From Verrucomicrobium sp. (lineage in GTDB: Bacteria > Verrucomicrobiota > Verrucomicrobiia > Limisphaerales > UBA9464): DNA of 46,992 nt. Both the position numbers and the translations under genes were made by a program. The DNA is taken from NCBI GenBank assembly GCA_021298285.1, contig JAJTFN010000044.1, forward strand, positions 1-46,992, given 5' to 3'. The notes under the pieces are model-generated. The model was given only the letters and a program-made list of their open reading frames with translations, had not been told where the DNA came from and made no database searches. This document shows positions 1 to 46,992 of this stretch, piece after piece (the first letter of the stretch is position 1; each line of letters begins with the position of its first letter).

Positions 1-37
1 TTGGCGGCCGGTCGGCGGAACGCCCACTGACCCCAGC

Positions 38-1282
38 ATGATGTCCCCGAAGAAGGTCTACTATTTCGACAACAACGCCACGACCCGAGTCGCCCCCGAG
101 GTGGTGACGGCGATGATGCCGTTCCTCAGCGAGCTCTGGGCCAATCCGTCCAGCGCCTACGCTTTCGGCTCCCAGGTGCACGGCCATGTCGAGAAGGCGC
201 GGGAGTCCGTCGCCGCCCTGGTCAACGCCGACCCGAAGGAGATCACCTTCACCAGCTGCGGCACCGAGTCGAACAACGCCGCCATCCACAGCGCCCTTGT
301 CACCACCGGCAAGCGCCACGTGGTGACCACCGCCGTCGAGCACAGCGCCAACATGAACTTCGGCGCCTACCTCGAGAAGCGGGGCTACGAGGTGACCTAC
401 CTGCCGGTGGAGAGCGACGGCACGCTCGACCTGCACCTGCTCGAGCGCGCCATCCGGCCGGACACGGCCATCGTGTCGGCGATGATGGCCAACAACGAGA
501 CCGGCGTGCTCTTCCCGATCGAGGAGATCGCCGCCATCTGCCGCAGCAAGGGCGTGCTTTGCCACACCGATGCCGTCCAGGTTCCCGGCAAGCTCAAGAT
601 CGATGTCCGTCAGTTGGGCGTGGATTTCCTGTCGCTGAGCGCCCACAAGCTGCACGCGCCCAAGGGCATCGGCATGCTGTACGTCAAGCGCCGCACCAAG
701 TTCCAGCCATACGTCATCGGTGGCCACCAGGAACGGGGGCGCCGGGGCGGCACCGAGAGCGTGGCCAACATCGTGGCCTTCGGGCGCGCCGCCGAGCTGG
801 CGATGGCCAGCATCGACGACGAAAACACCCGCATCCGTGGCCTGCGCGACCGCTTCGAGACCCACATCCTCGGCCGGATCCCCAACACGGCGCGCAACGG
901 CAACCGCAACCTGCGCCTGCCCAACACGGCCAACATCGCCTTCGACTTCGTGGAGGCCGAGGCCGTGCTGCTGCTGCTCGACCAGGCCGGCATCTGCGCC
1001 AGTTCCGGATCGGCCTGCACCACCGGGTCGCTCGATCCGTCCCATGTGCTCACCGCCATGGGCCTGCCGCCGATGCGTGCCCGGGGTTCGGTCCGGTTCA
1101 GCTTCGGCATCTACAACACCGACGAGGATGTCGACTACCTGATCGAGAAGCTCACGCCCATCATCCATCGGTTGCGCGAGATCTCGCCGCTGAACCCCGA
1201 CCATCCGGACAATGATGCCTACGACATCGACGCCGCCCGCCGGAAGCACGAGGTCGAGATGTCCGGCCAGCGTGAGGGTTGA
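38..1282 (+). CDS. NifS-type cysteine desulfurase
   Basis: PLP-dependent fold-type I enzyme expected to take sulfur from L-cysteine, giving alanine and an enzyme persulfide for Fe-S cluster or thiolated-RNA synthesis. The 414-residue product has the N-terminal YFDNNATT motif, the PLP-binding lysine in SAHKLHAPKG (about K204), and the catalytic cysteine loop SSGSACTTGSLDPSHVL (about C327). The latter matches the group I (NifS/IscS) loop, so the family call is firm. Length fits the family (about 390-410) with a short charged C-terminal tail. The start is a double ATG at 38/41 with no Shine-Dalgarno. No scaffold gene (iscU/nifU) is visible; the downstream plus-strand genes are flagellar. Which cluster system it feeds cannot be told from this window. 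Confidence 0.95.
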   Translation: MMSPKKVYYFDNNATTRVAPEVVTAMMPFLSELWANPSSAYAFGSQVHGHVEKARESVAALVNADPKEITFTSCGTESNNAAIHSALVTTGKRHVVTTAVEHSANMNFGAYLEKRGYEVTYLPVESDGTLDLHLLERAIRPDTAIVSAMMANNETGVLFPIEEIAAICRSKGVLCHTDAVQVPGKLKIDVRQLGVDFLSLSAHKLHAPKGIGMLYVKRRTKFQPYVIGGHQERGRRGGTESVANIVAFGRAAELAMASIDDENTRIRGLRDRFETHILGRIPNTARNGNRNLRLPNTANIAFDFVEAEAVLLLLDQAGICASSGSACTTGSLDPSHVLTAMGLPPMRARGSVRFSFGIYNTDEDVDYLIEKLTPIIHRLREISPLNPDHPDNDAYDIDAARRKHEVEMSGQREG

Positions 1283-1304
1283 GCCGGCCGATCGCCCCCG
1301 GGCC

Positions 1305-1481
1305 TCAGGCCTGCGTGTCGACGCCCACAACCTCGCCGGACTCGCAGGCGACAATCACCTCGAACGGACGGCAGCATACCTCGCAGTCGGTCGTGAACCG
1401 CTGGTGGTCGATCGTGGTGTCGATCAACAGTTCCATCGACTGGCCGCAGTAGGGGCACAGGACCTCCTCGGATTCGTTCAT
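1305..1481 (-). CDS. CPxCG-motif cysteine-rich small protein
   Basis: A 58-residue acidic protein beginning MNESEEVLCPYCGQ. It has two Cys pairs, CPYCG near the start and CEVCCRPF in the middle, which probably bind one zinc ion. This matches the CPXCG-motif cysteine-rich family (Pfam Cys_rich_CPXG), whose function is unknown. The reading frame stays open upstream to 1631, but the extra 50 residues are low-complexity Gly/Pro and would overlap the start of the FlhF-like gene, so the start at 1481 is preferred. It lies opposite to its neighbours, 22 bases from the end of the desulfurase gene. Confidence 0.8.
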   Translation of the reverse strand: MNESEEVLCPYCGQSMELLIDTTIDHQRFTTDCEVCCRPFEVIVACESGEVVGVDTQA

Positions 1482-1585
1482 GAGGCAGCGTCGTTCCTCG
1501 GGACCGGCCTGCCAAGTCGGCATCCGGCCCCAGTCGGCATCCGGCCCCGGAATCGGCCCGCCCATCCCCCCGAGGTTCTGGGATT

Positions 1586-1601
1586 CGGCACGGAAGTTGT
1601 T
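1586..1601 (+). promoter_or_regulatory. Possible sigma-54 promoter for flhF-like gene
   Basis: CGGCACG-N4-TTGTT has the GG and G of the -24/-12 elements exactly 12 bases apart, as sigma-54 promoters require. The -12 position is T instead of C, which weakens it. The predicted transcription start near 1612 would leave only about 8 bases before the ATG at 1620. It is supported mainly by the much better sigma-54 site at 2793-2808 in the same cluster. Confidence 0.4.
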
Positions 1602-1619
1602 TCCCGGGACGCCTGACAG

Positions 1620-2774
1620 ATGCTGGTCCATACCTTTCTAGTCGATTCCGCCGCCGAGGCGGTGGGTCTGATCCGGGGCAAGCTTGGCCCCGACGCGGTG
1701 GTCCTCAGCGTCCGGAAGGTCCAGGCCGAAGGGGTCTCCAAGCTCTGGCGCAAGCCGCGCCTGGAGGTGCTCGCCACGGTGCCCCCGCCGACCGGTGGCC
1801 CGGCCACGGGCGCAGCTTCGCAGGTCCCGGACGCCGGGCCCGCCTCCGTCGATCCGGCCCCGGCGCTCCCGACGGTGGATCCGCTGCTGGAATTGCGGCG
1901 GGAGATGTCCGAGATATCCGCCCCCACGGCCGTTGCACCCGCCCCACCGGAAGAGATCGCGCCCCTGGAGCCGTTCATCCCGAAGTCGATCTCCTACCCG
2001 GGACAGTGGCAGGTCGGGCCGATCCTGGAGGCCACGGGATTGCTGCCGAGGAACGCCCTCCGGTTGATGGAGCGGCTGTGCGCCGAGCATGGTGAGGTGG
2101 GGCCCGAGGCCATTTCGGAGCAGTTGGAACGGGTCGCCTCGGTCCTCAAGGGCGAATGGTTGATCCCGCCGCCGAACCCCGTCCGCGGGGGACCGGAGGT
2201 CCATGTGCTCGTGGGGCCGCCCGGATCGGGAAAGACCACCGCCTTGTGCAAGTGGCTGGCCCAACTGGTCCTCGTGGAGGGGCGCTCGGTGGCCGTCTTC
2301 CGCCTGGATGGAGCGACCGCCAACACCGGAGAATTCCTCAGCGTCCATGCCGAGGTGCTCGGGGTTCCCGTGCAGCGGAGTCTGGTGCCGGACTGGAGAT
2401 CCTCCGCCGACATCGTCCTGATCGACCTGCCCGGGGTGTCGTATCTGGATCGCCCTTCGATGCAAACGTTGCGGGCCCAATGGCAGGAGTTGCGGCCGAC
2501 CCACGTCCATCTGGTCCTCAATGCCGCCTACGATGCATCGCTGCTGCTGGCGCAGGCACGTTCCTTCGCCTGGATGCAGCCGACCGACTGGTGGGCGACC
2601 CATCTCGATGAGGAACCCCGTTGGGGCAAGTTGTGGAATGGAGTCATGGGCACAAATTGCCCACTCTCCTGGTTGAGTGTTGGGCAGAATATTCCCGGGC
2701 TCTTCCAGAAAGCCGATCCGGATCGGTTGATTCGTCATCAATTGAGACTTCAAACCATGGCTTGCAGTTCCTGA
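1620..2774 (+). CDS. flhF: Divergent FlhF-like SRP-family GTPase (flagellar)
   Basis: FlhF is the SRP-type GTPase that sets the place and number of polar flagella. The 384-residue product keeps the FlhF layout: an N-terminal domain (residues 1-35, with IRGKLGPDAVVLSVRK), a proline-rich linker (55-125), an NG-type domain from about 125, a P-loop GPPGSGKTT (199-207), and a C-terminal LSVGQNIPGLF segment resembling the G5/closing motif. Odd features: the usual DTAGR (G3) reads DLPGV (269-273) and TKLDE (G4) reads THLDE (327-331), so nucleotide binding or hydrolysis may be altered. It precedes fliA and the motAB genes, which supports the flagellar role. An unusual or degenerate FlhF is the best reading. 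Confidence 0.8.
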   Translation: MLVHTFLVDSAAEAVGLIRGKLGPDAVVLSVRKVQAEGVSKLWRKPRLEVLATVPPPTGGPATGAASQVPDAGPASVDPAPALPTVDPLLELRREMSEISAPTAVAPAPPEEIAPLEPFIPKSISYPGQWQVGPILEATGLLPRNALRLMERLCAEHGEVGPEAISEQLERVASVLKGEWLIPPPNPVRGGPEVHVLVGPPGSGKTTALCKWLAQLVLVEGRSVAVFRLDGATANTGEFLSVHAEVLGVPVQRSLVPDWRSSADIVLIDLPGVSYLDRPSMQTLRAQWQELRPTHVHLVLNAAYDASLLLAQARSFAWMQPTDWWATHLDEEPRWGKLWNGVMGTNCPLSWLSVGQNIPGLFQKADPDRLIRHQLRLQTMACSS

Positions 2775-2792
2775 ACGGGAGGTGAACCGTCA

Positions 2793-2808
2793 TGGCACTT
2801 TAGTTGCT
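2793..2808 (+). promoter_or_regulatory. Sigma-54 (RpoN) promoter, -24/-12
   Basis: TGGCAC-N5-TTGCT matches the sigma-54 consensus TGGCAC-N5-TTGCW at every conserved base, with the GG and GC exactly 12 bases apart. It lies between the flhF-like gene and the small membrane protein gene at 2833. The predicted transcription start is near 2819, 14 bases before that ATG. It would drive the membrane protein-fliA-motA-motB unit. Sigma-54 control of flagellar middle genes together with fliA is known from Vibrio, Pseudomonas and Caulobacter. An enhancer-binding protein of suitable type is encoded at 17435-19000. Confidence 0.72.
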
Positions 2809-2832
2809 TCCTAGGATCCGCAGCGACGCTCT

Positions 2833-3084
2833 ATGCGAAAATTCATGATCACCGGTATCCTGGCCGGCTTCGCCATCGGCGGCACCTTGGGGCTGCTCCA
2901 GGGGGCCAGCGGTGGCGAGTTGTTCTGGAGAGCGGCGGTTTCTTCCGCCGTGCTGGGATTGCTCATGCGGTGGTGGTGGCGGATCTGGAGACGCTCGCTG
3001 CACGAGGCCCAACAAAAACGGTTGCAGGCACTGACCGAAGCCATGAGCAAGCTGCCCCATGAAGCGGATCGGGTCTCGAACTGA
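2833..3084 (+). CDS. Small membrane protein between flhF and fliA
   Basis: An 83-residue protein not recognised as a known family. It has two hydrophobic segments (about residues 5-23 and 31-48), the second ending in a run of tryptophans and arginines (MRWWWRIWRR). A charged helical tail follows, with heptad-like spacing (LHEAQQKRLQALTEAMSK), probably cytoplasmic. It starts 14 bases after the predicted sigma-54 transcription start and ends 25 bases before fliA, so co-transcription is likely. In many flagellar clusters flhG (fleN) lies between flhF and fliA; here this membrane protein fills that place. A function in placing or counting flagella is speculation. Confidence 0.75.
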   Translation: MRKFMITGILAGFAIGGTLGLLQGASGGELFWRAAVSSAVLGLLMRWWWRIWRRSLHEAQQKRLQALTEAMSKLPHEADRVSN

Positions 3085-3109
3085 ACCTTAGACCAAGCAC
3101 CTCCAGCGT

Positions 3110-3916
3110 ATGCCAGCCCCCTCTCCCTCGATCGAAGATCCTGCGATCACGCGGAAGCTTCCCGCCCAGCTCACCACCTACAAGAAGGTGAGGCCGGGCA
3201 CTCCGAAGGAGGCCGAACTCATCGAGCAGTACCTGCCCTTCGTGAAGAACGTGGTGGGGCGCCTCGCCCTGACGCTTCCCGCGCATGTCGACCTGGACGA
3301 TCTCTACAGCGCCGGTCTGGTGGGACTCCTGAACGCCGTCCGCAACTTCGATCCCACCGCCGGCTCGACCTTCGAGTCGTATGCCCGGGTGCGGATCCGC
3401 GGGGCGATCTTCGACGAGTTGCGGCGCCTCGATTGGGTGCCGCGTTCGGTCCATGACAAGGCGCGCAAGGTGCAGGCGGTCATCAGCCAGATCGAACAGG
3501 CCAAGGGTCAGGCTCCCTCGGATGCCGAGGTGGCCGCCGCGTTGGGCTTGTCGATGAACGATTACGACGACCTGATGTCCCAGATCCGGCCGGCCACCTT
3601 CGTCTGCCTGGATGCGGTCAGCGGCAACGAGGAGGGTGGCGAGACGATCCACCACGAGACGATCTCCGATCCCTCGATGGCCGACCCGGTCGACTCGACG
3701 GCCCGCAACGAGATGGCCCGGCTCATCGAGAAACGCTTGAGCACCCTGCCGGAGATGCAGCGCAAGGTCCTGGCCCTCTATTATTTCGAGGATCTCCGGT
3801 TGCGGGAGATCGCCGAGGTGTTCGGCCTGACTGAATCGCGGATCTGCCAGATCCATTCGCAGGCGATCCTCGCCTTGCGCGGCTACCTCCAGCGGGTCGT
3901 CGCCGACGATCGCTGA
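3110..3916 (+). CDS. fliA: Flagellar sigma factor FliA (sigma-28, RpoF)
   Basis: RNA polymerase sigma factor of the FliA/WhiG group, which directs late flagellar genes. The 268 residues show region 2 (EYLPF-like EQYLPFVKNVV, DLDDLYSAGLVGL, RVRIRGAIFDELRRLDWVPR), region 3, and region 4 with the C-terminal helix-turn-helix (LREIAEVFGLTESRICQIHSQ). The strings RGAIFDELR and DWVPRSV are hallmarks of this group. Length fits (about 240-260) with a short N-terminal extension. The start ATG at 3110 is 25 bases after the small membrane gene, and motA follows after 41 bases. No FlgM anti-sigma gene is visible here. Confidence 0.95.
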   Translation: MPAPSPSIEDPAITRKLPAQLTTYKKVRPGTPKEAELIEQYLPFVKNVVGRLALTLPAHVDLDDLYSAGLVGLLNAVRNFDPTAGSTFESYARVRIRGAIFDELRRLDWVPRSVHDKARKVQAVISQIEQAKGQAPSDAEVAAALGLSMNDYDDLMSQIRPATFVCLDAVSGNEEGGETIHHETISDPSMADPVDSTARNEMARLIEKRLSTLPEMQRKVLALYYFEDLRLREIAEVFGLTESRICQIHSQAILALRGYLQRVVADDR

Positions 3917-3957
3917 ACCGCTCCCAAAGCGCTGCCTTCCCTCATCCCGAAATCCCC

Positions 3958-4815
3958 ATGCTCATCATCATCGGTTCGGTGGTCGTGCTGGTTTCCGTCC
4001 TCGGCGGCTTCATGGTCGCGGGCGGAAATCCGCTGGTGCTGCTGCAATGGTCCGAGTTCATCGTCATCCTGGGAGCCGCATTCGGCTCCCTGATCACGAT
4101 GGCTCCGATGAAGATCCACAAGGATCTCATGGCCCAGATCACCGGCAGCCTCAAGGGATCGCGCTACACCAAGGCCGCCTACGAGGACATGTTCAAGGCC
4201 CTCTACGAGATGTTCATGCTGGGGCGCCGCAACGGGATGGTGGCCCTGGAACCGCACATCGGGGAACCGGCCACCAGCAGCATCCTGACGAAGTACTCCG
4301 GGTTCTCCAGCGACCACCATGCCGTCGAGTTGCTCACCGGGGCCCTGCGGCCGCTCATCGACGGCAAGATCAAGCCTGACCAGGTCGGGCTGCTGCTCGA
4401 CACCGAGATCGACACCATGGAGCTGGAGCACCACAAGCCCATCGACGTGCTCTCGAAGACGTCCGACGCCATGCCCGGCTTCGGCATCGTGGCGGCCGTG
4501 CTCGGCATCGTGATCACCATGGGTTCCATCAACGGTCCGGTGGAGGAGATCGGTCACCACGTCGCTGCGGCGCTCGTCGGGACCTTCCTCGGGATCCTCG
4601 TGTCCTACGGCTTCCTGGGTCCCTTGGCCCAGGCCCTGACCTTCAATGGCCAGAACGAGATCGGCTTCTACCGGACCCTCGCCAAGGCCCTGTCCGGTTT
4701 CGCCACCGGAATGGCCCCGATGATGGCCCTCGAGGTGGCACGCCGCGGCCTTCCCGCCGATGTGAAGCCCACCGCCGAGGAGCTGGAATCGATGCTCAAG
4801 GCCGTCAGCAAGTAA
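3958..4815 (+). CDS. motA: Flagellar motor stator protein MotA
   Basis: Stator subunit that, with MotB, forms the ion channel turning the flagellum. The 285-residue product has the expected four membrane segments: about residues 1-20 and 32-52 at the N-terminus, and about 175-195 and 205-225 after the cytoplasmic loop. The conserved Pro-Gly turn of segment 3 appears in DAMPGFGIVAAVLG, and HVAAALVGTFLGILVSYGF marks segment 4. The cytoplasmic loop carries many charged residues for contact with FliG. Length matches the MotA family (about 285-295). It is followed after 24 bases by motB. Confidence 0.96.
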   Translation: MLIIIGSVVVLVSVLGGFMVAGGNPLVLLQWSEFIVILGAAFGSLITMAPMKIHKDLMAQITGSLKGSRYTKAAYEDMFKALYEMFMLGRRNGMVALEPHIGEPATSSILTKYSGFSSDHHAVELLTGALRPLIDGKIKPDQVGLLLDTEIDTMELEHHKPIDVLSKTSDAMPGFGIVAAVLGIVITMGSINGPVEEIGHHVAAALVGTFLGILVSYGFLGPLAQALTFNGQNEIGFYRTLAKALSGFATGMAPMMALEVARRGLPADVKPTAEELESMLKAVSK

Positions 4816-4839
4816 CCCCGCAAGCGCTGAGGACACACC

Positions 4840-5571
4840 ATGGGAGGAGGAGGAGGAGGATCCTGGAAGGTCGCCTACGCGGACTTCGTGACCGCGATGA
4901 TGGCGCTGTTCCTGGTGCTGTGGCTGGTGTCGCAGGACTCCAAGGTCAAGGACGCGGTGTCGCGCACCTTCCGCAACCCGTTCTCGGCGACGGAGAAGAA
5001 GTCGTCGGGAATTTTCGACCAGAAGCAGGAGAACGACAAGACGTACTCCAAGGGCACCTTCGAGGCGAACGCCCCGATCGAGCTGGGCATCCTTCGGCGC
5101 ATCAGCCAGGACATGCTCAAGACCCTCAACAGCAACCCCGAGTTGCAGGAGGATCAGACGCTGCGGATGGAGCTGCTCACCGACGGCATCCGGTTGAGCC
5201 TCTTCGACCGGCACCAGCGACCGCTCTTCGACAAAGGTTCGACCGATCTCTCCGAATACGGCACCTGGGTCTTCTCCACCATGGCCTGGCAGATCACCCG
5301 CTTCACCAACGACTTCCTGCTCGAGATCGAGGGGCACACCGAGGCCGGCTATGTGCCGAAGCCCGGGGAGCCCGACGCATGGGATCTTTCGACGGCCCGT
5401 GCCCAGGCCACCCGCAGGCTCCTGATGAAGCACGATGTGCGGTCCAAGCAGATCCGGCGGGTGTGCGGGTATGGAGACACCATGCCGATCGAAGGCTTGC
5501 CGGCGGATGATCCCCGCAACCGCCGGGTCTCCCTGGTGCTCCGCGCCAACGAAGGCACCTACAAACTCTGA
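4840..5571 (+). CDS. motB: Flagellar motor protein MotB
   Basis: Stator partner of MotA that anchors to peptidoglycan. After an unusual MGGGGGGSWK start comes the single membrane segment YADFVTAMMALFLVLWLV, with the ion-binding aspartate at about D15; the sequence is closest to proton-type MotB. The OmpA-like peptidoglycan-binding domain fills the C-terminal half (about 135-240), with LEIEGHTEAGY, LSTARAQATRRLL and DDPRNRRVSLV. At 243 residues it is somewhat short. The first codons read GGA six times in a row and resemble a repeated Shine-Dalgarno placed inside the coding start. Confidence 0.95.
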   Translation: MGGGGGGSWKVAYADFVTAMMALFLVLWLVSQDSKVKDAVSRTFRNPFSATEKKSSGIFDQKQENDKTYSKGTFEANAPIELGILRRISQDMLKTLNSNPELQEDQTLRMELLTDGIRLSLFDRHQRPLFDKGSTDLSEYGTWVFSTMAWQITRFTNDFLLEIEGHTEAGYVPKPGEPDAWDLSTARAQATRRLLMKHDVRSKQIRRVCGYGDTMPIEGLPADDPRNRRVSLVLRANEGTYKL

Positions 5572-5583
5572 GGATCCGACCCC

Positions 5584-5973
5584 ATGCCAACCGCTTTCAA
5601 GCCACTGCTGCCAGGATCCAGTCCGACCGGAGGCCACCTTCACGGGAAGTCCGGGGGAACCCGTGATCCCAAGGTGGATTTCAGGCCCCTCGGGGTGTCC
5701 GCCGATCAACTGCCCCCGGCGGCCGCCGCCGGCATGGCGGCCCATGCGTCGAACCTCATGCCGGGCATCCAGCTCACCCCGGTCCACTCGGCACCCTCGA
5801 TGACGCCACCCCCACCACCCTCGGCCGGCCCGAAGGGTTCGGTGGCGATCACGCGGTTGATCCGGGACGGGGAGCGCATCACCCACATCGAGGTGCAGTG
5901 CGCCTGCGGTGAGTTGATCACCCTCGCCTGCGGGTACGGTGCCGAAGCGCCGGCCGGTCCCCTCCTGGCTTGA
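5584..5973 (+). CDS. Proline-rich protein following motB, unknown function
   Basis: A 129-residue protein that I do not recognise. The first two thirds are rich in Pro, Ala and Gly and probably disordered (including PPPPPS). The last 45 residues look folded and contain ITHIEVQCACGELITLACGY with a CxC pair. No signal peptide or membrane segment is seen. It starts 12 bases after motB and is very likely the last gene of the stator operon, so a flagellar accessory role is inferred from position only. The 71 bases between its stop and the end of guaA hold an imperfect tandem repeat (CGGGGTCTTC twice) but no clear terminator. Confidence 0.7.
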   Translation: MPTAFKPLLPGSSPTGGHLHGKSGGTRDPKVDFRPLGVSADQLPPAAAAGMAAHASNLMPGIQLTPVHSAPSMTPPPPPSAGPKGSVAITRLIRDGERITHIEVQCACGELITLACGYGAEAPAGPLLA

Positions 5974-6044
5974 CGGGGTCTTCCGGGCGGGGTCTTCAGG
6001 GCGGGGTGGTGGTGATCCCGGCGGTCCGGCCTCGCCCGGCGGCC

Positions 6045-7583
6045 TCACTCCCACTCGATGGTCCCCGGCGGCTTGCTGGTGAGGTCCAGGACCACGCGGT
6101 TGACCCCGCGCACCTCGTTGGTGATGCGGGTGCTGATGCGCTCCAGCAGGTCGTAGGGAGCCTTCACCCAGTCGGCGGTCATGCCGTCCTGGGATTCCAC
6201 GATGCGCAGGGCGATGGTGTAGGCGTAGGTGCGCTCGTCCCCCTGCACGCCCACGCTGCGGACCGGCAGCAGCACGGCGAACGACTGCCACGTCCGGTAG
6301 TACCAGTCGGCGGCCTTCATCTCCTCGACGACGATCCGGTCGGCATTGCGGGTGATCTCCAGCTTCTCGGGCGTCAGCTCCCCGAGGCAGCGGACGGCCA
6401 GGCCCGGGCCGGGGAAGGGTTGTCGGTGGACGATCTCCTTCGGCAGGCCCAGTTCGAGCCCGAGCTGCCGCACCTCGTCCTTGAAGAGATTGCGCAGCGG
6501 CTCGAGCAGCTCGAACTTCATGCCCTTCGGGAGTCCGCCCACGTTGTGGTGGCTCTTGATCATGTGGGCCGGGTTGCCCGCGATGGGCACCGACTCGATC
6601 ACGTCCGGATAGAGCGTCCCCTGGGCGAGGAACCTGGCCTTCCCGGCCCGGCGGGTCGCCGCCTGGAACACGTCGATGAAGGTCTTGCCGATGATCTTGC
6701 GCTTGCGCTCGGGGTCGGTGACCCCCTTGAGCTTGCGCAGGAACAGGGCGGTGGCCTCCTCGTACTGCAGGCGGATTTGGAAATGGCGGCCGAAGACCTC
6801 CTGCACGACCTCCGCCTCGCGGTGCCTCAGCAGTCCGTTGTTCACGAAGATGCAGGTGAGCTGGTCGCCGATGGCCTTGTGGATGAGCGCGGCCGCCACG
6901 CTCGAGTCGACGCCGCCGCTCAGGCCCAGGATGACCTTCTGGTCGCCGACCTTGGCGCGGATCTCCTCGCAGGCCTGCTCGACGTAGTTGCGCATCGTCC
7001 AGCTCGGCCGGCATCCGCACACCCCGCGCACGAAATTGGAAAGGATCTCGCGGCCCCGGGGCGAATGGACGACCTCGGGATGGAACTGGATGCCGAAGAA
7101 GGAACGCTTCGGGTCCTCGATGGCGGCATACTCCGAATTGTCGGTGGTCGCCACGGCGGAAAAGCCCTTCGGCAGCCGGGTGAGCTTGTCGCCGTGGGAG
7201 TTCCAGACCTGGAGCGTGCCGGGAAGCTTGCGGAACAGCGGGCAGGCCTTGCGGGTGACCGTCAGGGTGCCCTTGCCGTACTCGCGCTTGGTGCCCTTCT
7301 CGACCTTGCCGCCGAGGAAATGCCCCATGATCTGGACGCCATAACAGATGCCCAGCACGGGGACGCCCATCTGGAAGATCGCCGGGTCGGGCAGGGGAGC
7401 CCCCGCGGCATACACCGAGGCCGGCCCACCGGAGAGGATGATCCCGCGCACACCCAGCTTGCGGATCTCCGCCGCCGGCGTGTCGTAGCGCAGGAGGGTC
7501 GAATAGACGTTCAGTTCCCGGACCCGGCGCGCGATGACCTGGGTGTACTGGGACCCGAAGTCGAGGATGACGATCTGCTCCAT
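6045..7583 (-). CDS. guaA: GMP synthase (glutamine-hydrolysing) GuaA
   Basis: Converts XMP to GMP using ATP and the ammonia of glutamine. The 512 residues hold an N-terminal class I glutamine amidotransferase ([15 protein letters not shown]; nucleophile Cys in VLGICYG, about C80; His-Glu in GIQFHPEV), then the ATP-pyrophosphatase domain with the P-loop [10 protein letters not shown], then the GuaA dimerisation domain ending in PPGTIEWE. Length matches the family (about 510-525). The frame is open upstream to 7655, but the family N-terminus clearly begins at the ATG at 7583. It is transcribed alone, divergently from the metal transporter operon. Confidence 0.97.
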
Positions 7584-7694
7584 GAGCAACGGTGGCGGGT
7601 CGGCGACCGGGCCATCAAGCCGGATTTGGCGCCGCGTTCCGGGCCGCGGGATCACCAGGACCCCCAGTGTCCCGGGCGCGGCCTGGACGACATC

Positions 7695-7716
7695 GATGTT
7701 TTAGTGATAAAACATC
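7695..7716. promoter_or_regulatory. Palindromic operator in front of metal transporter operon
   Basis: A perfect inverted repeat with 9-base arms, GATGTTTTA-GTGA-TAAAACATC, AT-rich in GC-rich surroundings. It is 41 bases before the start of the solute-binding protein gene and 111 bases before guaA. AT-rich palindromes of this size are typical for metalloregulators (Zur, MntR/DtxR types) in front of such transporters. A TTGACT at 7721-7726 just downstream could be a -35 box, but no matching -10 is clear. Regulator identity is inference; the only metalloregulator-like sequence in the window is the domain fused to the first permease. Confidence 0.6.
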
Positions 7717-7728
7717 CTGTTTGACTCA

Positions 7729-7751
7729 ACACTTTCTCCCGCCGAAAGTGT
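7729..7751 (+). promoter_or_regulatory. 5' leader hairpin touching the troA-like start region
   Basis: Perfect 8-base arms ACACTTTC and GAAAGTGT around a 7-base loop, ending one base before the only Shine-Dalgarno-like run (AGGAG, 7753-7757). That run abuts the ATG at 7758 with no spacer. The hairpin could affect ribosome access. It is not followed by a T-run, so it is not a terminator. Confidence 0.4.
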
Positions 7752-7757
7752 CAGGAG

Positions 7758-8777
7758 ATGCGACGGTTCTTCCACCCGACAACGATGCGTGGCCGGCGGG
7801 CTCTCGGCCTGCGGATCCGGGACCTGTTCCGGGACCTGTTCCGGGACCGGTCAACCGCCCCGGTTCGGGTGGCGGCTGCCGGGATTCTTCTGGCTTGGTG
7901 CTTCGTTGCCGCGGCCCCGGCGGCCCGTGCCTCCGATGTGGCCCCGATCTCCGTCTGTGCCACCGTGGGCATGGTGGCCGACATGGCCCGGGAGGTCGGC
8001 GGCGGTTCGGTGGCGGTGCACGCGTTGATGGGCCCGGGGGTGGACCCCCACCTCTACAAGGCCACCTCGTCCGACCTCGTGCGCCTGCAGCGGGCCGACC
8101 TGATCCTCTACAGCGGGCTGCACCTCGAGGGGCGCATGCAGGAGACCTTCGAGCGCCTCCGCCGATCCGGTCGCCAGGTCCGGGCGGTGACCGACGGGTT
8201 GCCCCGGAGCCGCCTGATCGGTGCCGGCGGGGAAGGGCAGCACGACCCGCACGTCTGGTTCGACGTCCGCCTCTGGGCCGACTGTGCCGACACGGTCGCG
8301 GAGGCGTTGGCCGGGGCGCGTCCGGCCTCTGCCGCGGACTTCCGCCGGAGCGCCGCGGCCCTGAAGGAGCGCCTCGGCGGCTTGGACCGATGGGTGCGCG
8401 GGAGGGTCGCGGAAGTGCCGGCCTCCCGGCGGATCCTGGTCACCAGCCACGACGCGTTCGGCTACTTCGGCCGGGCCTACGGGTTCCAGGTGGTCGCCCT
8501 CCAGGGGATCTCGACCGTGACCGAGGCGGGCCTCGCGGACATGGCCCAGTTGACGGACTTCATCCGCGCGAAGGGGGTGCCGGCGGTGTTCATCGAGAGC
8601 AGCGTCTCCCCGGCGGGCGTTCAGAGGATCTCCAAGGACGCCGGGGTGCGCTTGGGCGGGGAACTGTTCTCCGACGCGCTCGGCAGCCCCGGCCAGAAGC
8701 ACGACGGATTCGACCTCGGCACCTACGAGGGCATGATCCGGCGCAACGTGGACCGCATCGTGGAGGGCCTGAAGTGA
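7758..8777 (+). CDS. Metal ABC transporter substrate-binding protein (TroA/MntA/ZnuA family)
   Basis: Periplasmic binding protein that captures Mn(II), Zn(II) or Fe(II). The 339 residues carry a long basic N-region, a hydrophobic signal core ending AAAPAARA (cleavage near residue 58), and the cluster A-I fold. The ligands line up with TroA as H98 (GPGVDPHLYKAT), H165 (HDPHVWFD), H231 (SHDAFGYF) and D306 (SDALG). No His-rich loop typical of ZnuA is present, so Mn/Fe is at least as likely as Zn. Near residues 22-30 a 12-base unit repeats (7817-7848), giving DLFRDLFRD. The AGGAG abuts the ATG, so the start is not certain. Its stop overlaps the next gene's GTG. Confidence 0.92.
   Translation: MRRFFHPTTMRGRRALGLRIRDLFRDLFRDRSTAPVRVAAAGILLAWCFVAAAPAARASDVAPISVCATVGMVADMAREVGGGSVAVHALMGPGVDPHLYKATSSDLVRLQRADLILYSGLHLEGRMQETFERLRRSGRQVRAVTDGLPRSRLIGAGGEGQHDPHVWFDVRLWADCADTVAEALAGARPASAADFRRSAAALKERLGGLDRWVRGRVAEVPASRRILVTSHDAFGYFGRAYGFQVVALQGISTVTEAGLADMAQLTDFIRAKGVPAVFIESSVSPAGVQRISKDAGVRLGGELFSDALGSPGQKHDGFDLGTYEGMIRRNVDRIVEGLK
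7817..7848 (+). repeat. Short tandem repeat inside signal-peptide region
   Basis: A 12-base unit CCGGGACCTGTT occurs twice in tandem, followed by a partial third copy (CCGGGACC). It encodes the repeated DLFR of the pre-signal N-region of the binding protein. Being a multiple of three, copy-number change would keep the frame. Confidence 0.7.
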
Positions 8778-9568
8778 CCCAGGCCGGTGCAGGGTCCGAT
8801 CCGGCCGGGTCCGCCCCGCCGCTGGAGATCCATGACCTCACGGTCGCCTACCGGAACAAGCCGGTGCTGTGGGGCGTCGACCTGGCCGCCCCGGCGGGGA
8901 GGCTCATCGGGATCGTCGGGCCCAACGGCGCCGGCAAGTCCACGCTCATCAAGGCCTGCATGGGCCTGCTGCCGTGCGCCTCGGGCTGGGTCAAGGCCTT
9001 CGGGCGTCCCGTGCCCGAGTCCCTCGGGCGCATCGGGTATGTGCCGCAGCGCGAGTCGGTGGACTGGGACTTCCCGGTGAGCGTCATGGATGTGGTCCTG
9101 ATGGGCCGGTATGGGCGCATCGGGCTGTTCCGGAGGCCATCGGCCGAGGATCGTCGGATCGCGCGCGACTGCCTCGACCAGGTGCAGATGCTGCCCTTCG
9201 CCGACCGGCAGATCTCCAACCTCTCGGGCGGGCAACAGCAACGGGTCTTCCTCGCGCGGGCCCTGGCCCAGGAGAGCGACCTCTACTTCATGGACGAGCC
9301 GTTCGCCGGGGTGGACGCGGCCACCGAGGCCTCGATCATCGCCATCCTCCAGGGGCTTCGTGACCGGGGCAAGACCCTCCTGGTGGTGCACCATGACCTG
9401 CCCACCGCCCGCGACTACTTCGACTGGCTGCTGCTGCTGAACCTCCGGGTGGTGGCCTTCGGTCCCACCGCCGAGGTGTTCACCCCCGAACTGCTCCAGA
9501 AGACCTACGGCGGGCGGCTCACCCTGCTCAGCGAGGTGGCCGAGGCGGTGCAGGCCAAGGCCCGCTGA
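8774..9568 (+). CDS. Metal ABC transporter ATP-binding protein (TroB/MntB/ZnuC type)
   Basis: ATPase subunit powering uptake by the two permeases that follow. The 264 residues show Walker A GPNGAGKST, Q-loop GYVPQRESVDWDFPVSV (the WDFP string is typical of Mn/Zn ATPases), signature LSGGQQQRV, Walker B LYFMDEPFAGVDAAT and the H-loop VVHHDLP. The start is taken as GTG at 8774, overlapping the stop of the binding-protein gene by four bases (GTGA). The open frame extends far upstream but without family similarity. The next gene begins 9 bases after its stop. Confidence 0.94.
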   Translation: MTQAGAGSDPAGSAPPLEIHDLTVAYRNKPVLWGVDLAAPAGRLIGIVGPNGAGKSTLIKACMGLLPCASGWVKAFGRPVPESLGRIGYVPQRESVDWDFPVSVMDVVLMGRYGRIGLFRRPSAEDRRIARDCLDQVQMLPFADRQISNLSGGQQQRVFLARALAQESDLYFMDEPFAGVDAATEASIIAILQGLRDRGKTLLVVHHDLPTARDYFDWLLLLNLRVVAFGPTAEVFTPELLQKTYGGRLTLLSEVAEAVQAKAR

Positions 9569-9577
9569 GCCGATGCC

Positions 9578-11110
9578 ATGACCGGACCCGCGACTCCACA
9601 GGCTCGGTGCCGTCCGCACGACCGGCGGCTCCCCCGCGTCCGCCGATCGGCGTCCGGGTGGCTGGTCGCTGCGCTCTGGCTCGCCTCGGCCGGCGTGCTC
9701 CATGCCGCCAAGATCGGGGACCTGACGGAGGTGCGCTGGACCGAGCAGGCGGCCCGGTTCCTGTCGATGGCCGACCCCGCCGTCCGCCACGCCTGCCTTG
9801 GCACGGTGCTGCTGGGGGTGTCCTGTGGCCTTCTTGGGGGCTTCCTCGTCGTCCGGCGGATGGCATTGCTCGGGGACGCCCTGTCGCATGCGGTGTTGCC
9901 CGGGGTGGCCCTGGGGTTCCTGTGGAACCTGGAGAAGGACCCGCTGGCCATCTTCGTCGGGGCACTCGTCGCCGGCCTGGCCGGCTCGGCCGTGGTGTCC
10001 TGGATCACCCGGACCACACGCCTCAAGGAGGACACGGCGCTCGGCATGGTCCTGGCCACCTTCTTCGGCGCGGGTTTGTGCCTGTTGTCGATGTTCCAAC
10101 GCCTGCCAACCGGAAACAAAAGCGGCATCGAGAGCTTCCTCTTCGGGCAGGCCGCGGCGCTGGGTCCCGGCGACCTCCAGCTCATGGGTGCCGTGACCGC
10201 GCTGGTCGTCGGCATGCTGGCCCTGGGCTACAAGGAATTCCTCCTGGTGAGCTTCGACCCGGGTTTCGCCCGCGTCCTGGCCCTGCCGACCCGCCGGCTC
10301 GAGCGGGTGCTCCTGCTCCTGCTCGCCTTCGCGGTCGTGGCGGCCCTGCAGGCGGTCGGGGTGGTGCTGGTGTCGGCCATGCTCATCATCCCGGCGGCGA
10401 CGGCGTCCCTGCTGACCGACCGCTTCCACCGGATGCTCCTGTGGAGCGCGGCCATCGGGGCCGTCTCCGGCCTGAGCGGGGCCTTCCTCTCGTTCCTGGG
10501 CACGCGCCTGCCGACCGGACCGTTCATGGTGCTCTCGGCGGGCGTGCTCTTCGGGTTGGCGCTGCTGTTCTCGCCGAGGCATGGCATCGGGCCGCGCTGG
10601 ATCCGCCAGCGTTCCCAGCGCCATCGCGTGGCCCGTGAGAACACCCTGAAGGCCATCTACCAGGTGCTCGAGTCCGGCGGGTTCTCGTCGGAGGTCGTCC
10701 CGGTCGAGGCCCTGGCCTCCCGGCGGCGCGTCGATCGGCAGGCCGCCCTCCGGGAGGTTGGATCGCTCGTCCGTGCCCAGCTCGCCACCCTGTCGGACGA
10801 TGCCGTGGCCCTGACGCCGTCCGGATGGCAGGGGGCCTGCGCGATCGTGCGCAACCACCGGCTCTGGGAGCTCTACCTCACCCACGCCGCGCAGATTGCG
10901 CCGGACCACGTGCATGACGACGCCGAGAAGATCGAGCACGTGCTGGGCGAGGCGACCGTGCGCGAACTGGAACGGCGGCTGCCGAGGGCGGACGTCGACC
11001 CGCATGGCCGGCCGATCCCCTCGGTCCCGGCGGCCGACCCGGCGATGGGCCGGCGCGGGGCGTCCGCCACGGCGGGAGATCGGCCGGTGGGATACGGGGG
11101 GCGGTCGTGA
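9578..11110 (+). CDS. Metal ABC permease fused to DtxR/MntR-type C-terminal domain
   Basis: 510 residues in two parts. Residues about 70-335 are an ABC-3 type permease (VVRRMALLGDALSHAVLPG, the EAA-like KEFLLVSFDPGFARVLALP, VGVVLVSAMLIIPAATA). Residues about 350-475 resemble MntR/DtxR regulators: a degenerate winged-helix part (RENTLKAIYQVLE ... ALTPSGW) and the dimerisation/metal part. H427, E450, E453 and H454 align with MntR metal ligands H77, E99, E102 and H103. The positions of MntR D8 and E11 appear to be N and K, so a complete MntR site is not kept. Permeases with such a tail have, to my knowledge, been annotated in some bacteria; the role (gating sensor or tethered regulator) is unknown. 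It overlaps the next gene by four bases. Confidence 0.9.
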   Translation: MTGPATPQARCRPHDRRLPRVRRSASGWLVAALWLASAGVLHAAKIGDLTEVRWTEQAARFLSMADPAVRHACLGTVLLGVSCGLLGGFLVVRRMALLGDALSHAVLPGVALGFLWNLEKDPLAIFVGALVAGLAGSAVVSWITRTTRLKEDTALGMVLATFFGAGLCLLSMFQRLPTGNKSGIESFLFGQAAALGPGDLQLMGAVTALVVGMLALGYKEFLLVSFDPGFARVLALPTRRLERVLLLLLAFAVVAALQAVGVVLVSAMLIIPAATASLLTDRFHRMLLWSAAIGAVSGLSGAFLSFLGTRLPTGPFMVLSAGVLFGLALLFSPRHGIGPRWIRQRSQRHRVARENTLKAIYQVLESGGFSSEVVPVEALASRRRVDRQAALREVGSLVRAQLATLSDDAVALTPSGWQGACAIVRNHRLWELYLTHAAQIAPDHVHDDAEKIEHVLGEATVRELERRLPRADVDPHGRPIPSVPAADPAMGRRGASATAGDRPVGYGGRS

Positions 11111-12045
11111 CGCTGGTGCCCGACTTCAGCGTCCAGCGTGTCTTCGTGGAGCCCTGGACCACCGAGATCGGCACGCACGGGATGATGGCGCTGGTGACCT
11201 TCCTGGTCGGGGCGACCTGTGGGCTGGTGGGCAACTTCCTCATCCTCCGGCGGATGGCCCTGATGGGGGATGCCGTCAGCCACAGCGTCCTGCCGGGGAT
11301 CGCCGTGGCCTTCCTGTGGACCGGTTCGCGGGGCATCGGGGCGATGGTCCTGGGCGCCTTCGTCGCCGCCTTCGCCACGCACCTGTTGATCGAGGCCATC
11401 ACCCGCCATTCGCGGGTCCGGCCGGATGCGGCCATCGGCATCGCCTTCTCGACGCTCTTCGCCCTCGGCGTGGTGCTGGTGGCGGTGTTCGCCGACCGGG
11501 TCGACCTCGACCAGGACTGTGTGCTCAACGGCGACTTGCCGATGATCCCCCTCGAGCCCCCGGTCCGCCTCGGCTCCCTGTCGCTGGGGCCGCCGCCCTT
11601 GGTCCGGTTGGCGGGCCTGATGGCCGCCTCCGTGCTGTTGCTGGTCCTCTTCTACAAGGAACTCATGCTCACCTCGTTCGATCCGGGCCTGGCCGCCGGA
11701 TTGGGGCTTCCGGTGCGCGCGGTGCACCATGGCCTGATGCTGTGGCTGGCCTTGTCGGTGGTGGCATCGTTCGAGGCGGTCGGGGCGATCCTGGTCATCG
11801 CGCTGTTGATCCTGCCCGGCGCCACGGCGGCCCTCCTGACCGAGCGGATGGTTCCGCGCCTGGTCCTGGGCACGGTCCATGCCGCGCTGAGCGCGGTCGG
11901 GGGCATGCACCTGTCCGTGGCCCTGGACTGCTCCCCGGCCGGGGCCGCGGTGGTCGCGGGAGCCGTCTGGTTCACCGCGGCCTGGCTCTTCAGCCCGACG
12001 GCGGGGCTGGTCCCACGGTGGTGGCGGGCGTGGCGGGCGACCTGA
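11107..12045 (+). CDS. Metal ABC transporter permease (TroD/MntD type)
   Basis: Second membrane subunit of the transporter, 312 residues with about eight hydrophobic segments. It shares the ABC-3 landmarks with the first permease: LRRMALMGDAVSHSVLPG, YKELMLTSFDPGLAAGLGLP (contact with the ATPase) and VGAILVIALLILPGATAALL. It lacks the DtxR-like tail of its partner, so the pair is asymmetric as in TroC/TroD. The start is GTG at 11107, overlapping the upstream stop (GTGA). It is the last gene of the operon; a TTGACA at 12078-12083 may belong to the promoter of the next gene. Confidence 0.93.
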   Translation: MTLVPDFSVQRVFVEPWTTEIGTHGMMALVTFLVGATCGLVGNFLILRRMALMGDAVSHSVLPGIAVAFLWTGSRGIGAMVLGAFVAAFATHLLIEAITRHSRVRPDAAIGIAFSTLFALGVVLVAVFADRVDLDQDCVLNGDLPMIPLEPPVRLGSLSLGPPPLVRLAGLMAASVLLLVLFYKELMLTSFDPGLAAGLGLPVRAVHHGLMLWLALSVVASFEAVGAILVIALLILPGATAALLTERMVPRLVLGTVHAALSAVGGMHLSVALDCSPAGAAVVAGAVWFTAAWLFSPTAGLVPRWWRAWRAT

Positions 12046-12138
12046 CCGGGCCGGGGGCGCCCCTGTCCCGGAGGGCGTTGACAATCCGGCGTCGGCCTCC
12101 GAGGTTGACCCGACATCCAACACGAATCATCGCATCCC

Positions 12139-12618
12139 ATGAGATCCCGCAGCCTCTCCCCCAGCGTCCCTCCGCTTCGCGCCTTGTGCCTGGCCCTGAT
12201 CGCGGGCGCCCTGCCGGTGCTGGCCGGTTCCGATTGGCAGACCGATTTCGCCGCGGCCAAGACCGCCGCCAAGAAGGACAACAAGGCCATCCTCCTGGAT
12301 TTCACCGGTTCCGACTGGTGTGGGTGGTGCATCAAGATGAAGAAGGATTCCCTCGACCAGAAGGCCTTCCTCGAGTTCGCCGACAAGAAGCTCGTGCTCG
12401 TCGAGGTGGACTTCCCGAACAAGAAGAAGCAGTCCGACGCCGTGAAGCAGCAGAACGAAGACCTCCAGAAGCGCTACAACGTCGAGGGCTATCCGACGTT
12501 CGTGCTGGTGGATGGCGACGGCAAGGAACTCGGACGCCACGTGGGCTACCTCAAGGGCGGGCCATCGGCCTTCGTCCAGAAGATCGAGGGTTGGACCAAG
12601 GCCGGCTCGGCGAAGTGA
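12139..12618 (+). CDS. Secreted thioredoxin-like protein (WCGWC motif)
   Basis: A 159-residue protein with a signal peptide (MRSRSLS..., hydrophobic core ALCLALIAGALPVLAG, cleavage near residue 30) and one thioredoxin fold. The redox site reads DWCGWCIKM, preceded by ILLDFTGS, and the cis-proline is in YPTFVLVD. It belongs to the thioredoxin_7/DsbD-gamma-like group common in Verrucomicrobiota and is expected in the periplasm as a thiol reductase or disulfide carrier. It is monocistronic and convergent with trmL after 39 bases. The partner electron donor cannot be told from here. Confidence 0.88.
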   Translation: MRSRSLSPSVPPLRALCLALIAGALPVLAGSDWQTDFAAAKTAAKKDNKAILLDFTGSDWCGWCIKMKKDSLDQKAFLEFADKKLVLVEVDFPNKKKQSDAVKQQNEDLQKRYNVEGYPTFVLVDGDGKELGRHVGYLKGGPSAFVQKIEGWTKAGSAK

Positions 12619-12657
12619 GCCGGCGCCGGTCCGGTCCACGGTCGGCCAGGTTCTCGT

Positions 12658-13149
12658 TCAGCTCGGGCCGATCTGCCTCAAGGCCTCGAACAACACGATG
12701 GCGACGCAGTTCGAAAGGTTCAGCGAGCGCGCCTCGGGCCTGGCCATGGGGATGTCCAGCCAGCCCTCACGGTGGCGTTCCAGCAAGGCCCTCGGCAGTC
12801 CGGCCGTCTCCCGCCCGAAAACCAGGTGATCCCCGGGTCGGAACCGGGCCTCGGTGTACCGCCGCGGCGCTCCCTGCTCGATGAACCACAGCCTCCCGGC
12901 CGTCACCCCGCCGGAATCCGGGAGCACCTCGGGTGGGGACGTGAGGTGCGCCTCATAGGTGGACCAGTCCGGCCAGCGCCGCCACTGCACCAGCCTCCAG
13001 TAGTCCATGCCCGCGCGGGCCAATCGGCGGTCGTCGATCTCGAAACCGAGCGGCTCGATGAGGTGCAGGGTGGCCCCGGTCGCGGCGCACAATCGGGCGA
13101 TGTTGCCGGTGTTCGGCGGGATCTCGGGCTCGACCAGGACGATGTTCAC
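12658..13149 (-). CDS. trmL: tRNA (cytidine/uridine-34-2'-O)-methyltransferase TrmL
   Basis: SPOUT-class methyltransferase for the wobble ribose of tRNA-Leu. The 163 residues fit the small TrmL/YibK form (about 155-160) and show VLVEPEIPPNTGNIARLC, LIEPLGF, GMDYW, LVFGRETAGLP and the knot helix LNLSNCVAIVLFEALRQ. The start is taken as GTG at 13149, giving MNIVLVEPE, where the family begins. The frame is open to 13497 but the extra residues have no family similarity. It is divergent from the CPBP protease gene. Confidence 0.92.
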   Translation of the reverse strand: MNIVLVEPEIPPNTGNIARLCAATGATLHLIEPLGFEIDDRRLARAGMDYWRLVQWRRWPDWSTYEAHLTSPPEVLPDSGGVTAGRLWFIEQGAPRRYTEARFRPGDHLVFGRETAGLPRALLERHREGWLDIPMARPEARSLNLSNCVAIVLFEALRQIGPS

Positions 13150-13378
13150 GGGGCGGAATCGGTGACGATCCTGCCGGGACGGTGATCGATCCGGCCCCGG
13201 CGCGGCAATCGGGAACCCTGGACATTCGCCCGGGTCGGCGTGCGGCACGGCGCCCCGGGCCGGGAGCCAGCGGGCAAGGTGAGCAATCATCTGGAAGCCC
13301 GGCCTTGCCGGTGGGCCGGCGCTGCCGCAGATGCCTTGGCGCTTGCCCGGTTTCCGGCACCGGGGATCATCGGACCCG

Positions 13379-14128
13379 ATGTCCGCCCCGCAGCCTTCCG
13401 GATCGCCGTCCGGTTCCCAGCCCTTCTGGAACACCCCGGAATTCCCGCGGGTGGTTCCCTTCGTGGTGTTCCTGCTCATCGGCAGCCTCTCGGGCAAGTT
13501 CTTCGCCGGGTCCGAGTATTGGGTCTACGCGCTGAAGACCCTCGTCGTCGCCGGCCTGGTGTGGGCCCTGCGCGGGCGCCTGCCCGAAATGCGGTGGACC
13601 GTCAGCCTTCCTGCCATAGGCGTCGGCATCGCCGTGGCGGTCCTCTGGATCGGTCTGGACGGACGGATTCCCTCCCTGTCGGCCCTGTACGACCGCTTCT
13701 CCACCCTCTGGACGGGCAAGGCGCCCGCCCCCGAGACGATGGAACCGCCCTGGAACCCGCTGGCATTCTTCCGGGATGCCCCGGCCCTCGGTGGGGCCTT
13801 CCTCGTCGTGCGGGTGGTCGGCCGGTCGGTCCTCGTCCCGATGATCGAGGAGGTCTTCTACCGTTCGTTCCTGTACCGGATGGTCGTGCGGCCCGATTTC
13901 GAATCGGTGTCGATGGGTCACTGGCACCCCAAGGCCTTCGCCGCGACCTGCCTGCTGTTCGGCCTCAGCCACCCGGGGCAGTGGCTGCCCGCCATCCTCT
14001 GCGCGGCCCTCTATCAGGGCCTGGTGCTGAGGCACCGCAGGCTGGGGGATGCCATGCTGGCCCATGGCGTGACCAACGCGATCATCAGCGGCTACGCGAT
14101 CGCCACGGGGAACTGGCAGTTCACCTGA
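13379..14128 (+). CDS. CPBP-family intramembrane protease (CAAX-related)
   Basis: A membrane protein of 249 residues from the ATG at 13379; an ATG at 13331 would add 16 residues. It has about six to seven hydrophobic segments and the CPBP/Abi motifs in order: EEVFYRSFLYR (glutamates about 157-158), FGLSHPGQW (His about 198) and HGVTNAI (His about 229). These residues form the glutamate/histidine site of intramembrane metal-free or metalloproteases. The sequence resembles the 'CAAX prenyl protease-related' group linked with exosortase/PEP-CTERM systems, but no exosortase lies in this window. Its substrate is unknown. It is followed after 23 bases by the RluA-methyltransferase fusion. Confidence 0.85.
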   Translation: MSAPQPSGSPSGSQPFWNTPEFPRVVPFVVFLLIGSLSGKFFAGSEYWVYALKTLVVAGLVWALRGRLPEMRWTVSLPAIGVGIAVAVLWIGLDGRIPSLSALYDRFSTLWTGKAPAPETMEPPWNPLAFFRDAPALGGAFLVVRVVGRSVLVPMIEEVFYRSFLYRMVVRPDFESVSMGHWHPKAFAATCLLFGLSHPGQWLPAILCAALYQGLVLRHRRLGDAMLAHGVTNAIISGYAIATGNWQFT

Positions 14129-14151
14129 GGCCGCCCGAGGCCTGCCGCCGC

Positions 14152-15813
14152 ATGGATCGAGGTTCAGAAACCGACGGGGGGCGTCCGACGGACGATTCCA
14201 TCCCACCGCATCGCACAACCGCGGTCCCGCCATGCGTGGTCTTCGAGGATGATGAACTCCTGGTGGTCGACAAACCTCCCGGCTGGAATACCCACGCGCC
14301 GGATCCGTACGCGGGGGAGGGGATCCACGAGTGGTTGCGCCACCGGGAGCCTCGATGGGCCGACCTCTCCATCCTCCATCGCCTCGACAAGGAGACCTCC
14401 GGCCTGATCGTTTTCGGCAAGACGCCCCTGGCCAACCGATCGCTGACCCGGCAGTTCGAGGAGCGCCGCGTCGAGAAGGTCTATCGCCTGCGGACCGATC
14501 GTCCGATCCGGGCCTCGGAATGGACCGCCGACTGGTCCCTCGTCCGGGCCGGGGAGCGGCAGGTGGCCAGGCCGCGGGCCGCCGGCATGGAGCCCGCCGA
14601 GACGGTGTTCCGGCACCTGTCCGAGTCGGCCGGGGGCATCGACTGGGAGGCCATTCCCAAGACCGGGCGCACCCACCAGATCCGTGCCCATGCGGCCGAG
14701 GGCGGCATGCCCATCCTGGGCGACCGGCTCTACGGCGGCGGCGAGGCCCGACGGTTGCACCTCGTCTCGCACCGGTTGGCCTTCGAGCATCCCCGGACCG
14801 GGCGCCCCGTGGCCTGGACGGTCGAGCCCGACTGGTCCGCCGACCCCCGGGTGCTGCTGCGCGGCGCCGTGATCGCCCCGGGGGAGACCGATGCGTTCCG
14901 ACGCCTGCACGGGTCCGCCGACCGGGGGGCCGAGGGGTTGCACCTCGATGCCTGGGGCCCGTTCCACCTGCTGTACAGCGACCCCGACGCGGGGCGGGGC
15001 GGCCCCGAGGAACCGGGCCGGGTCGCGGGCCTTGCGGTGCCCGACCTGTACCACCGACCGCTCAATCGGAGGGTGGGGTGCGCCGGCACCGACGAGAGCG
15101 GCCCCCGCCGGGTCTGGGGCCGCGAAGCCCCGCCCGCCTTCACCGTCCGCGAGAATGGGGTGGTGTACGAGATCCGCTTCGACCAGGGCTACAGTGTCGG
15201 ATTGTTCCTCGACCAGCGGGACAACCGCCGCCGACTGCTCACCGGGCATGTCGGCGCCGGATTCCCGCCGCTGTCGCTGGGCATTTCCGCCCCGGAGGTG
15301 CTCAACTGCTTTGCCTACACCTGTGCCTTCAGTGTCTGTGCGGCCCTCGGCGGGGCGCGGGTGACCAGCCTGGACCTTTCCCGCAAGTACCTCGACTGGG
15401 GCCGGCGCAACTTCGCCCTGAACGCCCTCGACCCTGCCGCCCACGACTTCGTCTTCGGTGACACCTTCGACTGGCTGAGGCGCTGGGCCCGGCGTGGGCG
15501 CCGCTTCGACGCGGTGCTCCTCGACCCGCCGACCTTCTCCAGGTCGAAGGAACGCGGCGACTTCCGGGCGGAGCGCGACTACGGGTCCCTCGCCGGATTG
15601 GCCGCCGGGGTGCTCAGGCCCGGGGGTGTCCTGTTCGCCTCGACCAATGCCGCACGGCTTGAGCCAGGCGCCTTCCTCGCCCAGGTCCGCTCGGGTTTGG
15701 CGGCGGCCGGGCGTCGCATCGTGTCGGAGCGCTACATCCCCCAACCGCCCGACTTCCCGGTGTCCCGCGACGAGCCGGCCTACCTGAAGACCGTCTGGCT
15801 TCGATTGGACTGA
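14152..15813 (+). CDS. Fusion: RluA-family pseudouridine synthase + class I rRNA methyltransferase
   Basis: One 553-residue frame with two RNA-modifying domains. Residues about 25-230 form an RluA-type pseudouridine synthase without S4 domain: VVDKPPGWNTH, ILHRLDKETSGL with catalytic D79, and KTGRTHQIRAH. Residues about 262-553 form an RlmI-like methyltransferase: GLFLDQRDNR, SAM motif LNCFAYTCAFSVCAALGG, motif IV LLDPPTFSRSK. The motif VI area reads LFASTNAA, without the cysteine expected for m5C enzymes, so another methyl product is likely. The start is the ATG at 14152; the upstream open frame overlaps the protease gene. No stop or shift interrupts the junction, so the fusion is real in this sequence. 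The RNA target is unknown. Confidence 0.9.
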   Translation: MDRGSETDGGRPTDDSIPPHRTTAVPPCVVFEDDELLVVDKPPGWNTHAPDPYAGEGIHEWLRHREPRWADLSILHRLDKETSGLIVFGKTPLANRSLTRQFEERRVEKVYRLRTDRPIRASEWTADWSLVRAGERQVARPRAAGMEPAETVFRHLSESAGGIDWEAIPKTGRTHQIRAHAAEGGMPILGDRLYGGGEARRLHLVSHRLAFEHPRTGRPVAWTVEPDWSADPRVLLRGAVIAPGETDAFRRLHGSADRGAEGLHLDAWGPFHLLYSDPDAGRGGPEEPGRVAGLAVPDLYHRPLNRRVGCAGTDESGPRRVWGREAPPAFTVRENGVVYEIRFDQGYSVGLFLDQRDNRRRLLTGHVGAGFPPLSLGISAPEVLNCFAYTCAFSVCAALGGARVTSLDLSRKYLDWGRRNFALNALDPAAHDFVFGDTFDWLRRWARRGRRFDAVLLDPPTFSRSKERGDFRAERDYGSLAGLAAGVLRPGGVLFASTNAARLEPGAFLAQVRSGLAAAGRRIVSERYIPQPPDFPVSRDEPAYLKTVWLRLD

Positions 15814-15975
15814 GGCGCCTTCCGACGGTGGCCTTGGCGGTCGAAGGGGGGGCGGACGGCGCGACGGCCGCGGAGGTCGGTCCGTTCCGGCAAGCTCAAT
15901 CCGTGAACGCCGCGCCCGTCTCGAACGATCTCGAACGTGTTGCCTCGACCTGCGGATCCGCCATAGTGCCCGCCG

Positions 15976-17367
15976 ATGGCCGAGAAGACGTTGGTGGAGA
16001 TCCCCGTGGCCCAGCGGGAGTTGTTCGACAAGGGGTTGTCAGCGCTGCAGAAAAACAACCTCGACTATGCCGTGACCCTCTTCCAGCAGGTGCTCCAGTC
16101 CGAGCCCGGATTCTACGAGTGCCGGGAGGCCCTCCGCGCCGCCCAGCACAAGCGGGCAGGCCACCGCGGGGGCGGTCTCTTCAAGAAGCTTCTGGGCTCG
16201 GCCAACACCCTGACCAGCGGCCGCCTCGCCCTGCGGAGCGACCCCCTGGAGGCCATCCGGATCGCCGAGGAGGCCCTCAACCAGGACCCATCGAACATGC
16301 AGGCCCACGACCTGCTGGCCGATGCGGCGTTGCAGGCCCAATTGCCCAAGACCGCGTTGCTGTCGCTCGAGGTGGCCTTCAAGGCCAATCCCTCCGACCG
16401 CAAGCTGGCCGAGAAGCTGGTGGAGGCGCATACCCAGCTGGGCAACCGGGCCCGGGCCGAAAAGCTCCTCCGCGACCTTCTGGCAGGCGACCCGGGGAAC
16501 CCGGCCCTCAACGAGCGCCTCAAGAACCTGCTGGCGCTGCGGACCCTCCGCGAGGGTGGCTACGAGCAGTTGGCCGGTGGGGGCGGCAGCTACCGGGATG
16601 TCCTCCGTGACAAGGAGCAGGCCAAGTCTCTCGAGCAGGAGCAGCGCGAAGTGAAGGATGTCGACGTGCTGGCGCGCCTCATCGCCGACCAGGAGGCCCT
16701 CCGGGCTGCAGATCCGGCCAACCCACGGGTCCTGCGCACCCTCGGAGATCTTTGCCTCAAGCAGGGGGATCACGCCCGGGCCATCGCGTCCTATGAGCAG
16801 TTGCTGGCGGCCACCAACCTCAACGACCCGCTGATCCTGCAGTGCATCCGGGACGCCCGGGTGGCCCAGTTCGCGGCCGCGGAGAAGGCCCTCGACGCGA
16901 CGACCGAGGCGGGCCGTCAATCGCTCGAGGAGATCCGTCAGCGGCGCGAGGCCTTCCTCCTCGAGGACGCCAGGCGCCGGGCCGAGTCCAATCCGACCGA
17001 CCTGCTGGTCCGCTTCGAGTTGGGGGAGCTGCACTTCAAGGCCGGACGGATGGGCGAGGCGATCGCCGAGTTGCAGAAGGCCCAGAACAACCCCAACAAG
17101 CGCATCGCGGCCATGGGGCTCCTGGCCCGTGCCTTCCTCCAGCGAGGCATGAACGACATGGCCGCCCGCAAGCTGCAGGAGGCCCTCAAGGAGAAACCGG
17201 TCTTCGACGACGAAGCCAAGGATCTGACATATCACCTTGGCATCGTCCTCGAAAAAATGAATCGTCCCCAAGAGGCCATCGAGCAGTTCAAGCTCATCTA
17301 TGAGCAGGACATCGCCTACCGCGACGTGATGGCCCGGGTGGACCAATACTACGCGTCTCAAGGATGA
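15976..17367 (+). CDS. TPR-repeat protein
   Basis: A 463-residue soluble protein made mostly of tetratricopeptide repeats. Helical pairs are seen around residues 13-45 (GLSALQKNNLDYAVTLFQQV), 85-180, 245-285 (LGDLCLKQGDHARAIASYEQL) and 345-455. A charged coiled-coil-like stretch lies in the middle (about 205-240 and 300-330). There is no signal peptide or catalytic motif. It is a protein-interaction scaffold. It is followed closely by the sigma-54 response regulator (68 bases), so the two are likely co-expressed. Position and neighbour suggest a role in the same process, possibly flagellar; this is inference. Confidence 0.85.
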   Translation: MAEKTLVEIPVAQRELFDKGLSALQKNNLDYAVTLFQQVLQSEPGFYECREALRAAQHKRAGHRGGGLFKKLLGSANTLTSGRLALRSDPLEAIRIAEEALNQDPSNMQAHDLLADAALQAQLPKTALLSLEVAFKANPSDRKLAEKLVEAHTQLGNRARAEKLLRDLLAGDPGNPALNERLKNLLALRTLREGGYEQLAGGGGSYRDVLRDKEQAKSLEQEQREVKDVDVLARLIADQEALRAADPANPRVLRTLGDLCLKQGDHARAIASYEQLLAATNLNDPLILQCIRDARVAQFAAAEKALDATTEAGRQSLEEIRQRREAFLLEDARRRAESNPTDLLVRFELGELHFKAGRMGEAIAELQKAQNNPNKRIAAMGLLARAFLQRGMNDMAARKLQEALKEKPVFDDEAKDLTYHLGIVLEKMNRPQEAIEQFKLIYEQDIAYRDVMARVDQYYASQG

Positions 17368-17434
17368 GGGAACCGATGCCAAGCACAACCCGAGGGCCCA
17401 TGCCCAGACCAACGCCCGCCCCGGGCGGGAACAG

Positions 17435-19000
17435 GTGACCGTGGCCGACGGCAACGAGCACATGTCCCTCGAGAAGATCCTGATCGTCGAGGACAACGAG
17501 GTCATCCGCCGGGCGCTGGAGATGCAGCTTCAGCGGCGGCAATTCGACGTCATCGGGGTGTCCACCCTGGCCGTCGCCCAGGACCACCTCAGCAAGGACA
17601 ACTTCGACCTGGTCTTCGTGGACGTCCGCCTGCCGGACGGCGAGGGCACCGACATCCTGCGCATCCTGCAGAACCGCTCGGTCAAGCCGCTGGTGGTGAT
17701 GATGACCGGCCACGCCTCGATCGAGTCGGCCGTCGCCTGCATGCGCGACGGGGCCTTCGACTACCTCATCAAGCCGTTCTCGTCCGACCAGATCGACATC
17801 ACCCTCAAGAAGGCCCAGGAGTTCACCCAGCTCCTCAAGGTCAACCGCTACCTCAGCCAAGGGGACCCCTCGGAGGCGACCGGCTCCGAGCTCCTGGGCC
17901 GCAGCCCGGCCATGCAGGCCCTGCGCGACCTCATCCGAAAGGTCGCCCGAACCCAGGCCACGGTGCTGGTGCAGGGGGAGAGCGGCACGGGCAAGGAGCT
18001 GGTCTCCCGGGCCATCTACCGCGAGAGCTCCCGTTCCAACGGCCCATTCATCAAGGTCAACTGTGCGGCCATCCCCGAGAACCTCATCGAGAGCGAATTC
18101 TTCGGCCATGAGAAGGGTGCCTTCACCGGGGCCCTGGCCAAGCGCGAGGGACGCTTCGAACTGGCCCATGGAGGCACCATCCTGCTCGACGAGATCAGCG
18201 AGGTCGCACCGCATGTGCAGGCCAAGCTCCTCAGGGTGTTGCAGGAGCGCGAACTGGAGCGGGTGGGCGGCAACCGGCTCATCAAGGTGGACGTGAGGGT
18301 CATCGCCACCACCAACCGCAAACTCGAGGAAAGCGTGGCCCGCAAGGAGTTCCGGCAGGACCTCTACTTCCGCCTCAACGTGGTGCCCATCGCCGTGCCA
18401 CCCCTGCGCGAGCGCCGGGAGGACATCACCTTCCTGGCCGAGCAGTTCATGCAGCGGTTGGCGCGCAAGCACGGCGTCCGGGTCAACGGCATCTCGGCCT
18501 CCTGCCAGGCCGCCCTCGTCTCCCACGACTGGCCGGGCAACGTGCGCGAGCTCCAGAACGTCATCGAGCGCGCCGTCATCCTGTGCCCGGACGGCGGCGA
18601 GCTTTCCGAGAGCCACCTGGGGTTCCAGCCCAGCCAGATCAACGTTCCGGTCGGCTCCCCGTCGTCGGTCAGGCCGATGGCCTCCGGGGCTTCGTCCGAC
18701 GCTCCGGTGTCGGCGTCATCGCCCATGACGCCTTCGCCGGCCGGGCCAACCGCCCAGGCGACTGCGTCCTCGGCACCCATCGGACTGGCGGCCATCGTGC
18801 CCCTCGACCAGATGGAGAAGCAGGCCATCCTCCAGGCCGTCGACGCCTGCGGCGGCAACCGCACCCAGGCGGCGCGGTTGCTCGGCATCAGCGTCCGCAC
18901 CATGCGCAACAAACTGCGGGAATACGGTGTGGCCCCGGGCGGATCCGACGGCGGTGCCGATGATTCCGATGCGGCCTCCGACGAGGCCACACCGGCCTGA
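17435..19000 (+). CDS. Sigma-54-dependent response regulator (NtrC family, FlrC/FlbD-like)
   Basis: Phosphorylation-controlled activator of sigma-54 promoters. From GTG at 17435 (521 residues) it has a receiver domain (about 14-130, acceptor D63 in FVDVRLPD), an AAA+ domain (Walker A GESGTGKE 181-188, GAFTGA 228-233 for contact with sigma-54, LYFRLNVVPI), a long Ser/Pro/Ala linker, and a Fis-type helix-turn-helix. The ending GNRTQAARLLGISVRTMRN resembles FlrC/FleR/FlbD flagellar regulators. A start at ATG 17462 (512 residues) is equally possible. No cognate kinase lies next to it. It is the natural candidate for activating the sigma-54 promoter at 2793-2808. Confidence 0.93.
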   Translation: MTVADGNEHMSLEKILIVEDNEVIRRALEMQLQRRQFDVIGVSTLAVAQDHLSKDNFDLVFVDVRLPDGEGTDILRILQNRSVKPLVVMMTGHASIESAVACMRDGAFDYLIKPFSSDQIDITLKKAQEFTQLLKVNRYLSQGDPSEATGSELLGRSPAMQALRDLIRKVARTQATVLVQGESGTGKELVSRAIYRESSRSNGPFIKVNCAAIPENLIESEFFGHEKGAFTGALAKREGRFELAHGGTILLDEISEVAPHVQAKLLRVLQERELERVGGNRLIKVDVRVIATTNRKLEESVARKEFRQDLYFRLNVVPIAVPPLRERREDITFLAEQFMQRLARKHGVRVNGISASCQAALVSHDWPGNVRELQNVIERAVILCPDGGELSESHLGFQPSQINVPVGSPSSVRPMASGASSDAPVSASSPMTPSPAGPTAQATASSAPIGLAAIVPLDQMEKQAILQAVDACGGNRTQAARLLGISVRTMRNKLREYGVAPGGSDGGADDSDAASDEATPA

Positions 19001-19255
19001 CGGTCCGCCGGCGGCCGCGCCTGAGCATCGAGGATCTTGTTTCCGGGCAGTTCCCAGGTCGGATTCCGGATTTGGATTTCGAATTTCGGGGGCGCGGGAC
19101 CGGATGCTGGATCCCTGAAACCATCGGTCGCCGTTGGCCGGATCAGGCGGGTATCGTCCCTCGGATGGCACCGGAAGGACCACCACCTTGAGAATCCCGG
19201 CTCCTTGAAGATTTCCTGAGAGAACCACCCTGCTGACGGCGAATCCTCTGGCAGG

Positions 19256-20103
19256 ATGACCGAGCCGATCGACCACGACAGCCCCTGGAAGGAGGCGCTC
19301 GACCAGTTCCTGCGACCGTTCCTGGAGCTGACCTTCCCCGGGATCGCCGTGCTCATCGACTGGACTGAACAGCCCACCTCGCTGGAGCAGGAGTTCCGCG
19401 CCCTCGTCCCCGACGCCGTCAGCGGCCCGCTGCGCACCGACAAGCTGGTGGAAGTCCGCCTGCTTGATGGCAGCGGGCAGTGGTTGCTCATCCACTTCGA
19501 GGTGCAAATGCAGCGCGATGCCGACCTGCCCAGGCGCCTGTACGACTACCAGCACCGCATCCGCCAGCGGCATCCCGTGCCCTTGGTCACCCTCGCCATC
19601 CTGGGCGATCCCAGCCGCACCTGGCGTCCCGACACCTACCGGGTCGAGTTCGCCGGCTGCCATGTCGAGTTCAAGTACCTCGTTTGCAAGCTCCTCGACT
19701 TCGAGGACCAGCTCGACCTGCCCATCCACCGCCACAACCGTGCGATCTTCGTCATCGCCGCCCACCTGGCCACCCAGCGTCATCGCCAGGATCCGAAGGG
19801 CCTCTACGACCTGCGTCTGGAACTGACGGTCCGCCTGTTCGGCGCCGGTTACACGGAGGATGAGATCTGGAAACTCCTGCGCCTGATGGACTGGTTGATG
19901 CCCTTGCCGGACGAGCTTATGGTTCCGGCCGTCAGGAAGGTATTTTGGAAAACGCCCGGTCATCGATCCTCGATGTGCTTGAGACCCGATTTGGCGAGGT
20001 ACCCTTCTCCGTGCGGGAACGCATTCATGCCCTCGACGATGAGCAGGTGCTGAAGGAACTCCATCGTCGGGCCATCCTGATTTCAAGCCTCGACCAGTTC
20101 TGA
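19256..20103 (+). pseudogene. Frameshifted Rpn-family nuclease (PD-(D/E)XK, DUF4351 tail)
   Basis: Rpn proteins are recombination-promoting nucleases of transposase-like origin. The first frame runs to 20053 (265 residues) and keeps the nuclease core, with TDKLVEVRLLDG and LLIHFEVQMQRDADLPRRLY, up to LMPLPDELMV. After about 19920 its residues no longer fit. The expected C-terminus appears in the -1 frame to the stop at 20101-20103: GRQEGILENARSSILDVLE, then TRFGEVPFSVRERI. The glutamine/glycine-rich repeat usually between the two parts is missing, so a deletion plus frameshift near 19920-19930 is likely. No slippery heptamer is seen. The core could still be made, with a wrong tail. The 255 bases upstream hold no gene. 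Confidence 0.75.
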
Positions 20104-20309
20104 AATCCGATCCATGGGCATACCGGTAGTGGATTGGAACGGTTTTGCGGGGTGACGGCACCACTCCTGGCCTGATCAACGGGGTTCGCTGGTCTCGGGA
20201 CCCACACGATCACCGCAATCGCGTCCGGAACGGCCGGAACCCGGGACGTGGTTTCTCCGTTGCGACCCTGCGACCTCCGGGAGCCTTCGCGCCGCCGGGG
20301 CTGTCCACG

Positions 20310-20339
20310 AAAACGGCCGGCGGGGACGCCGCCGGCCGT
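20310..20339 (-). terminator. Rho-independent terminator of the aldolase/dehydrogenase gene
   Basis: Perfect 11-base arms (ACGGCCGGCGG and its complement) around a 5-base loop. On the minus strand the stem is followed by TTTT. It begins 38 bases after the stop of the minus-strand aldolase/dehydrogenase gene. The rest of the 274-base gap to the Rpn remnant shows no gene. Confidence 0.75.
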
Positions 20340-20377
20340 CTGGGAGTTTTGGGAACGGGTCACCGCCCGAGCGGGAC

Positions 20378-22570
20378 TCAGCGCAGGAAGGCCTCGTGCA
20401 GTCCACCGTCCACGGTGATCACCTGGCCGGTGGTCTTGCTCAACCGCTGGCTGACCAACAGGAAGTACGCCTCGGCCTGGTCGGCCGGGGTGATGGGCGA
20501 CTTGGTCAGCGTCCGGTCGGCGTAGAACTGGGCCAGCTTGCGGACCAAGGATTCGGTGGCCTCGTCGTCGGTGTAGGGGATGCTGTACTTGGCGAGCGAG
20601 CCGATCACGCGGTCGCGCGGGAACATCGCCGAGCCTTGGACCACGGTGGCCGGAGCCACGCCGTTGACCCGAACCAGCGGGCTGAGCTCCATGGCCAGCT
20701 CGCGGACCAGGTGGTTTGCGGCGGCCTTGGAGCAGTCGTAGGCGACGCTGCCCTTCTTGGCCACGACCGCATTGGCGCTGGTGGTCAGCACCAGGTTGCC
20801 GCGCAGGCCTTGCTCCTTCCAGGTCTTGGCCGCCTCGTCGCCGACCAGGTAGCTGCCCGTGACGTTGATGTTGAAGGTCAGCGCCCACTTGTCGTCCGGG
20901 ATGTGCCCGCTGGTGTCGCTGGGCACGAAGATGCCGGCGGTGACGCAGATGGAGTCGAAGCCGCCGTAGGCGAGGGCCACGCGATCGAGCATGGCCCGGA
21001 TGCTGGCCCTGTCGGTGATATTCGCCGCCAGGCCGATGGCGGGCCCGCAGCCGCTGATGCCGGTGCCGGCCACGCCGATGCCCTGGCCCAGCTTGGCGGT
21101 GATCTCGTTGGCGGTGGCCTGGGCGGCCGCCTCGTTGAGGTCGACGCAGACGACCTGCGCGCCCTCCTTGCTGATGCGCAGGGCGGTCTCGCGGCCGATG
21201 CCGGATCCGGCACCGATGACCACGACCACCTGGCGGGCGAGCTCCTTCTCGGGCGGCATGCGGCGCAGCTTGGCCTCCTCGAGCAGCCAATACTCGATGT
21301 CGAAGGCCTCCTGCTGCGGCAGGGCGATGTAGCGGTCGACCGCCTCGGCACCACGCATGACCTCGACGGCGCAGTTGTAGAACTCGGCCGTGACGCGGCT
21401 CTCCGACTTGTCCTTGCCCCAGGCCACCATGCCCAGGCCCGGGATGAGGATCACCGTGGGGTTCGGGTCGCGCATGGCCGGCGAGTTGGACCGCTTGCAG
21501 CGCTCATAGTAGGCCGCGTAGTCCTTGCGGTACTGCTCCAGGCCCGCCTTGAGCTTGGCCTTGAGGGCCGCGGCGTCCTCGGTCTGGGGATTCCAGTCGA
21601 CGTACAGCGGCTTGATCTTGGTGCGCAGGAAGTGGTCGGGGCAGCTGGTGCCCAGTTCGGCCAGGCGGGCGGCATCGTTGGAATTGACGAAACGCAGGAT
21701 GCGCTCGTCGTCCTGCACGGTGCCGATGAGGCGGCGCTGCTGGCTCACCTGGCCGCGCAGCCACGGCAGGATGGCCGCCAGGCGCTCATGGCGGACCTCC
21801 TGGGGCAGGGTCTGGTACTTCGCGCCGCCGAAGGCCGTGGCGTCGCCGCCCTTGGCCTGGTACCTGGCCTCGATGAAGGCGGCCGCCTTCTCGATGTACT
21901 CGAGGGTGGCCAGGTAGCACTGCTTGTCGTCGTCGTCCCAGGAGATGAAGCCGTGCTGCCCCATCATGATGGCCTTGGCCTTGGGGTTCCTGCGGCAGAC
22001 CTCCTGCATGGCCAGGCCCAGCTCGAAGCCGGGGCGCATCCAAGGCACGTAGTCCATGGAATCGCCGAAGATCTCGCGGGTCAGCTCCACGCAGCGGCTC
22101 GAGGCGGCGATGGCGATGATCGCGTTGGGGTGCATGTGGTCCACATGGCGCCCGGGAATGAAACTGTGCAGGGGCGTGTCGATGGACGAGGCCCGCGGGT
22201 TGAGGTTGAAGGTGGTGTGCGAATACATCGCCACCATGTCGTCCTCCGCCGGGGACTTCAGGCCCTTGTCGGCGCGGGCGGCGTACACCTTCTGGAGGCC
22301 GATCAGGCGATCCTGGTAGAGCGAGCTGAAGAACTCGCGCGAGGCCGTGCGCAGGTCGCCGCCGGATCCCTTCACCCAGAGCACCGAAACGTCCTGGCCC
22401 GTCAGCGGGTCCTTCTCGATGAGTTTCGAGGAGGTGTTGCCGCCGCCGGTGTTGGTGACCCGCTGGTCGCTTCCCAGCTTGTTGGAGCGGTAGACCAGCC
22501 GGTCGGCGCCGCCGAGGGCGTTGGCTTCCGTGTCATTCCAGAGGTTGGAGACGTGCTTGAATTGGCTCAT
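20378..22570 (-). CDS. Bifunctional rhamnulose-1-phosphate aldolase / lactaldehyde dehydrogenase
   Basis: A 730-residue two-domain enzyme of the RhaE/RhaW type: it cleaves rhamnulose-1-phosphate to DHAP and L-lactaldehyde and oxidises the aldehyde. Residues about 20-430 are a class II aldolase domain (TGGGNTSSK, zinc histidines in HVDHMHPN about 145/147 and GQHGFISW about 206). Residues about 445-730 are a short-chain dehydrogenase (VIGAGSGIGRE, LTTSAN, catalytic YDCSK, C-terminal TVDGGLHEAFLR). The start MSQF at 22570 is chosen because the upstream open frame (to 23077) is Arg/Pro-rich without similarity. No rhamnose isomerase or kinase gene is adjacent. It is divergent from the coiled-coil gene at 22729. 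Confidence 0.93.
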   Translation of the reverse strand: MSQFKHVSNLWNDTEANALGGADRLVYRSNKLGSDQRVTNTGGGNTSSKLIEKDPLTGQDVSVLWVKGSGGDLRTASREFFSSLYQDRLIGLQKVYAARADKGLKSPAEDDMVAMYSHTTFNLNPRASSIDTPLHSFIPGRHVDHMHPNAIIAIAASSRCVELTREIFGDSMDYVPWMRPGFELGLAMQEVCRRNPKAKAIMMGQHGFISWDDDDKQCYLATLEYIEKAAAFIEARYQAKGGDATAFGGAKYQTLPQEVRHERLAAILPWLRGQVSQQRRLIGTVQDDERILRFVNSNDAARLAELGTSCPDHFLRTKIKPLYVDWNPQTEDAAALKAKLKAGLEQYRKDYAAYYERCKRSNSPAMRDPNPTVILIPGLGMVAWGKDKSESRVTAEFYNCAVEVMRGAEAVDRYIALPQQEAFDIEYWLLEEAKLRRMPPEKELARQVVVVIGAGSGIGRETALRISKEGAQVVCVDLNEAAAQATANEITAKLGQGIGVAGTGISGCGPAIGLAANITDRASIRAMLDRVALAYGGFDSICVTAGIFVPSDTSGHIPDDKWALTFNINVTGSYLVGDEAAKTWKEQGLRGNLVLTTSANAVVAKKGSVAYDCSKAAANHLVRELAMELSPLVRVNGVAPATVVQGSAMFPRDRVIGSLAKYSIPYTDDEATESLVRKLAQFYADRTLTKSPITPADQAEAYFLLVSQRLSKTTGQVITVDGGLHEAFLR

Positions 22571-22711
22571 GAGGGAGGTTCTGCGATGGATCCGAAACGA
22601 ATGTCGAAGCCGCAACGCTGGCGCGACCGCCCGATCCGTCAAACCCAAAACGAGCCTGGAATGGCGCCGCACGGGTCGCCCCGGGTGCGCGATGGATTTC
22701 CGGGGGCCGAT

Positions 22712-22727
22712 GCGCGATCCTTCGCGC
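22712..22727 (+). promoter_or_regulatory. Hairpin at the start of the coiled-coil gene
   Basis: GCGCGA-TCCT-TCGCGC, 6-base arms and a 4-base loop, ends one base before the ATG at 22729. No Shine-Dalgarno is visible. It could limit initiation, or be chance in GC-rich sequence. Confidence 0.25.
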
Positions 22728-22728
22728 G

Positions 22729-23004
22729 ATGAAATCAGCCTACGAACTGGCGATGGAACGGCTCGGCAAGGGTGCGGCCTCCGCCCCGTTGACGGCCGCG
22801 CAAAAGGCCGAGCTGGCCGAACTGGACTCCATCTACGCCGCGAAGCTGGCCCAGGAAGACCTGTCCACCCGGGACGCCATCCGGGCCGCCGAGGCCGCCG
22901 GCGATTCCGAGACGGCCGGTGAGCTGCGACGCCGGTATGCGGCCGAGAAGGCCCGGATCGAGGCCGAGCGCGAGGCCAAGAAGGATCGGGTCCGGGGGAA
23001 GTAG
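22729..23004 (+). CDS. Small coiled-coil protein, unknown function
   Basis: A 91-residue highly charged protein (Ala, Glu, Lys and Arg-rich) with almost entirely helical character: MKSAYELAMERLGK, then LTAAQKAELAELDSIYAAKL, then a charged coiled-coil ending EREAKKDRVRGK. There is no membrane segment, cysteine or catalytic motif. I believe similar short proteins occur in other Verrucomicrobiota, but I cannot search here. It stands alone between divergent aldolase and convergent rsmH. Function unknown; codon use is like its neighbours, and the reading is coherent from the first residue, so it is judged real. Confidence 0.75.
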   Translation: MKSAYELAMERLGKGAASAPLTAAQKAELAELDSIYAAKLAQEDLSTRDAIRAAEAAGDSETAGELRRRYAAEKARIEAEREAKKDRVRGK

Positions 23005-23084
23005 CCCCGAGGCGCCGCCGTCGGCGAGAAGACCGTCGATCAACGGGATCGGACGGCGTCGGTCCGCGGTCCGTCACCCCCTGC

Positions 23085-24245
23085 TCACTGGGCGCTCCGG
23101 ACCGCCCATCGCAACTTGGCCGGTGCCGACCGGGGATTCGAGCGCAGTTCCTCCGACCCGGGGCGGCGTACCGAGTCGCTGACGACCTCGTAGAGGCCCT
23201 GGCGTTGGCCCTCCAGGAAGGCCCGCTTGACCCGGCGGTCCTCGCCCGAATGGAAGGTCAGGATCGCCACGCGTCCTCCCGGTTTCAGGCAGGTGGGGAT
23301 CTGGCGGAGGAGGGACTCCAGCACGCCGAACTCGTCGTTCACCTCGATGCGGAGCGCTTGGAAGACGCGGCGGACCCGGGCGTCGCCCTCGGCCTTGTCC
23401 CGGGTCCATCCGCGTTCCCGGTAGAGGTCGTGCAGCCTCCGGGCCAGGTCCCGCGTCCGGGTCACGGGACGCTCCCGCACCGACGCGACCATGGCCTCGG
23501 CCAACGGTCCGGCCATGGGCTCGTCGGCGTTGTCGCGGAGGGCGGCTGCGAGCGCCTCGGGAGCCACCCGGGACAGCCATTCGGAAGCCGGCCGGCCGCG
23601 CTGGGGGTTCATGCGCAGGTCCAGCGGGCCGTCGTCCTTGTAGGTGAACCCGCGTTCCGGGTCGTCGAGCTGCATCGAGGACACGCCGAGGTCGGCGAGG
23701 ATGCCGTCGACGGCCGGGATTCCCGCGCCGGCCAGGCCGGCCGCCAGGCCTGCAAAATTGCTGCGGATCGGCAGGAATCGGGCCTCGTCCCAGCCCTCCC
23801 GCCGCAGGCGCTCGACCGTCTTGGGCAGTTCCACCGGGTCGCAATCGAAACCCACCAACCGGCCGGCATCGCCCAACCGGCCGAGGATCTCGCGGGCATG
23901 CCCCCCGTAGCCCAGCGTGCAGTCCACGAAGGTCTGCCCCGGCCGGGGCTCCAGCGTCTCGAGGATCTCCGCGACCATGATCGACCGGTGGGTGCCGGCC
24001 GGTGTCTTGCCCGAGGCGACGATCTTGGCCACCGCGTCGGCATACCGCTCGGGCGCCCGCTCCTTGTACTTCTCGGCGAAGCGCCGCGGGTGGGTGCCGG
24101 AGTAGCGGACCCTCCTTCGACGGACGGTGCCTTCGGCGGTGGCGGTGCCATCGGGCAACCTGCCGGGATCGGGGCGAGCATCGGCGCCGGGATCGGAGCC
24201 GGCCGCGTCCGGGGCGTGAGGGGCGGGATCTGGATCGGGGAACAT
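23085..24245 (-). CDS. rsmH: 16S rRNA (cytosine-1402-N4)-methyltransferase RsmH
   Basis: SAM-dependent enzyme that methylates N4 of C1402 in the 16S rRNA P site. The 386 residues show the MraW landmarks: HRSIMVAEILETLEPRPGQ, VDCTLGYGGHAREIL, GFDCDPVEL, ILADLGVSSMQLDDPERGF, LFQALRIEVN-type text at FQALRIEVNDEFGVLESLL, and AILTFHSGEDRRVKRAFL. The N-terminus carries about 75 extra residues (Pro/Ala-rich, then SGTHPRRFAEKYKERAPERY), an extension I know from several non-proteobacterial RsmH. It is not in a mra/fts cell-division cluster here. The next gene on the strand, upstream, is the DUF155-like gene 30 bases away. Confidence 0.93.
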   Translation of the reverse strand: MFPDPDPAPHAPDAAGSDPGADARPDPGRLPDGTATAEGTVRRRRVRYSGTHPRRFAEKYKERAPERYADAVAKIVASGKTPAGTHRSIMVAEILETLEPRPGQTFVDCTLGYGGHAREILGRLGDAGRLVGFDCDPVELPKTVERLRREGWDEARFLPIRSNFAGLAAGLAGAGIPAVDGILADLGVSSMQLDDPERGFTYKDDGPLDLRMNPQRGRPASEWLSRVAPEALAAALRDNADEPMAGPLAEAMVASVRERPVTRTRDLARRLHDLYRERGWTRDKAEGDARVRRVFQALRIEVNDEFGVLESLLRQIPTCLKPGGRVAILTFHSGEDRRVKRAFLEGQRQGLYEVVSDSVRRPGSEELRSNPRSAPAKLRWAVRSAQ

Positions 24246-24275
24246 CGGGTCTCGGGGAATGCGATCGGAACGAGG

Positions 24276-25415
24276 CTACTCCTTGCCACCCAGGAACAGC
24301 AGGGCGACGTCGAGGATGAAGAGCAGCACGATGGTGATCTCCAGCGCCATCATCCAGCGGTTGGCGTGGTCGGACTTCAGCAACTCGTGCAGCTCGCCCA
24401 CGGTCTTGAGCTTCTCCTCGACGCCCCGCTTCCAGTCGGCGAGATGGAACCGGCTGGCCGCCGTCTCGTAGATCTTGGCGAGGTGCCAGTCGCCGAGGAA
24501 CTTGTTGATGTTCGACAGCTCGTCGCTGAATCGGGCCATGTCGATGCGCAGTTCGCGCAGTCCGGTGATCAGGGCCTTGCGCGTGCGCATGGGGGCCCCG
24601 GCGAGGTCCCGGTAGCTGCGCTCGAGCACGAGGTCGAGGTGCCGGTCGTAGGCCTCCAGCTCGGCGAGCTGGAGGTTGGCCACCTCGATCGCGTAGAGGC
24701 ATTCCTCCCACTCGCCGGGTTCATCGACCAGGAGGGCCGAATCCCAGTCGATGACGGCAAGGTCGTGCTGGTAGTAGCTGAGGTGGCGGGCGGTGGATTC
24801 CTGGACCTCCTGCTGGGAGAGGCGCGCCGGATCGTGCTCCTGGTTGAGCAGGCCCGCGATCGATTCCCGGTGGGAGGCGAGCCAGGCTTCCGAGCGGAAC
24901 GGGACGCCATCCTCTGCCGGGGGGCGGAGGCAGAAGACCGTGTAGGCCTCCTCCTCCGAGAGGGCCTCGTTGGGCCGGAGGACCCAGGGTGCCAGCTCGG
25001 TGCGGATCCGTTCGGCCAACCCGCGGACCTCGGCGTCGAGGCTGGCCTGATGGAAGTGCAGGTCATGGTAGGCCACCAGATCGGCCAACCCGTCGACCTC
25101 GAAGGGAACCCGGGCCCGGATGCTGATCGCACCGATCGGCAGGATCTTGGCCTCGAGGTGGACCTGCACCTTTCCATGCGGACCGGTTCGGTCCTCCGGG
25201 CTGAGGCGGATCATGCGCGGACGGTAGAAGACCAGGTGCTTGGGATTCCGCTTCGACGCATCGAGGCGGTACTCGGACAACGGATGGCCCAGGAGACTGG
25301 CCGGGAGTTCCCTGGACAGCTCGTAGGCGATGTCGTAGGCGAAGAAATAGACCACCTCGCCCCGCAGGCGGCCGGTTCTGCCGACCGCGTCTGCACCGGG
25401 GGAATCCGCGTTCAT
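24276..25415 (-). CDS. DUF155/RMD1-like membrane-anchored protein
   Basis: A 379-residue protein of unknown function. The N-terminal half includes GEVVYFFAYDIAYELSREL and a long mixed alpha/beta part. The second half is helical (about 230-345), and one C-terminal membrane segment, ALEITIVLLFILDVALLF, ends with a short LGGKE tail. The order of a soluble domain, helical hairpin and last-helix anchor resembles the RMD1/YagE (DUF155) family; this is a moderate-confidence match from memory. It starts at MNADSPGADA (25415), 58 bases after the threonine aldolase stop, and is followed by rsmH after 30 bases. Confidence 0.75.
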   Translation of the reverse strand: MNADSPGADAVGRTGRLRGEVVYFFAYDIAYELSRELPASLLGHPLSEYRLDASKRNPKHLVFYRPRMIRLSPEDRTGPHGKVQVHLEAKILPIGAISIRARVPFEVDGLADLVAYHDLHFHQASLDAEVRGLAERIRTELAPWVLRPNEALSEEEAYTVFCLRPPAEDGVPFRSEAWLASHRESIAGLLNQEHDPARLSQQEVQESTARHLSYYQHDLAVIDWDSALLVDEPGEWEECLYAIEVANLQLAELEAYDRHLDLVLERSYRDLAGAPMRTRKALITGLRELRIDMARFSDELSNINKFLGDWHLAKIYETAASRFHLADWKRGVEEKLKTVGELHELLKSDHANRWMMALEITIVLLFILDVALLFLGGKE

Positions 25416-25473
25416 GGGGAGAGGATAGCCCGCGGCGGGCGTCAGGGAAGGTTGGTGGCGCCCCGGGATGGGA

Positions 25474-26556
25474 TCAGCCCCCGGCGCACTCCCGCAGGTC
25501 GGCGGCGAAGGCCCGGACATCCTCCTCACGGGTATCCCACGAGCACATCAGGCGGCATCCTCCCTCACCGATGAAATTGTAGAAGAGCCAGCCTTTGTCC
25601 CAGAGGGCCTGGATGACGGGCTTCGGGAGGTCCACGAAGACGCTGTTGACCTGCCGCGGGAACAGCACCCGCACACCCGGGCACGGCGCGATCAGCTCGT
25701 GCAGGAGCGATGCCATGGCGTTGGCATGTGCGGCGTGCCGCAGCCAGACCCCGTCGCGCAGCATCCCGACCCATGGCGCCGACATGAAGCGCATCTTCGA
25801 GCAGAGTTGGCCGGCCTGCTTGGCCCGGTAGGCGAATTCCTCGGCCAACTCGAGGTTGAAGAACACCACCGTCTCGCCCACGTGGATGCCGTTCTTGGTG
25901 CCGCCGAACGACAGCACGTCGACGCCGGCCTGCCAGGTGATCTCGCGGGGGGCGACCCCGAGGGCCGCGACGGCATTGGCGAAGCGGGCGCCATCCATGT
26001 GGAAGCGCAACCCATGCTTCTTGGTCATGGCCCCGATGGCCCGGAGTTCCTGCGGCGTGTAAAGCGTCCCGACTTCGGTGGGCTCGGTGACGGTCACCAC
26101 CTTGGGCTTGGGGTAGTGGAGGTCGGTGCGGCGGCGCACCGCTTCCTCGATCCCTGCCGGGGTCAGCTTGCCGAGGTCTCCCGGCAGCAGCAGGAGCTTG
26201 GATCCGTTGCTGAAGAACTCCGGCGCGCCGCACTCGTCCTTTTCGACGTGGGCCACCTCGTGGCAGAGCACGCTGTGGTAGCTTTGGCAGCAGGTCGCCA
26301 AGGCCAGCGAATTGGCGGCCGTTCCGTTGAACACGAAGAAGACCTCACATGGCGTCTCGAAGAGGTCCCGGATGCGGTCGGCGGCGGCCTGGGTCCAGCG
26401 GTCGTTGCCGTAGGCCGGCTCATGGTCCTGGTTGGCCTCGGCCAGGGCGGCCCAGGCCTCCGGGGTGATCCCGGCGTAGTTGTCGGAGGCGAAGTGCCGC
26501 CGCACCCCGTCGGCGGAGCCGGTGCCGATGTTCCGGGCGGTGTTCTGCGAACTCAT
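25474..26556 (-). CDS. Low-specificity L-threonine aldolase
   Basis: PLP enzyme of fold type I that cleaves L-threonine/allo-threonine to glycine and acetaldehyde. The 360 residues contain RRHFASDNYAGITPEAW, EPAYGNDRWTQ, FFVFNGTAANSLAL, the conserved HxDGARFANA, and the PLP lysine in VDVLSFGGTKNGIHVGE. These match the beta-eliminating lyase (GLY1/LtaE) family. Start MSSQNTARN at 26556; MTAR at 26571 would add five residues. It is a single gene in a minus-strand series, with a hairpin upstream (26672-26706) that may end the phosphofructokinase transcript. Confidence 0.92.
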   Translation of the reverse strand: MSSQNTARNIGTGSADGVRRHFASDNYAGITPEAWAALAEANQDHEPAYGNDRWTQAAADRIRDLFETPCEVFFVFNGTAANSLALATCCQSYHSVLCHEVAHVEKDECGAPEFFSNGSKLLLLPGDLGKLTPAGIEEAVRRRTDLHYPKPKVVTVTEPTEVGTLYTPQELRAIGAMTKKHGLRFHMDGARFANAVAALGVAPREITWQAGVDVLSFGGTKNGIHVGETVVFFNLELAEEFAYRAKQAGQLCSKMRFMSAPWVGMLRDGVWLRHAAHANAMASLLHELIAPCPGVRVLFPRQVNSVFVDLPKPVIQALWDKGWLFYNFIGEGGCRLMCSWDTREEDVRAFAADLRECAGG

Positions 26557-26671
26557 GCGCGCGGTCATCAGACCCGAATCCACCACCGCCTGCAATCCAT
26601 GCGCCCGGTCATCGGCAACGGACGGGAAGGGCTGGACCGGGGGCGACCGGCCGGGATCCATGGAAACGCAA

Positions 26672-26706
26672 CGACCGCCGGGTGCCCGGGGGCTCCTCGG
26701 CGGTCG
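26672..26706 (-). terminator. Possible terminator after the phosphofructokinase gene
   Basis: Perfect 9-base arms CGACCGCCG / CGGCGGTCG with a 17-base loop, 35 bases after the stop of the minus-strand PFK gene. On that strand the stem is followed by TTGCGTTT, a poor T-run, so termination efficiency is doubtful. Confidence 0.35.
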
Positions 26707-26740
26707 GTGGGAATCGCTGCGGTCGGTCGGACCCTCTGGA

Positions 26741-28015
26741 TCAGGCCCGGGGGGCGAGCTTCTTCTCCACGGGGCTCTTGGCGAGCACGGTGTAGGCCGG
26801 GAGGCCGTTCTTCTGCGGAACGACCACCTGTCCCTCGATGAGCGGGGCGGCGTATTCCACGAACTTCTCGTTCGGCAGGAAACCGTCGTCGCTGATCCAG
26901 TCGCGGGGGATGAAGTGCTCGACGTTGGCGATGTTCTCCAGCGGCTCGAGCTGGATTTCCCAGCGGTACGGATTGGAGGAGAGGCGGACGATCTTGGGCA
27001 TCAGGCCGGACTGGCCGGAGACGGCGGCCCGGACGGCGGCGGTGCCGCAGGCGAAGGCCTCGTCGGCGTCGGTCAGGCTGGCGTAATGGGCGGCGGCACG
27101 CTGTGCGTAGCCGAGCTTCACCGTGCGGGTCTTGAGGTTGAGCTTGCCCTGCACGATCGAGGCCAGCGCGTCGGCCGCGCCGGAGAGCACCGGATGGCCG
27201 AAGGCGTCGAGGCGGGTCTTGTCGGCACCGATCTCCTCGCCGGCGGAATTCCGGAGACCCTCGCCGCAGACCACGATGCAGTACTTGTGCTCGGCCACCA
27301 CCTCCTTGACCCGGTTGAGGAACGCCGACTCGTCGAGGGCGATCTCCGGCAGGAGGATGATGTGCGGCGGGTTGGCCGGGTTGCCCTGCTTGGCCAGCAC
27401 GGTGCCGGCGGCGATCCAGCCGGCGGCCCGGCCCATGACCTCGACGATGCAGCAGGAGCCGTCATCGGTCGCCATGGAGCCCACGTCGAAGCCGATTTCC
27501 ATCACGGTGGCCGCGTTGTACTTGATGACCGAGCCGTAGCCTGGGCAGTGGTCGGTCGCGGGCAGGTCGTTGTCGATGGTCTTGGGCACGCCCATGACGC
27601 GCATCTCGTAGCCGCGCTTCACGGCCTCGAGGTGGATCTTGTGGGCCGTGTCCTGGGAGTCGTTGCCCCCGGCGTAGAAGAAATAGCGGATGTTGTGGGC
27701 GGCGAAGACCTCGAAGAGTCGGTCCATGTCCTTGGCCGCCTTCTCGGGCTTCTTCTTGAAATCGATCTTGTAGCGGCAGGTGCCCAGGGCGGCGGCGGGG
27801 GTGTTCCGCAGGCCTTCGATCGCCTTGGACTTCTCGTCGTTGATGTCGATCAGGTCCTCGTTGAGGATGCCCAGGATGCCGTTCTGGCCGCCGTAGATCT
27901 CCTCGATGCACTCGTGGTGTCCGGCCTCGGTGATGACCCCGGCGACGGAGGCATTGATGACGCAGGTGGGACCGCCGGACTGGGCGACCAGAAGGTTTCC
28001 GTTGAGTTCTGCCAT
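26741..28015 (-). CDS. Pyrophosphate-dependent 6-phosphofructokinase
   Basis: Phosphorylates fructose-6-phosphate reversibly, probably with PPi. The 424 residues show the PFK fold: NLLVAQSGGPTCVINASVAG at the N-terminus, AGGNDSQDTA (116-120 GGNDS) and GVPKTIDNDLP (144-150 PKTIDND). ATP enzymes usually have GGDGS and PGTIDN; Asp in place of Gly in GG-D-S and Lys in PKTIDN are the known marks of PPi use. MGRAAGWIAAG and GEGLRNSAGEEIGAD follow. Start MAELNGN at 28015; the open frame upstream to 28114 is not conserved. It is a single-gene unit, 118 bases downstream of the cusA-like start region's far end on the same strand. Confidence 0.92.
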   Translation of the reverse strand: MAELNGNLLVAQSGGPTCVINASVAGVITEAGHHECIEEIYGGQNGILGILNEDLIDINDEKSKAIEGLRNTPAAALGTCRYKIDFKKKPEKAAKDMDRLFEVFAAHNIRYFFYAGGNDSQDTAHKIHLEAVKRGYEMRVMGVPKTIDNDLPATDHCPGYGSVIKYNAATVMEIGFDVGSMATDDGSCCIVEVMGRAAGWIAAGTVLAKQGNPANPPHIILLPEIALDESAFLNRVKEVVAEHKYCIVVCGEGLRNSAGEEIGADKTRLDAFGHPVLSGAADALASIVQGKLNLKTRTVKLGYAQRAAAHYASLTDADEAFACGTAAVRAAVSGQSGLMPKIVRLSSNPYRWEIQLEPLENIANVEHFIPRDWISDDGFLPNEKFVEYAAPLIEGQVVVPQKNGLPAYTVLAKSPVEKKLAPRA

Positions 28016-28133
28016 ACGTTTAGTCCGGCAAGACTGCCCCTTGCGACACCCCGCAGCAAGCCGCAATCGTGTCGGAACCCGTCGGACATGGCCCAATTGG
28101 CCCGATCGGTCCACCGACGGCCCGTCTGGTGGT

Positions 28134-31100
28134 TCATCGGCCTCGGAACTCCCGCTCCCGGATCATCAGGAAGATGACCGGCGTCACGATGAGGATGTGG
28201 ATCAGGCTGCTCACCATGCCCCCGATGACCGGCGTGGCCAGCGGTTGCATGACCTCCACACCGGTCCGGTGGCTCCAGAAGATGGGCAGCAGCGAGGCCA
28301 CGATGGTCGCCACGGTCATCACCTTGGGGCGCAGCCTCAGGCGGGCGCCCTCGCGGATCGCCTGGACGAGGTCGGCGCGGCCGAACCGGTCGCCGAGCGC
28401 GGCCCGTCGCGCGGCCAGGGTCTCCTCGAGGTACACGACCATCACCACGCCGGTCTGGATCGCCGTGCCGAAGAGGGCGATGTACCCGACCCAGACGGCC
28501 ACGCTGAAGTTCCATCCGAGGGCCCATTGCAGGAAGACCCCGCCCGACAGCGCGAAGGGCACCGCCAGGAGCACATGGGCCGCCTCGACCGCCGAGCGGT
28601 ACACGAGGTAGAGCAGCACGAAGATGATCCCCAGCACCATGGGGACGATCTGGCGCAACGTCCGGGCCGCCCGGAGCTGGTTTTCGAACTCGCCCGAGTA
28701 GTCGAGGGTCATCCCGCCGGAGAGGGTCGGGACCACCTCCCGGTCCATGCGCTCCTTGACCTCCGAGACGAAGGATCCCAGGTCGCGGCCCTGCACGTTC
28801 GCCTGGACGTAGACCCTCAGGCGGCCGTTCTCGCTGGCGATCTCGCCCGGGCCGTCGGTGCGGTGGATCCGTGCCAGCAGGGCCAGCGGCACGGGGGTCC
28901 CGTTGGCCGTCGGCACCAGCAGGTCGCCCAGACGGTCGATGTCGTCCCGCTCCGAGGCCTCGAGGCGGACCTGGATCGGGAGCCGGGCCCGACCCTCGAT
29001 CGCGGTGCCGACACCGGCCCCGCCGATCCCGGTCTCGACCACCTCCAGCACATCCCGGACGTTGAGGCCGAACCGGGCGGCCTGCGCGCGGTCCACCTCG
29101 ATCTCGACATACGGCTTGCCCTGCACCCGGCTGGCGGCGACGCCGACCGCCCCGGGGATCGTCCGGACGATCCGCTCGATCTCGAAGGCCTTGCGCTGGA
29201 GTTCGTCGAGCGAGGCGCCAAAGACCTTGATTCCCAATTGGGCCCGGATGCCCGTGCTCAGCATGAGGATGCGGTTCTCGATCGGCTGCAGGAAGCCGGG
29301 CACGTAGCCGGGCACCTCGGAGAGCCGGTGGCTCATCTCATGGATGAGGTCCCGGGAGGTGATTCCCGGGCGCCACTCCGGGTTGCGCACCACCGCGGGC
29401 ACCGGCAGGAATCCCAGGACGAGCCGGTTGGTCGGGATCCACTCGGGCTTCAGGGTGATGGTGGTCTCGATCATCTCCACCGGGGCGGGGTCGGTGGCGG
29501 TCTCGAAGCGGCCAAGCTTGCCGGCCACGCTCTGGACCTCCGGGAACGAGCGCATGACCCGGTCCTGCCAGCTCATGATCTCCTTCACCTCGGTGAGGGA
29601 GGTGCCGGGCAGCAGCACGGGCATGAAGAGCAGGCTGCCCTCGTTGAGCGGGGGCATGAACTCGGTGCCCATGCCGCGGGCCAGGCGGGCGGTCGTCGGC
29701 CAGCCGGCCGATTCCAGGCGGGTGACCCAGCCCCGGGGCAACCCGAGCGCCAGGACCAGCGCCGCCGCGAGGATGATCGCCGCCCCGGCGAGCACGGTCT
29801 TGCGCCACTCGAGCGCCAGGCCCAGGAGCGGATCATAGATCCGCAGGAGGCCCCGCATCAGCCAGTGGTCGGACTCGCGCCGGAACGGTCCGCGCACGAG
29901 GAAGGAGCAGAGGACCGGGACCATGGTCATCGCCAGGAAGGTCGAGCCGACCATGGCGAAGGTCTTCGTGAAGGCCAGGGGGTGGAACAGCTTGCCCTCC
30001 TGGCCGGAGAGGGCGAACACCGGCACGAACGCCAGGATGATGATGGCCATGGCGAAGAACACGGGCCGGCCCACCTGGCGCGACGCCTCGAGGGTCACCC
30101 GGAGGGTCTCCGCCGGGGTGAGCCGCTCGTCGAGGCCGGCCCGACGCCGGGCGTCCTCGGCCTCCTCGGCGTGCCGGATGACATTCTCGGTCATCACGAT
30201 GGCCGCATCGACCAGCACGCCGATGGCGATGGCGATGCCCGTCAGCGACATGATGTTCGACGAGATGCCGAAGCGTTCCATCAGCAGGAACGCCGTCAGG
30301 ATGGACAGGGGCAGGGGCAGCGTGACAATGAGGATGCTGCGGAAGTGCCAGAGGAACAGGATGTGGGCGAGGGTGACGAGGATCACCTCCTCCCAGAGGG
30401 CGTGCCGGAGCGTGTCGAGGGTGCGGTCGATCAGGTCGCTGCGGTCGTAGAAGGCCCGCAGGGTGATGCCCGGCGGCAGGCTGGGCTCGATCTGGGCGAT
30501 GCGCTCGCGGACCCGCCGGATCACCTCGCGCGCGTTCTCGCCGGTCCGCATCACGACCACCCCGCCGACCCGCTCCTCGCCGTCCACGTCGAGGGATCCC
30601 CGGCGGAAATCCCCGCCCAGACGCACCTGGGCCACGTCGCGCAGGAGCACCGGGACGCCGTTGCTCTCGGACAGCACGACCTTCTCGAGATCCTCGGGAC
30701 CCTTCACCAGGCCCACGCCCCGCACGACGTATTCCCGCCCGTTCTCCTCGATGACCTTGCCGCCCACGTTCAGGTTCGCCTTGGAGACCGCCTCGACGAC
30801 CCGCCCCAGCGGAACCCCGACCGCCCTCAGTTTCGTGGACGACACCTCGATCTGGTACTGGCGGACGAACCCGCCGATCGAGGCGACCTCGGCCACGCCA
30901 GGGATGGCCTGCAACGGGTACCGCACCAGCCAATCCTGGATGCTCCGGAGGCGTCCGAGGTCGTAGCCTCCGGCGGGTGCCTTGGCCGGGTCGACCTCCA
31001 GTGAATACTGGAACACCCATCCCAGGCCCGAGGCGTCAGGACCCAGTTGGGGCACCACGCCGCCCGGCAGCGAGCCCGAGAACTGGTTGAGCCGCTCGAG

Positions 31101-31430
31101 CACGCGCGTGCGCGCGAAATAGTTGTCGATCGCGTCCTCGAACAGCACGGTGATCAGCGAGAAGCCCGTCATGCTGGTCGCCCGGACGCTCCGGACCCCG
31201 GCCAGGCCCTGCAGGTTGGCCGAGAGCGGGTAGGTGATCTGGTCTTCCACCTCCTGGGCCCCGCGGCCCGGCCAGTCCGCGAAGACGATGACCTGGTTCT
31301 CGCTGAGGTCGGGAATCGCGTCGATCGGGGTCCGATAGACGGCGCGGATCCCCAGGGCGACGAGCAGCAGGGTCCCGCAGAGCACGAGGAACCGCTGGCG
31401 GAGGGAGGCCTCGATGACTCGGTCGATCAT
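28134..31430 (-). CDS. CusA/CzcA-family heavy-metal RND efflux pump
   Basis: Inner-membrane proton-driven pump, 1098 residues, with the RND layout: two halves of a first segment, a large periplasmic loop and five segments each. Landmarks are the N-terminal MIDRVIEASLRQRFLVL, TPIDAIPDLSENQVIV (metal RND), GIAIAIGVLVDAAIVMTENV and GTEFMPPLNEG. Methionines in LLFMPVLLPG and APVEMIETT lie where CusA has copper/silver ligands, so Cu(I)/Ag(I) is favoured. The ATG at 31430 overlaps the adaptor stop (ATGA). A long alternative upstream frame overlaps cusB and is not used. Last gene of the efflux operon. Confidence 0.94.
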   Translation of the reverse strand: MIDRVIEASLRQRFLVLCGTLLLVALGIRAVYRTPIDAIPDLSENQVIVFADWPGRGAQEVEDQITYPLSANLQGLAGVRSVRATSMTGFSLITVLFEDAIDNYFARTRVLERLNQFSGSLPGGVVPQLGPDASGLGWVFQYSLEVDPAKAPAGGYDLGRLRSIQDWLVRYPLQAIPGVAEVASIGGFVRQYQIEVSSTKLRAVGVPLGRVVEAVSKANLNVGGKVIEENGREYVVRGVGLVKGPEDLEKVVLSESNGVPVLLRDVAQVRLGGDFRRGSLDVDGEERVGGVVVMRTGENAREVIRRVRERIAQIEPSLPPGITLRAFYDRSDLIDRTLDTLRHALWEEVILVTLAHILFLWHFRSILIVTLPLPLSILTAFLLMERFGISSNIMSLTGIAIAIGVLVDAAIVMTENVIRHAEEAEDARRRAGLDERLTPAETLRVTLEASRQVGRPVFFAMAIIILAFVPVFALSGQEGKLFHPLAFTKTFAMVGSTFLAMTMVPVLCSFLVRGPFRRESDHWLMRGLLRIYDPLLGLALEWRKTVLAGAAIILAAALVLALGLPRGWVTRLESAGWPTTARLARGMGTEFMPPLNEGSLLFMPVLLPGTSLTEVKEIMSWQDRVMRSFPEVQSVAGKLGRFETATDPAPVEMIETTITLKPEWIPTNRLVLGFLPVPAVVRNPEWRPGITSRDLIHEMSHRLSEVPGYVPGFLQPIENRILMLSTGIRAQLGIKVFGASLDELQRKAFEIERIVRTIPGAVGVAASRVQGKPYVEIEVDRAQAARFGLNVRDVLEVVETGIGGAGVGTAIEGRARLPIQVRLEASERDDIDRLGDLLVPTANGTPVPLALLARIHRTDGPGEIASENGRLRVYVQANVQGRDLGSFVSEVKERMDREVVPTLSGGMTLDYSGEFENQLRAARTLRQIVPMVLGIIFVLLYLVYRSAVEAAHVLLAVPFALSGGVFLQWALGWNFSVAVWVGYIALFGTAIQTGVVMVVYLEETLAARRAALGDRFGRADLVQAIREGARLRLRPKVMTVATIVASLLPIFWSHRTGVEVMQPLATPVIGGMVSSLIHILIVTPVIFLMIREREFRGR

Positions 31431-33199
31431 GGCGTGTCCTTCAGTTCGAGGCCGCAGTCGAGCATCTCGGCCCCGAAGAACGGGTTGCGCACGGTGCCGC
31501 CGAGCTGGAGCCAGCCCGCCCGCTTCGGCGCCGACGGGATGGCCCGGTCGACCATGGGGCACTCGAAGGCGCGGACGCCGGTGTCCCAGCCCTGGCGGCG
31601 GGCCGCCCGCGCCAGGTCGAGCAGCGGGCGCGACTGGTCGAGGAACCACCTGCGTGCCTCGGCGAGGGTCGTCATGGAGGCACCTGCCGGCGGTGCTGCA
31701 AGGAGCGGCAGCGGCTTCCGGAGAGCGTCTGGAGCCGACTGCGCAGGGTCGGCGGCCCAGCGTTGCAGGGAGGCCAGCCGGTCGGCGAAGCCGGGAACCT
31801 GGGCGCGGAAATCCGGCAGCCGGTCGGCCGCCAGCGCCTCGGACAACTCGGCCGAGAGGCGGAGGAAGGATGCCAGCGCCTCCGGTGCCGGGGTTCGGCC
31901 CGCCGGGGCGGCCGGCGGGGTGACGCCGCCCCCGGTGCCGCCGCGGATCTGGGCCTGCGCGTCGATGAGGAAAGCCGCCTGGCTCACGACGCGGTCGCCG
32001 TCCTCGAGGCCCTCCAGGATCTCGGCGGAGCGGTCCCCGATCCGGCCCACGCGCACGGTGCGCCGCTCGAAGGCGCCACCCCCGAGGCTCCGGTAGGCCA
32101 CCGCCTGTCGGCCGTCCCAGAGCAGCGCGCTCCGGGGCACCACCAGCGCGGTGTCGGCATGCGCGATCTCCGCCACGGCCGTGACCCGGTGCAGAAGCCG
32201 CCGCCGTCGCCCGTCGCGCGCCTGCTCGACCGGGTTGGGCACCTCGACCCGGACCCGGGCGCTGCGGGTCATCGGGTCGTAGTTCGGGTCGATGAAGCTC
32301 ACCCGTCCCGTGACCACCCCGCCGTCCCAGCTGGGCGTGGTGATGCGCGCCTCCTGCCCGACGGCCAGCCACGCGCGGTCCGCCTCGTAGGCCGTGAGCT
32401 GGACCCACATGGTCGAAAAATCGGCCGTCTCGAAGAGGCGCTCGCCCTCCGTCACGTACTGGCCTTCATACACCTGCTTGAGCACGACCGTCCCGTCGGC
32501 GCGGGCCAGGAGGTCGCTGGTGATGGCGTCGGCGGGCTTGTCCTTCAGGGCCTCCACCTGGCCCGGGGTCAGTCCCATCTGGAGCAACCGCTGGCGTGCG
32601 GAGGCGAGGATGGAAGCCATGGTTCCGGAGGCCTCGGAAGGCGACGCCTGCCGCAGCAGGGCGACATACTCCCGCTCCGCGGTGAGCAGCGAGGGTGAGT
32701 ACAGGGTGAGCAAGGGCTCCCCGGCCCGGATTTCCTGACCGACCCGGTTGACCGCCAGCCGCTCGATCCGGCCGGCGACCTGCGCGGAGACCACGCGGTG
32801 CCGCGTGTCGTCGTCGTCGATGGTGCCGGAGAGTCGCAGCGAGCGTTCCAGCGGGCCCCGGGTCACCTCGGCCGTCTCGAGGTGGATGAGCTGGATGGCG
32901 TTGGTGCCCAGGACGATCGCCGCACCGTCCATGGCGGCCCCGGCATCGCCCTCGTACACCGGCGTCAGTTCCATCCCGCAGATGGTGCAACGGCCGGGTT
33001 GGTCCGACTGGATCCACGGGTGCATGGGCGACTGGTAGAAGCGGATCTTCCGGGTCGCCGCGGACGCTCCCGCGGTGGTCTCGGGGTTCCCGCCCTTTCC
33101 GTGAGGCGGGTGGGAGGGCCGCAGTCGGCCCAGCAGGCCGGCCCCGGCGAGGGCTCCGGCGACGAAGGTCACCAGGAACAGGAATCGTTGGGAGTTCAT
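31427..33199 (-). CDS. CusB-type periplasmic adaptor with metal-binding domains at both ends
   Basis: Links the pump to the outer-membrane channel. The 590 residues carry an N-terminal anchor (FLFLVTFVAGALAGAGLLG), a heavy-metal binding domain (about 53-82: YQSPMHPWI ... CTICGMELTPV), a barrel-sandwich/hairpin adaptor core (AGRIERLAVNRVGQ, DGTVVLKQVYEGQYVTEG, LWDGRQAVAY), and a C-terminal DUF3347-like domain (about 470-590) ending with ECPMVDRAI and AEMLDCGLEL. The two added domains suggest copper capture in the periplasm. The ATG at 33199 overlaps the preceding stop by ATGA, and its own stop overlaps cusA, so the three genes are tightly coupled. Confidence 0.93.
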   Translation of the reverse strand: MNSQRFLFLVTFVAGALAGAGLLGRLRPSHPPHGKGGNPETTAGASAATRKIRFYQSPMHPWIQSDQPGRCTICGMELTPVYEGDAGAAMDGAAIVLGTNAIQLIHLETAEVTRGPLERSLRLSGTIDDDDTRHRVVSAQVAGRIERLAVNRVGQEIRAGEPLLTLYSPSLLTAEREYVALLRQASPSEASGTMASILASARQRLLQMGLTPGQVEALKDKPADAITSDLLARADGTVVLKQVYEGQYVTEGERLFETADFSTMWVQLTAYEADRAWLAVGQEARITTPSWDGGVVTGRVSFIDPNYDPMTRSARVRVEVPNPVEQARDGRRRRLLHRVTAVAEIAHADTALVVPRSALLWDGRQAVAYRSLGGGAFERRTVRVGRIGDRSAEILEGLEDGDRVVSQAAFLIDAQAQIRGGTGGGVTPPAAPAGRTPAPEALASFLRLSAELSEALAADRLPDFRAQVPGFADRLASLQRWAADPAQSAPDALRKPLPLLAAPPAGASMTTLAEARRWFLDQSRPLLDLARAARRQGWDTGVRAFECPMVDRAIPSAPKRAGWLQLGGTVRNPFFGAEMLDCGLELKDTP

Positions 33200-34542
33200 G
33201 GAAGGGAGGAGAGACGTTCGGGGGAGGGGACGGTTGCGGGGAGTTCCTGCCAGCCGCAGAGGAGCAGCAGCTCGGCGATGGCCGACCACTGGTCCCGGAG
33301 CGCGGAGGCATGGTCGATGGCGGCCTCGAGGCCCTGGCGGCGGAGGTCGAGGGCCTCCCGCAGATCGCCGGTGCCTCCGGCCAGGCCGGCGGTGGCGACC
33401 TCCTGGGCCGCCCGGATCCGGGGCAGCAGCGTCTGCGAGGCCAATTCGGCGCGGAGGCGTGCGCCCTCGGCCCGGGTCACCCAGTGGTGGATTTCCTGGG
33501 TGACCTCGGCCTCGAGGTCGTCGACCTCCCGTTGGGCCGCCTCGGCCCGCAGCCGGTCCCGCGAGAGGTCCCGCTGGTAGGCGTCGCGGTTCCACCAGGG
33601 CAGGGACAGCGACAGGATGGCCGAGCCGTTGCGCAACCCGCCATCCCCGGTGTACTGACGCGAATCCAGGCCGAGGGAGAGGTTCGGTCGGCGGGAGCGC
33701 CGCGTGGCCTCGACCCGCGCGGAGGCCTCGTCCTGCGCCTTCCGTGCGAGCCGTAGCCGGGGCTCCGAGGCCAAGGCCTGACGGGACCATTCGGGGCGGT
33801 AGGCCAGCGCCGCGGCAACCTTGGGAAGTTCCCACCGCCCGACCGGGTGGTCGATCGGCAGTCCCAGCACCCGGTTGATGCGCACCTCGGCGTCCCGGGC
33901 CTCGACCCGCTGGAGGCGCAGCCGCGTCTCGGCCTCCGAGACCTCGTTCCTCAGGCGCAGCCCCTGGGCCGGACTTGTCGTGCCGCCGGGGAGCCGGGCC
34001 TCGAGCCCGACGGAGATCCTCCGCAGCCATTCGAGGTCCGCCGTTGCCAGGTCGATCTGGCGGTTGAGGAATGCGGCCTCCAGCAGGCGTTCCATCAGGT
34101 CCCGCTGGAGCACCTGCCACCGAACGTCATGGGCTTCCTGGGCGGTGCGGCTGCCGGCGCGGGCGAGGTCCCGGGCGGCCGATTCCTTGCCGAAGATCGG
34201 CAGCGGTTGGGTGATGCCCAGCGCGAGGTCTCCCTCCTCCGACGGGGCCGGTCCCCGGGACCCGTAGCCGATGCCGCCGGCCCGGAGGGTCGGATCAGCC
34301 CATTGCCGCACAGCCTCGGCGTCCTCCCGGGCGGCTCCGGCCCGCAGGCCCAGGGCCTGAAGACCCGGATGCCGGGACTTGATCGCGTCGGCCAGGCGCC
34401 GGACCGCGGCGGGCGACACGACCTGGGCCTCGGCGGAGATGTCGGCGGGCAAGGCTGTCCCTTGGAGGCTCAGGGCCGCCAAGAGGGCGAACAGGGTTCG
34501 GGGCCGCGGTCGGTGCCGGCGGCTCAGGGCAACGGTCATCAT
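33196..34542 (-). CDS. TolC/CusC-family outer-membrane efflux protein
   Basis: Outer-membrane channel of the metal efflux system, 448 residues from the double ATG at 34542/34539. A signal peptide (TLFALLAALSLQGTALPA) lacks a lipobox cysteine, so unlike E. coli CusC it is not a lipoprotein. Two long helical OEP repeats are seen, with IKSRHPGLQALGLRAGAAREDAEAV, LGITQPLPIFGKESAARDLA and LSLGLDSRQYTGDGG, LSLSLPWWNRDAY. The frame extends upstream to 34683 without a recognisable start. First gene of the coupled three-gene operon; the 242 bases upstream, back to the secreted protein gene, show nothing clear. Confidence 0.92.
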   Translation of the reverse strand: MMTVALSRRHRPRPRTLFALLAALSLQGTALPADISAEAQVVSPAAVRRLADAIKSRHPGLQALGLRAGAAREDAEAVRQWADPTLRAGGIGYGSRGPAPSEEGDLALGITQPLPIFGKESAARDLARAGSRTAQEAHDVRWQVLQRDLMERLLEAAFLNRQIDLATADLEWLRRISVGLEARLPGGTTSPAQGLRLRNEVSEAETRLRLQRVEARDAEVRINRVLGLPIDHPVGRWELPKVAAALAYRPEWSRQALASEPRLRLARKAQDEASARVEATRRSRRPNLSLGLDSRQYTGDGGLRNGSAILSLSLPWWNRDAYQRDLSRDRLRAEAAQREVDDLEAEVTQEIHHWVTRAEGARLRAELASQTLLPRIRAAQEVATAGLAGGTGDLREALDLRRQGLEAAIDHASALRDQWSAIAELLLLCGWQELPATVPSPERLSSLP

Positions 34543-34784
34543 GGAATGGGCAAGGAGTCTTCGGGTGGGATGGCCGGATGATCCGGTCTTCTGGAGGGGC
34601 CCGGTGAGGCGTCGCCGCCCTCGGGTCCGGGGTCGATGGAACCGGGCCGAACGGGGTCGGAGCGGATCCACGGGGACCACCACCGGCGCCTGCCCAAGAG
34701 GGCCGCACGGGGGATTGGCCGGCGGCAGGGATGGACGGACGGAGCGGAGGGAGCCGGCCGCGGCGGTTGCGCCGGGGCGTTCGG

Positions 34785-35360
34785 TCAGGCCCGGGCCCGG
34801 GAGGGCGGAGCCAGGCTGCGCAGACCGCAGCCCAAGGTCACGGACGGCTCATACCCGGCATCCCATCGGGGCGCGGAGGCATCCTCGAGGCCGGGCGGGG
34901 AGACCGGGGTTTCCGCCAGGATCGCCAGCGGGTCGGGCGCGAGCCCGAGGGAGGTCATCCAAGCCGATGGCTGCCGGCCCTCGCCGGTGAGGGACACCGG
35001 GGCGAGATTTCCGAGGGGGTCGGCCGCATGCACCGCCAGCTTCGCGGCGCACATGGTCGGGAATCCGGAGGAGGTTTCCTGAGGCGACGCGGGGGAGGCC
35101 TCGACCGCGTCGGCGAATTCGGAGGCATCGGACACCCGGCCGGACTTGGCGGATCGTGCGCGGGAACAACAGGCGTGGCCGCGATGGCCCCGGTTGGACG
35201 AGGTGCCGACGGAAGAGGACTTGTCCGGCTCGGGAGGCGCGGTCGGGAGCAACCCGTGGCAATGCGCCACGCAGGCGGTCTGGGAAAGCATCCACACCCA
35301 CAGCATCAACGCCGCCCATGGGCGGAAGGCGCTGGCAGGATGGAGTGGTCGATCACCCAT
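34785..35360 (-). CDS. Secreted Cys/His-containing protein ahead of the metal efflux operon
   Basis: A 191-residue protein, not a recognised family. It begins with a signal segment (about 10-30: PWAALMLWVWMLSQTACVA) followed at once by HCHG, then a low-complexity Ser/Pro/Glu region with NRGHRGHACCSRA. Two or three Cys/His pairs could bind copper or zinc. A later tract has CAAKLAVHAADP. The start MGDRPL at 35360 is chosen because it puts a normal signal peptide at the N-terminus. It lies upstream of the efflux genes on the same strand, so a metal-related periplasmic role is likely but not shown. Confidence 0.6.
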   Translation of the reverse strand: MGDRPLHPASAFRPWAALMLWVWMLSQTACVAHCHGLLPTAPPEPDKSSSVGTSSNRGHRGHACCSRARSAKSGRVSDASEFADAVEASPASPQETSSGFPTMCAAKLAVHAADPLGNLAPVSLTGEGRQPSAWMTSLGLAPDPLAILAETPVSPPGLEDASAPRWDAGYEPSVTLGCGLRSLAPPSRARA

Positions 35361-35423
35361 GGTTGATCCATGTATCGGAGCCCAACCCCGGATCGTCAAG
35401 CGCCGGCCTCGGGGCGTGATGGT

Positions 35424-35633
35424 TCAGTGGGTCAGGAACTCGTGGAGAAAGCCGCAGTGGGCGCAGATGAAGGCCTGGGACATGGCCTCCTGCCAATCCA
35501 CCCGCATGCCGGTGGCGCTGGCCGTCTGCCGGCGGAGGCGACGACGATGGAATTGGTCCCGCGAACAGTGGTGGCATCGGAGGGGTTGCCCGTCGATCTC
35601 GATCCGGGTGGGTTCGTCGGAGAGGGATTTCAT
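35424..35633 (-). CDS. Small zinc-ribbon protein
   Basis: A 69-residue soluble basic protein with two Cys-x-x-Cys-type pairs: RCHHCSRDQFHRR near residue 20 and FICAHCGFLHEFL near the C-terminus. Four cysteines at this distance fit a rubredoxin-knuckle zinc ribbon. The family looks like the short 'nucleic-acid-binding Zn-ribbon' proteins, but no function is known to me. The ATG at 35633 has AGGA 12 bases upstream. It lies 63 bases upstream of the secreted protein gene and may share its promoter. Confidence 0.75.
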   Translation of the reverse strand: MKSLSDEPTRIEIDGQPLRCHHCSRDQFHRRRLRRQTASATGMRVDWQEAMSQAFICAHCGFLHEFLTH

Positions 35634-35817
35634 GGACGCATCCTGGGGGATGTCCTTGGATATTCCTCCTAAACCTGACGATCAATCGAAATGATGCATC
35701 CCGGGGGCGGGTCTCCCGGCGCCCAAGACGCCTCAGATGCAAGCTTGATCCCCGGCTTGGGATGGGACTTCATCGCCCGCAGTCCGGTCGTGGCGGCAGC
35801 CCGTAGGGCGGTCAGGA

Positions 35818-35823
35818 TACAAT
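35818..35823 (+). promoter_or_regulatory. Possible -10 box of the LacI-family gene
   Basis: TACAAT matches five of six bases of the TATAAT consensus and lies only five bases before the ATG at 35829. If real, the transcript would start about at the ATG and be leaderless. No -35 box is clear. Confidence 0.3.
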
Positions 35824-35828
35824 CCCTT

Positions 35829-36848
35829 ATGGTACGTTTGAAGGACATCGCGGCGGAGGCTGGGGTATCGGTCATGACGGTGTCCAAGGCGCTGCGGGAC
35901 AAGCCGGATCTCTCGTCCGCCACCAAGGCCCGGATCCAGGCGTTGGCGCGTCAGATGGGGTACGTCCCGGACGTCTCGGCCAGCGGTCTGCGCAACCGCA
36001 AGACCCGTCTCCTGGGCCTGGTGATCCCTGCACCCACCGACCCGGTCTACTCGAGGGTGCTCCTGGCCCTGGAGAATCAGGCGTATGAGCGGGGTTATGA
36101 CCTGCTGGTGGCCTACTCGCTGGGAAGCACCGAGCGTGAGGAATCGGTGCTCCGGCGCTTCATGGCCCGACGGGTCGACGGGGTGTTCATCGCCCCGGTG
36201 TACCGGATGGCCTCGGCGGCCCCGATCTATGAGGATCTGGCCAAACAGGCGGTGCCGACCGTGCTGCTCGGGCACAAGGCGACGTTCTGCCAAGGCTTCA
36301 CCAACGTCGAGACCGACGACCTCGGGGCTTCCGCGGCCATGACCCGTCATCTCCTGTCGCTGGGGCATCGTCGCATCGCCTTCCTCGCCGGACCGACCCA
36401 TTCGCCCTGGGCGCAGGAACGTCTCGAGGGCCACCGAAGGGCGCTGCGGGAGGCGGGGGTCGTTCCCGACGACCAGCTGGTCTTCCACGCCGGATCGACG
36501 GTCGAGGAGGGCGCTTCGGCCGCCCTGCAGTTCATCCAGGAGAATCCCGGTGCCACGGCCCTGCAGGCGGCCAACGACCTCGTGGCCATCGGGGCCGCCG
36601 ATGCCCTGCTCAACCAGGGGGTGCGCATTCCCCAGGACCTGAGCGTCGCCGGGTTCGGCAACGTCCTGGTGAGCGAGTTCTTCCGGGTGCCGCTCACCAC
36701 GGTGCGTCAACCCAAGCTCCGCCTCGGATCCGTGGCGATGGACCTGATGCAGCGCCTGCTCGACGGCGAACGGCCGGCCTCGGTCCGGATTCCCGCCGAG
36801 ACGGTGTTCCGCGCCAGCACCGCCGCGGTCGTCGTGCCGGGGCCATGA
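35829..36848 (+). CDS. LacI-family transcriptional regulator
   Basis: A 339-residue sugar-responsive repressor. It has the N-terminal helix-turn-helix and hinge (MVRLKDIAAEAGVSVMTVSKALR, then YVPDVSASGLRNRKTRLLGL) and a periplasmic-binding-protein-like ligand domain (YGG-type core GRRVDGVFIAP-like text at RRVDGVFIAPVYRM, LSLGHRRIAFLAG, AANDLVAIGAADALL, DLSVAGFGNVLVSEFF). The start MVRLKDIA is the family N-terminus; the open frame upstream to 35691 is not used. Its target is unknown: neighbours are a divergent zinc-ribbon gene and a convergent esterase. The rhamnulose-phosphate aldolase gene lies 13 kb away and is not an obvious target. Confidence 0.93.
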   Translation: MVRLKDIAAEAGVSVMTVSKALRDKPDLSSATKARIQALARQMGYVPDVSASGLRNRKTRLLGLVIPAPTDPVYSRVLLALENQAYERGYDLLVAYSLGSTEREESVLRRFMARRVDGVFIAPVYRMASAAPIYEDLAKQAVPTVLLGHKATFCQGFTNVETDDLGASAAMTRHLLSLGHRRIAFLAGPTHSPWAQERLEGHRRALREAGVVPDDQLVFHAGSTVEEGASAALQFIQENPGATALQAANDLVAIGAADALLNQGVRIPQDLSVAGFGNVLVSEFFRVPLTTVRQPKLRLGSVAMDLMQRLLDGERPASVRIPAETVFRASTAAVVVPGP

Positions 36849-36859
36849 CCGGCTTCCAT

Positions 36860-36882
36860 GGCCGGGCGTTCCAGGCCCGGCC
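36860..36882. terminator. Hairpin between convergent genes
   Basis: Perfect 8-base arms GGCCGGGC / GCCCGGCC with a 7-base loop, in the 40-base gap between the LacI gene and the convergent esterase gene. No T-run follows on either strand, so it may be a weak bidirectional terminator or only an mRNA 3' stem. Confidence 0.4.
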
Positions 36883-36888
36883 GCCCCG

Positions 36889-37788
36889 TCAGCGCCACTT
36901 CTGCGTCTTGAGCCAGGCCAGCAGGTCCTGTGTCCAGGCATGCGGGTTGTCGAACCCGGGGGGCTTGGCCCCGAGGCCGATGCCGTGGGGTTTTCCGTCG
37001 TAGAGATGCAGCTCGAACGGCACCCGCGCCTTCCGGCAGGCGGTGGCAAAGGCCATGGAGTTCTCGATGGGCACCGCCGCGTCGTCGCGCAGCGACCAGA
37101 GGAAAACCGGCGGGGTGTTGGTCGTCACCCGGTTCTCGTTGGACAAGTCCTCGATCGATTCGGCCGCGGGCTGGTCGCCGAGCAGGTTGCGACGGGACCC
37201 CGCGTGGCTGAACGGGCCCATCGAGATCACGGCGTAGCACAGGACGCCCAGGTCCGGGCGGCTGCTGAGGCGGTCCACCGGGTCGGCGGCCTTGGGATCG
37301 CCGGCATCGTGATGGGTCAGGAGGGTGGAGGCCAGGTGCCCGCCGGCGCTGCTGCCCATGATGCCGACGCGCCCCGGATCCACGCCCCACTCCGCGGCGT
37401 GGGCGCGTACCCAGCGGACGGCCCGCGCGGCGTCCTGCAGCATCGACGGATGCCGGTAGCCGTGGCTGCCGAGCCGGTATTTGAGCACGAAGCCATGGAT
37501 GCCTTCCCGGTTGAGGAATTGCGCGTAATCGCGGCCCTCATGGGAAGCCAGCGCGCCATAGCCGCCGCCCGGCAGGATGACCATCACCGGCCTCGGGCCG
37601 GAGCCCTTGTCCGAGGCGTGGAGGGTGAGCGTGGGGGTGTCGGCCTCCGCGGTCCCCCGGGCCCCGGGCACGGATCCCGTAGGCCAAAGCGGCACGGTCA
37701 CGGGGTCGGCGCGCAACATCGCGGCCACCCCCAGCAGGGCGGAAAGGGCGGCCGCCGGGAACCGGTGGCGGAAGTTCATGCGGGTCAT
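36889..37788 (-). CDS. Secreted alpha/beta hydrolase (acetyl-esterase like)
   Basis: A 299-residue serine hydrolase with an N-terminal signal peptide (FPAAALSALLGVAAMLRA, cleavage near residue 28). Motifs: the oxyanion string PGGGYGALASHEG, nucleophile GSSAGGH, acid in SLRDDAAVP and base His in YDGKPHGIG. This places it with BD-FAE/acetyl xylan esterase-like enzymes that deacetylate plant polymers. The start is ATG at 37788 (MTRMNFRHR); 37779 is an alternative. It is alone in the minus-strand direction, 110 bases from the stress protein gene. Confidence 0.88.
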   Translation of the reverse strand: MTRMNFRHRFPAAALSALLGVAAMLRADPVTVPLWPTGSVPGARGTAEADTPTLTLHASDKGSGPRPVMVILPGGGYGALASHEGRDYAQFLNREGIHGFVLKYRLGSHGYRHPSMLQDAARAVRWVRAHAAEWGVDPGRVGIMGSSAGGHLASTLLTHHDAGDPKAADPVDRLSSRPDLGVLCYAVISMGPFSHAGSRRNLLGDQPAAESIEDLSNENRVTTNTPPVFLWSLRDDAAVPIENSMAFATACRKARVPFELHLYDGKPHGIGLGAKPPGFDNPHAWTQDLLAWLKTQKWR

Positions 37789-37898
37789 GCCCGGAGGATG
37801 TCCCCGGAACGCGGTCGCCGACAAACGTCAATTCATGCCGGTCTGTCGGCGGCCGGGGTCCGTCGGCCGTCGGCCGATCCGGACATGCGATGCGGCCC

Positions 37899-38414
37899 TC
37901 AGCCGAGGAAGTCGGTCTCCTCCGGGCGGACCACGAGCACCGGGCAATGGGTGTGTCGCACGATCTTCTCGGCGACGCTGCCCATGAGCATGTGACGCAA
38001 CCCGGTGCGGCCATGCGTGGTCAGGACCAGGAGGTCGACCCCGAGATCCGTGACGGCGCCGACGATCTCGTGCCAGGGACGGCCGATCCTCACCGAGACT
38101 TCCGTCTGCCTGGCCGTGTCGAGCCCGGCGGCGAGGTCGAGCAACTGCTTGCGCACGGCCTCGACCTGGCGGGCCTCGTCCTCCGGCGAGTACGGAGGCA
38201 GGTACCCGTACTCGGGCGGGAGGACCATGGGCTCGATGACATGGATGACCGTGATCCTCGACCCGAAGGTCGAGGCGAAGGCGTCAGCGTAGGCCAGCGC
38301 CTTCCTCGAGGCCGCCGAGAAGTCGGTGGGAACCAGCAGGTGGCGGGGGTGCAGTCGGGCGGGTTTCGGGGCGGGCAGCGGTGTCACGGCCCGATGTCCC
38401 TCGGGGGTGGTCAC
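37899..38414 (-). CDS. Universal stress protein (UspA family)
   Basis: A 171-residue single-domain Usp protein, cytoplasmic. HLLVPTDFSAASRKALAYA begins the fold, and HGRTGLRHMLMGSVAEKIVR is the ATP-binding G-x2-G-x9-G-(S/T) motif, followed by HCPVLVVRPEE. It has about 22 extra N-terminal residues (start 38414). ATP-binding members act in stress survival by unclear means. The CBM48 gene lies upstream on the same strand, 61 bases away, so the pair may be co-transcribed. Confidence 0.9.
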   Translation of the reverse strand: MTTPEGHRAVTPLPAPKPARLHPRHLLVPTDFSAASRKALAYADAFASTFGSRITVIHVIEPMVLPPEYGYLPPYSPEDEARQVEAVRKQLLDLAAGLDTARQTEVSVRIGRPWHEIVGAVTDLGVDLLVLTTHGRTGLRHMLMGSVAEKIVRHTHCPVLVVRPEETDFLG

Positions 38415-38475
38415 CAGGCGTTGCGTCGTGGGGGATGCTTCATGGGATCGGGGAGGCTCTGGGCGGTTGGGGTGG

Positions 38476-38814
38476 TTACCGGACGTTCACGCAGCAATTG
38501 ATGCCGCCGAAAGGGTTCGAGACGGTGACCGCCGATCCCGGATCGGCCATCCAGCGCCCGTCGACGACGAAGAGGTATTCGTGCATGCCGGGCTCCAGTT
38601 CGAGCGTCTTGACCCAGCGACCGTCTCCGGTGGCGATCATCGGCGTCGCCGACGGGTGCCAGTCGTTGAAGGTCCCGGCCAGGAAGACGAGCGTGGCCTC
38701 GGGATCGAGGAACGTGAAGTGGACCGGGCGATGTGGCCTGGGAGTGGGTGTCGGCATCCCGGCGGGCGGCGTCTTGGCTGCGGGTGTTCTCTGCATGGCT
38801 GGTTTCGATTCCAC
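38476..38814 (-). CDS. Free-standing glycogen-binding (CBM48/AMPK-type) domain protein
   Basis: A 112-residue protein: about 25 disordered Pro-rich residues, then one early-set domain related to CBM48 and AMPK beta. Key text: VHFTFLDPEATLVFLAGTFNDW, GRWVKTLELEPGMHEYLFVVDG and ADPGSAVTVSNPFGG. The tryptophans in FNDWHPS and GRW are at the carbohydrate-contact positions of these domains. No enzyme is attached. It probably tethers or senses glycogen-like polymers. It precedes the stress protein gene by 61 bases. Confidence 0.85.
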   Translation of the reverse strand: MESKPAMQRTPAAKTPPAGMPTPTPRPHRPVHFTFLDPEATLVFLAGTFNDWHPSATPMIATGDGRWVKTLELEPGMHEYLFVVDGRWMADPGSAVTVSNPFGGINCCVNVR

Positions 38815-38895
38815 GATCCATCATCGCTGGTCCCGATGGCTCGGCCACGCTCCGGTTGTCCGCGTCAGCGCCAATCTTGCGACTTCGGACCCATG

Positions 38896-39056
38896 TCTCC
38901 CCGGTTGGTCCCGGCGCGTGGGGAGGTCCCCGCAAAAACAGGGGCATGCCCTGCAACCGGCGGAGGGCATCGGGAGGGTTTTTGCCCCAGCTTTGGCTTG
39001 GGCACACCGCTCCCGGCAGGCTGCCGGATGCGGTGGACTTCCCCGGACATCCACCG
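38896..39056 (+). ncRNA. Structured leader candidate before the radical SAM gene
   Basis: Five stems lie in series between the divergent CBM48 and radical SAM genes. (1) 38897-38902/38920-38925, 6 bp. (2) A two-level hairpin: outer GCAAAAAC 38932-38939 with GTTTTTGC 38978-38985, inner ATGCCCT 38946-38952 with AGGGCAT 38964-38970, and a 6x7 internal loop between. (3) 38984-38991/38996-39003 with one mismatch. (4) CCGGCA/TGCCGG 39013-39027. (5) CGGTGGA 39031-39037 with TCCACCG 39050-39056, ending two bases before the ATG at 39059. It does not match a riboswitch class I know. It could equally be a dispersed repeat or belong to the minus strand. Confidence 0.35.
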
Positions 39057-39058
39057 AA

Positions 39059-39952
39059 ATGAATGCCTCGACGACCTTCAGGACCGACGCGATGCCACCC
39101 CGGGGAGACTTGCCCCGGAGGATCGCGCCCGGGGTGCACGACTATGGTTCCAGGCGCTGGGTCTACACCCGGTGTTCCGGATTCGCCCGCGGCCTCGCGG
39201 TCGGCGTGAACCTCTCCCCGGGCGGGCACTGCGACTACCAGTGTCGGTATTGCCGGGTTCCCGGATCTCCGCCGGGTCAGCCGCCCGGGGTCGATGCCCT
39301 CGGCTTGGCGGTCGAACTGGAGGAGATGCTGGTCTCGATCCGCTCCGGCATCCTCGTCGGTTCCGCGTCCGGCCCGAGACTCCCGGTCGAGTGGAGTCGA
39401 CCGGGGCAGGTGATGCTCAGCGGCGAGGGGGAACCGACCCTCTGCCCGAACTTCCTGGAGGTGGTCGAGACCCTGGTCCACATCCGGGCCCGGGGGCGTC
39501 ACCCGTTTTTCCGCTTCATCCTGGAAACCAACGGGTCGGGTCTCGAGCGCGCCGATGTCCGGGAGGCCTTGGGCCACTTCACCGTGCAGGACGAGGTCTG
39601 GTTGAAGCTGGATGCCGGCACGGGGGAGCGCTTCCACCAGATCAGCGGTTCACGGGAACCGTTCGAGCGGGTGCTTTCGCGGATCGCCGACCTAGGACGA
39701 CAGCGGTCGGTGGTGCTCCAAAGCCTGTTCGCCGCGGTGGACGGGCAGCCCCCGGCCCGTTCCGAGATTTCCGCCTACCTCGGTTGCCTCACCCGCCTGA
39801 AGGACCTGGGGGCGATGATCCACCGGGTCCAGATCCACTCGGTGACCCGGTCTCTCAAGGGATCCGGGTGCACCCACCTCCCGCTCGGAAGCCTTTCGGG
39901 CATCGCCCGGCGGGTCCGGCTCGAGGTCGGTCTCGAGGCCGAGGTGTCCTGA
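39059..39952 (+). CDS. Radical SAM protein, unknown substrate
   Basis: A 297-residue radical SAM enzyme. The cluster-binding motif is CDYQCRYC (CX3CX2C), preceded by ARGLAVGVNLSPGGH and followed by VMLSGEGEPTLCPNFLEVV (GGE-like motif) and FILETNGSG. The context 'GVNL ... CxxxCxYC' is typical of a widespread but uncharacterised group I know from Planctomycetes/Verrucomicrobiota. No second cluster motif (SPASM) is seen. The start ATG at 39059 has no Shine-Dalgarno and is preceded by a stem; ATG 39092 is an alternative. No peptide substrate or maturation partner is nearby. Confidence 0.88.
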   Translation: MNASTTFRTDAMPPRGDLPRRIAPGVHDYGSRRWVYTRCSGFARGLAVGVNLSPGGHCDYQCRYCRVPGSPPGQPPGVDALGLAVELEEMLVSIRSGILVGSASGPRLPVEWSRPGQVMLSGEGEPTLCPNFLEVVETLVHIRARGRHPFFRFILETNGSGLERADVREALGHFTVQDEVWLKLDAGTGERFHQISGSREPFERVLSRIADLGRQRSVVLQSLFAAVDGQPPARSEISAYLGCLTRLKDLGAMIHRVQIHSVTRSLKGSGCTHLPLGSLSGIARRVRLEVGLEAEVS

Positions 39953-40036
39953 GGCTCGGCGTCCTGGCGCCAACCCCGGGTCGGATGTCCAGCGGGTTTG
40001 CCATCCGCGATCCCCTCCGCCCGTGGGGGCCCAGGA

Positions 40037-40055
40037 CCTAGGGAGAATCCCTAGG
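40037..40055. promoter_or_regulatory. Perfect palindrome upstream of the PocR/AraC gene
   Basis: CCTAGGGA-GAA-TCCCTAGG, 8-base arms with a 3-base centre, lies 127 bases before the AraC-type gene start. The shape is typical of a dimeric regulator site. The LuxR-type regulator encoded at 42310 or the AraC regulator itself are candidates. No other copy was found by eye in the window. Confidence 0.5.
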
Positions 40056-40181
40056 AGGGTCAGGGAAACCACCGTCGTCCGGATCGGTGGGTCCGCCCAA
40101 TTCACGGGCCCCGCGGGGGCTGGATACTTTGGGGGCGTGCACCATTCCTGGTGCCCGCAACCGCAAGAAAGGCCCACCCAC

Positions 40182-41063
40182 ATGAATGGCGATGGAGAGA
40201 TGATCGAAACGTTGGAGCATTCCCCCCTGTACCAAGGCTACCAGAGGGCGTTCACGGCCACGACGGGACTGCCGCTGGCCCTGAGGCCCGTGGTCACCTG
40301 GCAACTGCCGCTCCACGGCAGGCCGGCCGAGAACCCGTTCTGTGCCATCACCGCCGAGCGCAGCAAGACCTGCGCGGCCTGCCTGCAACTGCAGGACCGG
40401 CTTGCCAAGTCGGCCACCCAGGGCGCCTGCACCATGACCTGCGGCTACGGCCTGAGCGAGACGGCGGTGCCGATCCGGCTGGGGTCGCAGACGATCGGAT
40501 ACCTCCAGACGGGCCAGGTGCTGCTGAACCGGCCGACTCCGGCCCGGTTCCGCCAGGCGGTCGAGGAGGCCCGCCGGATGGGGGTCGACCTCGACACGGA
40601 CAAGGCGAGGGACGCGTACTTCTCGACGCCGGTCCTCTCGCGCCAGAAGCTGGATTCGGTGGCCTCGCTGCTCGGTGTCTTCGCCGACCACCTGGCCATC
40701 CAGAGCAACCAGATCGCCGTCCAGAAAGCCTGCGCCGAACCCCCGGTCATCACGCGGGCCAAGCGCTTCATCGAGGAACACCACCGGGAGGACATCTCCC
40801 TCGGTCAGGTGGCCGCATCGGTCCACACCAGCCTGTTCTACTTCTGCAAGCTCTTCAAACGGCACACCGGGGTGTCCTTCACCGAGCACGTGTCGCGCCT
40901 GCGCACCGAGAAGGCCAAGAAGCTGCTCCTCAACCCGAACCTGCGCGTGAGCGAGATCGCCTACGAGGTCGGGTTCCAGTCGCTGACCCACTTCAACCGG
41001 GTGTTCAAGCGCATCCTGCGTGAGTCGCCCACCGAGTATCGTCAGCGCCTGCAAGCCGCCTGA
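40182..41063 (+). CDS. AraC-family regulator with N-terminal PocR sensory domain
   Basis: 293 residues. The N-terminal half (about 15-170) is a PocR-type ligand domain with five cysteines around ENPFCAITAERSKTCAACL and CTMTCGYGLSE (about C54, C64, C67, C83, C87), possibly a metal or redox site, and ETAVPIRLGSQTIGYLQTGQ, the conserved strand. The C-terminal half (about 190-290) has the two AraC helix-turn-helices (EDISLGQVAASVHTSLFYF and VSEIAYEVGFQSLTHFNRVF). The start MNGDGEM at 40182 is preceded by AAGAAAGG. It is followed by the kinase-regulator pair after 74 bases. Confidence 0.92.
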   Translation: MNGDGEMIETLEHSPLYQGYQRAFTATTGLPLALRPVVTWQLPLHGRPAENPFCAITAERSKTCAACLQLQDRLAKSATQGACTMTCGYGLSETAVPIRLGSQTIGYLQTGQVLLNRPTPARFRQAVEEARRMGVDLDTDKARDAYFSTPVLSRQKLDSVASLLGVFADHLAIQSNQIAVQKACAEPPVITRAKRFIEEHHREDISLGQVAASVHTSLFYFCKLFKRHTGVSFTEHVSRLRTEKAKKLLLNPNLRVSEIAYEVGFQSLTHFNRVFKRILRESPTEYRQRLQAA

Positions 41064-41137
41064 TCCGCACCCATGCCCGGGATGGCGCCTCGTGGGATTG
41101 TGTCGCGCACGGACGCCGCTTCCGGCACGATGACCCC

Positions 41138-42313
41138 ATGGCGGTCAGGCGGTCGGGTTCAGGAACTGGGGTTCGCGGCGGGAAGGCATCTCGGCCGGCC
41201 CGTGCGGGCGCCCCGTCCGGCGGGGCCAGGCGCGCACCCTCTCAGGCGCGGTCGCCCCTCGGGGCGGCCGGCGCGGACGCGAGGAACCCCGGGAGGGACG
41301 CCCCGGAGGTCGATGCCACCCGGCGTGAACTGCGCGATGTGAAGGCCGCCCTCGACGAGCATTCCATCGTGGCGATCACCGACGCCTCCGGCACGATCAC
41401 CCACGCCAACGACAAGTTCTGCCAGATCTCGGGGTATTCGCGGGAGGAACTCCTCGGCCGGAACCACCGCATCCTCAATTCGGGACACCATCCGAAGAGC
41501 TTCTTCGTCGATCTCTGGCGGACGATCTCCCGGGGAGGCATCTGGCGGGGCGAGATCGTCAACCGTGCCAAGGACGGTTCCCTGTACTGGGTGGACACCA
41601 CCATCGTCCCGTTCCTGGGAACCCACGGCAAGCCGGTCCAACACGTCTCGATCCGGACCGATGTCTCGTGGCGCAAGCGCCTGGAGCGCGAGATCCTCGA
41701 GGCGGGCGAGCGGGAACGCCGCCGCATCGGGCGCGACCTCCACGACAACCTCGGTCAGCGCCTGACCGCCCTTGAACTCGGGGCCCAGGGCCTCATCGGA
41801 ACCGTTTCCGGCCTGTCGGCCGAGGCCGGCCAGACGCTCCGTCACCTCGCCCAGCAGCTCCGGGAAGCCGTCGCGCAGACCCGGCGCCTCTCGCACGGGT
41901 TGTCGCCCGTGTCCCTCGAATCGGGCGGACTGCTGCATGCCCTCCTCGAGCTGGCCGAGGGCACGCTGGCGCTCACCCGTGTGGAATGCCAGTTCGTGAG
42001 TTCCAAGGTCGAGGCCTTCCCGGATTCGGCCACCGCCAGCCACCTCTACCGCATCGCCCAGGAGGCGGTGGCCAATGCCCTGAAGCATGGGCATCCGCGG
42101 CGGATCGTCATTTCCCTGACCCGGAGGCGCGACCGGGTCCTCTTGGAGGTGTCCGATGACGGCAGGGGGTTCGACGCCTCGTCCGCCTGCGGGACGGGAT
42201 TGGGCCTGGGGGTGATGCGGTATCGCGCGGGCCTCTTCGGCGGCGCGCTCCAGGTGAAGTCCTCGCCGGGGAAGGGCACCCGGGTGGTCTGCTCGGTGCC
42301 GATGCCGACATGA
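41138..42313 (+). CDS. PAS-domain sensor histidine kinase (HisKA_3)
   Basis: A soluble kinase of 391 residues from the ATG at 41138. The first 55 residues are low complexity (Gly/Arg/Ala), so a later start is possible. A PAS domain (about 70-180: IVAITDASGTITHANDKFCQISGYSREELLG) is followed by the NarX/DegS-type dimerisation helix with phospho-His H202 (RRRIGRDLHDNLGQRL), N-box EAVANALKHGHP and G-box SDDGRGFD, GLGLGVMRYRA. No membrane segment is seen, so the signal is cytoplasmic. Its TGA overlaps the next gene's ATG (ATGA), pairing it with the LuxR-type regulator. Confidence 0.93.
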   Translation: MAVRRSGSGTGVRGGKASRPARAGAPSGGARRAPSQARSPLGAAGADARNPGRDAPEVDATRRELRDVKAALDEHSIVAITDASGTITHANDKFCQISGYSREELLGRNHRILNSGHHPKSFFVDLWRTISRGGIWRGEIVNRAKDGSLYWVDTTIVPFLGTHGKPVQHVSIRTDVSWRKRLEREILEAGERERRRIGRDLHDNLGQRLTALELGAQGLIGTVSGLSAEAGQTLRHLAQQLREAVAQTRRLSHGLSPVSLESGGLLHALLELAEGTLALTRVECQFVSSKVEAFPDSATASHLYRIAQEAVANALKHGHPRRIVISLTRRRDRVLLEVSDDGRGFDASSACGTGLGLGVMRYRAGLFGGALQVKSSPGKGTRVVCSVPMPT

Positions 42314-43002
42314 AGACCACCTCCCGGCCGAAACCATCGCCTGGGCCCGTGCGTCGGCGGGTGTTCCTGGTCGATGACCATCCGATGATGCGCGCCGGGC
42401 TTGCCGCATGGATCCGCTCCCAGCCGGACCTGGAGGTCGTCGGCGAGGCGTCCGACGCCCCGTCGGCTCTCGGCGCCGTCCCGGCGGCCCGTCCCGACCT
42501 GCTGGTCACCGACCTGACCCTCCCGGGGCGATCTGGTCTCGAGTTGATCAAGGACCTGCTGGCACAGCTGCCCGGACTGCCGATCCTCGTCCTCTCGATG
42601 CATGACGAGTTGGTCCATGCCGAGCGGGCCCTCCGGGCGGGCGCCCGCGGGTATCTCATGAAGGAGGCCGGGGGCGAGCGCCTTCTGGCGGCGATCCGCG
42701 AGGTGCTCTCGGGCAGGGTCTCGGTGAGCCCGCGCATGGCCTCGGTGCTGCTCGATTCGCTCAGCGGTCCCGGGCCGCGGGGCGGCGGTTCTCCGATCGG
42801 CCGGCTGAGCGACCGCGAGTTCGAGGTGTTCCAGCGGATCGGACAGGGTTTGACGCCCCGGGACATCGCCCGGGAGATGGGCATCAGCGTGAAGACCGTC
42901 GACGTGCACCGCGCCAACCTCAAGGCCAAGCTGTCGTTGCCGCACATGAGCGACCTCGTCCGCCATGCGGTCCAGTGGGTCGGCGGGGCGTCCGGAAGCT
43001 GA
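42310..43002 (+). CDS. LuxR/NarL-type response regulator
   Basis: 230 residues. A receiver domain (about 16-130) carries the acceptor D68 in LLVTDLTLPGRSG and the switch lysine in GYLMKEAGG. A LuxR helix-turn-helix (about 165-225) reads LSDREFEVFQRIGQG and ISVKTVDVHRANLKAKL. It is the partner of the PAS kinase whose stop it overlaps. The palindrome at 40037-40055 upstream of the AraC gene would be a reasonable target site, but this is not shown. A start nearer VFLVDDH is not needed. Confidence 0.94.
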   Translation: MKTTSRPKPSPGPVRRRVFLVDDHPMMRAGLAAWIRSQPDLEVVGEASDAPSALGAVPAARPDLLVTDLTLPGRSGLELIKDLLAQLPGLPILVLSMHDELVHAERALRAGARGYLMKEAGGERLLAAIREVLSGRVSVSPRMASVLLDSLSGPGPRGGGSPIGRLSDREFEVFQRIGQGLTPRDIAREMGISVKTVDVHRANLKAKLSLPHMSDLVRHAVQWVGGASGS

Positions 43003-43102
43003 TCGGGGAGCGGTGATCGCTCCCTGCGTGCCGGGGGGCGGTGGAAACCCGTGGCGGTTTCACCACTCGCCCGCGGGGCCGAACTGGGGCAGGTTCGCCG
43101 CG

Positions 43103-43831
<729 letters not shown>

Positions 43832-43835
43832 TTCC

Positions 43836-44996
43836 ATGCCCCTCTCCATCCCAGAAATCCTTGCCGACGAATCGCTGCGGCGCCACGAGTTCCCGGTCGC
43901 CCAACGACAGGCGTTCCTGGCGCATGCCGGCGTCTGCCCGCTGCCGAGGCGGGTGGCCGAGGCGGTCCGCTCACACGCCGAGGCCTGCACGGCCGACGAC
44001 CAGGAGGAGGCGCTGGCCCCGGGAGTCGTGGGCCAGATCCGACGGCTCGCGGCGGGCCTGATCGGTGCCAGCCACGACGAGGTCTCGCTCGTCGGGCCGA
44101 CCTCGCTGGCCCTCAGTCAGGTCGCCGCCGGGTTGCAGATCCGTCGGGGCCAGAACGTGCTGATCTACCACGACTGCTACCCGTCGAACGTGTATCCGTG
44201 GATGGCCCTGGCCGACCGCGGGATCGAGGTGCGCCTCATGAACATCCGGGAACTCGGCAAGGTCCGCGTGGTGGATGTCCAGGGGCAGGTCGACGAGGAC
44301 ACCCGATTGGTCGCCCTCGCCAGCGCTCACTACCTGACGGGATGGCGCATCAACATCGAGGCCATCGGCCGGATGCTGCGCGCGAAGGGCATCCTGTTCT
44401 GCCTGGATGCCATCCAGACCCTCGGGGCGTTCCCGACCCCGGTGGCCAACGTCGACATCCTCGCGGCCGATGCCCACAAATGGCTGCTGGGACCCTGCGC
44501 CGCCGGGATCCTCTATGTCCGCAAGGAGGTCCGGCCCCAGATCCGTCCGGTGGTCCACGGGTGGCACAACCTCCAGTGCCCCGACTACCTGACGCAGGAT
44601 GACCTGGTCTTCCACGAAGGCCCGCGCCGCTACGAGGCCGGCACCCACAATTTCCTCGGACTCCACGGCCTGAAGGCCGCCCTGGAGCTCGTCCAGGAGG
44701 TGGGGGTCGGGGCCATCGCGGCCGAGTTGGCCCGCAAGCGGCTCTGGCTGGTGCCACGACTCCAGGCCCAAGGATACACGGTCCTGCAGGGTGACGCCCA
44801 TCCAGACAACGCCGGCGGCATCACCAGCGTCCACCGCGAGGGGACCGACTTGAAGGCCCTGCACCAGAAACTCCGGGAGGCCGGCGTGACCACCTCGCTG
44901 CGGATCCTTCCCGGCGGCCAGGCGGTCCTGCGGCTATCCCCCCATTTCTACAACACCGACGAGGAACTGCAGCGTTGCCTCGACCTGATGCCGTGA
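43836..44996 (+). CDS. Class V aminotransferase / desulfurase-like PLP enzyme
   Basis: 386 residues of fold type I. FLAHAGVCPLPRRVAEAV begins the domain; SLVGPTSLALSQVA is the phosphate area; D191 (FCLDAIQTLG) and K215 in ILAADAHKWLLGP are the PLP-binding acid and lysine. RYEAGTHNFLGLHGLKAALEL is the C-terminal signature. The cysteine loop of desulfurases (SSGSAC in the first gene of this window) is absent, so this is not a NifS-type enzyme; kynureninase-like or an isopenicillin-epimerase-like role is possible. It begins 4 bases after terC and is convergent with the FAH-family gene. Confidence 0.88.
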   Translation: MPLSIPEILADESLRRHEFPVAQRQAFLAHAGVCPLPRRVAEAVRSHAEACTADDQEEALAPGVVGQIRRLAAGLIGASHDEVSLVGPTSLALSQVAAGLQIRRGQNVLIYHDCYPSNVYPWMALADRGIEVRLMNIRELGKVRVVDVQGQVDEDTRLVALASAHYLTGWRINIEAIGRMLRAKGILFCLDAIQTLGAFPTPVANVDILAADAHKWLLGPCAAGILYVRKEVRPQIRPVVHGWHNLQCPDYLTQDDLVFHEGPRRYEAGTHNFLGLHGLKAALELVQEVGVGAIAAELARKRLWLVPRLQAQGYTVLQGDAHPDNAGGITSVHREGTDLKALHQKLREAGVTTSLRILPGGQAVLRLSPHFYNTDEELQRCLDLMP

Positions 44997-45054
44997 TGTG
45001 GTCGGCCGGACCGGTCTGGTCCGTATCTGGCCGTTGCCCGGGGGGCCGCACGGT

Positions 45055-45915
45055 TCACACCACGGCCACCGGGTTCTCCAGGCGGCCGATGCCGTCGATC
45101 TCGATGACCACCCGGTCACCGGCCTGCAGGGTGAACTCGTTCGGCGGCACGATGCCGGTGCCGGTGAGCAGCATGCTGCCGAAGGGGAACTCCTGGCAGC
45201 GATGCAGCCAGCCCCGCAGCTCGGAGAACGAGCGCTTGATCTGCGACACCTGGGTGGCGCCGGCGAAGACCCGGCTCCCGTCGCGGTGGATCTCCATGCG
45301 GATGCCCCAGGAGCGGGCCTCGGCCTCGTCCACCCCGACCCGGATCCATGGGCCGATGGCGCAGGAGGCGCTGTAGGTCTTGGCCTGGGGCAGGTACAGC
45401 AGGTTCTCCCCCTCGATGTCGCGGGAGCTCATGTCGTTGCCGATGGTGTAGCCGACAGGTTCGCCCCTGCGGTTGAAGACCAGCACCAACTCCGGCTCGG
45501 GAACGCTCCATCGGGCGTCATGGCGGATGCCCACCGGGCCGCCGGGTCCCACCGCCTTCCATCCCAGCGACTTGAAGAAGATCTCGGGACGGGGCGCGTC
45601 ATACACCCGGTCGTAGGCCGTCGCGCTGAAGTCGGACTCCTCCATGCGGGCGGCCTTGCTGCGCAGGTAGGTCACCCCCGCGGCCCAGATTTCCTGCTCG
45701 TTGACCGGAGCGCCCATCAGGGCCTCCGAGATCGGCAACCGCATGAAGCTCCGGGCGGCCAGACGCTGGATCCTCCCGACGAGGTCCGGCTGCTCGAGGG
45801 CATCGGCCGGCGAATGGATGCCGACGGAGGTCAGGTCGATGACCTCGACGTCGTCGAAGGTGACCCCGGTGCGGAGGGTGGTGCCGGACTTCGTGCGGTA
45901 GCAGCCGATCTTCAT
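45055..45915 (-). CDS. Fumarylacetoacetate hydrolase (FAH) family protein
   Basis: A 286-residue member of the FAH superfamily, which hydrolyses or decarboxylates 3-keto acids with a divalent metal ion. Text: NEQEIWAAGVTYLRSK, SVPEPELVLVFNRRGEPVGYTIGNDMSSRDIEGENLLYLPQAKTY in parts, and LLTGTGIVPPNEFTLQAGDRV at the C-terminus. Glu/Asp metal ligands fit EPEL and GNDMSSRD. Length is close to that of sugar-acid branch enzymes, such as 2-keto-3-deoxy acid hydrolases/dehydratases of L-fucose or L-arabinose pathways, but the substrate is not clear. Start MKIGCYRT at 45915. Confidence 0.88.
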   Translation of the reverse strand: MKIGCYRTKSGTTLRTGVTFDDVEVIDLTSVGIHSPADALEQPDLVGRIQRLAARSFMRLPISEALMGAPVNEQEIWAAGVTYLRSKAARMEESDFSATAYDRVYDAPRPEIFFKSLGWKAVGPGGPVGIRHDARWSVPEPELVLVFNRRGEPVGYTIGNDMSSRDIEGENLLYLPQAKTYSASCAIGPWIRVGVDEAEARSWGIRMEIHRDGSRVFAGATQVSQIKRSFSELRGWLHRCQEFPFGSMLLTGTGIVPPNEFTLQAGDRVVIEIDGIGRLENPVAVV

Positions 45916-46021
45916 GGGATCGAGCCAACACGGTTTTGAGGCCGGACTCAATCCCCGGGCGCAGGGGTTCGCCGGTGGGGCGCGGCCGCGGTTCCGGGCC
46001 GATGCCCGGCACGATGGCCGC

Positions 46022-46992
46022 TCAGATGCCCTCGGCCCAGTGCGGGGCGGAGTGCACGGTGGAAACCTCCGGTCCCATGCCGTCCGCCCCCGCCGACAGG
46101 ACCCGGTATTCGCGGATCTGGAAGCTCACCGGAACGCCCTGCTCCAGACCGCATCGGAGGAATTCGTCCTTCGAGATGCGTGTCCGCAGCACCAGGCCCG
46201 ACGGGGTCTCCAGTTCCAGGCGCATCTGCACGCCCAGGAAATACACCCGACGGATGACCGCCTTGAGCGGATGTTCCGAGGGGGCGGCGGACACCTGGAC
46301 GGCATAGGGACGGAAGCCGACGCGCAGCGTTCCGCCCTCGGGCACGCCGTGGGCCGGGAAGGCCAGTTCCTGGAGCCGGGCCACCCCTTGGCGCACGGTG
46401 AGCTCAAGCACGTTGAGCACACCGATGAAGCGGGCCACGAATTCATTGCGTGGCTGCTCGTAGACCTGGCGCGGGCTGCCCACCTGCTCGAGCCGTCCAC
46501 GGCTGAAGATGACGATCCGGTCGCTGACCTCCATCGCCTCCTCCTGGTCGTGGGTCACGAAGAGCGTGGTCACATGCAGTTCGCGGTGCAGCCGCACGAG
46601 CCATTCGCGCAGCTCCTGGCGGATCTTGGCATCGACCGCGCCGAACGGCTCGTCGAGCAGCAGCACCGACGGTTTCGGTGCCAGGGCCCGGGCGATGGCC
46701 ACGCGCTGGCGCTGGCCACCGGACAACTGGTGGGGCAGGCGGCGACCCAGGCCTTCGAGCCCGAAGAGCCGGAGCAGTTCCCCGACACGGGTCTCGATCT
46801 CGGCCTTGGGGACCTTCCGGATCTTCAGCCCGAAGGCGATGTTGTCGAAGACACTCATCGTCTTGAACAGGGCGTAGCTCTGGAAGACGAAGCCGATGTT
46901 GCGCTCCTGGACGGGCACGTCGTTGACCCGTTCACCCCGGACGAGCAGGTCGCCCGAGGTGGGAACCTCCAGGCCGGCGATCATGCGCAGCA
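46022..46992 (-). CDS. cysA: ABC transporter ATP-binding protein, CysA (sulfate) type, partial
   Basis: The C-terminal 323 codons of an import ATPase; the 5' end, with the Walker A, lies beyond the window. Visible are RMIAGLEVPTSGDLLVRG, the Q-loop IGFVFQSYALFKTMSVFDNI, signature LSGGQRQRVAIARAL, Walker B SVLLLDEPFGAVDA, and H-loop FVTHDQEEAMEVSD, then a TOBE-like domain (about 210-320). The string KTMSVFDNIAFGL and the domain order match CysA of sulfate/thiosulfate importers. Permease genes cysT/cysW would be expected upstream, outside the window. Molybdate or other anions are less likely. Confidence 0.88.
   Translation of the reverse strand, partial: LRMIAGLEVPTSGDLLVRGERVNDVPVQERNIGFVFQSYALFKTMSVFDNIAFGLKIRKVPKAEIETRVGELLRLFGLEGLGRRLPHQLSGGQRQRVAIARALAPKPSVLLLDEPFGAVDAKIRQELREWLVRLHRELHVTTLFVTHDQEEAMEVSDRIVIFSRGRLEQVGSPRQVYEQPRNEFVARFIGVLNVLELTVRQGVARLQELAFPAHGVPEGGTLRVGFRPYAVQVSAAPSEHPLKAVIRRVYFLGVQMRLELETPSGLVLRTRISKDEFLRCGLEQGVPVSFQIREYRVLSAGADGMGPEVSTVHSAPHWAEGI

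Follow-up and report, generated by a model that had tools for sequence, protein, structure and literature searches.

A DtxR-type tail on a manganese/iron-type ABC permease of Verrucomicrobiota: a possible metal sensor on the importer

The importer operon and its fused permease

The window, which is the whole 46,992-nucleotide stretch of Verrucomicrobium sp. DNA that we analyzed, contains an ABC importer operon of four plus-strand genes in the order substrate-binding protein, ATPase, permease with a tail, and second permease. The first gene (7758-8777) encodes a ZnuA/MntC-like substrate-binding protein (PF01297, E 2e-76; NCBIfam AztC and MntC matches were below the cut-offs). The second gene (8774-9568) encodes an ABC ATPase (PF00005) that is nearest to Mn/Fe transporter ATPases, with NCBIfam matches to PRK15056 (E 2.5e-69) and MntA (E 9e-67) that were both below the cut-offs. 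The third gene (9578-11110) encodes a C-subunit permease of 510 amino acids, in which an ABC-3 permease is joined to a winged helix and a dimerization domain of the DtxR type. The fourth gene (11107-12045; PF00950, E 1.4e-50) encodes the D-subunit permease, overlaps the fused gene by 4 bases, stops directly past its last transmembrane segment, and is tail-less in the window genome. Short in-frame direct repeats (gggacctgttcc) were noted at 7821-7853, where the first gene encodes the N-terminal part of its protein. An Rfam scan of 7400-12300 gave no match.

In the fused protein, residues 68-331 (9779-10570) match the ABC-3 permease family PF00950 in Pfam (E 6e-69; 232.9 bits, over the cut-off of 20.1), and residues 413-481 (10814-11020) match Fe_dep_repr_C (PF02742, E 4e-20), the metal-binding and dimerization domain. 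The junction comprises residues 332-354 (10571-10639) and the winged helix residues 352-412 (10631-10813). The earlier note on this DNA had described a permease with a tail of the DtxR/MntR family, and these two matches confirm that description; H427, E450, E453, and H454 are present as it named them. The N-terminal extension of the permease (9578-9713) is signal-peptide-like, with a hydrophobic stretch at approximately residues 27-44, and fits an outside N-terminus. The tail is probably cytoplasmic, judging from a count of the predicted helices with the coupling helix assigned to the cytoplasmic side.

The permease part has a PsaC-like fold (TMt 0.91 to PsaC), and its D100, H104, and D152 triad, for which the correspondence was taken from the PsaC alignment, is identical in 67/67 fusions. 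The equivalent residues of MntC (D47, H51, and D94) are essential for manganese import (PMC8487065). Since the PsaC-like fold and the D/H/D triad of MntC are both kept, manganese or iron is the likely substrate of the importer at 7758-12045.

The same fusion was found in 67 sequences, namely, the window and 66 relatives within Verrucomicrobiota. All 31 C-type orthologues in the order with at least 60% identity, counted after excluding ORFs cut by a contig end, have tail-length ORFs of 490-594 amino acids. The fusion is thus far beyond chance. In a scan of genome contigs, all matches were from Verrucomicrobiota except for one actinobacterial permease match. None of the plasmid sequences scanned matched over 80% of the fusion query, and none of the viral contigs scanned for the fusion matched.

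The metal site, DNA-reading part, and junction of the tail

The predicted structure of the tail is nearer to DtxR (VIA-align Z 19.8, rmsd 1.6 over 133 residues) than to MntR (Z 14.4), and the model therefore places it with the DtxR/IdeR type rather than with the MntR type assumed previously. DtxR has an ancillary site formed by H79, E83, and H98 and a primary site formed by M10, C102, E105, and H106 (PMC2628430). In our alignment, H427, E431, and H446 correspond to the ancillary residues, E450, E453, and H454 to C102, E105, and H106, and N355 (codon 10640-10642) to M10. H427, E431, H446, E450, E453, H454, and K358 are invariant in 67/67 fusions, while position 355 is asparagine in 66 and aspartate in one of the 67. 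In the DtxR/IdeR class, one ligand is contributed by the N-terminal domain (Met10 in DtxR), and the tail has N355 at this position. According to a review, Met10 is replaced by Asp or Asn and Cys102 by Glu in sites of the MntR type (PMC10317159). We considered N355 and K358 as lost ligands and ruled this out because the standalone DtxRs of the phylum share these residues (N in 25 and D in 17 at position 355; K in 42/42 at position 358). Therefore, they are inherited states and not losses.

Judging from the aligned sequences, both metal sites are complete except for the ligands provided by the SH3 domain of DtxR, and the tail is predicted to bind metal, probably Mn(II) or Fe(II). The earlier note read the tail as holding half of the metal site, with the N-terminal ligands lost. 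This does not hold, since both DtxR-type sites are present in every fusion. The reading arose because the site was measured against Bacillus subtilis MntR. Of the ancillary site, the note named only H427.

The DNA-reading part of the tail presents a different picture from that in standalone regulators. PF01325, the N-terminal DNA-binding domain, was detected in 0/53 tails at E values up to 0.01, whereas it was present in 10/10 standalone regulators scanned and in the window genome's own MntR. Standalone regulators keep P-G-T-x-T at columns 387-391 and the wing arginine at 407, whereas the tails are variable at these columns. In IdeR, Ser37, Pro39, Thr40, and Gln43 contact bases, and Arg60 of the wing contacts the backbone (PMC10317159). 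Mean pairwise identity in the helix-turn-helix core was 31% among the fusions versus 54% among the standalones, and in the dimerization domain 71% versus 66%, although the standalone set was partly picked by high Pfam score and its conservation may be flattered. Median dN/dS was 0.243 for the helix-turn-helix core, 0.035 for the dimerization domain, and 0.051 for the permease (Nei-Gojobori; usable pairs of 70-98.5% identity, which are non-independent and partly saturated in dS), and by this measure the recognition helix evolves approximately seven times faster than the metal domain. The AlphaFold model, which is of one chain, retains the DtxR fold in the tail (mean pLDDT 90.7). The residue patterns indicate that the winged helix, although it keeps its fold, has lost its DNA-contact signature and has degenerated as a DNA-reading element, as suggested earlier. 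Overall, the tail is a fixed and strongly selected part of a Mn/Fe-type importer and no longer carries the signature for reading DNA.

The connection between permease and tail is also fixed. The spacing from residue 331 to 355 is constant in 67/67 fusions, whereas that from 355 to 427 ranges between 72 and 84, and G336 lies exactly 19 residues ahead of position 355 in all 67. In a second class of C tails, the G-x18-ligand spacing occurs in 15/16 tails, with the sixteenth (L104) being misaligned and fitting by eye, and in the tails of D permeases it occurs in 10/10. Residues 337 to 366 form a single continuous helix in the AlphaFold model. Taken together, the fixed spacing and this helix suggest that helix 1, which bears the ligand, continues the stalk from the membrane.

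Tailed transporters elsewhere in the phylum were found by searching 384 genomes with a tail profile. Ten loci (L102-L111) have tails on both the C and D permeases (one pair was checked with Pfam), and they mostly adjoin a divergent or adjacent standalone DtxR. The D tails have D355, H427, E431, H446, E450, E453, and H454, and most of the neighboring C tails have H355, H427, E431, D446, D450, E453, and H454; ligand-type residues thus occupy all seven positions in nearly all of the tandem tails. In the tree, a branch with 100/95 support divides all permease tails from the standalones, with C and D tails separate (L121, labeled as standalone there, is really a C tail truncated at the end of its contig). 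With two tails on one transporter, a dimer of the DtxR kind could form inside the complex. The window importer has a tail on C alone of its two permeases; therefore, a DtxR-like dimer would require a second transporter, or the tail would act as a monomer.

These patterns bear on the possibility that the tail only aids folding, assembly, or the pairing of transporters, with a fixed structural metal at its sites. Such a role is consistent with the fixed junction and with the finding that every complete orthologue in the order has an ORF long enough to include the tail. However, the ancillary and primary ligands have been retained jointly at DtxR spacing, and in another lineage they were altered jointly (H355/D446/D450), a pattern more in keeping with a tuned sensor. 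The related suggestion in the earlier note, an inherited dimer contact, is insufficient alone because the metal ligands, and not just the interface, are invariant; a purely structural role is the part of it that survives, and we regard this as unlikely.

DtxR-like domains also occur next to another type of metal transporter. ORFs combining a DtxR-like domain with FeoA, an N-terminal hydrophobic segment, and a position directly beside a FeoB-like ORF were found at L087:195-1242 (-), L122:1204-2299 (-), L123:1391-2459 (-), and L131:1975-3007 (+). Both domains were Pfam-checked in L087 and L122, and in L122, L123, and L131 the spacing from the segment to the ligand equals that of the permease tails. 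Other DtxR-FeoA ORFs (L124-L130 and L132-L134) are without a clear membrane anchor.

Operators and standalone regulators

A perfect palindrome, GATGTTTTA-GTGA-TAAAACATC, lies at 7695-7716 ahead of the operon. It was pointed out previously and is real: its core, TGTTTTA-N4-TAAAACA, occurs once in the 3.37-Mb assembly at up to 2 mismatches, and the same core is found in the closest relatives. A second dyad, ACACTTTC-N7-GAAAGTGT, follows the palindrome at 7729-7751, ahead of the first gene. The window assembly, which is 88.9% complete, encodes one other member of the DtxR family, an intact MntR with a full N-terminal domain (G000:C154). This MntR belongs to a different class from the tail, without equivalents of E83 and H98. 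A second DtxR-family match was present in 47/50 fusion-bearing genomes.

The palindromes upstream of the fusion operons vary with these regulators. TTTGA-N-TCAAA precedes the operon in 24/30 loci with DtxR-type standalones versus 0/33 with MntR-type standalones (p 4e-12, ignoring the relatedness of the genomes), and both classes of C tails occur with this operator. Among the 33 MntR-type genomes, 11 have TTTTA-N4-TAAAA, 8 have TTAGCC-like palindromes, and 14 have none of the three. The iron-box-like TTAGCC/GGCTAA palindromes were noted upstream of the fusion operons in L055, L058, L060, L066, and L067; their hosts are Rubritalea, Persicirhabdus, Akkermansiaceae, and other relatives, and those checked for regulators had the MntR type. 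These sequence comparisons indicate that palindrome classes go with the type of standalone regulator and not with the class of tail. Since the window palindrome is of the TTTTA-N4-TAAAA kind found in MntR genomes, it is most likely the site of MntR and a likely operator of that standalone protein.

A fusion of this kind has been described: the CT069 protein (YtgCR) of Chlamydia trachomatis combines a permease with a DtxR-like C terminus (PMC5599777, PMC7755916), and the statement in the earlier note that the function of such fusions is not described needs to be corrected accordingly. Antisera detected species of 49 and 28 kDa (PMC5599777). Cleavage of YtgCR yields YtgR, which in the presence of iron binds the ytg promoter (PMC5599777, PMC7755916); one study found repression of this promoter with Fe(II) and another with Zn(II) (review, PMC5599777; PMC7755916, PMC6504234). 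By analogy, the verrucomicrobial tail may be cut off and, with metal in good supply, act at the palindrome to repress its operon. The shared architecture, the gene order of ytgABCD, and the perfect palindrome ahead of the operon are in line with this explanation. However, the DNA-contact residues are lost and fast-evolving, operator class tracks the type of standalone regulator, and two classes of tail occur with one class of operator. An intact MntR is encoded in the window genome, and the junction is fixed in length and predicted to be helical. Furthermore, a search of residues 300-356 for an in-frame start accompanied by a ribosome site found none that was conserved. We consider a released repressor to be quite unlikely. 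A tethered repressor, one of the roles proposed earlier, is weakened by the loss of the recognition-helix and wing residues, by the separate MntR, and by operators that follow the standalone regulators, although chlamydial YtgR, which acts as a repressor after its release, leaves this role a small probability.

Instead, the tail may act at the membrane as a partner of a standalone DtxR-type regulator, or it may pass on metal taken from the channel exit. A DtxR-type regulator with a similar dimerization domain adjoins the operon in Opitutales-type and most tandem-tail loci, in line with such a partnership. However, the only other family member found in the 88.9% complete window assembly is the MntR of a different class, and we consider sequestration or relay to be very improbable.

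A proposed metal brake and its relation to known systems

We slightly favor the view that the tail is a former repressor module that senses cytoplasmic manganese or iron and restrains the importer by transinhibition, and that it is not a tethered repressor. Of the roles proposed earlier, a metal-sensing gate fits best because the metal ligands are invariant, the DNA contacts are lost, and a junction of fixed length leads from the last transmembrane helix; the gate itself is the part that we infer. In DtxR, metal promotes dimerization and unfolds the first turn of helix 1 (PMC10317159). Since helix 1 of the tail appears to continue the membrane stalk, we speculate that this switch was coupled to the permease as follows. 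A rigid helix, beginning just past the final transmembrane segment and passing into helix 1 of the winged helix, would hold the tail in the cytoplasm. At high cytoplasmic levels of Mn(II) or Fe(II), the ancillary ligands H427, E431, and H446 and the primary ligands N355, E450, E453, and H454 would be occupied by metal. Closing of a DtxR-like dimer and unwinding of the first turn of helix 1, which is tied to the membrane, may then strain the permease dimer, and the strained dimer would import more slowly. Transcriptional control would be left to the separate MntR at the palindrome. The gating step and its direction, inhibition rather than activation, are suggested by these considerations. Against a brake, the nearest described case, chlamydial YtgR, is released and represses, the window importer has a tail on only one of its two permeases, and the tail is without an SH3-like domain, with which DtxR completes its ancillary site.

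We tentatively extend this proposal to the phylum, with a confidence that falls a little short of even. Verrucomicrobiota may have turned a DtxR-type repressor into a post-translational metal brake on importers, placed on one or both permeases of Mn/Fe ABC transporters and probably also on a ferrous iron channel through the DtxR-FeoA protein beside feoB, with the helix-1 switch driving a membrane helix and not DNA binding. If so, the switch of a known transcription factor has been rewired onto a transporter, providing fast control of manganese and iron uptake at the protein level, and fusions annotated as regulators from the domain name alone are misread. It would also become testable whether the YtgCR-type fusion first sensed metal at the transporter and released a repressor only in Chlamydia.

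The proposed logic is shared with MetNI and ModBC, in which dimerizing add-on domains allow the imported substrate to shut the importer (transinhibition; PMC10710835). In both cases, an add-on domain would sense the imported substrate and restrain the transporter. However, the domain of MetNI and ModBC is on the ATPase, whereas that of the window importer is on the permease, has another fold, and exerts an effect that is proposed only. The window permease has the fold and D/H/D triad of the manganese importers PsaBC and MntBC in common, but differs from them in that its permease pair consists of C plus D, with the tail on C. The tail shares the fold, the dimerization domain, and the ancillary and primary ligands with the DtxR/IdeR repressors; unlike them, it has no SH3-like domain, is fused to a permease, and has an eroded recognition helix and wing.

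The closest likeness is to YtgCR. A limited literature search found no paper on verrucomicrobial permease-DtxR fusions; however, the architecture is not new. YtgCR and the window protein share a permease with a DtxR-like tail and a four-gene importer operon with the same gene order. In contrast, YtgR is released and binds DNA, whereas the window tail is without the DNA-contact signature and is accompanied by a separate MntR. By architecture, compared through the published description, the window protein is a YtgCR-type fusion, and the form in Verrucomicrobiota is a variant of a known fusion.
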